From: Nitzschia sp. pyKryTriq1
Taxonomy: Eukaryota > Bacillariophyta > Bacillariophyceae > Bacillariales > Bacillariaceae
Direction of reading: 5' to 3'
Length of the DNA stretch: 64,000 nt
NCBI GenBank assembly: GCA_956465555.1
Contig: OY101130.1
Span: forward strand, 372,001-436,000
The notes under the pieces are model-generated. The model made no database searches. It had not been told where the DNA came from and saw only the letters and a list, made by a program, of their open reading frames with translations. This document shows, piece after piece, positions 1-64,000 of the stretch. A program made the translations under genes and the position numbers. The stretch's first letter is position 1. Every line of letters starts with the position of its first letter.

Positions 1-1
1 C

Positions 2-880
2 ATTATCGACATGTACAGTACCATGGGCTACGCGCCCAACCTGGTGACCTGCAATGCCGTTTTGAAGTGTTGGTCCCTTGTCCGTCAACCAGAAGCTGCG
101 GAAGATTTTCTAGCACAAATGTGGCAATGGAATATCCCACCCGATATTGTCAGTTACAATACTGTCATTGCATGCCATGCCAAACTAGGTAATGTCCAGG
201 ATTGCACGACATGGCTCTCAAAACTGTCTGCAGCACCCTCCTCGAAACAAGGAACATCAGGTGGTGGAGCACCTTTTCCTGCACCCAACGCCAGGACAGT
301 GACATCGGTCATTGCCGCCTTGTCGAAACAGGGCACTACTAAGGCGGCCGAACAAGCCGAAGCCTGGTTTTTGCAAATGGAAGATTGGCATTCCGAGTAC
401 GGTTGGGATTGTGCTCCCAACAATGTTTCCTTGAATGCTCTCTTGACGTGTTGGGCGCGGGTAGGAAATGGACCCCGCGCCGAATACATCCTCCGTCAAT
501 TCCAAGATTACTCGTCGAATCAGTTGGACAGGAATGGCGAAACTACGGCTCCTCCCAATACCGTGTCTTATAATATGGTGCTACAGGCATATGGCAGTAA
601 TAATTTGAACAAGGTGAAATCCCTGTTGGAAGAACTAATTGCCGTTGGATTGCAGCCCAATGATCGAACGGTCCAGACGGTACAACGCGCTCTGGAGAAT
701 CATCGTGACTCCTCCTCTACCACTATGACGACTGAGGACAAAAAGATGAAATGGGAAGAATGGAGACAGAGATTCTTTTATTCTATGAATTACGCAAAGA
801 CCACGAGTGGTGGTGGGGACAAAAGCAGACGCCGCAACAAGAACGGCAAGCAGCAGCAGCGAGAAGGAGAGCCACAATAA
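2..880 (+). CDS. Pentatricopeptide repeat (PPR) protein, 3' part
   Basis: Only the C-terminal part lies in the window; the frame is open from base 2, so the first ATG at 11 is internal. Visible are degenerate 35-residue PPR units with the usual helix-A signature (NLVTCNAVLKCW, DIVSYNTVIACHAKLG, NNVSLNALLTCWARVG, NTVSYNMVLQAYG), each followed by a second amphipathic helix and a P-N or P-D linker. The last ~60 residues leave the repeat pattern and are Lys/Arg/Gln-rich. PPR proteins bind organelle RNA in a sequence-specific way and act in editing, splicing, processing or translation in mitochondria or plastids; the targeting peptide would be upstream and is not seen, so the compartment is unknown. 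No catalytic domain follows the repeats in the visible part. Confidence 0.9.
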   Translation: MIDMYSTMGYAPNLVTCNAVLKCWSLVRQPEAAEDFLAQMWQWNIPPDIVSYNTVIACHAKLGNVQDCTTWLSKLSAAPSSKQGTSGGGAPFPAPNARTVTSVIAALSKQGTTKAAEQAEAWFLQMEDWHSEYGWDCAPNNVSLNALLTCWARVGNGPRAEYILRQFQDYSSNQLDRNGETTAPPNTVSYNMVLQAYGSNNLNKVKSLLEELIAVGLQPNDRTVQTVQRALENHRDSSSTTMTTEDKKMKWEEWRQRFFYSMNYAKTTSGGGDKSRRRNKNGKQQQREGEPQ

Positions 881-1690
881 GCAAGGTGCTCCAATAGGTG
901 GTCAGTTCCCAACGCTACAACAGAAGGTACCAATATCCATTATCCTTGTCTTCTTCAGCAACGAGTGAAGATAAACAAGATAGACGCATTAGCCTACCGT
1001 ACTACTAGAGCGAAGCAGAGGTTGAGACTGCACAGCAGGATCGCATGCTCGATCGTGTGAAATATTCAAATCTTCAAAATGGAGTCGTCTACCGGTAGTA
1101 GCGAAGAAAGTTGGAGAAGCCCCGCAAGTCTGCAGATTAAGCCAACAACAACGTTCAAATGTTGACTTGTTTTGGGTTGCGGATGCTCATTGTGAACAGT
1201 ATTATAATATATTTGCTACCGTTACACACTGGATCTCGAAGGCCGGCAGCTAGTACACTTGTACCGGTATCTGTGCGTGTCCTGATCTCTATTTCTCGTT
1301 ATTTTTGACGCTATTACCATGGAATCGTGTGTATTTCGTGTCATTCAGAGTTCTAATATATGCCCCTTAAAAGGTTTGTAATTATTGTCGGCAAACGTAT
1401 TACTTATTGTAATTTTCCGGATCACAGTTTATGGAACTTTCGAGATGCCCGACTCACAAAGGGCTTATATATCAAGGCCTTTTGTCATTAGCGCACTCAC
1501 GGCACGATTCGGAGTCGTCCAAAGATGACTACTACTACTTTTACGATATTATAGTACTTACTACTGTAGAAAGTCTGGCTTGGTTTTTTGGTATCTTTAT
1601 TCCTCTTTTGCTGGAGGCGAGTCGAAAGCCCATGAAGCATATCATAAAATTCAAAAGATAACTCATTCGCCCTACATGGATTGAAAGAAG
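881..1690. other. Intergenic stretch, no gene seen
   Basis: About 0.8 kb between the PPR gene and the HSF-type gene, both on the plus strand. It holds two copies of the 8-bp palindrome TACCGGTA (1090-1097 and 1262-1269) that recurs in other spacers of this window. The short open frames here have no recognisable protein character. It presumably carries the PPR 3' end and the HSF promoter. Confidence 0.5.
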
Positions 1691-2782
1691 ATGGCAGTAT
1701 CGGTGTGCAATCCCTCAATAAACAACAACCTCGTCGTCGTCGGTCTGCTTCATGAGAACAATACTCCTCGTCAATGGACGACTAGCACAATGTCTGAATA
1801 CGATCACCATGAGGAGTTGTCAATAAATATCATCATCCCACCCAAACCGGATGGGATGAACCCTGGTTTCGTTGCCCCAAGGTCTGGATTGAAAGGAAGA
1901 AACCAAGGTGTTACCGATCATCAGCAGATGAAAGGTGATAGGACTTCTTGTAATTCTGCTGACGACCGATCGTCCTCATTCACACGGAGCATTGAACTCA
2001 AAACTATCATGAACCAGGAAGAAGATCTAGCTGCTTCGAAACTTCCATTTGTTTGGAAGCTGTATGAGATGTTGGAAGATATCGAAAGGAATGGAGATGA
2101 GGCTATTGTTTCATGGGTCGATGATGGGAGGGCATTCAAAGTACATTCGATGAAGAGGTTTGTCGACGACATCATTCCGAAATACTTTCGGCAATCCAAG
2201 TACAAGAGCTTTCAGCGACAGCTCTACTTTTACGACTTTCACAGGGTCGCGAGTGGGCCTGATGCTGGGGCCTATAAGCACCCTCACTTTGTGAAAGGGG
2301 TCAAAACAATGTGCCTATCAATGATGCCAAAAAAGAATGCCCGACGCCGAGGCAATGGTGGTAGTAGCAAGAGTGACAAAGCCGCGGAAGTGGCCGTAGA
2401 ACAAGAAGACGCTACCATGAAGGAAGATCCTGAGCCTGCTGCGAGACAAGACCCTTCGGAATGGATGACACAAATGCAAAGTCTCATGACCTATGGCGCC
2501 GACCCCAGCCAGCAGAAATCTCAATCAAGACGCCGATCGTCTTCCGCTTCTCAAGAACAAGAGCCCACCCCTGATCAATCATCGGCTCTTCAACAACGAG
2601 CCGGTCCCGGTGATGGTGATACGGTATTTTTGTTTGGAGGGAAACCATTTCATTTCGTAGAAGTAGAGTTCGAAGATATTTACCCTCCTTCCACCCCGAA
2701 ATCGTCAACTGAGAAAAGGGTTGGCTGGAAGGATGATTGGCGTTCGGAAAACAAATTTCGCTTTATAGATTTTTTTTCATAA
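1691..2782 (+). CDS. Heat-shock-factor-type DNA-binding protein
   Basis: A 363-residue protein with an HSF-type winged-helix DNA-binding domain at about residues 118-215. It begins LPFVWKLYEML, passes through IVSWVDDGRAFKVHS and the recognition-helix region YFRQSKYKSFQRQLYFYDFHR, and ends in KHPHFVKG, the standard order of conserved HSF segments. Residues 1-117 and the acidic, Gln/Ser-rich C-terminus (about 225-310) look disordered; a short hydrophobic patch, DTVFLFGGKPFHFVEVEFEDI, near the C-terminus could be an interaction or activation motif. No long coiled-coil trimerisation domain is evident. HSF-type factors are the largest transcription-factor family in diatoms and most are not heat-shock specific, so the target genes cannot be named. 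The start follows a purine-rich context and has no upstream in-frame ATG nearby. Confidence 0.93.
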   Translation: MAVSVCNPSINNNLVVVGLLHENNTPRQWTTSTMSEYDHHEELSINIIIPPKPDGMNPGFVAPRSGLKGRNQGVTDHQQMKGDRTSCNSADDRSSSFTRSIELKTIMNQEEDLAASKLPFVWKLYEMLEDIERNGDEAIVSWVDDGRAFKVHSMKRFVDDIIPKYFRQSKYKSFQRQLYFYDFHRVASGPDAGAYKHPHFVKGVKTMCLSMMPKKNARRRGNGGSSKSDKAAEVAVEQEDATMKEDPEPAARQDPSEWMTQMQSLMTYGADPSQQKSQSRRRSSSASQEQEPTPDQSSALQQRAGPGDGDTVFLFGGKPFHFVEVEFEDIYPPSTPKSSTEKRVGWKDDWRSENKFRFIDFFS

Positions 2783-2882
2783 TATCTACTTATACTTTCA
2801 CGTTTGATCAGAAGACGAGTCGCCAGTATAATCTTACGTTCATACGTACAGGTGCTCGCTACCCCGTAGAGTGCCCTCATTA

Positions 2883-3464
2883 TCAGTCAGGGCCCAGATA
2901 GGAAAGCACCAAGGGAATCACAGCTTCGCTGCCACAACTCATGCGCATATCGCGAGCATACTGCTGCACGTCGAACTCAGGCTCCAACACAGTGTACTCT
3001 CGCATCTCTTGCATACTCTGGAACGTGACACCATCGCAAATCCTAGCCTTCCATAGAGCCAGCTCGAGCAAGGAGAGATTTTCCATGCGGTGAAATTTCT
3101 TCAAGGCCTTTTCAACTTCTCCGTAGCTCGTCACAATATCTTCTTGGTAGTCTACGGTCATCATATAGTCATATAGAAGAGCTTTAGCCTCTAATCGCCA
3201 GGTAGAATGTGTAGGCAAACTGACAGATATCCGAACAAGGTCGATAGCTGTTTCACATTTGACTAGAATTCGGCTTCGTTTTTTGTTCCACGCGTGTCCG
3301 CAGCTGTTGAAGTGCCGATGCGTATTGTTCTTGTGCATGGGTCCCGCGTTGCAGAGCAAGCATGTGTAGAAGGGGCCCTTCTTTGTAACATAATCGACGT
3401 TTTTGTCTCGATTGTCTGCCCCGAGTAGAGATCTCCATTCTGCGACTTTCCACGCCGACAACAT
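2883..3464 (-). CDS. Hypothetical protein with a C2H2-like zinc-binding motif
   Basis: An ORF whose first ATG gives 193 residues; the open frame continues upstream to 3524. A splice-acceptor-like TTGTTCAG lies just upstream on the coding strand, so a further 5' exon is likely and the true N-terminus is unresolved. Near the N-terminus the pattern C-x2-C...H-x3-H...C-x-H (around CLLCNAGPMHKNNTHRHFNSCGH) could bind zinc. The rest is predicted helical with many Trp, Leu and Glu residues and ends in IPLVLSYLGPD. The family was not recognised. It is convergent with the HSF-type gene, ending 100 bp from its stop. Coding potential rests on length, composition and the compact Cys/His motif. Confidence 0.6.
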   Translation of the reverse strand: MLSAWKVAEWRSLLGADNRDKNVDYVTKKGPFYTCLLCNAGPMHKNNTHRHFNSCGHAWNKKRSRILVKCETAIDLVRISVSLPTHSTWRLEAKALLYDYMMTVDYQEDIVTSYGEVEKALKKFHRMENLSLLELALWKARICDGVTFQSMQEMREYTVLEPEFDVQQYARDMRMSCGSEAVIPLVLSYLGPD

Positions 3465-4225
3465 CCGGAATAATTGGTTTGTAGAAGAGGACGCCACGAG
3501 TGAAGTGTCTCCCACCCTGAACAAGAGTTTCGTATCAGAGCTTTCGAGGTAGCGCTACTTTTTTGTCATCGATGTGAAACCGCAACAGACCGCAAGCAAT
3601 TTCACGACGAAGACGAAGACAAACCGCGAGAAATCGAATAAGAAATGGAGTCATTATTTCTCATGGCCCGTGAGAATTCTCATGGCCATAATGAAGGAAG
3701 GTTGATTGATATACAAGGCAATGCAGAAATATTGTAGACGTCAACAAAAGAGTACTTTAGCCTATGTATTGTCTAACGAAGATGTAAAATGAAGCTCAAC
3801 GCTCCAATCGTTTAGGATAGTGAGGAGTCTTCTTTTGTCATTGCACGCCATGGTCGGATCTTTGATTTCTCTTGGGTGGAGTGCGTGGCTCACGAATTGA
3901 CAGTCCCGTCCCTCTCGTGACTCCGGTGACGACGACTCAATTTTTCTACCGTCTGGCTTCATTCCGTGGAAGGTGGAGGAGCTTCCACGTGTTGCCATGA
4001 CCGCGCATCTGAAGATCTGGATCTGGAATCTGGATCAACTGAAGAAATCGGCATTTCGCCCAGGATGAGCATCCGATGAGGGTTTGATGAGGGTGTCGAT
4101 TTTCTCACATACCTACATCTAAGAAACTAAAGTTCAGTGTGGCTTTGAAAGTTTCAGACATTTAGTTCTTACTTTGCGAAGAAGAAAAAACACGAAACAG
4201 CCACCAGCACAGCAGTGGTAGCACC
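3465..4225. other. Intergenic stretch between divergent genes
   Basis: Divergent spacer between the zinc-binding-like gene (minus) and the MntP-like gene (plus). It should contain both promoters and probably a 5' exon of the minus-strand gene near 3540-3640. A 78-residue minus-strand frame at 3762-3998 has no recognisable features and was not called. Confidence 0.4.
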
Positions 4226-4969
4226 ATGTTCGTGATGCCGTGGGAGTGGGCGGACGTATCGCATCATGTGGATGCTCTCTTGCTGGCGTTGGCTTCTTCC
4301 ACTGACAATTTTACAGTGGGACTTTCCGTCGGAATTCGTCAAAAGTCATTACCACTTTGGGCCAATGGTTGTATAAGTGCTTGCAATGCAGCTGGAGCAT
4401 GGGTAGCAGGCCACGGGGGATTATGGGTCAGCCTCTATTTTACGTCAACAACCGAGGAAACATCGGAGGGGGGCAGTGATGGTGGTAGCCACAGTTTTCC
4501 GCTCTACTTGTCCGCCATGGCTTTTGGGGGATTGTCGCTTTCCGAATGGAGAGGATACAAAGAGGAGACGTCAAACAACAACACGAACGGGAAGAAAGAT
4601 GACGGCGAAAAATTCAATTCTAGTAATGATTTTGCTACCAACAACACCCCCGTGGTGCAGTCCACCATGAATAGCATTTGGCCGGTCTTGAAGCTTGCGA
4701 TTCCCATGACTCTGAACAATTTGGCAGGCGGAGTGGCGGGGGGTGCCGCAGGTTTGACACCGCAAATGTCAGCTTTCTATGCTTTGTTGGCATCCTTCGT
4801 CACCATGTTGGTCGGGTATCGTGCCGGTCTTCGTGTGGGATCGGCTATGATGCAAAGTCATAACAGTAACAAGACGAAGAAGCGACTGTATCTTCACCCC
4901 TCCCTTCTATCGGCAGTGTTGCTGGGGATCCTTTGCATCTTGACACTTCGCGAAGCGATTTTCGATTGA
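4226..4969 (+). CDS. MntP/YtaF-like membrane protein, putative manganese efflux
   Basis: A 247-residue integral membrane protein with two pseudo-symmetric halves separated by a hydrophilic, Asn/Lys-rich loop (about residues 110-145). The first half contains LALASSTDNFTVGLSVGIRQK and the second LAIPMTLNNLAGGVAGGAAG, matching the small-residue/Asp/Asn motifs of the MntP (DUF204) superfamily, especially the sporulation-type YtaF branch where the second motif carries Asn rather than Asp. Bacterial MntP exports Mn2+ using acidic residues in the paired helices; here the Asp in the first motif is kept. About six transmembrane segments can be drawn. No clear organelle presequence is visible, although the extreme N-terminus is short and hydrophobic. 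Transport substrate is inferred from the family only. Confidence 0.75.
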   Translation: MFVMPWEWADVSHHVDALLLALASSTDNFTVGLSVGIRQKSLPLWANGCISACNAAGAWVAGHGGLWVSLYFTSTTEETSEGGSDGGSHSFPLYLSAMAFGGLSLSEWRGYKEETSNNNTNGKKDDGEKFNSSNDFATNNTPVVQSTMNSIWPVLKLAIPMTLNNLAGGVAGGAAGLTPQMSAFYALLASFVTMLVGYRAGLRVGSAMMQSHNSNKTKKRLYLHPSLLSAVLLGILCILTLREAIFD

Positions 4970-5045
4970 GACTACTTCGTACGAACACAATACGGCTGGT
5001 TTATTTCAATCGGGTCGATTGGCTGAAAGTCGATCTTCAAAGCAA

Positions 5046-6338
5046 TCATACACTCACGGAGCGACGTTCCTTATCTTGATTCGTGGAAAAGAGAGTATCG
5101 ATCTTGGGTGTACTGCTGATGTTACCGGATTTCCCCGATGATTCTTTTGCTGTGAGAGGTGATTCTCTCATGGTAATTGAGACACGCCGATCCGACAGCA
5201 AGTCGGAATTCGCAATGGCGTGAGTGTAATTATAGCGGGCAGGGCCAGTCAGGATCTGCAATCCTCTCCGAGGTAAATGCATCTTGTATTCCTTTCTCCT
5301 GTCAGATTGTGGTTGTTGTGGTTTGGTGTTGCCAAATGTCATGTAGCAATCTCCTGCCAAACTCAAATTGGCAATCGGTTCTGTGGATAATTTTCGATCA
5401 TCGATATGGGCCTGTAACCAATCCCCTCGTTGACGACGATAATCAATAGCATTGGCCTCGTTGGGGGTGAATATTCTTACTGGAGAAGAAGAAGCATTGA
5501 CATTATTGTCTCCTCTTCCTCCTGGTCCTCTCCGTTGTTGTTTATGTTTTGCCAGTTGTTCCCAACATTCCAAACGATGAAGTCTGGGTACTATTATCGA
5601 ATGGAACCAAGACGGCAATGGGTGCTCGGGAGCGTCGACTCGTCGATCTCGTAAATTGCAGTGGACCCCCCACCGTTTGCCACAGTGCTGACCATTGAAC
5701 CGTCCCATCTTCCAAGCGGGCAATGCGTCTGGATCGTCCAGTAGTTCTAGTATCTGACGTTCTTCGTCTGGCGAAATAAAATCTGGAAAGAAATACAAAC
5801 CCGGTGGAAACTCTGGATCTTGTTGAAACGATGCTGTTTGTGGTATCAGAGGTGCAGCCAATGGATTCCACGGTAGTAGCAAAAGTGGGTGCACACCTGG
5901 TTTGTCTGCAGCACTGACTGAGGATTGCTCGACCTTCTTTTTGGAAATTGCAGTGGAGTAGGGGATGATGCTGTCGACTTTCTTTGTTGATGGCGACTGG
6001 TGATTGTTTGATGGATCCTCGCTGCTGCTTTTCGAAGGAGTGACAGAGGAAGAAGTTGTACTATATTCCGAGACTGATTGAATTTTTTCTCCGGTGCACG
6101 TAGCCGCGTGATTCTCAAGTTTGTGCCAAGGAAGAGAAGATTCGCAGATGGGACATTGTCCAAACCGACTTTTGTTGTTCTTTGGTGCCGATGAGCTCGA
6201 GACGAAGTGTTGCCGTCTCCAGTGATGCGGAGAGACAACATTCTGGTTTGCTTCGGTCCGAGCTCGCTTTTTGGTTTCCTCGCCAGCACCAGCGAAAAAA
6301 CTGGTCAAACTCGTTTGGTGCCTCTGCGACCGAGGCAT
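5046..6338 (-). CDS. AlkB-family dioxygenase with PIP box and UBZ4-like finger
   Basis: A 430-residue protein in three parts. Residues 8-15 read QTSLTSFF, a consensus PCNA-interacting (PIP) box. Residues 62-81 have C-x2-C-x11-H-x3-C (C62, C65, H77, C81), the exact spacing of the Rad18-type UBZ4 ubiquitin-binding finger. A low-complexity linker leads to an AlkB-like 2-oxoglutarate/Fe(II) dioxygenase at about 175-392, with the iron ligands H311-x-D313 and H373 and the 2-oxoglutarate arginine motif R385-x5-R391. AlkB enzymes oxidatively remove alkyl groups from nucleic-acid bases. The N-terminal elements suggest recruitment to (ubiquitylated) PCNA at stalled forks, which is inference. No organelle presequence; a nuclear role fits. 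It is divergent from the selenoprotein H gene. Confidence 0.9.
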   Translation of the reverse strand: MPRSQRHQTSLTSFFAGAGEETKKRARTEANQNVVSPHHWRRQHFVSSSSAPKNNKSRFGQCPICESSLPWHKLENHAATCTGEKIQSVSEYSTTSSSVTPSKSSSEDPSNNHQSPSTKKVDSIIPYSTAISKKKVEQSSVSAADKPGVHPLLLLPWNPLAAPLIPQTASFQQDPEFPPGLYFFPDFISPDEERQILELLDDPDALPAWKMGRFNGQHCGKRWGVHCNLRDRRVDAPEHPLPSWFHSIIVPRLHRLECWEQLAKHKQQRRGPGGRGDNNVNASSSPVRIFTPNEANAIDYRRQRGDWLQAHIDDRKLSTEPIANLSLAGDCYMTFGNTKPQQPQSDRRKEYKMHLPRRGLQILTGPARYNYTHAIANSDLLSDRRVSITMRESPLTAKESSGKSGNISSTPKIDTLFSTNQDKERRSVSV

Positions 6339-6944
6339 GACAATTCACTTCCTTCTGCAAGACGAGCGATGCGTGAAAGGAAAATTGAAACTGAAAGTGT
6401 CGAAGCAGCGAAAGGCGAAAAGTAGGTCGTTCGTCCTTTTTTATGATTTTTGTGTCATTGTTTCCTTTGGTTTTTTCTTTTCTCGCTCGCCTACCGGTAC
6501 ACGCGCACCGGTAGAGTACAAATAGCTACCGGTATTATGTGTCTCGTTTGCTGGTTGGTTGCCTGCTCGCTTACGAACTGCGACAACATAATAATGAAAT
6601 AATGATGACACGACACGCCTGCCGGGCACTCGGAGTGGGAAGCCGAAGATCCAAAAAAGAAGCACATGATCTTTCGTTGGGGGCCTTTGCCCTGCCGGTA
6701 CCATCTCCACGTAGAGACCACGTAGAAATCAGCGGCACGCGTCGGCATCAGCATCGGGCAAGACAGAATCTCTTTCTGATTTTAGCGCGGTACGAACTGC
6801 AGTAGATCTGTTTTTTCTCTCCAGCAAGCTTCCCACAACGCACTCTCTGCGGTCGTTCCGGGTTGTCACAAAAAAATCACGGTCGTCAAAAAATCAACGA
6901 CAAAGCTCTTTTTATCCTTTTTTCATCGCTACCACTTCGCAATC
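6339..6944. other. Divergent promoter region, AlkB-like / selenoprotein H
   Basis: A 0.6-kb spacer between two divergently transcribed genes. It contains two TACCGGTA palindromes (6492-6499 and 6527-6534) with a related ACCGGTA site between them. No RNA gene or further coding region is evident. Confidence 0.45.
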
Positions 6945-7621
6945 ATGTCTGGTCGTGTCACCCGTTCTCAAGCTCGCACCACCTCTGGTGAGCCTGCGCC
7001 TGCTCCTGCTGCCAAGAAGGAAGAGCCCGTCAAGGCTGCGAAGAAGGAGTCCCCCGTCAAGGCCAAGAAGACTCAAGCCAAGCCGCCGGCGAAGAAGGAA
7101 GCCGCCCCCAAGGCTGCCAAACCAGCTCCCAAAAAGCCCGCTGCTAAAAAGGATGCCAAGAAGGAAGAACCTGCCAAGGAAGCCGCCGCTCCTGCTTTGG
7201 AGAAAAAGGTGTTGGAGAAGAAAAAGGTCGAGGTTGAAGCCTGCAAGCAATGAGGGGCGTTCAAATCTAGGGCTCAGACGATTCTCAAGGCCGTGGGAGA
7301 TAAGGCTATTGTGGTAATCAACGCTGAGAAGGTAAATAGCATATTGTAGATCTGTTTTTTTGTCGCATCTTTTACAACTACGTCTAGCGCTGCATCCTAT
7401 TTGTTTTGTCGTCCCATCATCGTCGTCATTTTTTGTACCGGTACTCACCAACGCTTGCGTTGCTTCTTCTCCAGCCCGGAAAGGGAAATTTCGTCGTTAA
7501 AGTCGCTGGTAGTGACAAGCCGATAGTCGAGCTTTTGGGCATGGCGCGACCCTTTCCGGCTTTGAAGGCGCTGGACATGGAAGATATCACCAACCAAGTG
7601 CTCAAGGCCATTGCAGCATAA
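6945..7621 (+). CDS. SELENOH: Selenoprotein H (Sec-coding TGA, one intron)
   Basis: Two exons, 6945-7331 and 7475-7621, with a 143-nt phase-0 intron (GTAAAT...CTCCAG). The frame contains an in-frame TGA at 7251-7253, exactly in the thioredoxin-like redox motif C100-K-Q-U103. Read as selenocysteine, the product is 177 residues: a Lys/Ala/Pro-rich basic N-terminus (about 1-90, beginning MSGRVTRSQAR) followed by the SelH fold: EVEACKQU, a helix, IVVINAEKPGKGNFVVKV, then PIVELLGMARPFP and a C-terminal helix. The order matches human SELENOH (VIEHC-x2-U ... VNPTKPRRGSFEV ... ELWTG). SelH is a nucleolar/nuclear, DNA-binding, thioredoxin-like redox protein, and the basic N-terminus fits this. Without Sec decoding the ORF appears to stop at 7253. 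A SECIS-like hairpin lies 106 nt after the stop. Confidence 0.93.
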
Positions 7622-7727
7622 GGTCTCCAGGGTTCTCAGAATGCTGTACATGTTATTGTGAATTTCGAAAGACAAATGAAGGAATTGGAAAATGTTTAAG
7701 AGAATATTGAGAGAGATTGACAACATC

Positions 7728-7805
7728 ATGAGTGAATGACGGAATCGCTGATGAGAAGTACGCAGTGGTGCTACAGACTTCTGGCGGATCCCGAGGAATA
7801 CTCGT
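7728..7805 (+). promoter_or_regulatory. Candidate SECIS element in the SelH 3' UTR
   Basis: A hairpin in the expected place for the UGA-recoding signal. Helix I pairs 7728-7733 with 7800-7805. An internal loop follows (7734-7736 against 7796-7799). The quartet is UGAC at 7737-7740 opposite CGAG at 7792-7795, giving the tandem G.A pairs that define eukaryotic SECIS elements, preceded by the usual A (7736). Helix II pairs 7741-7750 with 7782-7791 (one A.A mismatch, three G.U pairs). A second apical stem (7755-7759 with 7777-7781) would make it form 2. The weak point is the apical unpaired motif, AUGA (7751-7754), rather than a clear AA. Folded by eye. Confidence 0.55.
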
Positions 7806-8749
7806 TTTGGAAGACGATCTTCGGTTGAACTTTCGTAACATGATAGTAAATCAGTTTTTTCCTTTCGCATCCAATCGATGTCAACGACTCGCAGATCGAG
7901 GCTCGCTACTGGTGATGATTATTTCTGCGTACCGCGTCGTCTTGATATTAGTTCAAACCCGCCCACCAAACATCGAGAACAGAAATACTTTGTCTGCGAA
8001 AGATAGTGCTGTCTAATCTAGTAGACTAGAGTAGGTGCGAAGAGTTCTAGTACTACGAGGAGTATGTTGCTGGAGGCGAGAGAGCCTAGAGGTAAAAGAC
8101 TGTTCATTCATGACATTTGTTTGATACCGCTTTGATCCTGCAACGTTCGGATCCTTGTGGTCTCGGACCTTTTGATGTATGGATAATACTTGTCCCCCTC
8201 CTACCTCCCCCCACTCGTACGAAGTATGATAGTAATACTACGGTAGAGCAGTAGAGATTCCTCTATAGAGACAATGTTCCGGCACGTACCGCGGTACGTG
8301 GATCTCCAATTTTGGCCTAACCGAGCTTCTCATCACGATCAGTCAGCTTGTCCGTTTACTTCCGTTCGGGTGTTTCGTGTCACCGTCTGATTTTGTGACC
8401 GCAGGTTAGACTTTCTGGAGCTCTGCTGGCGCGATCCGTCTATATACTTAAATGATGCGACAGTAAGACGACATCGAAGATACTACACCTGCTATTTTCT
8501 TTGGATCGCCAACAAAAAAGTAAAACTACAACAAAAAAGAATAGTATATCCGACATTTGTAGACTGTGGCGTTTATTCATTATCATTCTTCAATCTCAAA
8601 AGGTTTATCTTTTCCCCAAAATCTTTCTTACATCGACAACCGATTCTTCCTTTCATGCATCATTACTCTGGTTTTTCGTATCATCGTTTTCACCATCAAC
8701 GATGCTTTTCCAGGTACCGGATCTGCAGCGTATGCATTCGTGAATAAGC
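7806..8749. other. Intergenic stretch, no gene seen
   Basis: Spacer upstream of the exostosin-like gene. It includes a perfect 18-bp palindrome at 8283-8300 (CACGTACCGCGGTACGTG) whose two halves are CACGT/ACGTG E-box-like cores. No coding region or structural RNA was recognised. Confidence 0.4.
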
Positions 8750-10165
8750 ATGAGGCTCGTGCAGCGGAGGAGCCGCAAAGTAGGGACCTGGTTGGTGGTT
8801 CTCGCAGCTACCCTTGGCCAATTCTTTCTTTCAGCGAGGATAAGCGGAGACCTTACAGGAATAAGAGAAGAGAGATTCTTCACCCCGCCGCTAGCAGTCA
8901 CGTCGAGGATTTCGTCGAGTGGGTCTGCGGCTGTAGCAAGGTATCATGAACTGGAAGAAGAAATACTGCGTCGTCTGACTCTGAGCAATCAATCATATAT
9001 TGTGTCAAATGCTTACAACAAAGCAACAATCGTCAACAACGCGACATCATGGTTTAAGCCGAAAAAAATGTGTAAAGACACCTGCTGTGTTGAAAACGTT
9101 GCGATTTCTTTGGACCAGGATAACCGCGAGCTGATTTCTCATTGCTCTGCACTGGACCTTGCGGACGTTTTTTTGTACCTCAAACACGATATATACCCCA
9201 GGGATTTGACCTATCATGGTTCTCACCTCGATAAATCACTGCTTCCATGCTTCCAACCAGGGACAATACTTTCGATACTCAATGGCTCCTCCCAAAGGAA
9301 TACCTTTAGTAAGATCAGGAAACAGATCAAAGTTCCATACATTTTGTTCACGACCAAAACAGACTCGAACTCGCCTTCGAATAAGACAGCGAGGTTCATG
9401 CGCGACGATGAGGCCGATGTCATTTTGAAGTGGTATGGGACCAATCCAAAAATCGATCAGCCTGATTTACAGGACCCCCACAATAAATTTGAGGGATTCC
9501 CGTTGGGGTTGGCCCAAACATTGCCCCAAGGCAAGTATCTTGAGCCCTTTCTTCAGTTGACGAATTACTCAAACCCTTTCTTGGACAAAGATCGTTGGCT
9601 TTCTCGGAAGGATGAAATCACGGTTGATGATATCTTTGTCAAGTTTGGAGTCAACTCGAATTCGCTGCACCGCCAGGCTGTGTTCGACACTCTCTGTCGT
9701 CACCAGACTGAAACGCACGGCATCTCGTGTACCGTGAATAAATCCACACCAAGCTCTATCTATGCTGCAGCAAGTCGCTATCTCTTTGCAGTCAGTCCAC
9801 CAGGGAATGGCTGGGACTGCTACAGAACCTACGAATGGCTGTTGCTTGGTGTCATCCCCATCATCGAGTATCGAGAATCTGCCCCAAAGCTCTTTGAAGG
9901 TCTGCCAGTTGTGTTTATCCCTCATATGGTAGACAAAAGCATGACCAAGGATACGAAGACGGCATCCTTGGACAAATACATTAACGCGGCTCGATCGTTT
10001 ATAGCAAGCGATGATTTTAGATCCAACACCTTCAACGGGTGGAACAAACTGTTCCTCAGATATTGGAGGCGAAGGGTGTTGCAAGAAGCGGGGCGTTCTT
10101 TACTCTACGATGAGTCCGGACTAGAATTTTATGAAGCATTCAAGTATACAAGTACAAAGTTCTAA
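8750..10165 (+). CDS. Exostosin-like (GT47-type) Golgi glycosyltransferase
   Basis: A 471-residue type II membrane protein. A short basic tail (MRLVQRRSRK) precedes a transmembrane anchor at about residues 11-30. The lumenal part has several N-x-S/T sites and cysteines (KKMCKDTCC). The C-terminal half carries the signature of exostosin/GT47-like enzymes: RYLFAVSPPGNGWDCYRTYEWLLLGVIPII followed by LPVVFI, that is SP-x-GNG-x-D-x-R-x-x-E-x-L-x-x-G-x-IP. This segment binds the nucleotide sugar in GT47 and related GT-B fold families. Sugar donor and acceptor cannot be inferred; diatoms have many such enzymes, probably for cell-wall and secreted polysaccharides or glycoproteins. The first ATG after in-frame stops is used. 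Confidence 0.8.
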   Translation: MRLVQRRSRKVGTWLVVLAATLGQFFLSARISGDLTGIREERFFTPPLAVTSRISSSGSAAVARYHELEEEILRRLTLSNQSYIVSNAYNKATIVNNATSWFKPKKMCKDTCCVENVAISLDQDNRELISHCSALDLADVFLYLKHDIYPRDLTYHGSHLDKSLLPCFQPGTILSILNGSSQRNTFSKIRKQIKVPYILFTTKTDSNSPSNKTARFMRDDEADVILKWYGTNPKIDQPDLQDPHNKFEGFPLGLAQTLPQGKYLEPFLQLTNYSNPFLDKDRWLSRKDEITVDDIFVKFGVNSNSLHRQAVFDTLCRHQTETHGISCTVNKSTPSSIYAAASRYLFAVSPPGNGWDCYRTYEWLLLGVIPIIEYRESAPKLFEGLPVVFIPHMVDKSMTKDTKTASLDKYINAARSFIASDDFRSNTFNGWNKLFLRYWRRRVLQEAGRSLLYDESGLEFYEAFKYTSTKF

Positions 10166-10494
10166 TCTAGTATAGGATACACGTTCGTCTTTCACTTTCT
10201 AGTAGTGATCTTTTTTGTTCGCCCTTACCGTCAAGCGGGGACGAATGACTTACGGAATGTGTAGCGGTTCTTTTGAGTTAGTGAACACGATCGTCAAACG
10301 CACAAGTGTAGAAGAACGCAGCGATCCAAGGTCGACCGGCTTGGCTGTAGATCGATCCAAACATCCAAACAGCAAAACTAATCGTGATTTACGGTGAGTC
10401 TAATACTTTTATTTTAATGTGATCAATGTCAATGTATTTCCCTTGTTGTCAGGCTCGTTGCCCCTTTCCCATCCCCTCTAGTACTAGTAGTAGA
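10166..10494. other. Convergent 3' spacer
   Basis: About 0.33 kb between the 3' ends of the glycosyltransferase and the minus-strand Cys-motif gene. It contains a run of CTAGTACTAGTAGTAG-type sequence near 10478-10495; nothing else was seen. Confidence 0.4.
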
Positions 10495-12057
10495 TTAGGC
10501 TGTGGTCTCTTCGCTGTTGTGATCATTCGAAAAACGAATGCCTTGTTCACTGTCCACTAGATCCAATAGCTTGGCGCTATGAATCCAATAGGTTTGCGGG
10601 GAGCCCACACCGCGTGGCCTGGTCGTCTTCAGTGCTTTATAGATCTTTCGGGTTTCGTGTGGGATCTCTCGGCACTGCTCGAAGTGAAATCGCTGCATAT
10701 CGGCTACTGTCTGGTAGATCCTGCTAATGGAAGATGGATAACAGACTGCCCGCTCTGCTCTATCCCTGGGGCGCAAGTGTGCACAATGAAGGCAACGAAT
10801 GCCAACCTGTCCCTCAATCAGTTTCTGGGCTCCCTTGGAGTGACGCGCAGAGACGTCTTTGTTGGTGGCAGCGAAAATCTCAACCATTTCGGAGCGGACA
10901 TAGCACTGGCGATCGGACAAGCTCTCGCTATCAGTTGGCATTGCGAGGAGCATTCGCTTCTGATTTGGCTCGTAGGGTTGTCGGGGGTGTCCATCTCTTC
11001 CACTGTAGCCTTGATAAGACGGATAACGGGGAGGTGTCTGGTAGTCAAGAGCTTGGTGGTGCCCATGGTGGGAGGGCGGGTAGTGGGGTTGGTGGTGATC
11101 ATGGGGCAGATTGGGCATCGGAGGTCCTCTTCCCCACACTTGCTGGTGTCTGCCATGGTGAGATGGAGCTACATCTTGGCTAGCATAGAGGGCACCCATT
11201 CCACCCCTTACATCTCCATGAGGCTGATCATACTGTGGTACTGGACCGCGGGAAGGATGAGGACGACCTCCGTAGCGTTCATGGTACTGCTGGGCACACG
11301 CATCCTCATGAGCACAAGCTTCTTCGTAGCTCACGAAAGTTGCGATGTTGCAATAATCGCAAGCCCATCGACGTGGTCTCATGTAAGCTTCAGATTGCGT
11401 CGGCGGGGGAGGGGCATAGTGCGAAGGTGGTGCCTCCATGTCATAGTGGCCTCTCGAATGGCGCGGTGGAGTGTGGTGATAGTGCCCACCCTCGTAGCTC
11501 TGGTATTGATTGCTAGGACGGTATGAAGGATGTTCATATCCACCATAGCTTCCACCATACTCATTGGTCAACACTGGTGTCGATACACTGCCTTTCGAGG
11601 AGGATCCGTCATGGTAGGATTGATGTCCGCGGTAGCGATGCTCACTGGACGAAACCATCATGTCTTTTGGGTAGGATGCGGGAGAGTCAGTTTCCATCGA
11701 TACAGGATGAGATCCGAAGTGCTTCTCGCGATGCCAACTGTTGGGTGCATGTTGCCTTTCCACTTCCGGAGGCGATTCTGGTTGACGATCGTCGGACGAT
11801 TTTCGCTTTCCGGTCTTCGCCATCGGTGTGCTGGGATGGGAGCCATTTCGAGAAGATTCCCATTCCTCAAGATCCCCACGGTCCTGATCAAGATTCTCTT
11901 CTCGAGGCAATTCCGAAACTATCAATCATTGACAGGGAAAGGTTTTTCGAATTAGAATCATTTGGCCCACAAAGAACATCATCACATCGTCGCATAGTCC
12001 TCTACGAAACTTACCACCAACAGGCTTTTCCGGTTCGAACATGTCTAGTGCATCCAT
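10495..12057 (-). CDS. Disordered protein with C-terminal Cys/His domain, probable nuclear factor
   Basis: Two exons: 12057-12015 (14 codons plus one base, MDALDMFEPEKPVG) and 11918-10495, joined in frame across a 96-nt intron (GTAAGT...TGATAG). The main open frame starts directly after a stop and has no early ATG, which is what revealed the first exon. The product is 488 residues. The N-terminal half is disordered and rich in His, Pro, Tyr and Ser. A first Cys/His motif follows (CDYCNIATFVSYEEACAHEDAC, C2H2-like). The conserved C-terminal domain includes LSDRQCYVRSEMVEIF, GIRCLHCAH, CYPSSISRIYQTVADMQRFHFEQC and ends near YWIHSAKLLDLVD. I have seen this C-terminal domain only in diatom-type proteins and know no function for it; chromatin or DNA binding is a guess. 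Confidence 0.8.
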
Positions 12058-12874
12058 CTTTGAGTTATGTTTTGAGTCTTTAAAAAGCTGGTGTGCTGAA
12101 TCGCAATGGGTGGCTTTGTTATTCTGTCGAATGGATGGCTTTGTTATTCTGTCGAGGCTCGAGAAATGAGCACTTGATTACAAGATTGGTTATTTGGTGC
12201 GTCCCACCGATTGTGATTTGTGACGCCAACAAAAAATGAGCACCTCTGGCCCTGCGCTCACTATGGATTATTATATGACTCCATTTTTGAAACTCAACGG
12301 TCAGTATTATTCATCACTGTATATATACATACCATTTTTGCTCTTGATAGAGGATTTCGTCAAAGGACTAAATAACGTCTAATTTGGATATAGGTATTCA
12401 GTTTTTAATATAATTCAATGTTGGGTGAGACTTGTAGGGTTGAAGATGCGTTGAGTCTGCCACTTTTTACTAGAAGCGAGGCAGCCGAGACGGTCCACCT
12501 CATCGCAAATCGGCCAGGACAATTTTGTTGATGAGAGGCAAAAATTAATCTTGTGGAGGGATCCCCTTGCACACATGCATCCCACTCCCGCGGGCCCCGG
12601 GACAGACGATTCTAGAGGTTGGGCGAAATTTCTCCCGTCCGACTCACCACCTTGAACACAGCGGTAAGTGGTAGTGGTAGTGGTAGCGGTAGCGGTAGCG
12701 GTAGCAGTTATCGAAACATTTCTCCCTCTTCGACCGCTGAAGGGGCTGTCGGCTGAGGGACGATCCCATGCGGTTCTACCGCATTATGTACTTAGCAATC
12801 ATGTGTAGACGAATAACGGCACGGTGAAACAACCTCATTTGTTTACTACGTAATACTGGTTTAGCGTTCGACTT
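12058..12874. other. Intergenic stretch with a short microsatellite
   Basis: Spacer of 0.8 kb between two minus-strand genes, containing the upstream region of the Cys-motif gene. A degenerate GGTAGT/GGTAGC hexamer run occupies about 12669-12707. A near-repeat of TGGATGGCTTTGTTATTCTGTCGA-like sequence occurs at about 12108-12150 (two adjacent partial copies). No gene recognised. Confidence 0.4.
12669..12707. repeat. GGTAGY hexamer microsatellite
   Basis: Tandem GGTAGT units shifting to GGTAGC units, about six copies, in the noncoding stretch downstream of UTP10. Confidence 0.8.
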
Positions 12875-15800
12875 TTAAAGAAGACTATCTTCAAGGCTCT
12901 CCCCCAAGAGTTCCTCACTGCTTGTGATGCATTCTTGAGCAAAACCTGCAATCTCTTCGTCGGAATCTTCAAGTAGTTCCGACAGGACAGGCAGACATTC
13001 GGGTATCAAGACCATGTATTCTTCTCCAATAGACTTGATCAGCGACAGCAGACAGCGGACACCAGCCTTCCGAACTTCTCCCCTGGTTTCGTGAGAGCAG
13101 GCTTGTAAAACTGCGTGATTAAGTGGCTTCCATTTCTGCTCGTCCCCGGCCGCAGAAGCAAGTGCGACGATACATTCTGTAACACAACCTGAATCATCCT
13201 CCTTTTGGCCAGGACCTTGCACGAGATCCTGGTAAGATATATGATTGTCGACCTGACTATGGAAAAGCTTTCCAAGCGGTCCTAGCAGTAGCTCGAATCT
13301 TTCAGACTCGCCATCGCGAATCCATGAACCTCCTTCATGAGCGTCCGAGCGGAGTGATACTTCAAGACACTTTAGAACGGCTTGAAGCGAGGCTAGAGAG
13401 TCATGGTCGTACTCGAAGGAGAGATCCCCTGCTAGTCGCTGCTTTTTTCTCCCTCCGGCTACCTTGATTCCATTTCTGCTGCACACATTCGAGACGGCGG
13501 CATCCTGTAACGCAAGTTAGACACCATGTGGGAGACCAACTTTCAGAATCAACGAGAGACCCACTTACCAGTTCATCAACCGCGTCGGAGAAAACAGTTG
13601 CAAAACACGGGAGGAATATTGATCTCAACTGGGTAGCCAGGGACGCAGATAAACTCCAGAAGCAATATCTCTTAAAAGCCGAATTCTTTGGGGAGTCCTT
13701 GTCGAAGTCACCTCTCCATGCTCGTAGCTTAGAATATAGAGACCGTAATTGTAGCTCGGACAGTTTCAATACCAAAGCCATGAACATTTTGGTCGAGGCA
13801 GCAACAAGCTCGCCCCCATGCTGATGCTCTACAGCAAAATCGTAAACGGATGTCCCTGCCTTAAGGATCGCGTTAACTTTCCCGCCGAGTTCAGTCGCCT
13901 TCGAATTGCTAATGGACATCGTCATGATATCTAGCAGTGTAGTCAAGCCCCCGACTGAATCAGGTTTGAGGAGAGCGTCGGTGAGTGGCGTGAATAGCTG
14001 GCGGGCTGGTACCTTTTTGGCAATAGCTTGGCAAAGGCCCACTGCAGCTGTTTTGATGGAAACGCTTTGTTCGTCGCAACCTTCCTGTAAAGCTGCTGAA
14101 GGCAATACAGTTGGCTGAAACATGTCAGGAAGATAGGGTCCGACAAATTGAGGAATCGTCTCGACAGTAGCGGTAAGTAGTCGCAAAATTGAAAGCTGAA
14201 GTATCCTAGACTGATTTTCGTCCCCTTCGTCGTCGATAGGTTTGCTCAGGAGGGTATTTACTTGACCGAAGAGCTGTAGTGAGGTTCTCAGAAGGTTCGG
14301 TAACGCTGGAAGTGCTCGAGCTCCACAAGCCCGAATGGTCGTGGCCGCACACAAGGTAGCAGTGCAAAGCAGTTTTGTAGTTTGATTTCCAAGACCCTGT
14401 GCATTGACTGTGGTCAAATCAATTCCTCTGCATTGCGTGTTTATCACCTCCGCTGCTTTCGTAAGTGCCTGTGACACCATGTCAAGATATTTGACACCAG
14501 GACCGCCACTGTCGAAGCAGAATTTTCTCGTAATATGTTCAACGGCGATCAACGCCGACTGCTGGACCAGAAAAACACCTGCCGTGTCGTTTCCGGTGTA
14601 AAACAAAGTTGAAAGGTATGGAAGCATATCAAGAAACAAACAGGACTCGGGGTCTGATGAATCCAGTAGCAGGGAACGGTCGGCGACAAGCTGTAGGGCT
14701 CTAGAGCGTAGATCCTCCGAGTCACTTTCTTTGACAAGAGACGTTGCAAAGGCCAAAAATATATGAGAAGGCAAATGGTTCTGAATAGACTCCAGAGTCT
14801 CATTTGTAACCTCCGCGATCGACGTCCAGAAATCAAGCGCATTGCCTTCAGCGGTTCCCAATTGGCTGTTCAAGATCGACTGAATTAGTAGAAGGTCCTG
14901 CCACAACCGCACGACCGGAGTGGACGAGTCCGACTTGCAATGCCGAAGGAACCTCGCAAAGGCCGGTGAAGAAAAGATCTCGCAAGTCCCTGCCATCAAG
15001 GCGACGCACAATTTTCTCAATGTTTCCTTCGAAGGCGCGGTGCTCAAGTTGGGTTTCATCTTTTGCCTATCGGGACCCTTCTCGGCCATGCCAGACAACG
15101 CATCTAGAGGGACCAGGTCGTTTGATTCGGGAACTTCTTCTCCGCCCAATCGCATTACGATATCTCGTGCGTAAGACACAAGTATCAATACTGCCTGTAC
15201 ACGCTTCGCGACAGCAACTTGACTCAAAATTTGAGATGATAGCTGAGAAGACAGGGGGCGGTTTTTATCTTGGCCAGAATAAAAAATGTCGCTGGCTAGA
15301 CAACTCGAAAGAAAAGGCCCGAGGAAACTATCATTTTTCGGTTGACCGCCATGAGAAACAGCGTCGGCAAATCCCTGGTAAAGCACAACGCGCGTATCTG
15401 CATCAATGTCCTTGTTCGATGCGCCAATGAAGGCCACAATTAGATCCAAGGCCGAGAGATTTGCAGCAGAGCAGTACTCTAAGTACACCGGGACGACAGA
15501 GCGAAGGCATTCAACCGCTGTCCCAGCCTCCTTTTCGGAACTTGCGGACATAACCATGGACGAAACTGCAAGAATCAGCTTCTGAGTAACTGCTGCAGGG
15601 TAGAGGGAGCAGAGAGACGTCAACATTGAGAGAGATAACTTTTTGCTTCGGGGGGAATCGAGGGGGCGATAGGAAGACGTGTCATCGGCCCCAACAACTC
15701 CAACCAGCGTGTTAATCCATTCGTTGAACCGTTTCTTCTTGTTCAGGCCAAGCTTTTCGCCTGCTTCGCTCGGAAGTGCACCCAAAAGCTCGACCAATCC

Positions 15801-18800
15801 ATCAAGTAAGGATGTTCGTGCGTACTCCACACCGTCTTCCTCTTCCGATTTCTTCAGCGACAACATTGTAAATTTCTCTAACAAGGCACCAAAGATTTCG
15901 GCAACATGTGGATCGGCTACCAATTCCTTCGAATTAGCCCCTCCGTAGTCAGCAATATAGGTGATGAATGAGAGACTGGATCCTTGAGTCGACTGTTTCT
16001 CAAGGAGCTTGGAGAGCTCATGACACGGAACAGGAAGAGCGAAGAAAGCGGCTTCGGCATGATCAGCAAGATCATTATTTGCGGCATCAAGAAGAGCCGA
16101 AACGATTTGTCCTCGGTGGACCGGGGATAGTTTTGAAAACATGTTGTTTGCCCACGATTCACTGGCTAAAATTTGCTGGGACAGTGTATTTCTGACATGT
16201 CTAATCGTGGAGTTGTCCTTCTTACTTTTCAGAAGAGAGACCACGGTCCCTACCATCTCATTGGGGTAGGAAGCTAGGAAATTTGATGGCTCATTCTTTC
16301 CGAAGGAATATGACCGCCTTCGCCCTCCGCTGGAACCCGGACCGGACATGATGATAACACTGGAAGCTTGTGTTCCTTGTTCGGATGACTCGGTCGCCCT
16401 CATTCCCTTTAGCATCAAGGTTGCATGGTCGAACACGGATAATAAACTAGCAGAGGGTGTCGATTCCCAATCGCTTCCCTGCACAAAGTCAAGGACGGGC
16501 TTTCCCACCTTCGACCACCTGGCCAGAAGCGGAAAAGCGGCCTCTCCCGCTGCTTGGGCGGCCTTAAGAACAGCGAGACAAGCGAAATGACCACCTATCG
16601 CATCTTCGACGTCAAGATGGCCTACATTGGATAGCTTGGCGGGATCAAGCTCCTCACTGGACACAAAGGGCGTCAATGAGCACAGAGCAAGCTTGAGAAT
16701 AGATTCCTGGAGGCCCGTGGACTGCCTCGAATTTGAAATCGTAGATTGGAGGCAGCCAGACAAGAGCGAGGGACTACCCAATAAGGCAGAAGATTCATTG
16801 TCCTGCATGTACGTGCAGATCTCGGACAGCGGTTTCCAATCGGAATTCCTATGATTTGCAAGAGATATCTTTATGACAGAGAGAAAAGCGACAGCTTCTT
16901 TGCGAACCACTGCCTCGTGGTTGGTAAGCAAAGCCAAAGTTGGAATAAGTCCAAGATAAACACTCTCTGGTTCTTCCTTTGCCATTGACGTAGCGATACT
17001 GAGAAGACGTTCTACCATTTCGCCGTCTGAGGAGGGACGGGACGCTACCTCCATAATTATGGCAATGGTGGGTACATTTTTCCCAGCCCGGTCCTTGGTT
17101 GCTTGGCACAGGGTCACGATAAAGGGGCGACTCACTTCCTCGAATAATGATTCCTCTGCTTTTAGCAAGTCAGAGACGATCGATAAAAGTCGCTTTCCTG
17201 TTGACGCAGCTTGGACAACTGTCCTGCTAAGGACGTCCAAAAGCAGCTTTCTATCATCAGCTGAAAGGCTGCTTCCGTGTGTGTTCATACTCCAAAGACA
17301 GTACCCCAGCGCTGCCGTTGATAGCTCGTCTTCATGTTTACTCGATCGCTGGCTTAAGGTTTCCGAATATGCTTTTAGCAACGATGGTAAGAACCTTCGA
17401 CGCAATACTTGCTCCATGTGTGAAGCATCCGTGTCCTCTCTTGCAAACTGACGCAGCAAGTTGTTATCGTGAGACATCAAAACTTCACGAGCTTCATTGT
17501 CGGAGGTCCTATTTCCTTTCTTTCCAGCAAGTGCAAGGACTATTCCTTTTGCGGCTTCTTTGGCAATTGCCGTCTCTCCGTGTACCAGATAGCCTCCAAT
17601 AGCTTCGACTAGTTTGACCATGAGTCCGTTGGGGTCGTTGTTGTCTTCGTCTTTCAACTTTGCGGCTCCCATGGCCACCAAATGAAGAAGTTCACACAAG
17701 AGAATGGATTTCATCTTGTGGTCAACTTGAGGCATTTCAGTCCACTTGTACAAAGCCTCGAGCGCCTCTGTAGCAAAGGAAACAGAGGCAAGCTCTTTCA
17801 TGTGTTTGGTTTCCTTCTTGGGTTTTTTGGCGTCCAAGAGGCTGCAGAGAGTTTTTGCCGCCTTGATCGCGACAGCTACGCTGTCATCTACCAATACTCG
17901 GCGCATCAAGACCGTTATGATTGTGTCCCCTTCACCATCAATATCCATGGCATCGCCGAGTTCTTCTTCTTGCTGCTCTTGTGCCACCACTCGATCAATT
18001 GCTTCCAGACGAATTTCGACATCCGCGTGCTCCAAGGCAACTCGCGGAGGCAAGGCAATAGCAAGCCCCCCTTCAGATGGATTTCCAGCTGTTGTCTTTG
18101 TGATATCATTCGAGTCGGAAAGAAGTCCTAGATACGCCGCTAGCTTGGTACGAGGTTTGCGTTGCAATTGCAAGAGAGCTTTCGCAATGCCTCGATCGTA
18201 GGCTGTGGCATTCTTTCGACGAAGAATATGAAGAATTTCATCCAAAAACGGATCAGAATCATCCTTATTGTCAGTGTCTGGCGATTCTGTATCGATGATT
18301 GTACTGTTGGTCAATACAAAGCACACTAGGGCCTCGATCCATACGGCCTTCGACCACAGGTGGCGAGAAAGATTGCTCTCTTGCAGCAAATCTTTCAAGA
18401 ACTGCTCTACCAACTCATGCTGCTTGGCATGCCTGACTTTGTTGGTGCTGGATTTGAGTCTTCTAGACTTCTCTGAACGCTTCCATCCAACCAGCCACAA
18501 ACTTGTAATGAAATGAACCATGTCCACAAAACCGTCTTCGACCAAAAGTCTAGAAAAACGCGACGAAAGACTATCCAACGACAACAGGGCTTGCCATATG
18601 GCCTTGTCATTGATACAGCTGGCATTGGGATATCCGTAGATAATCTTTTTGTCAGTGGATCCTCCCACGGTAATCTGACTTCTGATTTTTGCGCCAGCGT
18701 CCACATCCTGGTCGTAGTCCACACTCAAGGGAGGCTGTTGCTGTAGCAAGCTCATGACGACAATTATACCGTTTTGAATCACATCATCATCGACTTTTGG

Positions 18801-19910
18801 ATCATGTTCTGCGTCCTTCTCTTGCATTATCTCATCGTCTTCTCCGTCCTCGCTTTGCCGAGATTTCTTTGGTGCACCTCCAGACTTATTGCTGCTGCTC
18901 GTCGTCAGTCCTTGCAGGATACTCGAAATGAGCCCTTTACGGGGCTCATCGGCCAAACAACTCGTCTCCACCAGTGTTGAGGCGAGAATGTATCCCCAGT
19001 TGCTGAATAAAGCATTATTCTTGTGGGCCGAGAGACAAGCCCGCCGAATCGTTGGCAACAAGGCGTGGCAGGTTCGTTCATCCACAGTTCCAGTCGCTCG
19101 TTGTTGCAAAGTCATGGCCTCGACCAAGACGGCAGCCGTAAATGATAGAGTGGCACCAGCCTCGGGCAGTCCTGCTGATTTGGTAGCTAACAGCAGCAAG
19201 TCTCGGCACAGAGCCACGTTCTTGGAAGCCGCTTTGGCAATCACGTCTCGTCCGACCTTGGCGTTGGGAATGGCATAAGGACGCAACCAGGAATAGGTTT
19301 GTAGATTTGCGAGATCGACCAGTTGCAACCATCTGAGAAAGTAAGCATTTTCATGATGAGGTAGCCATACCAAGAGCATCGTCGAGACAAGCTTGGGCCT
19401 CAAATGCAAATCGTACTGCCGAATCAAGTACTCGACGACGTTCAAGCCACACATCATCGTGTCGACCCCATCCTCACCACTACGATTGGAAGTCGTCATT
19501 CGCAAGGCCAATCGAAACAATAGCTCTTGGATGATAACATCAATCTCTTCGTTTCCTGCCCGAGTTTGAAGTCCTCGTTCCACCGCCTTGTGACACAACT
19601 TGGCAGAATACTCTCCAAACACGGAATCAACAGTTTCGAGTTCTTCCAACGCCGCTACACAATTTTCTTCCAGCGTCGTCAGTGGCACATTCGAGGCTTG
19701 TCTGGCATCTTGATACAAAATGGAAGCTTTGAAAATGTGAGACTTGTGGTCGACCACCGAATGTCCCACTTGCACACTGTGGTACATGCCTCGCCCGACG
19801 GCATCCTCGTGGCGTCGCGACGAGGGAAGGGCACTACCACTTATGCCTCCTCCTCCTTGACTCGCACTGTTCAAGGCGGCCAGCTGGGCTCCCAAAGTTG
19901 ACATGGACAT
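12875..19910 (-). CDS. UTP10: UTP10/HEATR1, U3 snoRNP HEAT-repeat protein
   Basis: Two exons, 19910-13569 and 13504-12875, with a 64-nt phase-0 intron (GTAAGT...TTACAG); 2323 residues, in the range of human HEATR1 (about 2140). The N-terminus (MSMSTLGAQLAALNS, then HKSHIFKASILYQDARQA) resembles the U3snoRNP10 region. The middle is long alpha-solenoid HEAT-type repeats. The C-terminus has the BP28CT-type block (QLRSLYSKLRAW, KRYCFWSLSASLATQLRSIFLPCF) and ends in helical repeats with an acidic tail. UTP10 belongs to the t-UTP/UtpA part of the small-subunit processome, acting in the nucleolus in rDNA transcription and early pre-rRNA processing. Without the intron the frame runs on to 13401, producing an artefactual tail. 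The second exon lacks its own ATG, consistent with splicing. Confidence 0.93.
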
Positions 19911-20375
19911 CTTTCTTTCTGATTGCTATTCTACTTGAGAGAGGGGGAAAGTAGATGGAAACAATAGAAACACCGGTATCAGAGAGATTATAGAGTTGAA
20001 AGAAAAAAATGGAAGGGGTGCTTGGAGTTTGGATTTTTTGTGATGGTGCCGAGTGGATCCGGTGGTCGGGGGGAACAAAGAATACGAATTCAGAACTGTT
20101 GAAATTCCGGATTCCTTCCACATAGAAGAGGCCTATTTTTGATGACCCTGCCGGCGCGCGTTCCGACGACTCACACGAGTGATGACACACGAAGGCAGCA
20201 CGGAGCGCACGGCAGACAGAATTTTCTCTATGGTATGATACTACCTACTACTAGAGATTAGACCTACTGTACTCTCTAGTAGAGAGCCTCTCTTAGGAAC
20301 ATCAAAAGCATCTCACTGACCGTCATAGCATTAGTTTGAGATTGAGTTTCAGCTTGACCGACCTTGCAACTACTA
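19911..20375. other. Spacer between two minus-strand genes
   Basis: Upstream region of UTP10 and 3' flank of the SET gene. Repeated CTACTAGAG-like strings occur around 20240-20290. No gene seen. Confidence 0.4.
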
Positions 20376-21815
20376 CTAGAGTTCGCCACTGTCATACGTG
20401 GGATCATGCCGAACCCCATCACTATCATCTACGTCTTCAATGTACCATTCATCTTCCTCCCACAACCATACCTGATCCGAGAACTGTCCCTCCGATTGTT
20501 CAATTGCGTTCTCAAATGCTGTGACTATGGCGGAGCGAAAGCTCATGATGGCTTGAAGTTCCACTTCGGGAATGTCCGTACGAGATTTGTGGTCCATTTC
20601 AAATGCTTCGAGACGTTCGAGTTGAATTGCCAGAAACGCAATACCTCCACGACTCGGTGGGACAATAAAAGTAACTTCCAAATCACTACCTTCTTCTTCG
20701 TCTCCTTCATTTTCTTCGGCTTCCGATGATTCGTCAATATTGAATAATATTCGTGCATATGGAACGACCCATCGTTGAGGATACAGCTCGACAAACCCAT
20801 ACCATTCAAATATTTGGGGCGTCACAAAATATTTGTTCGGTCCAGCGGGTGGACTCGAATAGTCCTCATGACACCAATCGCATTGATTGTACGAACTCTG
20901 CAATTGCTCTCCTGCTTGAATATCTCGTGTCGCGACAATCATATAGCAGTCGTCCGTTTTGAATACTGGCTTGACGTTCGTATAGTATCCGTTCTAGATA
21001 AAAGTAATCGATTGATGATTCGAGACAGAACGACGAATGAACGTGTGTGAGAGAACAATATTACCCTCCATGTTTGTTTAGCAACCAAAAATTCCACTTC
21101 GTCTCGCAAAGCAGATATCAGTCATGATGCTATGCCATTAGAATGCAACAACAATACGTACTCGATGATTGAGAAGATCATTGATGGGAATTAAATCAAT
21201 GCCCTTAGGACCTTCCCCTCGTGTTTTTAAAAGCATCATGGCTTGAAGATGACCGTCATTGAGTGGAACCCCACCACATTCCTCCGCATCCCATTTGATA
21301 TCCAATCCTTTATATATTCCAAACATGCCGCCGTGAATGAGTTCTTTCCATAATGATTTGCCCTTTTCGGACCAACATAATGGAGCACTCGCTAGCGATC
21401 GTTTCGATAGATATCGTTCGTACGGTGTTTGTAATTCCGGAGCTTTCGTGACGACAGTATTTCGTACTGTTTCGACTATTTCACACCAGCTTGCATTCTC
21501 GCCACTGGGTGGTCGGATAAGTAAATGCCATGGAATCGATGTGATGATTTCATTCTTGGGAATCGGTTCGTTGGCAAACAATCCATGTAAAGATCCTTGA
21601 ATTTGTCGAATGTCGATTTTGTGACTGATAGAACCTCCATTGGCGACCGTCCATTCCTTGACTTGCTGTAACAGAACCATATCATCATCTTGGGCTTCGG
21701 CTTCGGCATCACCAACATCAATATCCGCCGATGATATTGCTAGAACGGAATTCCAGAAAAAAATGAGGATGCTGAGGGAGAGAAGTACCACGAGATCCAA
21801 AGTCGGGAGCCGCAT
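20376..21815 (-). CDS. Secretory SET-domain protein (RLSMT/SETD-like), cluster member 1
   Basis: Two exons, 21815-21162 and 20993-20376, with a 168-nt phase-0 intron (GTACGT...ATCTAG); 423 residues. The N-terminus is hydrophobic (VVLLSLSILIFFWNSVLA), a signal peptide or anchor. A SET domain of the Rubisco-LSMT/SETD6 type spans about 65-290: SLHGLFANEPIPKNEIITSIPW, then DLLNHRNG with N216-H217, TRDIQAGEQL and SSYNQC with the catalytic-position Tyr253. After it comes EWYGFVELYPQRW, the same post-SET block seen in the two giant fusion proteins at 24-34 kb, then an acidic tail. These domains transfer methyl groups from AdoMet to lysines or amines. The shared post-SET block and signal peptide suggest it works in the same secretory pathway. 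The intron splits directly after N-H-R. Confidence 0.88.
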
Positions 21816-23022
21816 ATTTTAATAGCAATGGTTATCGGAAGAAGAATGAGGAGACGAATGGATGGATGAAACGTTTCGAGAGACGGAAAATATGCTGGTA
21901 CCGGTAGTTAATATTTATTTTTGTCGGCAAGAGACGCGACTCGCGACTCCGCAACAAGATTCAACGCAAATCTCGGCCAAGAAGCGTGAGGGGTACGAGG
22001 TCCCGGGCGGGTCCACCGTAATTCTCGTGTTTGAATACCCCCCCCCTATGTTGGTCTGAACGTCTCAAATGACGAGAATGATGCTCGCGACAACACCATC
22101 CAGGCTTGCACGACACCTGCATCTGTCACCACCATTGTTGCAATGACAAATGTACTTGCCTCGCGCTCAAAACTTTCAGGAGGCTGTTCTTTCGCCAAAA
22201 ACTTGCCAAAAACTCCCGCCAATCGGTAACCTTTCGGTGATATTCTCCAAAAAAGTTAACGAATTCGGTAATACTGTATGTACGTGTTTCACGTGGGTCG
22301 TCGTCACGAAGGATCGCATCTGTTGAAGAGGGACTTCGATCGGAGGAGTCCACCACCGAAAGAAGGACAGACGCTAGTGATTCGATCAAGGACGATTCGT
22401 TTGCAGGCTAACGTCGATGACTTTCATGGATCTTGGATCATGCAATGTCTATTGCGATCATTGAGGGACGAAGCTACAGATTGATCGTGAAGTTGATCTT
22501 GGAATCGAGATTGCGATCTTGAAAGAGAGAATGGATAGAGTAGAGTAAGCAATCTATTAGCTCACAATTCGAAATTGAGATATACAGACGTGTATTATCT
22601 TGAGTTGTGCCGCTGGAATTTTGATCACTCTCGTGTAGAACAGTTCTTGACTTCGTAGATTCAATTCTACAGTAAAGTCTGTCAGTCGTACGTACAAGTA
22701 TTTCGATTACTTTAACACGCATCATCATCATCATCCAATGATTTTACCAGATCAACCCCTGATAGAAATTCGATCAAAATGATAATAAAAGTTAAGATTA
22801 GTCGCTTAGGGGTAATGGGAGCGAGCGATGATGATTATGATACAGTACTGTAGATATTCTTCATCATACGAGAGCAGGTTCCCAGAATCATCGCATCTTT
22901 AACGTTTGAGCACCAATTCGTACTTTTAAAATAATGCTGCTGATAGGCGATGTTGGTAATTCTGTTTGTAGAAGAAGCTAATTCTTGAGACTGCTGCTTC
23001 TATATTCTAAGCGACGCAAAGC
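21816..23022. other. Divergent intergenic region, no gene seen
   Basis: A 1.2-kb spacer between SET member 1 (minus) and the UBL-like membrane protein (plus). It includes TACCGGTA at 21899-21906 and a short CAT run near 22720. Several short frames exist but show no protein-like features. Confidence 0.4.
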
Positions 23023-23970
23023 ATGAAGGCCCCGCACCATCAGCACGGCAGCGGCAAGTCTGCTTCGTCATCGAAAGTAACAAGCGGTGAAGACGACGAT
23101 CTTAGCGACTGGTTGGAGGCTTCGGACTGGGATAATCCACTCCATGTGGCAATTCTGTATAAAGATCATCGGAGGGTTGAATGTGGACATGCTGTGCAGT
23201 GGAATGCGCAGCGGTTGGTGGATTCCAAGCACTGTCCTGTGTGCCAGGGGAGCATATCTTTTATTTGCGACGGCGGAGGACGCGATGTTGGTCCGAGGAC
23301 AGCGGAGGATCCGCATGTATGCTTTAAATTTGGGAAACAAACCTATTCCTTATCACTGAAGAATGAGCCATCCTCCTCCTCTTATTCGACGGACTGGCTG
23401 TCGTCCTTTCTCAACAAGTGGTCGATCCGTTCCGCTAGTACAACAACAAATTCTTCGTCTACTAGTGGCGTGGTTCTCGCTCAAGATCGAATCCAAACCG
23501 CATTAAAGCTGGCGGATGGGTTCAAGATTCTACACAAGGGCAAAGTTCTATACCCATCAACACCATCAACAGCAACAGCTCCTCCGGGTAGCCACAAATC
23601 GCCTCGAGAAGTATCCGATCTGCTCGTGGAGCTTTCTGCTTCAGCTCAACAACAGCAACAGTCGTCGTCGTCTCCTTCCTTCTTGGTCGTCATGGGAACG
23701 TTACACGGTCGAGAATTACCGGCACGACCTGTAGAAAAGAAGGCCTACTCTCAGCAATGGACATGGCAGCAACTTTTACAGTTGCCCTTGGCGATTGTTT
23801 ATTGGACTATTCATTCGACATGGGTATTTGCCAAGGCATTTCTGTCTCCCTTTTTTTCATGGGCGTCTCTAGCGGGGGATGACGATACGAATCATCATCA
23901 TCATCATCGAGAAGGATCACACCCATCACATCCAGAGGATGATGATAATGATCATCGACATAGGGACTAG
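23023..23970 (+). CDS. Predicted membrane protein with RING-remnant and ubiquitin-like segments
   Basis: A 315-residue protein of unrecognised family. Residues 51-75 contain VECGHAVQWNAQRL...KHCPVCQG: C54-x-H56 and H70-C71-x2-C74 resemble the second half of a RING/U-box finger. From about residue 98 to 225 the pattern (FKFGKQTYSLSL ... RIQTALKLADGFKILHKGKVLYP ... SDLLVELSAS ... FLVVMGT) looks like a ubiquitin-like beta-grasp interrupted by Ser/Thr-rich insertions. Residues 246-281 are hydrophobic and aromatic, one or two membrane segments. The C-terminus is a His/Asp-rich tail that may bind metal. It lies inside the SET/polyamine cluster, convergent with the fusion gene downstream (102 bp between stops). 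A role in ubiquitin signalling at a membrane is inference only. Confidence 0.65.
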   Translation: MKAPHHQHGSGKSASSSKVTSGEDDDLSDWLEASDWDNPLHVAILYKDHRRVECGHAVQWNAQRLVDSKHCPVCQGSISFICDGGGRDVGPRTAEDPHVCFKFGKQTYSLSLKNEPSSSSYSTDWLSSFLNKWSIRSASTTTNSSSTSGVVLAQDRIQTALKLADGFKILHKGKVLYPSTPSTATAPPGSHKSPREVSDLLVELSASAQQQQQSSSSPSFLVVMGTLHGRELPARPVEKKAYSQQWTWQQLLQLPLAIVYWTIHSTWVFAKAFLSPFFSWASLAGDDDTNHHHHHREGSHPSHPEDDDNDHRHRD

Positions 23971-24071
23971 ACGGGAATCATTATTTGAGTGAATTAGAGG
24001 CTGCTATGTAGCTGGATATTTGCTATCCTACAGGAGCTATTTGCATTATCCTTGAGTGCGGTAACTCCTCA

Positions 24072-27000
24072 TCATTCGTCGTAGTCGTCTTCGTCCTCGT
24101 CACCATGGTGCTGTGCAAGCAATTGGGCTTTGGACGGAGACTCGGAGAGTCGTCGGAAAAAGTCTTCCAGTTCGGCGGGTGTTCGAAGATCACTTGCTGG
24201 ATTGATCGTTCGACCAGTCCCCCGAGGCATTGCATCTTGAAGCGTCACTTGGAGTTTGGCGCGCGCCTGCATTAGAAAGGAACGGGAGAACTCGGTGGTA
24301 AGGCTGTCGGTATCGGTACCGATCCGGTAGTAGCTGACATCGACGTGGGTGCGGCCGTCCCATGCCAACAGTACACTTCCCAAGGACGGATTCAAACACG
24401 CCACCAAACAGCCGTCTCCCAATCCTTGATAGATACTTTGATGAGGGCAGTCGAACTGGACTTGTTTCAAAGCATTTTCAAGAGCAGATGCCAAGCCATC
24501 AACCGAGAATTTAAAGAGAGGCTTTCCCTCCCTTGGCTCTAACTGGAAGACCACATGATGCGCCAGAGGCTGTTGCTTGAAGTATTGATCCAGACCCGGT
24601 TGGTTATCATAGTCAGATTGAAGGAATTTCTTGGGTTCCCACGGTTCTAGCCATGGGTATTTTCCACCACGTATTGTTTGGAGGGAAATGTCAATGAGCT
24701 TTTCTCGAGGAGGAAAGCGTTTTCGAAGACTGCTTTCAACTTTTTGGAACGCATAGGGTGCCTTATCGTCAGCGCAAGAGACCACACCAAATTCGACCAA
24801 TTGAGTCCCGGATTGAATCCTAATTTCTCCTCGACTAATAGGATCGTTCAGGTAGTGGCGGCGGTAGTTTTCCAAAAAGTACTTTCGCCAGGATTCTTCC
24901 TTTGGAACACTCGACCAAGCTAAAAACACATTTGTGGGGGCAACAAGCGAGGTTCGGTACCTGGTTTGACTCAAGATGCTGTCTACAATCTGAAGCAGTG
25001 GCATGGTTGCCGTTTGATCCACCAAGAGCAATTGTGTTTTTCCCTTCTTTCCGAGCTGTGCCTTTTTCCATTTGGAGGCAACAGCAATTTCACATTCGTA
25101 CATGGTGCTACTATCGTCCACGTCCAAATCAGAGCAAGTAAAGAGTCGAATGACGTTGCTCACTGTTTCTGACTTCTCCAATAAATCCGCGGCCAAACAC
25201 GTCTCGGCCTCCGTTCCACACAGCGCCACTGCTACATTGTCTTTGGTCTTGACAACATGTACCAGGCTTTCTTCAACAGCGGCCACAATGAGCTCGTTCG
25301 CAGAAGGCAACGCAACCCCACTCGGAGGGTCGTCCGAAAATGACTTTTCCTCGCAGTCTCGCGCCTGAACAATTTGAGGACCGATCAAGTTGCGATCCTC
25401 GTTCCAAGTGGAAGATCCAAACATGCCACCAACGACCACTCGAAAGTTGGAAACCAGTGGGCTTTGCATCGCTTCTGTCAATGAGGTTCTCAACGAATGA
25501 AGTTTGCCAAAGCGACCCCACAACTTGATTTCCATACTGCAGTACTTTTTCGAGGGCCATAATCGGGCCATAATGTATCCCTCCTTCATGACCAGCAAGA
25601 TCATGCTGTCCGATACCAAGACGGGAGATGTCGCCAACTCAAATCCTTGCTTGGCAATTGTATCTTCTAGGACCTGGACCAACGTCTCATCGAGTGGAAT
25701 TGGGATTTGTTCGACATCCACAATTTCCATGATTCCGGCGCTCTTGGATTGTTCTTCCGCCGGAATGGCACATTCGGGAGGAGCGTCACATTTTCCTTGC
25801 GCCCGTGCATCATTGGTTCGATAGTCGTGCAAGAAATTCAACCGATTGTCGGGGGAAACTAACGGTTCGTAGAGTAAGGTAGGAATTCCGTGGTCCTTGA
25901 CGGGAGAATGTAGAAAATCGACCTTGTTGCTTCCCATGGTCAAGACTTGATCACAAATTATGGGACATTCATAGACGATATGCATCGAGTGGTCAAAGAC
26001 TTGGCTGACGGGCTCCAGATACTGTTCATTTTTGACCAAGACACCTTCTGGTTTGAGAAGAAGCGCCAGAGCATCAAAGACATCCAGTTCAGCAGTAACT
26101 GACAAGGACATGACCGTCTCGGACAAATCCACCAAGACCAAATCAAAGCTTTGCCAGTAGTCCTTGGACAAGAGAAGTAAACTCTTGGTAGCATCCCCAA
26201 ACCACCATTCCACCCGCGGATCATCAAAATGAGGTTGAGTGTGAAAGTACTTGAAGGACTTGCGTGTGACCAGTTGATCGAGTTCCAAACCCACGACGAG
26301 TTCCAATTCGGGATACTTGAGCACTTCATGCAAGAGCATGGAATCACCTCCTCCGATGAAAATGACACGCTTGACGGAGTCTAAATAGCGTGCCGCAGCA
26401 TGGACCGAATACTCGTGATACTGAGGACGGTAGATACTTGCAATTTGAACAATGTGGTCCAGCTCCAGAACGACATCCTTCGATTTGGGTTCAATAGTGA
26501 ATTGCATTTGTTGGTAGGGGGTGGGGACGAATTCCACTTCTCGATGGTGTGGAAAATCCATGGCTTCATCATTGTCACATGTCTCGTCTCTATAATCCAA
26601 ATCATCGTATTCCCATTCGAGAGGATGGTAGTGGGGTGCATCGACTAGAAGTTCGGATGCCTCCCATTCTAACAACGAGTGGTTAGACGCTGCGGATAAT
26701 GACGTGGCTACACCAGGAGCCGACGCTTCTAGTGCCTTGATGGCCATGGTCATGGCACGAACATTCGCTTGTTGAAATTCCCATGCTGTCTCCCATTCCG
26801 CTGGAGGAATGGCCGATTTTCCCGGAGGATTTCCCTTTCGATATTCAATGTTACGTAGTTTCCTCAACCTTCGAATTTGTCGCTTCAGCCACACAATCAT
26901 ATCCCCATGTTCCTCTGGCTTGTCCGGTGTCCATTCAATCTCCCATGTCAATCCAAAACGTCCTGTCGTTTCATTCCGATCGACTTCGAATTGAATTTCC

Positions 27001-28220
27001 AGTTCTCGATAATGCCAGCGTTGTGGGTATGGCTCGATAAATCCATAGTCTCGTAACATTTCTGAATGCATACCCAACCAATAAAAATGAAGGCACAAAA
27101 CAGGTACGAACATACATAATATCATAGTGAGCAACGATGCGGATGGATGGATCGCAACACGCAGCACTCATTCCAGCCGCACACCGCACACTATACTAAA
27201 AACGCATTCGCCAGCAGTACCGCAGTATTACTCACCTGCTGTCCCATACGCCTGAGCTCGACTTTCACATTCCGCACACAAGTTTTGACTGATATAAATC
27301 GTTTCTCCCACCGCAATATCTCTCGTAGCTTTCACCGTCACTTGACGCGAGTGCTCCTCCGTCGTCACATCGGCATTGGTCCATCGTAGTGCACCGTTGC
27401 GGTGCGCGTACATTCCCGATACGACCGGCACCAAGATTCCATCTTCGGCCCACTGGACGACCAACAAGGCCGCCATACTATCTTTGGGGTCGCCTTGACA
27501 AATTTCCAACCAATCCAAGGCAATCCATTCGGTAGGTTCAATGGGTGGAATCATGGCATTGTGATCAAACCGTCGTCGTTTTTTGTTCCTGTTCTTCTTT
27601 GGCGGTCCCGGTGATGCGATTCCCACAATTTGTTGCAGTAGATGTTGCCCTTGGGGACTCCAGGCACTCGGTAAATGATTCATGGGAGGTCGCTCGATAG
27701 CATCTTGTAAATACTGTACGAAGGGAGCGTAGGAAGAAGCCTCCGCGCCCAGCTCCAACTCGTGAGCCAATGCTTGGACCATGGCACAAGGCATCGGACC
27801 ATTGGGATTATTGGGAGCACCGCTACTAGTGCTGCTATCACTGTTACTGGCAGTGATGATGAGCGACCAGGGAACGCGCAGCAATGTTTCTCCCTTGGCA
27901 ATAGGTTGGGTGGCCACCATACCGTAGGTAGCACTGCTGCTGTCGCCGCGGTTTCGGTCGCCGTCATTCTTTTCGTTGTTGTCGAGCATAAGTAATAATC
28001 GATATTCCTGCGACGGATTCACATAGCCTCCTTCTTCTCTTTGGATCCACTCGAATATCCCAAAATCATTCGTGGCCGCCTTATCATTGACCGTGGATGA
28101 CGTTGTCGTCGTTGTCGGCTTCGTCGTCTCATCGGATGAAGCAGCATAGCAATAATAACTGGATGGAGAAACCAGCTGCAGCACCAGCAACTGCAGTACG
28201 AAACCACAAGAGCAGATCAT
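24072..28220 (-). CDS. SET-aminopropyltransferase-AdoMetDC fusion A (LCPA-type), catalytic sites altered
   Basis: Two exons, 28220-27236 and 27061-24072 (174-nt intron, GTGAGT...TTCAG, phase 1); 1324 residues. Signal peptide (MICSCGFVLQLLVLQLVS), SET domain about 60-330, post-SET block (RDYGFIEPYPQRW), helical linker, aminopropyltransferase-like Rossmann domain about 520-710 (G565-G-G-D-S, then FDLVLVDLSE), and a bacterial-type AdoMetDC (SpeD) domain about 765-900. Further C-terminal domains end in an acidic tail. Key residues are lost: SET has A272-H instead of N-H and Q312 where catalytic Tyr is expected. The pyruvoyl Ser, catalytic His and Cys of SpeD align to G823, R828 and W843. In the APT, the D-S-S-D-P motif is D-L-S-E-T. 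Such diatom fusions are proposed to methylate or transfer long-chain polyamines in silica formation. The start is the ATG of the signal peptide; the frame stays open further upstream. Confidence 0.9.
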
Positions 28221-29672
28221 TGCATAAAATAAAGAGATGAATACTCGTAATGATATGAGAGGGCGGGGTGCTGCGGACGCACGGAGGATAGCAATGCGAT
28301 GCTGCTGTATCTGTGGTGATGCAGAGATGATAATAGCATAATAGTCTCTACTTGAAGAGATTGGAAGTGGTGAGGACTCGAACGAGTCATCTGGTCCCAA
28401 AATGGTCATTTCTGCCATCCGTTGGAAATGACCAAAACAGAAGATCAACGAAAAGGAGCAGTGACGATGGCACACAAATCTTTCGACCATCGAGATCGAG
28501 ATATTACATTAGTTGAAAAGCTTGCTCTACGAGTAAGCCCATAGAAATTTTAAGTTAAGCTCTCCGCCCTTGCATCCAGCGCCTTCGAAAAATGGCCTCG
28601 TCCCCTACCAACCCTGGGAGGGATGACGGTTTTCATGTGCATCCCCCTCGAGAAATCCAAACTTCGCCAAGTAAGCCAATAGAAATTTTAAGGCCACCCA
28701 CCCACCCGGGCGATCTCTCAGGTCGCTTGGGTCAACCGCGCTCCGGTAACACAGAGCCACGGTCACGCCCAATCAATACTAACAACTTTCTTACACACTA
28801 CAACTGACACACCCTAGCGAAGGGCAGGCGTAAGGGGTTCGAGAACTAGAAACTCCAAAAGGGATTCGGAGCCTCGCGTCATCTCTACTATGTAGCTGAG
28901 ATGAGAAAGCGAGAGCGTTGTTGATTGTGCTTTGGCGGGTTTTGTGTGTTTTGTCGCGCAGAACATTACAATTCATTATGATGTTTTGCACGTGCCATTG
29001 TGTCGATGGAAACGACCAAACGACATCTGCGATTTTAATCACCATTCAAAATTTCAGAGCACATTTCGTGCGAACAGAATTTTTCGTCTGTCTGTCTGTC
29101 TGTACATACGGATAGCACCCAGCCAAATAAAAGAAGACAATATTCCATGGCGATCAGACGTCATTCGCACCCCCAGCGGTACTGGTACCGCTGTTACGTT
29201 GTTGGTGGTGTGATCGGTTGTATCCTTCCTTTCCATCATCGTCAGTCGGTAGTGGCAAAATTCAGCAATTGTAGAAATTGGTCGTAAAGGTCATATGAGT
29301 CGTGACAAGTCATGGTAGTCGGATTTTGTGGTCATATCAGTCGTCCAGATCCCCCACCCGAATTTTGAGTCCACTTGCGTGCGCTCGCCCGCCCAACCGC
29401 GCGCCGACGCGTCTCTGCCGCCGACGCGTGTCTATGCCACCGACACCCCAAAGAGCCAACGACCGCCATGGCATTGTTCTAATACTATCGTCCAGAATGC
29501 GAATGAATGAATGAATGAATGACGAAGGAGAATCACAATCCTCACCACCGACCATCAGCCTTCCAAGAATTGAAGTATAATATCAGTACTCCCACTCTTT
29601 ATTTTTGCAAAGAGGAGAGGACACGACACTCGAACTACCGGTACATCATCATTGCATCATTGCATCAACAGG
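28221..29672. other. Shared divergent upstream region of the two giant fusion genes
   Basis: A 1.45-kb head-to-head spacer that must hold both promoters. It contains a 14-bp palindrome at about 28371-28384 (GACTCGAACGAGTC), a pair of direct ~24-bp repeats around AAGCCCATAGAAATTTTAAG at about 28530 and 28673, an AATG run at about 29503-29521, and TACCGGTA at 29636-29643, 30 bp upstream of the fusion B start. An open frame at 28592-28807 (Pro/Arg-rich, 71 residues) was not called. It could be a degraded mobile-element piece. Confidence 0.45.
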
Positions 29673-30759
29673 ATGGGAAACAAGTCTCTGCTTTCGGTCC
29701 TCCTCTTGCTGATTTCACTACACGCACTTTTCGATGTGACCCACGGAAAGACGAAAGAGGATAAGAAAGGTTCTTCATCTTCTTTGGATCACGGAATTTT
29801 CGATTGGGTCCGCAGTGCGCCAGGTGGCATTTACAATCCGGCTCAAGAATTCCGCAAGGATGCAGTGACGGGCGTGACGGGAGTCTTTGCCAAGCAAGAC
29901 ATTCCCAAGGGTACCGTGTTGGTGTCCGTGCCGTGGAGTCATGTGATTCCCAGCGACGATCCGACCGAAGAGGGACAGCTGTGTTGTGGTCTGGTGGAGC
30001 GATTGAAACGAGAGTGGAAATTGGGCTCGAAGTCGCAGTTTGCTCCGTACATTGAATACTTGAAAACGACCACTCCGCACTCCTCCACAGCTCTTCCGTC
30101 CACGTGGAGTAAAGAAGGAAAAGCCTTGTTGCAAGCCATTCTAGGGGAAGATGTGCGCCCCGTCCCCACCCCGAGCACTCCTAGTAAAACTACCATGATA
30201 CCACCCGAAGGTGCCTTCAAGTGGTTGACGAATGAATGGTATCCCATGTGTGGGGGAAATGCCAAGGACAAGGCAGGGATTCAAGCAGCATTGGTGGTCA
30301 TTCAACGAAGTGATGACCATATTCTCATTCCAGGTGCGTACAAACAAACATAGCGTGTTTGTGATGTTGTCGTTGTCGTTGTCGTTGTCGTATTGACATT
30401 GTGTTTATTCTGTTGTGTTTTTTCACTACTCACCCTCATTATTATTCTTGCTTGTTGTGCCCATATTGTTTACGGTAGGATATGACATGTACAATCACCG
30501 GAATGGAAAACAATGGTTGAATACACGAACGACTGTGAACGAGGGAAAGAATCATATCACGGTCGCTACTCGGGATATCCGAGCAGGAGAACAAATTTTC
30601 ATTACCTACAACATGTGCCGAGGATGTGTCGGTCGACGACATGGATATGGTACTGGAGGTGCGTGCTGTGCCGTTCGCATATGTGCTATCGATTGGAGAA
30701 AGCTGAACCACAAGGCGCTCACTCTTTTTCGCTCTCACTGACTCGCCTTTTGCTCATGG

Positions 30760-30790
<31 letters not shown>

Positions 30791-33700
30791 AACAGAAATT
30801 TTGAGAGACTATGGATTTGTGGAAATGCTGCCCCAACGCTTTCATTACCAGACCGAAAATGATTTGGTAGTCCAATTTGATATTGACGAGGTGGAGCAGG
30901 ACGAAGACGGTACCAAACGTTTGGAATTGACTTGGGACGACGAGTTGGGTCCTCCTCCTATGCTAAAACACAGCCAAAGTATGATCTTGCCCCTTTTGGG
31001 ATTCTTTCGTCGGCAGATTCGACGGCTACGAAAAATCCGCAACCTGCAGTATCGATCCACCAAGCCGGGGAAAATACCGCAAAAGGAATGGGACATGTGT
31101 TGGGAATTCCAATTGGCCAATATTCGAGCCATGACATTGGCGATCCAGTCGTTGGAAAAGGAACTGGAATTGGAACTCACTGTGAATGTGACAGACGATC
31201 TTGGAACCCATCATCTACCCCACTATGATAGTCTGGGAGCGGAGCCCGACGACTTGTCCTACGCCGATGAAACCTGCGACAACGAATACGCGTTGGCTCA
31301 TGTGGGTCACAGGATTGTGGACTCGGACGAGACTCATTATCAAGAATTGACCTTTCAGATCCATCCGGAAACCAAAAATGTCGTGATGGAATTGGATTCC
31401 ATTACTCAAATCGCCAGTGTCTATCGTCCTCAATATCACGAGTATTCGGTCCATGCTGCCGCGCGCTATTTAGATTCCGTCAAGCGTGTCATTTTCATTG
31501 GAGGAGGAGATTCCATGCTCTTGCATGAAGTGCTCAAGTATCCCGAGTTGGAATTGGTGGTAGGATTGGAACTCGATCAAACAGTGACGCGAAAGTCCTT
31601 CAAGTACTTTCTAACTCAGCCTCATTTTGATGATCCTCGAGTCGAATGGTGGTTTGGAGACGCTACCAAGAGCTTACTTCTTTTGCCAAAGGACTACTGG
31701 CAGAGTTTTGACTTGGTCTTGGTGGATTTGTCCGAGACGGTCATGTCCTTTTCGGTGACAGACGAACTGGACGTCTTTGATGCTCTGGCATTACTTCTCA
31801 AACCCGAAGGTATCTTGGTCAAGAACGAACTCTACATGGAAGTCATCAGTCAAACGTTTGATCACAGTGTGCAAATTTGTTATCAAAGCCCTGTCATTTG
31901 CGACCAAGTCATGACCATGGGAAGTAACAAGGTGGACTTTATGCATTCTCCTGTCAAGGACCACGGAGTGGAAACCTTGCTCTACACGCCGCTCGTGACA
32001 AGCGAGAACCGATATGATTTTTTGCATGACTATCGCCAAAATGATGCTCGAGCTCAAGGCAAGTGCAATCTGGAGAAGACGCCTTCGTCGTCCGAGTTGA
32101 AAGAGCAAACCAAGAGCGCGGGTATCATGGAGATTGTAGACGCAGAAGAAATTTCCGTTCCTTTGGATGAGGGCTTGGTTGCAGTATTGGAACAAGCCGC
32201 TCAGCAAGAAGGCTTTCATTTGAGTGGCAAATCAGTGTACGACAAGAACATCCTCATGATTCTCATGGAGGAAGGCTACATCTTGGCACGGTTGTTTTCC
32301 GACAAAAAGTACTGCAGTATGGATATCAATGTATGGGGAAGCTTTCACAAACTCAAGTCACTGACCGCGTCCTTGACCAAAGCACTGGGTAGCAAAGTCG
32401 TTTCCAACTACCGTGTAGTCGTTGGAGGAATGTACGGCTCGTCCACTTGGAGCCAGGACCGTGATTTGATTGGACCTCAAATGGCACAAGCCCGAGATTG
32501 CTCTGAACGACAACCCAAGGGCGCCGACGCAAAAGACGTTACAGTCGAACAAGCTCTCGTCAAGGTCTCCCTTGAAACAAGCATTTCGACTCTGGTGAGT
32601 CGCTCCGATGCTCTCGCCGTGGTCATTTGTGGTAGCAAAGAAGACGACTGTCTGGCACAGGAGGTGTTTAGCAAGTCGACCAAGATTGCAACGATCGTCC
32701 AACTGGTAGCATGCCCCGAAATCACGTCCGCCGAACCTGAGACTCTCTACGACTGTGAAATTGCATTTCTTGCCGAGTGGAAGAAGGCCCTTGGCGGTCG
32801 CAGGGCAGATATCCTCGCTCTGGATGCCACTGTTCCGAAAGAAATGTTGCAGATTGTCAATAGTATTCTCCACGATGACGTCTTTCGAAAGGCTGTCATT
32901 TCTCCGACGAATCTCGTTCTGACATGGTCGGTCCAGCCCGCCCAAGAGCCCTGGCGGGAGCAGTTTTTGGATCGCTATCGCAAGCAACACAAGAAGGATC
33001 CTATCAGTCGAGCGGGATACAGGATCCTGTCTGGGAGCGTGGAAATGGAGTTGGGTGTTGTATCGGCTGGCGACGCCTCCGTCGCCTACCACTTGGACCA
33101 AGTGGAGACCAGTTTGCAGAAGCAGTTCCCCGACGCCACTATCGAGCTTCATATCATTCACGGCGGGAAGTATGCCTATTTGGACCCATGGGATCCCCAA
33201 GAATTCCTTCAGTCCGACTACGACGACGCACCCGCCCTGGCCCAATACTTTGGGCAACAGCCAATCGCCCAGCATTCGATTTACCAATTGGAACCGATCG
33301 AGGATGCTGAGTATGAATTTGATTCCGAAAGTTTGAACAAGTCGTTCCAAGAAGCTTTGAAACATGTAGAGTTTGAATGCCCGACCAAGTTTTCGGTCAA
33401 CAATGTTGGAAAGGGTTGCGTCGTGGTCTGTCTCAACCCCGAGTTTGGCTCGGTCGTTTTGACATGGGATGGTCGCCAACATGTTGACATTAGCTATTAT
33501 CTGTTGGATGATGATTTTACCGAGTTGCAGCGATTCATCATGTATTTCAGATACACTACCGAGTTTCAGCTGGATGTTGCGCTCCGCGACGACATGCCTC
33601 GGGGTATAGGACGTGTCGTGAATTTCAAAGACGACACGATGCTGAAAGAGGAGCGTGACGTCTTTTTTGCAAATCTGTTCCTGGATGAAGACGAACTAGC

Positions 33701-33815
33701 GGAAGAGATGTATTATGCGCGTGCTTTGGGTCCCACCCAGGAAGTGAAAGAAGGCTCTTGTTCGGTTCCTGGGGCCGACCAATCAACTTGCTGGCCTGAT
33801 CCACCACCATTGTAG
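29673..33815 (+). CDS. SET-aminopropyltransferase-AdoMetDC fusion B (LCPA-type), SET site intact
   Basis: Three exons: 29673-30333, 30479-30658 and 30796-33815 (introns 145 and 137 nt, both phase 1); 1286 residues. Signal peptide (MGNKSLLSVLLLLISLHALF). SET domain about 36-280, with N226-H227 and Y264 in place, so methyl transfer is plausible. Post-SET RDYGFVEMLPQRF, helical linker to about 470, aminopropyltransferase-like domain about 475-660 (G516-G-G-D-S; D591-L-S-E), then a SpeD-like domain about 715-860. In this last domain the catalytic Ser, His and Cys positions hold G774, R779 and W794, so it should not self-cleave or decarboxylate AdoMet. A conserved region of unknown fold follows, and a second SpeD-like segment near 1125-1200. 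Divergent paralogue of fusion A. Expected to enter the secretory path; a role in methylating or transferring silica-associated polyamines is inferred from published work on this family. Confidence 0.92.
30760..30792. repeat. (CT)n(CA)n microsatellite in intron 2 of fusion B
   Basis: A CT run of eight or more units passes into a CA run just upstream of the exon 3 acceptor (AAACAG). The pyrimidine part could serve as the polypyrimidine tract; length changes here might affect splicing. Confidence 0.85.
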
Positions 33816-34178
33816 TCGCCGATTGCAAAGAAATAGATAATGATGCATAGTTTTTTAAATACCATTTTCCAGAACTAGAATGTTAGCTATGAAGGGATTT
33901 ATTCTGCTCTCCTCTCCCGTTAGCTTCCGCTATCGGAACAGAAAGTATCTCAATGGGAGCAAGTTGGATGAGTCGTCATGGTCTCGAACGAATAGTTGCA
34001 TTCGTGCTCTATGAAGGAACTTTTGCTGCTCGTGCTTTGATAATTGTGCAAGCTTGATCATTCCTAGACAAACAACCGCCAGTTTAAAATGCTCGACTCG
34101 CTTTTTTTTGGGTACATCTTGGATCCGAAAAAGTTTTCGTTTCCTCTTCTTGTCTCCAAACAATACGACAGGCAGTCT
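33816..34178. other. Convergent 3' spacer
   Basis: About 0.36 kb between the stops of fusion B and SET member 4. A minus-strand frame continues through it from the direction of the SET gene but has no protein features. Nothing else seen. Confidence 0.4.
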
Positions 34179-35129
34179 TCATAGTTCGTCCTCCTCGTAA
34201 TAGTACTGATCGTGATCACCACCACCATAATAATAGTTGGTGTAGTAGTCGTCGTCGTTCTCCTCCTCCATCGTGGGTGGCCCGAGTCCCATGTCGGCCC
34301 ACCCAGGATCGTATGCGGAAAAGTCGTAGTCAATCGCCAACTCTTCACCTTTCGCGATGTCCCGAATCGCATAAAACCCCAGCTTGCACCCCGTGTTATG
34401 AAATCGTTTGCGCTCCGCATCATCATTGTCATTCTTTCCTAAATTCATATTCCATTGCTCGTCCGTGTCGGCATGATTGGTAAAGCTACCAGAATCCAAA
34501 TCCACACATGCTACCGCGTGGGTACCGCTAGGCGTGGTCCATCGTGTATAGGCCCAAATCAATACATCGCATGCCAATGCCGGAGGAAGGCGTTGTAAAA
34601 AGGAACGATACTGCTCGGCGGTGGTAAATTGAGCGGTATATTTCGACGTCCAAATTAACGTTCCCGCTGGAATGGCTTGCATCGCGTAGTTTCCTCGTCC
34701 TCGTTCTTCTGTTTTGAGGACTTGCACGGGGACTTGGAATCCTGAAGAGGGCGACGATGATTCCCCTTCATCCTCATCATCAACAGAAGGAGGCAATGAA
34801 GATTGATCTTCACCCACCGTCTCTCGATACGCTTGTCGTAAAAAACGCCACGTCAAAGCATTGTGGACAGGAAATGCTTCGGGATTGTGCTCAAAATCAT
34901 GATGGTCCTCTTCACAACCCAACCACCAATAAATGTCCATCGCTGCCCAAGAACTCCAAACCTCTTCGGGTGTATAGTACTCCCTGCCGGGGTGCTCTTC
35001 TTCTTCTTCTGCTGTGATATCCTCCTTGGCCTGGCAGTAACAAGAGGAGTCGGGCCCCAATGATACTAGCGGTAGGAGGAGCATCCACCACAGCAGAACG
35101 ACTACGTTGGCAAAGGACGACTTGAACAT
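34179..35129 (-). CDS. Secretory SET-domain protein, cluster member 4
   Basis: A 316-residue protein starting at the ATG of a clear signal peptide (FANVVVLLWWMLLLPLVSLG). After an acidic segment there is a conserved region (WAAMDIYWWLGCEED ... FPVHNALTWRFLRQAYRETVGED) shared with the gene at 35717. A SET domain follows at about 128-272: GRGNYAMQAIPAGTLIW, VDLDSGSFTNHADTDEQWNM with N218-H219, then CKLGFYAIRDIAKGEELAIDYDF with Tyr268. The catalytic-position residues are present, so it may be an active methyltransferase. The C-terminus is a short Tyr/Asp/Gly-rich tail (YYTNYYYGGGDHDQYYYEED). It is divergent from SET member 5. Its SET type differs from the RLSMT-like one in members 1-3. Possible substrates are secreted proteins such as silaffins, or polyamines; this is inferred from location and signal peptide. 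Confidence 0.87.
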   Translation of the reverse strand: MFKSSFANVVVLLWWMLLLPLVSLGPDSSCYCQAKEDITAEEEEEHPGREYYTPEEVWSSWAAMDIYWWLGCEEDHHDFEHNPEAFPVHNALTWRFLRQAYRETVGEDQSSLPPSVDDEDEGESSSPSSGFQVPVQVLKTEERGRGNYAMQAIPAGTLIWTSKYTAQFTTAEQYRSFLQRLPPALACDVLIWAYTRWTTPSGTHAVACVDLDSGSFTNHADTDEQWNMNLGKNDNDDAERKRFHNTGCKLGFYAIRDIAKGEELAIDYDFSAYDPGWADMGLGPPTMEEENDDDYYTNYYYGGGDHDQYYYEEDEL

Positions 35130-35716
35130 TTTACTATTTTCGACAAATGAATCACACACGACACGACACAAGAAGACTGACTGACTGACTGATAGTAGTG
35201 GAAACAGCAGAACAGACCCTCGGGTAGAGTATTAGAGTGAGTAGGGTACCAGTACAAGTAGGGTAGAGTTGAGAGTATCATCAGAGTAAATAAGCTTTTG
35301 GTCATTGCCCGTGGTCGTCATCTCGCGTTGGTCGTTATGGACGCGATGGGAATGCGAACTATGCATGCTGATGGCGGGAACGATCCAGTTCATTTATGGG
35401 CTGACGCGCTCGCCACATGCGCGCAGGTCCGATGTCAACCGAGACCATTAACCATAATAAATTCAAATAAAGCGCGCAGTCGCCTCAAAAAAGTCGGCTG
35501 ACTATGTGTTTGTTTTATGTGGCTCGGCGGGCGGAGCCGGCTGCGGTGGCCTAGGATCGACACAAAAAAATTGATTCGGGGGTTGTATGTTGTTGTTGTT
35601 GTTGTTGTTGTTCATTGTTCCTCTGGTTCCCATATTTCAACAACAACGCATCTCTACTCGTATAGTCTACTACAGTATCAACAAGCAACTACAATACAAA
35701 ATACAATCAATCAATC
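35130..35716. other. Divergent promoter region of SET members 4 and 5
   Basis: A 0.6-kb head-to-head spacer. A GTT trinucleotide run occupies 35589-35612. No other gene or RNA recognised. Confidence 0.45.
35589..35612. repeat. (GTT)n microsatellite
   Basis: Eight GTT/TGT units about 105 bp upstream of the SET member 5 start codon. Confidence 0.85.
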
Positions 35717-36616
35717 ATGACCATTACTATTACCAAAGCTGTCATGTCGCTCCCACCCAAATTCTGGTTGATTGGAACCGCCGCCTCGATCTTTTTCTTG
35801 GCTTTGTTCGGCCAAAACCACGTGACGAATGCGGTCGAGGCACCCGCGGCCCCTTCGACCATGACCGAAGAGGCCATGGAAGAAACACAAATTTGGTCCA
35901 AAGGCGCACTGGAACACATTTTTCGTTGGCTCGAGTGCCCGCAAGAAGAAAACAATAGTTTGGTAGTCCACAATGAGAGTGTGTGGAAGTTATTGAAAGA
36001 CACCTATCGAGACGTCGTCCACGAGGATATTCATTCGTTGCCACCGCCCTCTTCCAAGAGCGATTCTCTGAAAGGATACCAAGTGCCTGTGGAAATTAAA
36101 AAGACCAAATTAGAAGACGGTCAAGAAGAAACTTTGGGTGTCTTTACCAAGGCCGCCATTTCCAAGGGCACGCTGATTTGGAAATCCACCAACACGGCCC
36201 AATTCACGAGCGGTGCTGACTTTCGAACCTACCTCAAGGCCTTGCCCGAATATCTCGCCTGCGATATCATTGACTGGGCCTTTCCTCGATTTACGGCCGA
36301 TCAAGAGCCGCTCGTTTGTGTGGACTTGGATCATGGAAGTTTGACGAATGCCTGCGTCTTGGAGGAAGAATGCAACATGGAAGTCAAGGAGGAACTGCTG
36401 GAAAATTCGGGATGTGAAATGGAATTTTATGCGACTCGCAACATTGCCGCGGGAGAAGAGCTCAAATTAGATCACGACTTTACGGAAGCGGAACTGGCCT
36501 TTGTGCCCTTGGGCCTGAAGGCTCCTTTGAGAACTCATCTGGATGACTACGAAGGAGACGACGATGATGATGACGACGACGATGAGGATGAAGATGAGGA
36601 TGATCAAGAATTTTAA
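35717..36616 (+). CDS. Secretory SET-like protein with degenerate active site, cluster member 5
   Basis: A 299-residue paralogue of the gene at 34179, sharing the order signal/anchor, W-L-x-C motif, VHNESVWKLLKDTYRDVVHED, SET. The N-terminal hydrophobic segment is at about 15-33 (FWLIGTAASIFFLALFG). In the SET domain (about 120-256) the N-H motif is N211-A212 and the Tyr of D-Y-D-F is H253 (KLDHDF), so the two most characteristic catalytic positions are changed; methyltransferase activity is doubtful. The C-terminus is almost pure Asp/Glu (about 278-297), which could bind Ca2+ or polycations such as polyamines. It faces the next gene in the same direction. A regulatory or scaffold role beside active paralogues is a reasonable inference, not shown. 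Confidence 0.85.
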   Translation: MTITITKAVMSLPPKFWLIGTAASIFFLALFGQNHVTNAVEAPAAPSTMTEEAMEETQIWSKGALEHIFRWLECPQEENNSLVVHNESVWKLLKDTYRDVVHEDIHSLPPPSSKSDSLKGYQVPVEIKKTKLEDGQEETLGVFTKAAISKGTLIWKSTNTAQFTSGADFRTYLKALPEYLACDIIDWAFPRFTADQEPLVCVDLDHGSLTNACVLEEECNMEVKEELLENSGCEMEFYATRNIAAGEELKLDHDFTEAELAFVPLGLKAPLRTHLDDYEGDDDDDDDDDEDEDEDDQEF

Positions 36617-37548
36617 ATAGCTACTCCTGCCAGATCAGGAGTAAGCAAGGAAAGATGTCTATTTTATACCGCTTTCACGCTTCGCTAGTAGGCGACTGAC
36701 CAGTTGACCCGCGGTCTGGGCTCCAGATGGAGCGGGGATACTTTGGATTAGTATTTAGTGTTTCTGTGATTTTGTGGGTTTTCTGCTGTTTCTTAGTACT
36801 GGTCTCGTCAGCTCACCGCCATACGTCGAGGGGGCATCGTCTTTTTCTACTCTTTCATTGATGTCGTGATCATGATTCCTTTCAGTCTTAGTCTTGTTGA
36901 GTCAGTCTCGTACGATGATGCACTTGATCAGTGGTGTGCGGGCGGTGGTGCCAGCAGGAAGCAGGGCTTTCTCGGACTCTTGTCCAGATACCACAAAGAT
37001 ATAGTGGTAGTCTACCGGTAGACTTTACTACAGTAGTAGGGCCCTACTAGATAGTAGTCAAATCCAATCTCTGCTGTACTCGTAGAGAGAAACTACTACT
37101 ACTACTACTACTACTCTGGTACCGGACGAGAGAGCTATGTAGTGATGGAACCAACAAACAAACACGAGATGAATAAGAAAGAGAGGAGAAACAACATCAA
37201 GCGCAAGGCAAGAGAACGATTTTCGATCCGATCGACCAATACTGGAATTTTTTCGTCTGGGCTTGGTCCGTTTGCGCAAATTTGCAGCCAACGCCACTGA
37301 CGTCATCGCCAAAAAAATGGATCCGTCTCGTCCATCACCTCGCCGTCGAACATAATATCATCGATCGCAGAGTTCTCTGTGTTCTAACAACGCATCATAT
37401 CTAGGTCAGACAAAGAGACGCACGTTTCTCAAAACAATAACCCAAGATAGAGGAAAAGAAGCTCTCATTCTTTTCATTCCATCCCCATACTGCCATACTG
37501 GACAAATCCAAGCCTTGTTATCGTCTATCTCATCCTACTGCCTCCTGT
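36617..37548. other. Intergenic stretch upstream of glutathione reductase
   Basis: About 0.93 kb with TACCGGTA at 37013-37020 and an ACT run at 37092-37115. A minus-strand frame at 37058-37312 looks random. No gene recognised. Confidence 0.45.
37092..37115. repeat. (ACT)n microsatellite
   Basis: Eight ACT units in the spacer upstream of the glutathione reductase gene. Confidence 0.85.
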
Positions 37549-39153
37549 ATGCTAAGCACAATGAGATTCTCTCCCCTGACTTCGGCTCTCTTGACCTTTG
37601 CGGCTTCGGCCTCGTCCTTCGCACCCCGCCCCGCTCTACTGCGTCCCCTCGCCACTGCTGTGGCAGGAGGTAGCCATGGCGGCCTCCGGTCCTCTGCTAG
37701 TGATGTTGGTGACGACGAAATGTACGATCTCGTAGTTATTGGCGCCGGCTCTGGCGGCGTTCGCGCCTCTCGTATTTCCAGTGGACATGGCGCCAAAGTG
37801 GCAATTATTGAAGGTCAACTCAATCATGGACCTCCCAACTATTCGGCAGTCGGCGGAACCTGTGTGAATGTCGGATGTGTTCCCAAGAAGCTCATGGTAT
37901 TTGCTTCTAGATATCCCAGTGAAGTGGGAGAAGCTGCGGGCTATGGATGGCAGGGAGCCACCGAAGGAAAGTTCGACTGGAAAAAGTTTATGGAATACAA
38001 GGACACGGAAATTGATCGTCTGAACAATGTCTACCAAAAGTTTGTGTTGAAAAATGCCGGTGTCGAAATTATTGAAGGATATGGAAGCTTAAATGGTAAA
38101 GACAAGGTCGATGTCAAGCTATCGAATGGAGAGACCAAGACATTGAAAACGAAAAATATTCTGGTCGCGGTCGGTGGATGGCCCTTCAAACCCGCTATTC
38201 CGGGAATTGAACACACAATCACTTCCAACGAAATCTTTTATTTGGAAGAACAACCCAAGCGTATGGTCGTCGTGGGTGGAGGCTTTATTGCCTTGGAATT
38301 CGCGCAGATTATGGATGGATTGGGTACGGATGTCACATTGATGTACCGTGGAGATATGTTCTTGCGAGGATTCGACCAGGATATGCGAGAGCATTTGCGT
38401 GATGAAATGGAGCGCAACACCGATATTGACATTCAATTCAATACTAATCCGAAGGAAATCAGGAAGAATGCGGATGGCTCTTTGACAGTGGTTACAGAGA
38501 ACGGAAAGGAAGTGGAATGCGACCAAGTGTTGATGGCCACCGGCCGAAAGGGAAAGTTGGACAACCTCAACTTGGAATCGGCAGGTGTCAAAACAGAAAA
38601 CAGCTTCATTCCTGTGGATGAGTACTCTCGAACCAACGTCGAGGGTGTATATGCGGTGGGAGACATCACCGACCGTATCGCCTTGACTCCTGTCGCCTTG
38701 ATGGAAGGTCATCGCTTGGCCGATACTCTCTTTGGTGGAATGGATCGCCCTGTCGACCACGAATTTGTCGCTTCCACTGTCTTTACCAATCCCGAAATCG
38801 GAACTGTGGGATACACAGAAGCCGAAGCCCTCGAAAAGTTCAAGAATATTGATGTCTACACAACGCGTTTCCGACCCATGAAGCACTCCTTCCCCAAGTC
38901 GGAAGCCTACTCCTTCTTCAAGCTCATTGTCGATGCCAACACAGACAAGGTCGTCGGTGTCCATGTGGCAACGGACGGTGCCGGTGAGATGGTTCAGGGT
39001 ATCGCAATTGCTGTCAAGATGGGTGCCACCAAGGCAGACTTTGACAACACTATTGGTATCCATCCCACATCTGCTGAAGAATTGGTAACGATGCGAACCC
39101 CTTCGTATCAATTCCGAAATGGTGTCAAGGTAGAAGAGCTTCAGACTGCGTAA
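37549..39153 (+). CDS. GSR: Glutathione reductase, predicted plastid form
   Basis: A 534-residue FAD/NADPH disulfide reductase that returns GSSG to GSH. The N-terminus (TSALLTFAASASSFAPRPALL) has a signal-peptide core followed by A-S-S-F-A-P, close to the ASAFAP motif that marks plastid import in organisms with secondary red plastids. FAD-binding GAGSGG is at 65-70. The redox pair is C105 and C110 in GGTCVNVGCVPKK. The NADPH-binding fold has VVVGGGFIALEFAQ. A second FAD motif is VYAVGDITDRIALTPVA. The C-terminal dimer motif H505-P-T-S-A-E510 supplies the proton-relay His. Length and motifs match glutathione rather than thioredoxin reductase. Start may be Met1 or Met5 (37561). It is convergent with the rhodanese gene, 170 bp apart. 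Confidence 0.95.
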   Translation: MLSTMRFSPLTSALLTFAASASSFAPRPALLRPLATAVAGGSHGGLRSSASDVGDDEMYDLVVIGAGSGGVRASRISSGHGAKVAIIEGQLNHGPPNYSAVGGTCVNVGCVPKKLMVFASRYPSEVGEAAGYGWQGATEGKFDWKKFMEYKDTEIDRLNNVYQKFVLKNAGVEIIEGYGSLNGKDKVDVKLSNGETKTLKTKNILVAVGGWPFKPAIPGIEHTITSNEIFYLEEQPKRMVVVGGGFIALEFAQIMDGLGTDVTLMYRGDMFLRGFDQDMREHLRDEMERNTDIDIQFNTNPKEIRKNADGSLTVVTENGKEVECDQVLMATGRKGKLDNLNLESAGVKTENSFIPVDEYSRTNVEGVYAVGDITDRIALTPVALMEGHRLADTLFGGMDRPVDHEFVASTVFTNPEIGTVGYTEAEALEKFKNIDVYTTRFRPMKHSFPKSEAYSFFKLIVDANTDKVVGVHVATDGAGEMVQGIAIAVKMGATKADFDNTIGIHPTSAEELVTMRTPSYQFRNGVKVEELQTA

Positions 39154-39323
39154 TCAAGCTATTCTTTCTATCCATGTCTCTAGCACTAAACCGCTGCTTT
39201 ACGATATAAACTAATTAGTCGAGAATTGAAGGCAAAAACGTATTTTGTCACCAGCATTATAACTTTGCCAAGCAGTGCGTGCATGCCAATCTTTAACTAA
39301 AAAGAGATGAAATTTTCCTCTCT

Positions 39324-39905
39324 TTAGACGATCCACAGCCCAGCAATGGAGGCAAAAAGGACGATGAAGCAACTGATATTGACTCGTCCAAAGTAGGCTT
39401 CTGAAGAATCCTCTTCCGTCATTGGAGGGTCCGTGGTGGAGCAATCCGCCGAGCAGGAAACGCATTCGGAAGCCTCACAGGGCGGCGTGACAGAATCGGT
39501 ATATACCAAAGGGTAACCCGCCTCTTTCCACTGTGAAACTCCCAGCGCATTGTACAGAGTGCCCATGAACCCAAACTCGGTCTGAAGCCTGACGATGGCC
39601 TGCCCGGCCCGGTTTCCGCTTTGGCAGTAGACCGCAATGGTACAATCTTTGCAGCCCATAATGGAATCGGGCGTAGTGCCAGAAATAGCCAGGTTGGCTA
39701 CCAGCGTGGCATTGTCAATGTGACCCACAGAAACCCACTCGGATTCACTTCTCACGTCGATCACGGCATCAAAGTCGCCATTTTGGATTCCCGCAAAAAA
39801 GATCTCCGGTGACAGCACTTCTTGGGCCGAAGCAATAGAAATCAAGCAGGAGATCCAGCAAAAGGCGAAAATGCACAGCATATGACGACGATGCCTATTA
39901 CACAT
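39324..39905 (-). CDS. Secretory, membrane-anchored rhodanese-domain protein
   Basis: A 193-residue protein with a signal peptide (MLCIFAFCWISCLISIASA, cut near AQ), a single rhodanese domain at about 29-135 and a C-terminal hydrophobic helix (about 176-193, FIVLFASIAGLWIV). Rhodanese features: AVIDVRSESEW, GHIDNATLVA and the active-site loop C94-Q-S-G-N-R99, a six-residue loop typical of sulfurtransferases. Between the domain and the anchor lies a Cys-rich stretch with five cysteines (PPCEASECVSCSADC). It could hand on sulfane sulfur or act in redox signalling on the lumenal or outer face of a membrane. Tail orientation makes a type I topology likely. Met9 (the signal-peptide Met) is an alternative start. 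Confidence 0.85.
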   Translation of the reverse strand: MCNRHRRHMLCIFAFCWISCLISIASAQEVLSPEIFFAGIQNGDFDAVIDVRSESEWVSVGHIDNATLVANLAISGTTPDSIMGCKDCTIAVYCQSGNRAGQAIVRLQTEFGFMGTLYNALGVSQWKEAGYPLVYTDSVTPPCEASECVSCSADCSTTDPPMTEEDSSEAYFGRVNISCFIVLFASIAGLWIV

Positions 39906-40263
39906 GATAAAAGATCAATCAAAATGCCATCAGAGATAACTCGGTAGAGTATCTGGTGTGTGACAGCAACATTGTACCCTACCGGTAGAGTAATAGAGCG
40001 CATGTAGTTCTTATTTCTTGCCTCGCAAACACGCGCTTTTCGTCGCTGCTGACGAGACAACGAGATATCGAGTCCGTCGAGTCGTCGACGACATCGGCTC
40101 AAATAAATAATATGATGAAGAAAAGAAGAAAACAGAGGATGCTGCATCGATGATTCTTCTTTCCTCGATAGAAATTTAGTAGAGGAGCCAGATGATCTGT
40201 GCGAGGATTGAATGAATCTATCTTCAGCTCGTCTAAACGCTGCCCTGTAGTTCTAGTTCGGTA
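39906..40263. other. Intergenic stretch left of the MITE
   Basis: Upstream region of the rhodanese gene, with TACCGGTA at 39980-39987. The last eight bases (40256-40263) are the left target duplication of the MITE. No gene seen. Confidence 0.4.
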
Positions 40264-40574
40264 TAGTGTTCTGGAAAATATGGATTCCATATTTCGGCCA
40301 TTATTTCCGAAAATATGGAAGGAAATATGGAAAAAATATGGAAATATTAACGCGTGTTCTACCGTCTTAAATATTTAACACGTTAGGAATCCGTAGTAAA
40401 TATTTACTAGTAAACCCACGCGGTAAATATGTAACACGGTAGAAACACGTGATAAATATTTAACACGGTAGAAACACGCCATTAAAGTTAAGTACCAGAA
40501 CAAGTAGGATGCTACGTAGTTCCATATTTTTTCCATATTCGGGCCTCGTGAATTCCATATTTTCCAGAACACTA
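40264..40574. mobile_element. Non-autonomous hAT-like MITE (311 bp)
   Basis: The element is bounded by inverted repeats of about 21 bp that begin TAGTGTTCTGGAAAATATGG at the left and end with the exact complement at the right. Both sides are flanked by the same 8 bp, GTTCGGTA (40256-40263 and 40575-40582), a target-site duplication of the length made by hAT transposases. The terminal TAGTG fits the hAT end pattern. The interior is AT-rich and noncoding, with subterminal copies of GGAAAAAATATGGAA in opposite orientation and two near-identical units of TAACACGGTAGAAACACG. There is no transposase frame, so movement would need an enzyme supplied in trans. Confidence 0.88.
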
Positions 40575-40689
40575 GTTCGGTAGGCCTCGCTTAGCTACTA
40601 CTTCTTAGATTCTAGCCAGATGACAGTAGAGATAGGATGCCGTATCTCGTCTTGTATGAACTAGGTATTTAGTAGCTTTCACAATCCTC

Positions 40690-41427
40690 CTAACTTTGTC
40701 CAGACGCTATCATTTCTTTCAAGCCTTGTACAAGGTTGTCGATATTAAAAGTTGGTGACGCGTAGTGGGAAGTTAGCTTCCGGTGATGGTCCAAATGATT
40801 GTTCGTAGACACCCAAAAAGAGGGAATCACTTTCATAGAAATCGATTCCAATTTTGGTGTATGGACCAATACATTCAAAAAGGAAAGAATAGCGGCTGCG
40901 ACTCTCATTGACGATGGAGAGATTGGCAGTAAAACAAGAGGAAGCAGAAACGGAAAAATGTAGGCCACCAAATATTCCCCCGGGGTGACAGCGTTGGCAG
41001 AACTTGGCGGCGTGTGAACGTTGAAGCGGTGATGGAAACGATGAAATGTTCGATATAAGATGGGATAGTCGTGGAAGGCTTTGTGGACTGTGTAGTACTG
41101 AATGGCGTGCATTGCAAGTATCCAAACTACTTCAAAGGTGAAACGGTTCCAACTTTCGACTGCTGGCTCCTTGTCCGTGCAAAAGACGACCACAGCGAGG
41201 ACATATACTGGTAGGCCAAGAAACATATGATTGAACACATTGTAGATCCAAGCTTGCCGGTAAAGTTGTTTTCCATTGGGCTGTTTCCACACACCCTCCA
41301 CGGTGTCCACAGAAAAGAACTCAAAGACCAACGTCACCGAGAGTGATCCAAGCGTCAGCACGGTCCCATCCAAAATGACATCTCGGAAACCTATATCTTT
41401 CAATGTTGCTGTGAAGAGATGATTCAT
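40690..41427 (-). CDS. Fatty acid hydroxylase/sterol desaturase superfamily protein
   Basis: A 245-residue membrane di-iron protein. The superfamily histidine boxes are all present: H115-x3-H119 (HKAFH), H129-x2-H132-H133 (FHRFHH), and the C-terminal NNHLDHH (H-x2-H-H) with a further H in KLTSHY. Hydrophobic stretches around 20-40, 65-83, 97-112 and 150-190 give about four membrane passes. Members hydroxylate or desaturate sterols, fatty acids or sphingolipid bases in the ER. The protein is short for a C-4 sterol methyl oxidase (usually about 270-300), and the substrate cannot be set. The MITE lies just downstream of its 3' end. The first ATG is used; no introns are needed. Confidence 0.87.
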   Translation of the reverse strand: MNHLFTATLKDIGFRDVILDGTVLTLGSLSVTLVFEFFSVDTVEGVWKQPNGKQLYRQAWIYNVFNHMFLGLPVYVLAVVVFCTDKEPAVESWNRFTFEVVWILAMHAIQYYTVHKAFHDYPILYRTFHRFHHRFNVHTPPSSANAVTPGEYLVAYIFPFLLPLVLLPISPSSMRVAAAILSFLNVLVHTPKLESISMKVIPSFWVSTNNHLDHHRKLTSHYASPTFNIDNLVQGLKEMIASGQS

Positions 41428-42567
41428 AATGTTGCCGTGCTCGTTCAGTTGTAGTTATTTGCAACTTGCGACACACATCAGGCAAGTGGAACCAACGTCC
41501 TTCCTCATGACTTAATGCATGCTGCGGTGCGGTGAGTGATGCGGTGATAAAAAATGCAGAAATGGCGCAATGGACTCCTTCATCCTCTTTACTCGAATTT
41601 GTGCGTTGAGTCTGCCCGTCGCCCGCTTGCCCGTACCTCACTTTTAATTGAAATCTACTGTTCTTCTAGAATTAATTCGTCATATTTAACTACACGGCAG
41701 GAGACACCCGTATGATATCTACCAATGTATTGCAAGAATGATATTTTGAATGGTCATACTGTACCGGGACTTGCCTTTGGGCCTTTTGGAAGGCCGCGCC
41801 CGGGCCAAAAGAATGACCGACCGAACACGTACATACTGTAAGGCATGTTGTACTGAATTGTACTGGTACGTGTACAGCACTCTGTAGCACTGGTGTCGTC
41901 ATTCTTTTGGTGGGCGAACCTCCCTTCGTTGTTGGCATCGACCACTCTAGACTATGGCACATGACCACTCAAGATAGTATGGGCTACAAAGAAGGGCTTA
42001 TTGTTTTGTTGAATCCGAATCGTGTTGTGTTTGGCGGGTTTGCTTCGGTCATTTTTTCCTGCAAGGCGAATCATCATCATCACGCAACAACGCTAGTAGT
42101 AGTTTTAGTAGCCACTATTGCTACTTTTTGAGTACAATTCGCGCAGTGGTCGTAGTGAGGCGTGGCTTCGTTGCTCCCACCATAAGTGGATCCCAAAAAG
42201 GCAGCTAGCTCGGGTGGAATTGTAGGGTTTCCTGTTTGCGTAGTATGATGTCGATTCCATTCTTTTGGTGGGCGAACCTCCCTTCGTTGCTGGCATCGAC
42301 TACTAGCTAGACTATACTCCGCGGTACCTACGCACGGTACTGGCTCTAGAGATAGGGCCCAACATCATCCATGACCACTCAAGATAGTATGGGCTTATAT
42401 TTTCATTGACATTTCACGACCAGGCTACTAGAGTAGAACAAAATAATACAGAACCCGAAACGTTTTCTCTTTCTCTATTGCGGTCTCACAATTATTTTCC
42501 GAGTCTCACCGACAGCACCTCCGATCCCCAAGCACAATTTTTCCAAGTCAAGTTTCTCACCGTTACC
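41428..42567. other. Rearranged noncoding segment with direct repeats
   Basis: No intact gene. Direct repeats of about 56 bp start at 41900 and 42259 (CATTCTTTTGGTGGGCGAAC...), and a 25-bp string starting ATGACCACTCAAGATAG recurs at 41961 and 42371. Between them lie a 104-bp block (41987-42090) matching 43639-43742 at 102 of 104 bases, and a 170-bp piece of the MYND gene. It looks like a local patchwork made by repeated duplications. Confidence 0.75.
42092..42261 (-). pseudogene. Displaced 170-bp fragment of the MYND-finger gene
   Basis: This block matches 45305-45474 (the middle of the MYND gene, around the codons for GNPAIPPELAAFLGSTHGG and the first Cys pair) with only three differences in 170 bases, in the same orientation. 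It lacks the start, the zinc-finger remainder and the stop, so it cannot make the protein. The close match means a recent copy. Confidence 0.85.
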
Positions 42568-42900
42568 ATGAAATTTTTCCTAACAACCAGCTTTCTGCTG
42601 ATCATTCTTGCTTCTACTACTTTTGCTGTGGAAGAAAAAACGACGAACATCCGCGGGGGTGCCGTCGACCTGGAAGAGCGGAATCTCAAGGGCAAGCCCC
42701 CATCGCCAGGCGGCGGCGGCGGCGGCCAACCCAATGGCAAAGCAATCGGATTCTATTGCTGTAAGCCTCACAAAAATGAAGACGCCTGCGATGACTGGGC
42801 AGCATCCACAACATGCCAAGAACGCATCCAGGAGCAGACCCCAAATGACTTCGATCGCTGCGAATGGAAAAATAACAAGTGCCAAGGCGTTGACAAATAA
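42568..42900 (+). CDS. Small secreted cysteine-rich protein 1
   Basis: A 110-residue protein with a classic signal peptide (MKFFLTTSFLLIILASTTFA), a short charged pro-like segment containing L-K-G-K-P, a Gly/Pro spacer, and a compact six-Cys domain with spacing CC-x8-C-x8-C-x14-C-x6-C. The same layout occurs in the gene at 44188. Conserved beyond the cysteines: CCKP-x-K, D-x-C-D-x-W, F-x2-C-x-W, K-C. Even cysteine number suggests three disulfides in an extracellular or lumenal mini-protein. The family was not recognised. The open frame extends upstream to 42406, but the signal-peptide ATG is preferred because the paralogue starts at the same place. Confidence 0.8.
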   Translation: MKFFLTTSFLLIILASTTFAVEEKTTNIRGGAVDLEERNLKGKPPSPGGGGGGQPNGKAIGFYCCKPHKNEDACDDWAASTTCQERIQEQTPNDFDRCEWKNNKCQGVDK

Positions 42901-43602
42901 TCACAACATGTTGCCAGCAGAGAACCAAACATCATTGCCTTCAATAACCACCACGGGCGGGTACAAAGGGGCGAGAAAGAAAAAAGAAAGAGGAGATATG
43001 AGGAATAATCGATTGCATAAAAGAAATACTACAAGTATACCACTAGAGCAAAATTTATTTCAAGCGAGCAATATAACAAATTGCCTGAATATTTACGATT
43101 AGCAGGCAACGGCAACAACACTTTCTACTACATGATAGTACTAGTAGACGAAGCTACTTCGTATCCTCAATAAAATAAGCCGTGAGGAAGCCTTCCACCA
43201 CCGCCAGGATGCACCCATCCTTCGAATGGAAATGGTGCACGTCCCCCTTTCTTGACCTTTTCAAGCAGAGCGCCACTCCTCCTGTCGTGCTGTTGGTGGT
43301 GCTTGGTCGTTTTCTCTTTTCTCTCAACCATTTCATCTCCCCGCTTCTACTTCCTCGCGTTCGCTAGCTTTGTTGGCCTTCGGCAATCCTCGGTCACGAC
43401 TGTTTGTTTGCGAACCTTCTGGAACTAAAGTTTGCGAACCGGCTATTTTCTACAGTAGCTAGTACTAGAGAGTAGCTACTCCTCGTCATACTACAGACGA
43501 GCCCGTACCGTACCGTACCGTATACTACTAGAGAACTCTTGGCGCGAACCAAGCGTCGCCGTCTTCGGCACGTGCGGTAGATAGAGAGCATCGTCTTTTA
43601 AT
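42901..43602. other. Intergenic stretch, no gene seen
   Basis: Spacer of 0.7 kb between the first Cys-rich gene and the 321-bp tandem duplication. It has AGTACTAGAGAGTAG-like strings near 43461 and GTACC repeats near 43504-43522. No gene recognised. Confidence 0.4.
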
Positions 43603-44244
43603 TATTATAGCCCAAAAGGACCTAATGTTATCTAGGCCCAAAGAAGGGCTTATTGTTTTATTGAATCCGAATCGTGTTGTGTTTGGCGGGTTTGCTTCGG
43701 TCATTTTTTCCTGCCAGGCGAATCATCATCATCACGCAACAATAATCATCAACCAACGCAAATACCACCTCTCTCTTTCTCGTTGTCATAATCTGCCGGA
43801 ACTCAACACCAACAGCACCCTCATCAAGCAACTTTTCCAAATCCGCCATCTTAGATCAACAATATCATGAAGTTTTACCTCGCTACTACTAGTATGTTGC
43901 TGCTCGTTACTTCCACTTTTGCCTATTATAGCCCAAAAGGACCTAATGTTATCTAGGCCCAAAGAAGGGCTTATTGTTTTATTGAATCCGAATCGTGTTG
44001 TGTTTGGCGGGTTTGCTTCGGTCATTTTTTCCTGCCAGGCGAATCATCATCATCACGCAACAATAATCATCAACCAACGCAAATACCACCTCTCTCTTTC
44101 TCGTTGTCATAATCTGCCGGAACTCAACACCAACAGCACCCTCATCAAGCAACTTTTCCAAATCCGCCATCTTAGATCAACAATATCATGAAGTTTTACC
44201 TCGCTACTACTAGTATGTTGCTGCTCGTTACTTCCACTTTTGCC
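43603..44244. repeat. Perfect 321-bp tandem duplication
   Basis: Unit A (43603-43923) and unit B (43924-44244) appear identical along their whole length. Each holds an upstream segment, the 5' leader and the first 19 codons (the signal peptide) of the Cys-rich gene at 44188. The junction falls right after the signal-peptide codons. The identity means either a very recent duplication or an assembly artefact. Confidence 0.9.
43867..43956 (+). pseudogene. Truncated copy of Cys-rich protein 2 (signal peptide only)
   Basis: The start of the Cys-rich gene as duplicated in unit A: 19 codons of signal peptide (MKFYLATTSMLLLVTSTFA) run into noncoding sequence of unit B and stop after ten further codons. 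The mature domain is missing. If transcribed from its own promoter copy it would yield only a 29-residue peptide. Confidence 0.8.
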
Positions 44245-44523
44245 GTGGTTGAGCAAGAACAACAACAAGAACAAAGTACGCCTAGCATGATGCTGCGCGG
44301 TCTCAAAGGCAAGCCCGACTTCACATCCCAACCAGGCGGCAATGGCAACGGGGGCAACTCATTCGCATCTGTTTGTTGCAAGCCTCGCAAGTCTTCTACG
44401 GACTGTGATACTTGGGAACAAGTCGCTAAATGTACAGATAATCTCGCCAAATTCCCTGATACTTCTTCATTTGAAGGATGCGTCTGGGACCCCAAGAAAA
44501 AGTGTGTTGGGCTTCCCAAGTAA
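44188..44523 (+). CDS. Small secreted cysteine-rich protein 2
   Basis: A 111-residue paralogue of the gene at 42568: signal peptide (to about residue 19, STFA), a Gln/Glu-rich pro-segment with MLRGLKGKP, a Gly/Asn spacer, then the cysteine domain with spacing CC-x8-C-x8-C-x15-C-x7-C. Shared residues include CCKPRK, DCD-x-W, F-x-GCVW and KKC. Its promoter, leader and signal peptide are within unit B of the tandem duplication. Likely secreted; function unknown. Rapidly changing small secreted proteins can be wall components, toxins or signals, but nothing in the sequence decides between these. Confidence 0.82.
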   Translation: MKFYLATTSMLLLVTSTFAVVEQEQQQEQSTPSMMLRGLKGKPDFTSQPGGNGNGGNSFASVCCKPRKSSTDCDTWEQVAKCTDNLAKFPDTSSFEGCVWDPKKKCVGLPK

Positions 44524-44944
44524 CAACAAAGTTTGCGAGAAAATAGCATCGCCTTCAATGAAGGGTACGACGAGAAGAGAAAGACTGAAAGAGCCACGGG
44601 TACATCAAATGCGAAAGGAAAATCCGAGCATAGAAAAAATAACAGAAAAATAGAAACACACACAACATATTATTGCATTGCTCTTCTTCTTTCTGCTACT
44701 AGTAAGGCGTAGAGACTGCCCAATAATTGGATTGGGAAAACATTGCTACTGTAGCATGTTGCACAAGGTCGTCAAAGAAATTATATCTTCTGTATCGATT
44801 CAATGCGTGTGGTATCTCGGATAAAAACATCGATAATTGTGCGGGACAGGGACAACTCTATCCAGCCAGCAAGGAAAATGTAGCGACGACACCAGTCGTA
44901 GTTGTGATAGAAGCTCGTAGAATTATTATCATCTAGTACAACTA
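44524..44944. other. Convergent 3' spacer
   Basis: About 0.4 kb between the Cys-rich gene and the MYND gene. No gene or RNA recognised. Confidence 0.4.
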
Positions 44945-45736
44945 CTACACCACAAAACACCCACCCAACTTGGCTGCGTATTGAAAATACAATGCGAATC
45001 CTTCTATCATGGACTTCTTCGAACGAAGAAGATGTGCGTCTTGCTGTCGTTTTAAACACTCGTAAAAGCTTTCGGAAAGTTCTTGGCACTCTTCCGACGC
45101 TACGAGAAAGCCATCATTCGTCTGCAAGGCTTGAAAGAGGGTTCGATGGGGTTCTGCCGCAAGGCAACTCTTTTTGTGACACGCCTTCCAATGCTGTGCT
45201 TGACAATCTCGCGAACAATACTGGACGATTTTACATCGGGAGCAGTGCTTCTTTTTCGTCTTGCTCATTTCATTGTCATTATCATTGTCATTGTCATTGT
45301 CGTTGCTAGTAGTAGTTTTAGTAGCCACTATTGCTACTTTTTGAGTACAATTCGCGCAGTGGTCGTAGTGAGGCGTGGCTTCGTTGCTCCCACCATGAGT
45401 GGATCCCAAAAAGGCAGCTAGCTCGGGTGGAATTGCAGGGTTTCCTGTTTGCGTAGTATGAGGTCGATTCCATTTCGGGCCTTTGAAAGCTTCGTAGTTT
45501 TCATCGTTGGGTTTGAGCGGTCGGAGGGAATGCGCATTTTCTTCGAGCAAAAGGGCGGGTGGGCAGTATTCTTGGAGAATTTTCAACATTTCTTTCCAGT
45601 CGTCAATAGTAGCACTGGCTGGTAAGGGCTGATATAGGGCAAAAGTCGTGGACCGAAATGTTGGACTGACTTGTTGAAGATAGGAGGTTCTGGTTTGTTC
45701 GGTCGGATATTCGACCGAGAAAAAGAGATATCCCAT
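44945..45736 (-). CDS. MYND-type zinc finger protein
   Basis: A 263-residue protein. The N-terminal half (1-115) has no recognised domain but looks folded (DDWKEMLKILQEYCPPALLLEEN). A MYND finger follows: C127, C130, then after an Asn-Asp repeat insertion (about 145-155) C165-x2-C168, Y173-C174, C178, H182-W183, H187 and C191, the standard C-C-C-C-C-C-H-C layout. The finger is stretched by the (ND)n insertion between the first and second Cys pairs, coded by an imperfect TCATTG repeat. The C-terminus is helical (ECQELSESFYECLKRQQD). MYND fingers bind proline-rich peptides in chromatin and signalling proteins. Partner unknown. A 170-bp fragment of this gene lies displaced at 42092-42261. Confidence 0.85.
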   Translation of the reverse strand: MGYLFFSVEYPTEQTRTSYLQQVSPTFRSTTFALYQPLPASATIDDWKEMLKILQEYCPPALLLEENAHSLRPLKPNDENYEAFKGPKWNRPHTTQTGNPAIPPELAAFLGSTHGGSNEATPHYDHCANCTQKVAIVATKTTTSNDNDNDNDNDNEMSKTKKKHCSRCKIVQYCSRDCQAQHWKACHKKSCLAAEPHRTLFQALQTNDGFLVASEECQELSESFYECLKRQQDAHLLRSKKSMIEGFALYFQYAAKLGGCFVV

Positions 45737-46318
45737 ATTTTGTTGTTGCTCCGCCGCCGACTATTAGTAGAAATAGAACAGTCGCACTAGCCCTTCGCTG
45801 CTATAAGTCGTCAGAGCATGAAAATACAGCTCTTCGGTCGAGATGCGATCTTTGGTATGTTAGCCTTTGTCGAGTCGTCTGATGAGAGGAAACAACAGTG
45901 GTGGATGATCTACCGATGTATTGAACCATCGTCAAGATCGATGCGGATCTCGTCTTCGCTATCGTCGCCTGCGCGAAAAGATCGCTTATTTATTTTTTTC
46001 GTGTGTTTTCGTGGCTATTGAGAGCGAGGCGTCTTGCTCGTTCGTGTCCGCCAAAAAGGCCAGTCTGTCCGACAACGGTCGATGAGATGCTCCGCGATCT
46101 GTCTCGCTGATGCGAGTATTACGGAGAGACGATGACGAATGACGAGACGACGAGAGAGCGACGACGCGATGAGGGAGATGGGAGACGCCTCTACCCGGTA
46201 CCGGTATTACTTCCTACCGGTACTTCCTCGCATCTCCTTTCTCCTTTCTATAGATATTATATTTTCCTTCTGCGGATGAAACCAAAAGAACATTAGTCCA
46301 CCCCTCTCCTCTGAAGAA
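45737..46318. other. Divergent intergenic region
   Basis: Spacer of 0.58 kb between the MYND gene (minus) and a plus-strand gene. Two TACCGGTA palindromes 16 bp apart (46199-46206 and 46215-46222) lie about 100 bp before the plus-strand start. No other feature. Confidence 0.45.
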
Positions 46319-46918
46319 ATGTTTCCTCTATTGTCAGTCGTCAGCACGATGATTCCAGCAACGAAGAGTCGTTATGGTAGAAGAGTATTTTCAGTAATGG
46401 CGTCGTTGAAGACGACAACAACCGCGACTCCCGGTCAGCAGCAAAGGGTGATGGCCGTTTCTATGCTACCGGTAATGCGATGCAGCAGAACCTTTTCATC
46501 TACGAGCAGCAGCAGCAGCAGTATTATGCAGTCGAATATTTCTTGGGCGTCCTCGCGTGCTTTCGGTCGAGAATCCTCCACCACCATCCCTACCACCACC
46601 ACCACCACTAGTATTCGAACCTTTGCCTCTCTGACAGAAACCGAAATCAGGAAGCGTTTGGACGAGTTTCAAGACTTGTTCGTAGAAGCTCGGCTTTGCA
46701 TTGAAGATGTGACGGAATCGGAAGGGACAAAGTACTTTGATGACGACGCCGAAGCCGCCCAAGAAGCAGTTCAAGCAGCGGTGGATGCCTTTGAACAGCT
46801 CATTCAAGATATTGAGGACCCCAACGAGAAGAACCGTGTGTTACGTGGAAATGGATTGAAGGTGGAACAACTTAAGGGAGAGCTCGACTTGGCCCTCAAG
46901 GGCGGGCATGATCATTAA
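46319..46918 (+). CDS. Small conserved-looking helical protein, probable organelle import
   Basis: A 199-residue protein. Residues 1-100 are rich in Ser, Thr, Arg and Met and poor in acidic residues, as in a mitochondrial presequence (RRVFSVMASLKTT, MRCSRTFSSTS, SIRTFASL). The mature part (about 103-199) is acidic and helical: ETEIRKRLDEFQDLFVEARLCIEDVTES, then FDDDAEAAQEAVQAAVDAFEQLIQDI and GLKVEQLKGELDLALKGGHDH. No domain name recognised. The regular heptads suggest a helical hairpin or a small assembly factor. One TACCGGTA (46467) falls within the presequence codons. Confidence 0.72.
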   Translation: MFPLLSVVSTMIPATKSRYGRRVFSVMASLKTTTTATPGQQQRVMAVSMLPVMRCSRTFSSTSSSSSSIMQSNISWASSRAFGRESSTTIPTTTTTTSIRTFASLTETEIRKRLDEFQDLFVEARLCIEDVTESEGTKYFDDDAEAAQEAVQAAVDAFEQLIQDIEDPNEKNRVLRGNGLKVEQLKGELDLALKGGHDH

Positions 46919-47175
46919 AAAATATAAACATCAGTCTTTTAGATCCAAGAAGATCTTTATTGTGTGATGAATACCGGTAGCTCTCTACGCTAGTAGATTG
47001 TAGAGAGCTCCAGTAAATTTGCTCTTGACTTCGACAAGCTGGCCTACTGGCATGTCTATTTTCTCATTCTGTGGCGAGCGTTCAACCTAGAGCTACAGTA
47101 CCGCATCTCTGGGGTCAGCGACGCGCTAATACCAGTCGACACATTCCTTCGCTCAAGGAAGCGAATAAAAGTATA

Positions 47176-49242
47176 TTACTGTTCTTCATTTTTCTGCTGC
47201 TGTCGATCGACCCATCTTTGAAAGTTTTTGTCAGTGTACCGGGATGCTTCGTCAAACATTTCTTCGTCGGCTACAAAGCAATGTAGTATTGTCAATATTC
47301 CCGTATCAAAGACACTCATGAACATACTCGCCACAAAATAGGAAATGCAAAAGATAAAGAGAATGGGGCCGCCATAGCTGTAGAGAGTGTCGGAATCCTT
47401 GAGAACGTAGTCTTCGTGCTCGACAAGCGTGTAGTAGGCAATAAAGGTAGTCAGAATACTGATCAAGAGCTTGCCAGTAAACAAGACAGCGCCACTGACG
47501 GAAGAAACGGCTCCAATCCGACCAGTATTTCGTAGAATCAAAAAGAAGGACTTTCGTCCACTTTCCATAAAGGAAGTTCCGAAGATGGCACATTGAATGT
47601 ATGCATTCTTGTTGATGAACTTCATTATCCGTTCCACACAACATAAACAGCACTGGCAACAGCATAAAAGCATGTTTGCCACTTTTCGATTCGTCAAGGA
47701 TGCTACGGTCCGTTGAATCTTGATCAAAATGGCTCGTAGAAGCCTCACAATAGCGATCAAGAGACTCCCGAAAGCCACAGTCCCCAAATGATACCGCAAG
47801 GTTGTACCAAGCGCTCCCATCACCCAATAGCTGTTGACATGTCGTTTCTCCACTGTAAAGTACCATCTCGAGACAGCCAAAGCCACGGACATGTCCCCAA
47901 TGGCCAAGATAAAGGACGCTATCCAGAAAAAGATGAAAAGCATATACCAACCACAATAGGTCACAAAATCATCGAATTGAAATACCCGTATAGAGACTTC
48001 AGTTCCTTGAAAGTCAACTTGAAAACTACGAGTCGCGACTTCTCCTAGACTTGCTAGGTTGACCGAAAAGTATCCCCACACGATCCAAAAACCAAGCAAG
48101 ACGACACCTTGCAGGCATGGGATTCCAAAGAGCAGAACCATGCGATTAATGGCTCGCCCAGCTTCTCGAACGCATCCAACGGCGGTCTGGATTGAGCTCC
48201 GAAAACAACACGCCAACAAGAAGAAAAGAGCAGATAGGCCAAACAAAAAGTAGCTGGTAATTTTTGTGTACTTGATTTGCTCTTCTCGCACTGTCGGCGG
48301 ATCTTCGAGAGCCCATTTCTCCGCCACATCATAGGTAAAGTATCCAGCGATCGCAAATACACCCACAACACATGCAATGGAGGCCCAAATGATGGTCGTT
48401 AATAAAAATGGGATCCGCAGTAAACCAACGTACAATAGACTCAACAGCAGCGAGACCCCGAATCCGAATCCAGCAATGAGATATCTCGCCGCCCACAAGT
48501 CTCCGTAGAGATTGGACCAAAAGGCGTGAGTTTGTAAAGGATTGATCGCATTAACAGGTTTATCTGTTGCACTCCCTGTCAACTCCGCAATTCGTACTTC
48601 CGCATCGCTCGTTAGGTAACACCGTCGAAACAAATCATATGTGTCGCCCACGTAATAGGCAAAACCCAAGCCCCGGGCAATCCCATCCGACTTCCATGAG
48701 GCTTTCACATCGTTATTGGGAAAGCAATCATCCGTAGTACAGGTCAGCACATCGTCTGACTGACTGTAATCGGCGACTCGGATGAGACCTGTGGCGTTTT
48801 TTAGTTCAGCCAACCCATCTTCCGTTTGCCAGATGCCATCGTAGGTGATAAGAGTCCGAACATCTGTTAGATCGTCTTTGACGAGTCCACGCAGGGAGGG
48901 GCACTCCTCGACGCAAACACCACCTGTGTAGGAGTTGACGTAATATAAATAGGGATAATTCGTCATGTCGCGGCCTCCAAAGTTCAGCCCACAAATATTG
49001 CCATCATAGTCCATAGGGTAGACAATCACTCGTGGATCTCCCCTCTGAATGGCATACAAGCCAATCCACGAAAAGGCGATCATCGCAGCTAATAACAATC
49101 CAAAGCATCCTCTGTCAGTACACTGCCTCTGTAGAATCGGACCGTCCCAGTCTGGTGGTACTTGTAATTTTTGATGGGCTTCCTTTTTGAATTCATCGTC
49201 CTCGTCATCATAGTCATCGATAGTCGATCTTGGCCGGATCAT
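47176..49242 (-). CDS. Choline transporter-like protein (CTL/SLC44 family)
   Basis: A 688-residue multi-pass membrane protein matching the SLC44/CTL layout. There is a cytosolic N-terminus and a first helix after RGCFGLLLAAMIAFSWIGLYAI. A large lumenal/extracellular Cys-rich loop (about 70-230) contains DYDGNICG, YPYLYYVN and CVEECP, all typical of the family. About nine more helices follow, with the conserved C-terminal Choline_transpo region (RYHLGTVAFGSLLIAIVRLLRAIL, NKNAYIQCAIFGTSFMESGRKSFFLILRNTGRIG, VFDTGILTILHCFVADEEM). CTL proteins move choline, and in some cases ethanolamine, across plasma or mitochondrial membranes for phospholipid synthesis. No intron is needed. Confidence 0.93.
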   Translation of the reverse strand: MIRPRSTIDDYDDEDDEFKKEAHQKLQVPPDWDGPILQRQCTDRGCFGLLLAAMIAFSWIGLYAIQRGDPRVIVYPMDYDGNICGLNFGGRDMTNYPYLYYVNSYTGGVCVEECPSLRGLVKDDLTDVRTLITYDGIWQTEDGLAELKNATGLIRVADYSQSDDVLTCTTDDCFPNNDVKASWKSDGIARGLGFAYYVGDTYDLFRRCYLTSDAEVRIAELTGSATDKPVNAINPLQTHAFWSNLYGDLWAARYLIAGFGFGVSLLLSLLYVGLLRIPFLLTTIIWASIACVVGVFAIAGYFTYDVAEKWALEDPPTVREEQIKYTKITSYFLFGLSALFFLLACCFRSSIQTAVGCVREAGRAINRMVLLFGIPCLQGVVLLGFWIVWGYFSVNLASLGEVATRSFQVDFQGTEVSIRVFQFDDFVTYCGWYMLFIFFWIASFILAIGDMSVALAVSRWYFTVEKRHVNSYWVMGALGTTLRYHLGTVAFGSLLIAIVRLLRAILIKIQRTVASLTNRKVANMLLCCCQCCLCCVERIMKFINKNAYIQCAIFGTSFMESGRKSFFLILRNTGRIGAVSSVSGAVLFTGKLLISILTTFIAYYTLVEHEDYVLKDSDTLYSYGGPILFIFCISYFVASMFMSVFDTGILTILHCFVADEEMFDEASRYTDKNFQRWVDRQQQKNEEQ

Positions 49243-49827
49243 TGTATTGCACTTCTATTCGAGTTTACGGTGATGTGAATGGGGATTGTAGCTCCTATGC
49301 ATAGGAGCAGTTCAGCAAGACGGGATAAAGGATACCTACTAGAGGAGTATTCGTATGAAGTAAAATGGCAAGAGGAGTTTGCTATTTCGTTTCCGATAGA
49401 AGAGTATTCTCTAGAACTCGTACTAGTGAAGAGGATCGGAAGCAATTTTCCTTGGTGGGCGCCGTCGCCGTGGGAATCAAATTCAGTAATATGCCCCAAA
49501 ACCCAACGACACGATTCATGTTATCCAGAAACGAATAGTATTAAATGATCGGCCGATCCAAATTTGGCGTCTGAAACATGAAAATGGGTCACGTAAGACT
49601 CGTAAGACTGAAAAGGACGACCGACTCGACTGTGAGTATCGGTATTTCGAGGCTCGAGTGATACATATAGACTCTAGACGACGACGCGACTCTACTACTA
49701 CCGCGGTACTCTAATAGCAACATTAATTGATTGACTGTTTGGGTATGCGGGAGCCTTCCTGGTGACATTATTCGAATGACCACGCTAATAAAATGGCCAT
49801 GTGCATTCAACACTGCTTAGTGCTCTA
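49243..49827. other. Intergenic stretch, no gene seen
   Basis: Spacer of 0.58 kb upstream of the CTL gene. It contains TACCGCGGTA near 49700, a longer relative of the TACCGGTA palindrome. No gene recognised. Confidence 0.4.
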
Positions 49828-50655
49828 CTAGCGGAAATAGATAAAATAATTTCCATCAGCTTCTTGGGCAATCCGTGGAGCAAAACCCAGGAGATCGTGT
49901 ATATGAGTGGCCACAGTATCGCGAAATCGCTGACGAGCAGCGTCCTTTCCCAATTCAGACAAATTACAGCGTTCGTTTTCAAGTTGGTAAAAATCACTTG
50001 GGATTGCTTTCCCTTCGTTCTTGCGGAAAGCGAGAAGTACTAGTCGAACAAAATGATCCGCCGTTGTCATGGGGGAAATGGAGTCGCCCAGCCTATAAGA
50101 ACCCGGAGGAAAGGGTACCATGGAAGGAAAGCCGGCAGTGGTTTCGCTCTCTCGTATCAGCGAAAGAGCCCACTCAATTCGTCTTGTTTTGTCGATTTCA
50201 ATCATGCTTCTTTCAATAACGGAAACTTTGGTTTCCAGGGTGGATATTTTGTCTTCCAGGCTCAACAATCGTGAATCTGTGACGTTCAAGTTGCGTTCGC
50301 TCGCTACTTTCGAAGCAGCAAGTTCTTCCTTCAGATTCTTTGTTTCGTCCAAAACTATCTGGACGTGGTTGGGCAGGTCCACCGCTTCCGTGGGTTGTTG
50401 GTATTTGCTGGTCGACGACGGTGTGCTATCGGCAAAGAATCCTTCCACTAAGCCCTCGATAGCATCTGTCACTCTGCAGCTGTCCGGAAATTGTTCCATA
50501 TTTTTTTTCGCAACGAATAGTCTCCGAATGACGATCCGGAAGAGGTACTGCGTCGCACTCCGTGGTGCTGGATGACCAGATGTGCTTTTCTTCTGGGTAA
50601 CAGCACAGTTGTCGATGATTACTCGTCGAAAAAGTAGAATGAGCATGCATGGCAT
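49828..50655 (-). CDS. Hypothetical coiled-coil protein
   Basis: An ORF of 275 residues; start uncertain (Met1 at 50655 or Met53 at 50499, MEQFPDSCR). From about residue 95 to 155 there is a coiled coil (IVLDETKNLKEELAASKVASERNLNVTDSRLLSLEDKISTLETKVSVIERSM). The C-terminal part (about 175-275) has FPPGSYRLGDSISPMTTADHFVRLVLLAFRKNEGK and ends HDLLGFAPRIAQEADGNYFIYFR, looking globular. Family not recognised. The first ~50 residues (RR- and K-rich) may not be coding. Confidence 0.6.
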   Translation of the reverse strand: MPCMLILLFRRVIIDNCAVTQKKSTSGHPAPRSATQYLFRIVIRRLFVAKKNMEQFPDSCRVTDAIEGLVEGFFADSTPSSTSKYQQPTEAVDLPNHVQIVLDETKNLKEELAASKVASERNLNVTDSRLLSLEDKISTLETKVSVIERSMIEIDKTRRIEWALSLIRESETTAGFPSMVPFPPGSYRLGDSISPMTTADHFVRLVLLAFRKNEGKAIPSDFYQLENERCNLSELGKDAARQRFRDTVATHIHDLLGFAPRIAQEADGNYFIYFR

Positions 50656-51274
50656 GACAAGAGGACATAATCACGTTCGTTGAAAGAAATTTAGAGAGCT
50701 GTCATCCCTCAAAAGTTCGAGCGGTGCAGGAAAATCTGAGATGTGCCGCCGGCCTCGCGCCCGCAGAGCAGAAAGTGCTCATTGGGCTTTTCGCTCACCA
50801 GCATTCGTACCTTGTTCGTACGCGTATAGTACACGATCGTCTGGAAAGACCTGCCTGTTGTTCCAGCGCCATCTTCTACAGGTATACTGTAGCCACAACT
50901 TCACTTGAGGTTACCATCGGCTTATTTCCCCGAAGATTATTGCCACTTTATCACCTTCAAGTCTGAGCAACCACAGTAAATCTGTGTTGCGGTAACAATC
51001 TAATTGAATCACGATCCAAGTCATGAAGTGCTTCGAAGAGAAATTTAGCTACTGCATATCTACTCTACTCGAAGTAGACCAAGCAAGGTCGGCCGAACAG
51101 AGTAAAACGACTGCTGTACTATTGTAGTACTACAGCAGTTTTGACATTCTTTTCTTCGTCGTCATTCATACCGTATTACAAAATCCCTCATTTACCCCCA
51201 GCCCAATAGTAGTAGTACTACGACGAGTAGCTATAGTACCAGTACTACTATTACTACCCACTACACTCCTCTTT
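50656..51274. other. Intergenic stretch, no gene seen
   Basis: Spacer of 0.6 kb. The part near 51200-51260 is made of AGTAGTACTACGAGTAG-like strings. No gene recognised. Confidence 0.4.
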
Positions 51275-52552
51275 TCATAGCATCGGGTGTTGCTGCTGCT
51301 GGTCCGCAGCAGTTGGCCGCGACGAAGATGCGCCGGCGGCGCCGGCGCCCCTTTGATGCTGAGATGCTGCCTGCACCAACGAATCGAAGGCTAGCCTTAA
51401 GGCTTGGCTCTGCTGATCGATGGTCGATTGCTGGGTACTAGGTGCCTGCACCAACGACTCGAAGGCTTGCCTTAAAGCTTGGCTCTGCTGATCGATGGTC
51501 GATTGCTGGGTACTAGGTGTGCTAGTAGGAGCAGCAGTGAAAGTCGTAGTTTGCTGCCATGGTGGTCCCACAATGCCGGCGCCGCCGTTGTTGCGATTGT
51601 TGAGATGATCTATTGAGGCTGGAAATGCCAAACCTGCCAACGTTGATGGATGGTACATACTCGAAGAAAAAATCGGGTTGGTGTTAGGTAGCGCCGGCGC
51701 TCCTGGCACATGATTCAACGGGACGGAGAGCGGGTGGGAGGGAAGGAAATGCTGCAGAGCAGGAGCAGCAGCTGAGCTGGTGGGGATGGTCCACTGAGGA
51801 TATTGTTGATGTTGCTGCAGCGGCGGCGGAGCTGGTGGTGGTGGCGGAGCACCAAGCATATCAGTGGGAGCCTGCATAGGCGCTTTCTTAACAGCCATGA
51901 TTATAGATGCCAGCGAATTGGTTGCTTCGATCGCTTTGCTCAAGTTGAGTTGTATATCCGCCATGAGAGCATCTACCGTTGGCATATCCATCGGTGTCGT
52001 CGTGCTCGAGGAAGTGTTTTGGGCGGTTGTTTCACTATCTTGGTTGTTTTCCTTCGTTTTGCTACGCTTCGCTTTTCGGTTTTGCCCCTCTTTAGATCGC
52101 AAAGCATGCCAAACCTTCTCAGCTGCGACTGTGCGGCCAACCTCTTCCCATCTATTGGCTCCGTCTTTCCCTTTGACCAGTCGTAAGAATTTGGTTCCCT
52201 CTTTGAGAACCTCATCAAGAACAGTCTCCACGTATAGCCTTTTTTGATCCCGCGGTCGAGAACTATATTCGTCCTTGAATTGCGCAATGACCTGAAGCAT
52301 TCTCTTGTTACCGGGGTAGTTTTGGTAGGGTTTTCCTCTGCCTACAAGCACATCGTGTTCGAGTGGCCCTGGAGGAAACTGCAGCGGTCCGGAGGAGTAG
52401 CCTTTTCCGCCGCCGAAAGGATCATCAACCACATCGTCTGGATCGCTGTCCTTCTTCCTTTTTGCAGGAGGATGCAGTTTATCGATTTCGTCGTCGTTCG
52501 TCGATGCATTGTCATCACCCGACTCCGAAGAAGACTGCGAAGAGTCGTCCAT
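51275..52552 (-). CDS. DUF6824-type protein, putative nuclear factor
   Basis: A 425-residue protein from the ATG at 52552 (the open frame runs a few codons further up, without ATG, through a CATAG acceptor-like site, so a short 5' exon is possible). After an acidic, Ser-rich N-terminus with KRKK, a conserved domain at about 64-165 reads EHDVLVGRGKPYQNYPGNKRMLQVI, then VETVLDEVLKEGTKFLR and VAAEKVWHALRSK; this is the DUF6824 pattern that is greatly expanded in diatoms. A basic stretch follows (KAKRSKTKE). The C-terminus is Pro/Gln/Ala-rich and holds two adjacent copies of a 25-residue unit (PSTQQSTIDQQSQALR-x-AF-x-SLVQA). Nuclear and DNA-binding roles have been suggested for the family; none is proven here. 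Confidence 0.82.
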   Translation of the reverse strand: MDDSSQSSSESGDDNASTNDDEIDKLHPPAKRKKDSDPDDVVDDPFGGGKGYSSGPLQFPPGPLEHDVLVGRGKPYQNYPGNKRMLQVIAQFKDEYSSRPRDQKRLYVETVLDEVLKEGTKFLRLVKGKDGANRWEEVGRTVAAEKVWHALRSKEGQNRKAKRSKTKENNQDSETTAQNTSSSTTTPMDMPTVDALMADIQLNLSKAIEATNSLASIIMAVKKAPMQAPTDMLGAPPPPPAPPPLQQHQQYPQWTIPTSSAAAPALQHFLPSHPLSVPLNHVPGAPALPNTNPIFSSSMYHPSTLAGLAFPASIDHLNNRNNGGAGIVGPPWQQTTTFTAAPTSTPSTQQSTIDQQSQALRQAFESLVQAPSTQQSTIDQQSQALRLAFDSLVQAASQHQRGAGAAGASSSRPTAADQQQQHPML

Positions 52553-53348
52553 ACCGCCTCCTATGAACAATACAAGAAAGAAGGCGCGGCGAGGACTCTG
52601 GTGCTGGCTGACTGGTCGATCTAAATTCCTTTTCTAATGGAGAAGGAGGAGGGCTAGTACCTGTATTAGGAAAATAGGTCAGAGTAATGTTGCTTGTTGA
52701 TCTTGCTTAATAGCAACGCTGCTGATGGGATGATTGGTAATTGGTAATACTCTGCTCTTGCTTGTGCTCGCAATAACAGTGCCGCCAGCAATGAAGGTTC
52801 TATCTAGTAAATGCTTGCACATGGTGTGAGACCTCTCGCTGCTCTCCGCGCCTCAAAATCGATTATCAGTCCACGCACGCCTGGCTTTTGAGTGACGCAT
52901 CAGGCAGCTGTTCTGTTCGACTGCTTTGCCTTTTTACGACTGTTAATGTCAAATACGCGACCTATTCTGATTGGCTGAAATCTATCACGGATGAGTGAGT
53001 CGTCACTCTACTCTTGCGTCACTCCGCACTCCGCTCCTCCGCCGCCCGCAACCGATCGATCCATCAAGCAAGGAGACCTTGATCGATTATTAGCCCCTGC
53101 ATCGATCGGCCATTGAAGCGAAAGTGGGATGACGTACGTCGACGAAAAAACCAACAGAATAGTTTAAATTGTCGGTCGCTCGTTCTGCGAAAGAAAATAA
53201 TGACGACATCCGCATCGCCTCCATCTATCGATCCATCGAGTACCGGTAGACTTCGTGATGAAGTAATGACGTACAATCGACCACTTGTCGAGGAATCATC
53301 CATGTACCTCTGGCAATCATATTTGTTTATACCTCCATTCATTTCAAA
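52553..53348. other. Divergent intergenic region
   Basis: A 0.8-kb spacer between the DUF6824 gene and ferritin. TACCGGTA lies at 53241-53248, about 100 bp upstream of the ferritin start. A recognisable iron-responsive hairpin was not found. No other gene. Confidence 0.4.
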
Positions 53349-54240
53349 ATGAAATTTGTTATCTTTGCCGCTTTAGCTCTGGATAGCGCCTTTGCCCTCC
53401 AGGGTGGCTACCTCTCTCAGCTCAATGGAGCCCGAGTCGCTGACGCAGGAAACCCGGCCTTTTTTCCTCCGTCATCAGGAAATAATATGATGTCAGACCT
53501 CTACTCCTCGGGTCCACCTGGATCGAAGATGGCTGCGGTGCAGGCTGAACAAGCAAATGCCGCGTTTTTTCCTACCCCCGTTGCAGGTATGGGCGATCTC
53601 TATTCGTCAATACCACCAGGTGCCAACAGGGGAGGCAGCCCCGCCGCCATGGCTGCAGCACCAAGCACGGTCTCCAGCGAACTTTTGCAACTCTGGAGTG
53701 ATCAAGTTTCGGTGGAGCTTGCCGCCTCTCAATTGTACTTGAGTGCTTCCATCTGGTTCCGTGAGCGAGACTTGCATGGTATGGCCTCCTGGATGCTTGA
53801 AGAATCCGACGAGGAGCGAGGTCACGGTCTAGCAATTTTGGAAATGGCCATGAAGCGAGGCTTTCCAGTAACTTTGAAGGAGCTGGATGCTCCTAAGAAA
53901 AACTGGCAATCTCCCGTGGAAGTGTGGGAGGATATTTTAAATGCCGAACAGACCAATACCCGGAATCTGTTGCGATTGGCAGCTGTCGCCAATGATTGTG
54001 GTACGTTGTGATGATTGTGCACGATTTTTTGGGCAGGGACACAACCTGACCATATCATTATACTCACATTTGAATTGTTGTACAGGAGAATACGGTTGTA
54101 TGGCTTTCCTGGCCCCCTTCAACGAAGAACAAATTGAAGCCGAAGACAAGGTCGGTGCCATCCTGTCCAAGTTGCGAGACGCCCCCGAGCTCTTGCGACA
54201 AATTGATCATCAACTCGGCTTGGAGGAAGATGACCACTAG
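53349..54240 (+). CDS. Ferritin with N-terminal targeting/repeat region
   Basis: Two exons, 53349-54000 and 54086-54240 (85-nt intron, GTACGT...GTACAG, phase 1); 268 residues. A hydrophobic N-terminus (MKFVIFAALALDSAFA) fits a signal peptide and has an S-A-F-A element near the cleavage site, as in plastid-bound diatom preproteins. Residues 35-93 contain two imperfect copies of N-x-AFFP ... DLYSS-x-PPG. The ferritin four-helix bundle (about 105-265) keeps ferroxidase-type residues: E123, E156-x2-H159 and later E200, with EEQ in the fourth helix. Ferritin oxidises Fe2+ and stores Fe3+ as a mineral core; in pennate diatoms it supports growth under pulsed iron. Plastid location is likely but not certain. 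The intron sits just after residue C217. Confidence 0.93.
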
Positions 54241-54449
54241 CTGAGAAATTGCACGTTGTTTCGAGGAGGAGAAGTTATGTCGGTGGAATTGGCTAGTAAG
54301 TTGAGTTCTAGCTAGTTACAGTATCGCGAGTATTTCTTCTAATGGAAACTGATGGCGTTTATTATTTCTTCCTCTACAATGTTATTGGGTAACGTGATAC
54401 CTTAGGTCAGCCGATACAAAATCATGCTTGGGTTTTGCTCGGTAGACAG

Positions 54450-55733
54450 TTAGTCCAGAACAAAGGAGTGGCCAATAGCTTGCAACTTTGCCTTCAGCAG
54501 CTCGCGTTCATACGCTGTTCCTGTTGGCTTTAGATCCATCATCAGAACTTGACCTGTTCCAATATCCTCTGTCGCGATGAGTTCAAGTAGTACAGATACT
54601 CTCGGTTTGCTATTCTCGTCGCTTGCTTCTCCTTCGTGAACTTGGAGGTTGATCTTCAGTCGGCAATTACTTTTGACCGGAAGAAAAGGAGAGCTCATGT
54701 CCAGTCTTCGCACCGTGCCAATTCTTCCAGCAAAGGGAAAGATAGCTACGTTCTTTACATTTGTCATACGAAGAACTCTTTCCCCTTGCGGGTCGGGGCC
54801 TCTATATTCAATCGGAAGCTTTCCTCCGATGAGATCAGCTGCAGCCATTATTGAGTCTTGATGTTCTGGAAGCAAATCCTCCCATGTGATCACTAGAGGA
54901 CCGAGAGCAGTGTCTCTAACAAAGGGTTTGAAGAGAAGCATGGCGGGGGCTTGCTCTATTAGTTCACCCGCTTTGATCGGAAACTTCGCCCGGGCATCGA
55001 AGAGACCGGCCTCAAAAGGTGCGACGCGCGATTCATCGAGGGTTGGAAATAACCTCTGATGGGTTTGGGGGCCAGCGCCAGCGTAGATTTTGGTACAGTA
55101 CTGGGATCTCAAGAAATCGAGTCGCTCCGGTGAGTCAATAGTGATAGGCTCATCAGTATTCATCGTCAGATTCCGAGCTTCGAACCAAAGTTTGCCTCCA
55201 TCTTTGGAACCATAGTTGGAGAGGATTTCCTCACCAGCGCGAATGCTTTTTTTCGTGTAAAAACCATGAAGATAGCCACTGCGACTGACGGCGAGACGGA
55301 GGTTTGAAGCTGTTGGATGATGGTTGTAAATCATTTCATATCCAAACAAGATATTGCTCTCATACTTGTTCAGATGTTCGTAATTGACGCCGTATACGTA
55401 GTCATCCAGGGAGGTGGACTTTATCAAACGGTGTTCCTCCGGAAACAATTGGTCGTATGTCTTCATGTAAAAATGCACAGGCGTTATATCAACGAGTTCT
55501 CCTGGTCCAAAGTCACGGTTGGCGAAGACGCCCCAACCCGTGCTGGTGTTGGTCGGTGCCATGAAGACTTCACAGTTCTGCCAAGGCGCCATGGTTTCGT
55601 CCTCCGGAATTGAAGTCTTGGATTCGACACCGATTGCAGAACCAGTAGCGATTTTCATCTGGCCAGACGAAACGAGAAACAGAAGGATCGTCGACTTGGC
55701 GGCAAATGGCAGCAGCATCGTTTGGATTGCCAT
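54450..55733 (-). CDS. Secretory SET-domain protein
   Basis: A 427-residue protein starting at ATG 55733 with a hydrophobic N-terminus (about 6-30), a signal peptide or anchor. The SET domain at about 50-190 has STGWGVFANRDFGPGELVDITP, then MIYNHHPTASN (intact N-H), GFYTKKSIRAGEEILSNYGSKDGG with the catalytic-position Tyr, and a post-SET WFEARN. A second half (about 215-427) with LFDARAKFPIKAGELIEQAPAMLLF, VAIFPFAG and a C-terminal MMDLKPTGTAYERELL has a SET-N-like start but no clear motifs; it may be a second degenerate domain. It is convergent with ferritin (209 bp between stops). It is the sixth SET protein with a secretory-type N-terminus in the window, although 18 kb outside the cluster. 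Confidence 0.82.
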   Translation of the reverse strand: MAIQTMLLPFAAKSTILLFLVSSGQMKIATGSAIGVESKTSIPEDETMAPWQNCEVFMAPTNTSTGWGVFANRDFGPGELVDITPVHFYMKTYDQLFPEEHRLIKSTSLDDYVYGVNYEHLNKYESNILFGYEMIYNHHPTASNLRLAVSRSGYLHGFYTKKSIRAGEEILSNYGSKDGGKLWFEARNLTMNTDEPITIDSPERLDFLRSQYCTKIYAGAGPQTHQRLFPTLDESRVAPFEAGLFDARAKFPIKAGELIEQAPAMLLFKPFVRDTALGPLVITWEDLLPEHQDSIMAAADLIGGKLPIEYRGPDPQGERVLRMTNVKNVAIFPFAGRIGTVRRLDMSSPFLPVKSNCRLKINLQVHEGEASDENSKPRVSVLLELIATEDIGTGQVLMMDLKPTGTAYERELLKAKLQAIGHSFVLD

Positions 55734-56470
55734 GTCTTTGCTCAATTCAACAGGTTTTCTAGCGTTTCGACGTTGTGCTGATGGCTACTCTAATAGAGAG
55801 CAGGATCAATGAGAAATTTCCCAGTCTCTCTTTCTATTACTGTGCTAGTTGTACCGTAGAGTACGAAGTAGAAGTGAGGTTGTATTGGGACGACAACGAC
55901 TGACGACGACGACTCGTCCTCCTCGAGCTTTTTTAGCATGCTCATACTTCTTGACCATTTTTTGACTGTTGACACACATAATACGGTTTGAATGTAGCGA
56001 GGCACCAAATATGCCCTTGGCGAAGCGGTGTTCCTACAGCACGAATAAACCGTTTCCTGGGGGAAACCGTTTCGTGGGGCGTGGGGTCGGTGTTCGAAGA
56101 ACTCTCTACTCGTAACGGTCCGTGGCCTTCCGGAGGAGGGTCCCCGATAACCTGCGCCTGCGCTAGTGCCTCGTCGGGGCGCGGGGCCCACGTGGTCCGA
56201 TGTGGTCCGATGTGGTCCGATCAAACAGCCTTCTGTCCGTAACTATTCCAGGACCAAGACATGTCTCGTTTCATCTAAGATCTTCAGGAATGGTCATTTG
56301 TATGTCATTCTTGTGCCCGGTGCATTCGGTCCGGCGTGCAAGTATCCAAGGAGAGCCCTCACAAGAGTCAGACGGCAGTGGTCCGGGAACGGTTGACAAA
56401 CTCACAAAAACGGAATCAGTCACGTCTGTCCGTCGCGCACGTTTCTTCATTGGGGGCATATATATAATTT

Positions 56471-57217
56471 GATACGACATCATCAGGACACACGACGGAT
56501 TCCAAGCAGTCCGAGGTCTGTCATCCGTCACGCTAGGTTTGTGACGCGTCGCGAACACATCGCGACGCGTCGCGACGCGTCGCCACCGCACGACTTTGGG
56601 ATCCTTCGCGTGGACCGCGCGTGGCCTGGTACAAAACTCAACGCAGAACTCCGTACAAAATTTGGTTGAGGTGATTTAATTGTCTGGCAGCGGCCAGACT
56701 GCGTGATAATTCTCCATGATGATCGAGTTTTCAAAAAATGAGAGATAGCTGTGTTAATTTTGCACTGCGGTAGCGCAAAACGCGCTGATCACGATGGTAG
56801 TAAAATACACGGCTGTCTCGCCTTCATTTGTTTGTTAAAGAATAAAACAAATTAACACGTGATTTTGACGTGCTAAAATGCGCAAAATTTCGGTGGTAGA
56901 ACGGACGGGGGCCAGTCGTGCGTTGCGCGTCTCACACGCACCGGAGTCATTTCGGGCCAACCACGTCATCGACTGGTCGTGGCTAGGGCGTCTGCGCATG
57001 CACGGCGCGCACTAGCGTGGAAGATCCTTCAGGACATTGTCTACCGACGATGGTGAGACTATGGTCGTACGAGTCGCATAGACCGTGTGTATTGCAGTAT
57101 CGCTTGCCTCGACATGTCGCGAAGTGTCGCGATGTATTCGCGACGCGTCACAAACCTCGTGACGGACAATAGACCTCGCATTCGTGCAATCCGTCGTGTG
57201 TCCTGATGATGTCGTAT
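56471..57217. repeat. Inverted-repeat pair, possible foldback element
   Basis: The left arm (about 56471-56580) and the reverse complement of the right arm (about 57112-57217) align over about 105 bp at roughly 80-85% identity. They share GACATCATCAGGACACACG at the outer end and GTTTGTGACGCGTCGCGAA further in. The inner ends are CGCGAC-rich. No convincing target duplication was seen at the outer ends. No transposase frame lies in the ~530-bp centre. Confidence 0.65.
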
Positions 57218-57532
57218 ATCATCGCTCAGCTCTGCGCCGCACGCAAGCCACGGGAGATGCCGGTACAGACCTTTTATTATCGCTTGCGCGAGTTGAACCG
57301 CTACGTTATGTGGCTCCCAGGACACGAGGTGTCGCTCACCGAGGAGCAAATTAAGCAGTCGTTCTACGACGCAATGCCCGTAGGTTTCCTCTTATTTTCT
57401 CACGTCAAGCGTTCGCCGCGAACGTCAACCTTGGAGAGGCAGAGTGCGCTATCCAGCACGTCCCCCTTTTTGGATAACGCATACTTGCAAATTGGACTGG
57501 TAGGACTCGTGCGCATTTGGCACCGGTCCTAA
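57206..57532 (+). mobile_element. Degraded retrotransposon gag-like fragment
   Basis: A 108-codon frame whose first ~60 residues (MPVQTFYYRLRELNRYVMWLPG, then SLTEEQIKQSFYDAMP) resemble the helical gag core of LTR retrotransposons. After that the protein character is lost, which suggests frameshift and decay. No protease, reverse transcriptase or LTR was found nearby. Identification is from residue pattern only. Confidence 0.5.
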
Positions 57533-57558
57533 TCATATCCTAACAATAGGACCGGTGC
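57520..57558. repeat. 12-bp perfect hairpin
   Basis: GCACCGGTCCTA (57520-57531) is followed 15 bases later by its exact complement (57547-57558). It lies at the end of the gag-like fragment. It could be a transcription-stopping structure or the trace of an element end; no U-run follows. Confidence 0.7.
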
Positions 57559-58021
57559 TTCATCAGCCGTGACGTCACAAATTTGTGACGTCCAACATAC
57601 GTTGGGATACTCCGAACGGCTCAACGGAACCGTTGGGTTCGCTTCTCTGTTTTACCAAGGTTTGAGAATAGACGAAAACACCAGTAAAATAATTCATAAT
57701 TTTTCTATCACGTTAGAGACAACGCACGCTCTGTCATAGACCAAGTACATAAGGATATACGGACTTGTAGATAGCTTATGGAGATGAGGTATTCCACGTG
57801 GAAGTGCGGAGAACAAGGCGCGCGTGAGAGAGGTGGAGTCGTCGTCTGCAGGAATCTGAATCCACGCTATTCCCCAAAAGACTCTGACCGCGAGACGCGA
57901 GACCGCGACAAGATGATGATGAACTTTCTTGAACCCTTCGGTACCGGTACAGTACGTCACATCCCTTTGTATTGCAGATTATCACCTTCTGAAAGGCACC
58001 ACAACCACCATCGCCACAATA

Positions 58022-59083
58022 ATGCTGTATCGCTATCTATTAGGACGCGTTCCGTCGTCCTCCGTTTTGTCGCGACAATTTTCTACAAGTACTAGTGCGA
58101 ACCACACAAAAATCCGATTGCACTGGCTGGATTTACGAGGAAGTGGATTAAGCATGATGGAACGCCTAAGTTTGGAAGAAGCCTTGCTGAGACACGATCC
58201 ACAGGATCGCTGTTGGATATTGGTCGGAACGCATGAACCATGGCCACACAAGTACCTGAATGATGGAGTCGTCCCATTGCCCTCCTACGTTTCGAGCATC
58301 CCCAATACGGATTGTCTAGTTGTCATGGGAATTGGTGGGAAACCGGATCAATTATTAAATATCCCGAAAGTGAAGGAAGACCAGGTGCTGGTGTGCAAGC
58401 GTTTTTCGGGAGGCGGGACGGTTGTCTTGGATTCGTCCAGTTTGTGGACGACCGTGATTGGACGGAACCACGATTTTGCGCATGTCCAAGCGTATCCCAA
58501 AGAAATTATGGAGTGGTCGGCCCAAGAGGTCTTTGGGCCCACCTTTGACCATTTAACCGAAACCGCACAACAACAATCGAGTGGAAGGGGACAAAAGACT
58601 CTGGTCCTGGATTCCAAATCCTGCTCGGCGACCGAGAATATAGGCAAATTGTACCAGCTTCCGAACTCTTCTACCACACAAACAGCAGACACGGACATTC
58701 CCAAGTTTGCTCTGCGTGAGAATGACTACGTGTTTGGAGACTTGAAAATGGGTGGAAATGCTCAGTCGATCATCAAGGGTGGATGGTTGCATCACACTAG
58801 CTTTCTCTGGGACTACGATCCTGACAATATGCGGTACCTGACACTTCCAGTCAAACGACCTGCCTACCGTGGTGATCGCCCTCATGATGAATTCTTGGTC
58901 AAGCTACAGCCCTACTTTGGTAACAAGAATGCCTTCTTTCAGAGTCTGCTACATGCCTGCCAACAGTCCTTCGAGGTTGAAAAGATCACGTTACCCGAGG
59001 CCATTGAAGTCATCGACAAGCAACTTGGTGGTATGGGAGCGTGGTGGGAATCCAATCGGACAAGAATTGTTCACGATCTCTAA
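58022..59083 (+). CDS. Lipoate-protein ligase A-like protein, probably mitochondrial
   Basis: A 353-residue protein from the ATG at 58022; the open frame runs upstream without an ATG. The N-terminus (MLYRYLLGRVPSSSVLSRQFSTSTS) is a good mitochondrial presequence. The body has the biotin/lipoate ligase (BPL/LplA) fold: EEALLRHDPQDRCWILVGTHEP, the lipoyl-AMP loop CKRFSGGGTVVLD (family pattern R-x-S-G-G-G), LVLDSKSC, and ENDYVFGDLKMGGNAQSIIKGGWLHHTSFLWDY containing the catalytic Lys (K-x-G-G-N-A-Q). The C-terminus has a short helical region. Enzymes of this family attach lipoate or octanoate to dehydrogenase E2 and GcvH proteins. Whether this one is a ligase or a transferase-like relative (the branch with ENDYVFGD) is undecided. 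Confidence 0.87.
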   Translation: MLYRYLLGRVPSSSVLSRQFSTSTSANHTKIRLHWLDLRGSGLSMMERLSLEEALLRHDPQDRCWILVGTHEPWPHKYLNDGVVPLPSYVSSIPNTDCLVVMGIGGKPDQLLNIPKVKEDQVLVCKRFSGGGTVVLDSSSLWTTVIGRNHDFAHVQAYPKEIMEWSAQEVFGPTFDHLTETAQQQSSGRGQKTLVLDSKSCSATENIGKLYQLPNSSTTQTADTDIPKFALRENDYVFGDLKMGGNAQSIIKGGWLHHTSFLWDYDPDNMRYLTLPVKRPAYRGDRPHDEFLVKLQPYFGNKNAFFQSLLHACQQSFEVEKITLPEAIEVIDKQLGGMGAWWESNRTRIVHDL

Positions 59084-59176
59084 GGGAATAGCTATCTACA
59101 AACTATGAATCCTACGGCCTCGTATCTTTGATCACACAAGAGGCGCATCGACAGAGTGATGTATCAGTGTGAGAGT

Positions 59177-61585
59177 TTAAATCTCGAGCCGTTCGCCCGA
59201 GGACGAGGAAGACGAGTCACTCGCAAGACTGGGTACGTCGCCACTTTCCTCGTCGCTGGGGCTTGAGTCATAGCGAGCCAAGTTTTCACTCAAAAGCTCC
59301 ATCCAGGACCGGCTCACTTCAATGCTCTGGTCCTCCCCTTCACCCTGTAGGTCGATAGCGACGTACTCCTGAGTCGCCGTTGTCTCTGTCTCGGATGGTT
59401 CTTCTACGTGTACACCGTGTTCCACTCGAGTTTCACCTATATCACCCGATACTCGAATCTTGTTGATGCGGAAGAAAGGAATGTACCAGTCTGATGAATA
59501 GAAAGGGGCAAGCAAATATACCAGGTGAGCGAGAAGGTCGACTGACGTGGTCCTTCATCACAACGTCAAAAGACAAGCTTACGTACAAAGAGCAAAGAGG
59601 AATCCAAAGAAACGGAGGATTGAATTTGCCATACCCAGGATTGGACTGCAAAGCGGGGCCGCAGGATGAATTCCTTTGCGGAGTTTGGGTGGGAAAGAAA
59701 GAATACGAACGATAGCCACCACAATGCCCGTTGCGGTAAGCATTGCCTTGAGAAGCAAGACGAGAATCCACGACTCGTGCTTTACCCAAACATAAAACAT
59801 ATAGGGGATCCAACCGACACTGACACAGTTCAAAAAGAGCCACCAAAAGAAGTAGATTCGGTACTGGATGTTACCGTACCATGAACCTGCGTTGTATGTA
59901 ACTAGCAACCAGAGCTCGGAAGGGAGCTGCCGAGGCCAAGAAAGGAACCAACGGCAGGCGCGTTGTTTCCACAAACTGCTTGCACCATACCCTTGTACGC
60001 GACCATTCGTGAACATGGGTGGAAAGAAGCGACGGGGGCAGTAGGTGAGAACGACGTTGGCGTTGTCCTGCAACAAGTTGTAGCCGGCCTTGCGATAGTC
60101 CAGACCAGCATAACCATCTTCCCCGAAAGGGAGACCGCCCGGCAAACTCCAGTTTTTGCTGTACATCTCGATCATGAGATCCAGTTTGTACACCGCACAA
60201 ATCCCGTGACAGAAAGGCATGGTTGAGCAGGTAGCTCTAGCACCAAAGGCGTGAGAAATAGCGCGGTACTCGAAATCGATGGCCTGTGAACAAGAAAGGG
60301 GTCGATTGAGAAGAGGGCCGACTGATGATTGAATAGTGAGCGCACGCATTTCACTTACGATTTCCCAGACATTGGTGGGAGGCTGCCGATTGATGGCAAT
60401 GCCGACGCAGTAGCCTCCGACACCTTAAGCGAGACGTGACAGAAGAAAGTGAGCGGACCCTCCGAATCGTCAAGCGCAGGAAATATGAAAGAAGACACTT
60501 ACGAGGCTTGGCGAGCAGATCATGACGAACAAAGAAGTCGTCTCCAAGTTCAGTATCATCATCCAACAAGACAACTGAGAAAGTGAATGAATAAGAGGCA
60601 TGAGGCGTGAGCACAGCAAGTAACTTGAGCAACGATGAGTAGAGATACACGGCGTACCATTCTTGATGGCGTCGCCATTTTGCCGCTTGATCTTCCGAGC
60701 GACTACAACCAAGGCGTTGGCCTTGTTTCCTGCTTCGTTGTATTCGTAGTTGACTCCGAGTCGTTTGCAAAGCGCTTCGGCGTCCTTGTCACGAAAGCCG
60801 TTGTCAGCCACCCACACACAGTCGGGAGCGAAGTTACGCAAAACTGTTGGAAGCATGACCTCGAGAGATTCGTGAGCTCGATGAGCCGCCACAATGACGT
60901 GTGTTTGAGCAGTTGTGCGCTCGCAGCGAACGCGGTCGGGAGTCACAACGTGCCAGAAGATGTCGAAAAGAACAATGAAGAGATATGACACGGAGTACCA
61001 GGAGACTTGCAGGATCCCCTCGGAAGCGACGGTCCGGGTGGATCTCACTTCGTCGTCGTCGACGGAGGCTTGGCTGCTTTTGCGCACAATGAAGTAGCAG
61101 TAATAGAAGAAGGCGTGAGCGACCATCAAGATGCCGAACCACTTGCACGCAAACTGGGTCATGACTTCGTGCTTCTTGATTCCTTCAAAGCGATCCAAGA
61201 GCTCTGTTTCCATGGTCTTGTTGGTCTCGGTCTTGTACACCGCCAGCTCTTTCTGCAAGTGAGACAGCTGCTTCTGCAATTCATCGAGAGTCTTGGTCTT
61301 CGCCACCAGCGGGACGATCTCATGGTTCTTGACACGACCGGCGTAGCTCCCCTTTATCAAGGCGCCGCCATCGTCGTCATCGTCGGAATCGCTGGAAAAG
61401 GTCGACTTGCGCACAACGATTGCTTTCGGCGGGGATGGCTTGCGGTTGCTCGTCCACCGGTTCTGATCCCTGGTAGCAAGGGGCTTCCGAACGCTTCGTA
61501 CGGAGTAGCCGGAATGCTTTGTCGTGGTTCGGGGAAGAGACGAAGAAGGTGGCTGGAGTCCAGCGGAGACAAGAGCGCTTTCCAT
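59177..61585 (-). CDS. GT2-family polysaccharide synthase (processive type), five exons
   Basis: Exons 61585-60658, 60574-60503, 60423-60359, 60283-59587 and 59490-59177; introns of 83, 79, 75 and 96 nt, all GT..AG and in frame; 691 residues. A cytosolic N-terminus with acidic DSDDDDD and a short coiled coil (DELQKQLSHLQKEL) precedes two membrane helices (about 165-185 and 215-235). The GT2 catalytic core has VIVAAHRAHE, VADNG, LLDDDTELGDDF (D-x-D site), INRQPPTNVWEI, PFGEDGYAG (acceptor acid) and QRACRW, the Q-x-x-R-W motif of processive synthases such as chitin, cellulose and hyaluronan synthases. At least three further helices form the export channel. The tail is acidic and Ser-rich. The product polymer is unknown; diatoms make chitin, callose-like and sulfated glucuronomannan polymers. 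The start could be the ATG at 61699. Confidence 0.88.
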
Positions 61586-62354
61586 GGTCGATGCAATGAT
61601 GATGGTGATGATACGGTTGCGTTGTTGTGAAGAGGCGTTTTTGAAATATCGCGTCCGAAAATTATGAGCAAGGAAGTCGACTGCCGTTACCGCACACATT
61701 TCTCCGCTGGTACAAAATCTACACAACGAAACGCTCGAACACACATTTTGAATGAAGAAATCGTTGGAAACGGGAATTGAAAATCTTTTTGGCTTGGCGA
61801 TGATTGATTGATCTTTGCTTGCGTCGCGGTGACGTAGTGGTCGATCACAGATTTACATAACGATCTCTGGCTCCAGTCGTGTTTGGGCATATACCAAAGC
61901 CACAATTCCGCCTTACGTTTCATGTGTGACGACAATGATGATGGGCCTCTCACAAGTGATCCTCTCTACTAGTGTTTTGAGTTCCAACTTGAAACTCGGC
62001 TTTCGCAGATGATCTTTCCTCTTTCAGGAACGTTTTCAAACGTTCGCCGTATGAATGACGACTCGAAAAGCGATCTGAATCGTCGTCGTCGAGCGCGGCG
62101 GAGATAGACGAAGTAGAGAAATTCATGGAAGCAGACTTGGAGTTGTGAGGGCGGGCATATGATGTCATGTACTCGTAGAGCAGTTGATCTTGAATACGTC
62201 TACTTTTAGATGGAGTCAGTAGAGCACAGTAGAGATGATAAAACCAAAGATGAATACAGCAGGGTTTTCTGACTTGAGATCCTGGCCCATCCCAAACGAG
62301 ATCTTACCAATAGCATTCGTGTCGTCAATCCAACAGGAGACATAGAGAGGTCTC
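61586..62354. other. Spacer between two minus-strand genes
   Basis: A 0.77-kb spacer between the GT2 start and the MFS stop. A minus-strand frame of 72 codons (61950-62168, Ser/Asp-rich) was not called: no homology-like motif and no support beyond length. Nothing else seen. Confidence 0.4.
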
Positions 62355-63941
62355 TCATACTAGTGAATGAAGTTCGATTTCCCCATCCTTCGGTGCCGAT
62401 CGTCTTCGGGCACCACTCGCATCCTCGGCCACTGGCGTAACTTTCGAGCTTTCGTTCGGTTCCGACTGGGCGATAGGAGACAATGCCAAGGAGTATTGAT
62501 CTTGCCGCTTCATTGCAAACGACATGATGACCCAAAAAAAGGAACATATCGCCCAAAACAAACTCGACAAGAAAAATAGATTGAATGCCAGCGCGTGGGC
62601 CTTTTCTTGCGAAAGGCCAGGAACGTCTGCTTCCCCGCTCTCCGCAGCAGAATCACCTGTACCACCTCCTTTTGCAAGCATGTTGCTCGTGAGGTATCCC
62701 ACGAGAGGAGCGCCAAAAATGGCCCCAGACAACTTCTCCAAGACAATCCAAAGGGAAATAATCTGAGCCCGTTCGCTCGTATTTCGAGTCAAATCAGCAC
62801 AGATCGGTCGGAGAGCTCCGGATTGTGTCCAAGTCCCCCACAAATGAAAGGCATTGATCCACAAAAGCGCCCACGAAAAGTCCTCGGCAAACAAGTACAA
62901 GCCATACAGTGGAATACCCCCGAGGACACTCACAAATGCCAACCAAATCCGGCCTTGTGTTCCCCATCGATGGGCTGTGTAGTCGCCAAGATACCCGCCT
63001 AGCCAGCCGCCAACCGTCGCGGTGAGTCCATAAGAGAATTGAATGGTAATGATTTGATGTTTGGTGAAACCTCTCCAATCCATCAGTAACAATAAAAAGC
63101 TCATCATATCCCATGGGGTCCCACCAAATACCCCTTGAGCGACCATGCACATAAAAGCAGGCATGCGGATGATGCGTTGTAGGATTTGACGCAGAGGCAG
63201 TTGGGGAGGTTCCACTTCGTCATCGTCAGATGGGTGTGATTCCTTGGTTCCGTAGGCGTGTGACGACGCCATCAATGATTGTCTTCGGAATGATGGGGAT
63301 AGAGTCTTCAAAGATAAGTAGCCCATCACCAAGGATCCCACTCCTAGTACGTAGTAGGGTGTTTCCCAGACATCGAGGTATACTACCGCCGCGGCGGCAA
63401 GGGTCCCTGCCAGCTTTTCACACAACAGCATGAGACCAAAGGCCCGACCCCGCATGGCAATATCCACCAATTCTACCAGTAGCGTTTGACTCAATGGCAT
63501 GATGGACCCCAAGGCGACGCCGACTAGCGCTCTAAATATGGCTTGCCCCACTATCGAGTGCCCAAAGAATGCAATTCCCATGGTCGAAAAGCCCCAGGAT
63601 CCACAGGCAATAGCCAGCAGAAAATGGACCTTGTTTAGCCCATACTTGTGCACCAAGAACCCCCATAGTGGCAAACTCAAGGCATATGCGCCATTGGTAA
63701 AGAATGAAAAATAACCTAGTGTCTCCACGTCCAAACCCAGCGTTTCGGAGAGCATTGGGAAGGAACTTGCCAGTAGTTGCTTGTCCGCCGCATCCAGCGA
63801 GTTTATAATCACCAGGACCGCAATGGGCAGGGTACATAAAGCGCTCTGGCTTGTAAAAAGGGCGAGCCAGTCCGACATGGTCTTTTGCTTGGTGGAAGAG
63901 GGATAGCGCAACTGTCGTCGATGGGGCGATCTCTTGTTCAT
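62355..63941 (-). CDS. Major facilitator superfamily transporter
   Basis: A protein of about 528 residues from the ATG at 63941 (another ATG at 63878, MSDWLALF; the frame remains open to the window edge, so upstream exons are possible). Twelve hydrophobic segments in two sets of six are separated by a hydrophilic loop with SDDDEVEPP. MFS hallmarks are present: NGAYALSLPLWGFLVHKYGLNKV between helices 2 and 3 (the G-x3-D/K-R/K-x-G loop), RALVGVALGSIMPLSQTLLVELV in helices 4-5, and the repeat of the loop, GGWLGGYLGDYTAHRWGTQGRI, in the second half. The pattern is closest to the Spinster/sugar-phosphate-like MFS groups. Substrate unknown. Confidence 0.85.
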   Translation of the reverse strand: MNKRSPHRRQLRYPSSTKQKTMSDWLALFTSQSALCTLPIAVLVIINSLDAADKQLLASSFPMLSETLGLDVETLGYFSFFTNGAYALSLPLWGFLVHKYGLNKVHFLLAIACGSWGFSTMGIAFFGHSIVGQAIFRALVGVALGSIMPLSQTLLVELVDIAMRGRAFGLMLLCEKLAGTLAAAAVVYLDVWETPYYVLGVGSLVMGYLSLKTLSPSFRRQSLMASSHAYGTKESHPSDDDEVEPPQLPLRQILQRIIRMPAFMCMVAQGVFGGTPWDMMSFLLLLMDWRGFTKHQIITIQFSYGLTATVGGWLGGYLGDYTAHRWGTQGRIWLAFVSVLGGIPLYGLYLFAEDFSWALLWINAFHLWGTWTQSGALRPICADLTRNTSERAQIISLWIVLEKLSGAIFGAPLVGYLTSNMLAKGGGTGDSAAESGEADVPGLSQEKAHALAFNLFFLSSLFWAICSFFWVIMSFAMKRQDQYSLALSPIAQSEPNESSKVTPVAEDASGARRRSAPKDGEIELHSLV

Positions 63942-64000
63942 GTAGCAATAAGATAAGCCAGCAGGGAACGAGAAAACGACCGCGTTTCGTCTCACTTCAA

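Follow-up and report, generated by a model that had tools for sequence, protein, structure and literature searches.

Two SET-aminopropyltransferase fusions and small SET proteins with ER-retrieval-like tails lie close together in a diatom genome

Five SET genes were found within positions 20376-36616 of the window, namely the whole stretch of 64,000 nucleotides analysed here (C16:372001-436000 of a 40.65-Mb genome in 20 contigs): a stand-alone gene (A), two giant fusions placed head to head (F1 and F2), and two short genes, also head to head (S1 and S2). The gene set is real, of a known kind and informative in its variation; its clustering is weak as evidence, and a silica role is plausible. 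While the giant fusion type was already known, ER-retrieval-like tails on the small SET proteins and many of their relatives could be a new clue. No enzymes are as yet known to methylate and polyaminate silaffin lysines, and the few SET proteins named here as having such tails, together with fusions having either intact or degenerate SET domains, make the question of these enzymes testable. The original prediction had described five clustered secretory SET genes; the gene models are indeed real, and a SET domain is present in all five, while the secretory part corresponds to a hydrophobic N-terminus seen in 5/5 by a simple hydropathy scan. The features of the locus are as follows.

20376..21815, minus strand: gene A, stand-alone SET protein of 423 aa (2 exons, 21815-21162 and 20993-20376)
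23023..23970, plus strand: unrelated ORF of 315 aa with no Pfam match, splitting the cluster between A and F1
24072..28220, minus strand: F1, SET-aminopropyltransferase (APT)-pseudoAdoMetDC fusion of 1324 aa (exons 28220-27236 and 27061-24072)
28221..29672, no strand: F1/F2 intergenic space, starts head to head
29673..33815, plus strand: F2, SET-APT-pseudoAdoMetDC fusion of 1286 aa (exons 29673-30333, 30479-30658 and 30796-33815)
31383..31874, plus strand: F2 APT core, aa 477-640, a likely gene conversion tract with F1
32112..32426, plus strand: F2 AdoMetDC-like module 1, predicted to be dead (Gly for Ser, Arg for His and Trp for Cys)
32517..33161, plus strand: F2 Rossmann domain, by fold like a second, degenerate APT
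33258..33608, plus strand: F2 AdoMetDC-like module 2, by fold (5tvf aligned over model residues 14-522)
33753..33812, plus strand: F2 Cys-Trp-Pro tail, common to the F2 orthologues P0001-P0004 and the S1 homologue P0089
34179..35129, minus strand: S1, short stand-alone SET protein of 316 aa (TNHADT and DYDF intact; C-terminal EDEL)
35130..35716, no strand: S1/S2 intergenic space, starts head to head
35717..36616, plus strand: S2, short SET protein of 299 aa, a paralogue of S1 at 37% identity (C-terminal DQEF)

Gene A lies 2.3 kb from F1, and F2 and S1 are convergent with 363 bases between their ends. The two head-to-head spaces were also compared for common promoter words, but the 36 shared 9-mers (14.8 expected) only equalled the maximum of 100 shuffles, and shared 10- to 12-mers were at or below the shuffle maxima. 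Also encoded in the window, 18 kb away from the cluster on the minus strand (54450-55745; Pfam SET match at C16:427209), is a further SET protein with a hydrophobic N-terminal stretch.

As had been proposed, the giants belong to the family of diatom SET-APT-AdoMetDC fusions that Michael (FEBS Lett. 2011), according to papers citing that work, linked to long-chain polyamines (LCPAs). Indeed, SET, APT and AdoMetDC-homologous domains are joined in one chain in both F1 and F2, and the search with F2 gave 87 homologues (query coverage up to 97%), 82 of which had an APT Pfam match. Matches with a name include Cylindrotheca, Nitzschia and Pseudo-nitzschia, all pennate diatoms, with identities of 41-44%, which marks the source of the window as a diatom, probably a pennate one. 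Michael's abstract of 2011 reportedly already included a version of the fusion with dead AdoMetDC and another with Tudor. What is added here is that the dead state is counted and its replacements are found to be fixed, that the fold shows both a Rossmann domain and another AdoMetDC-like module, that the SET domain of F1 lacks its Tyr, and that stand-alone SET genes adjoin the fusions.

Among the 89 sequences with at least 90 residues in AdoMetDC module 1, the pyruvoyl Ser is replaced by Gly in 89/89, the His by Arg in 82/89 and the Cys by Trp in 86/89. Judged from these residues, the AdoMetDC module of the fusions is dead and its dead state is conserved; the predicted series of domains is thus present, but its AdoMetDC part would be inactive, and the fixed replacements caution against assuming that the fusions make their own decarboxylated AdoMet. 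In the APT, the cofactor sites (the Asp of GGGD and a further Glu and Asp) are kept in F1-F5 and F7, and the GGGD Asp is changed to Ala in F6. DSSDP, a motif of spermidine synthase, has its final Asp replaced by Glu in F1-F5, Lys in F6 and Thr in F7. After the dead AdoMetDC, the fold model predicts a Rossmann domain like a second APT and then a second AdoMetDC-like module; the fold alignment took in 50 of the 87 homologues, and class-I methyltransferases score nearly level with APTs for the linker fold. Assigning module 2 to AdoMetDC and the linker to APT on sequence alone failed (hhalign 4.4% and 0.5%, respectively), and fold is their sole support. The top Foldseek match of the C-terminal half of F2 is human spermine synthase (3c6k), which joins an AdoMetDC-like domain to an APT; F2 differs, however, in domain order, extra copies, the SET domain and a putative secretory signal, and superposition of the complete arrangement fails (rmsd 14.7). 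Module 2 was matched by fold to the AdoMetDC/prozyme of T. brucei (5tvf). The Trypanosoma prozyme pairs with a separate, active AdoMetDC; for the fusions, such a pairing is putative. The F2-type tail (GSCSxPGADQxxCWPxPPxL, 33753-33812, plus strand) is conserved and is the only exact match to this pattern in the genome, with one further one-mismatch match on C10.

Genome-wide, 21 profile matches to PF01564 and nine to PF02675 were obtained, and seven genes (F1-F7) have SET first and then APT, all with hydrophobic N-termini in the hydropathy scan, which is not a signal-peptide predictor. The members outside the window are as follows.

C13:128-138k: F3 and F4, on the same strand
C13:452k: F5
C13:465k: F6
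C15:211k: F7, with an insert Tudor-like by eye

Tudor domains were called by Pfam in another fusion relative, P0060. An AdoMetDC match is paired with an APT match at eight other loci (six on C7, one each on C3 and C6), with the ESHxSFHTWP motif intact in 7/8, and a hydrophobic stretch precedes the AdoMetDC domain in the three N-termini read (L014, L030 and L037). The locus on C6 (C6:1773943, L037), which is outside the SET-first family, has KGHVSIHAWP with Gly at the pyruvoyl-serine site. Three of the C7 loci are tandem copies at about 3.65-kb spacing (C7:1447845-1456217; L012-L014 and L033-L035), identical in APT score and all with an intact-looking AdoMetDC motif. By eye, the C-terminal parts of L037 and of L014 on C7 seem to run into a SET-like N-terminal motif (GRGVFAK and LGVLAKDD), with no Pfam SET match.

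Gene conversion between F1 and F2 in the APT core is likely from the codons, while the tree evidence is mixed. Where F1 and F2 have an identical residue other than Met or Trp, their codons agree at 96/142 sites in the APT core and 192/446 outside it (Fisher P 4e-7); the APT-core value of the other 20 pairs of F1-F7 is 0.30-0.51. In the APT core, the identity of F1 is 90% with F2 and 85% with the F1 orthologue P0006, while the corresponding values are 42% and 56% for the SET domain and 45% and 57% for the C-terminal part. In the APT-core protein tree, F1 groups with P0006 and P0014 (0.77) and F2 with P0001-P0004 (0.87), and the conversion would thus be partial or old.

The SET domains of the five genes differ in their catalytic residues. 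Sites of the fused type were mapped through a weak match to SETD3 (E 0.12; used for site mapping only), in which NHRNG...ITYN of F2 aligns with NHTNG...IFYG; on this mapping, F2 and A keep the NHxNG motif and the catalytic Tyr (NHRNG and SSYN in A), while F1 has Gln for the Tyr (ISQN) and Ala for the Asn of NH (AHRNG). The catalytic-site table has 103 rows, 8 of which have a gap at the SET site; Tyr is present in 89 of the remaining 95, and the six exceptions are F1, P0006 and P0067 (Gln), P0014 (Leu), P0053 (Cys) and P0057 (Phe). Since F1, P0006 and P0014 form one clade in the SET tree (support 0.996), the Tyr loss is common to all three of its members. S1 keeps both the NH motif and the catalytic Tyr, and S2 has NA for NH and His for the Tyr (LDHDF); in both head-to-head pairs, an intact SET is therefore accompanied by a degenerate one. 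Variation in the Asn of NH nevertheless weighs against over-reading this pairing: among the 95 SETs it is otherwise Ser in 12, Ala in 2, Thr in 2 (F3 and F4) and Arg in 1, and it also varies in the S1 family. A post-SET block, YGF-x-E-x-x-PQRW, had been claimed to be shared with the stand-alone paralogues; it is present in A (YGFVELYPQRW), F1 and F2 but not in S1 and S2. As proof of a link specific to the cluster the block was rejected, being family-wide in occurrence.

The idea that gene A is a truncated remnant of F1 or F2 was rejected, since in the SET tree it falls with stand-alone orthologues in a clade of its own (P0102-P0109, support 1.0) and since it has in common with F7 an intron after NHR/K and the absence of the second intron.

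The C-termini of the stand-alone proteins provide the new clue. A C-terminal xxEL occurs in 31/42 stand-alone SET homologues (7/13 in the S1 family, 6/8 in the A clade and 18/21 among other stand-alone relatives) as against 9/87 of the F2-search matches, in counts that leave out every protein from this genome, as well as P0088, which is S1 of the window itself, and that come from homologues not independent of one another. Seven of the nine are among the 82 matches with an APT Pfam match and two among the five without; composition would predict 0.7%, and EL occurs at a rate of 2.3% in the 60 residues preceding the tail. Within this genome, EL tails are found in S1 (EDEL), A (SGEL), a paralogue at C13:370k (KQEL), the protein at C5:2974k (RSEL) and F5 (KAEL), while S2 ends in DQEF and none of the other fusions (F1, F2, F3, F4, F6 and F7) has xxEL. 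It is absent, too, from 11/42 of the stand-alone homologues and from three stand-alone paralogues of this genome, namely the C12:394k protein (TMDE, the model being uncertain) and the S1-like copies on C1 and C3 (FYKY), and SGEL and DQEF are not classic KDEL forms. DDEL functions as an ER-retention signal in Phaeodactylum, according to the accessible text of PMC4593558 and PMC3229587. The stand-alone SET proteins also look secretory, as predicted, in that hydropathy gives them hydrophobic N-termini. The EL tails of the small SET proteins and many relatives could, as read from their sequences, keep them in the endoplasmic reticulum. We found no paper on EL tails of diatom SET proteins, in a search whose coverage mostly excluded subscription papers.

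Whether the five genes form a unit is a separate matter, and the clustering itself is weakly unusual. When matches within 3 kb were merged, 76 SET loci were counted genome-wide, and at least three in any span of 16.5 kb, as found here, occurred in 3.3% of random placements (P about 0.03); by chance, an unrelated SET would come to lie within 5 kb of one of five fusion loci 0.085 times (P about 0.08). The neighbourhood devoted to methyl-polyamine chemistry of the original prediction was not supported as a conserved unit. Around the fusion loci at C13:128-138k, C13:452-469k and C15:209-214k, searches whose counts are lower bounds detected no stand-alone SET up to a distance of 20 kb. The gene-order comparison that had been suggested went against it in one genome and for one link: in Nitzschia sp. 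Nitz4, the A orthologue is at scaffold96:1661-2876 and the F1-clade orthologue at scaffold164:28561-32565 of 50480, with more than 17 kb of flanking sequence on each side. The neighbourhood therefore looks local rather than conserved. Together with the unrelated ORF breaking the gene row, these results fit an ordinary neighbourhood, in which duplicates of a known fusion lie beside two secretory SET genes that are unrelated to them and share no pathway with them; we place this reading just short of an even chance. It accounts less easily for the position of A so near to F1 although few stand-alone A relatives were detected in this genome (C5:2974992 and C12:394161), nor does it readily explain P0089. 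This S1 homologue from elsewhere (62% identical to S1 over 84% of S1) ends in an F2-type Cys-Trp-Pro tail instead of EL, scoring 148 against the F2 tail (maximum of 500 shuffles, 49), when the F2 orthologues P0002, P0001, P0003 and P0004 score 150, 123, 96 and 80, respectively. Its tail is easiest to understand if S1-type and F2-type genes adjoined there too, and would be one item in favour of an old link, but its source is a single 1377-bp contig and it could be a chimera. No relatives with DNA context were found in searches of genome contigs and viral contigs.

The overall explanation that we propose, and whose chances we regard as evenly balanced, is that five secretory-route SET genes came together through local duplication and chance proximity, not as a conserved unit, with the following roles. 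F2 would most likely be a luminal APT supplied with decarboxylated AdoMet by other proteins, as is suggested by the seven other loci that pair an intact-looking AdoMetDC motif with an APT. Its SET domain may N-methylate the amine product or a lysine carrying the amine, and its AdoMetDC-like and second APT-like modules may be non-catalytic parts for assembly or regulation. F1 would retain an APT core with a SET domain that is probably non-catalytic. A and S1, with an N-terminal signal and an EL tail, would be soluble SET methyltransferases cycling in the early secretory pathway, where they would methylate secreted proteins on lysines before these proteins arrive at the silica deposition vesicle; silaffin-like proteins are the most plausible targets. 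S2 would probably be a partner without catalytic activity. In this scheme the gene models, domains, lost residues and tails are observations, and the compartment, the activities, the substrates and the connection to silica are inferred. Incidentally, no silaffin or silicon transporter was noticed in the window.

The proposed targets could be different ones. A reading in which the SET proteins have other luminal targets, such as chaperones or glycoproteins, and no silica role seems improbable to us, although EL tails would point to a general ER location, the closest folds of S1 are protein-lysine methyltransferases, and the nearest annotated solved relatives of the fused SET include SETD3, an actin-histidine methyltransferase (E 0.12). 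The fused SET is, however, joined to an APT, and for diatom-specific SET proteins, wall proteins or polyamines have been put forward as substrates (Nemoto 2020, as cited in the accessible text of PMC11554505 and PMC11151724). Somewhat less improbable, yet still on the unlikely side, is that the fusion SET domains methylate free polyamines and not protein-bound amines; from the accessible text of the respective papers, LCPAs are often N-methylated (PMC12029483) and BurB, a bacterial SET enzyme, methylates free methionine (PMC12542666). Against this reading, the Tudor-like inserts of F7 and P0060 suggest binding of methylated protein residues. A more elaborate reading, which we offer as a long shot, would have two compartments: the ER-retrieved stand-alone SETs (A, S1 and relatives) would methylate lysines early, and export-competent SET-APT fusions would act later. 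The conserved dead modules (AdoMetDC with Gly/Arg/Trp, the pseudo-APT and the F1 SET) would then be prozyme-like activators or polyamine-holding parts assembling with intact AdoMetDC-APTs, and the chain elongator would be a heteromeric machine.

Elsewhere on C16, a SET protein with a hydrophobic N-terminus (C16:822394, L006) lies about 2.2 kb from a stand-alone APT (C16:825015, L010), and the C14 paralogue of this SET protein (L007) lacks any APT match on its contig.
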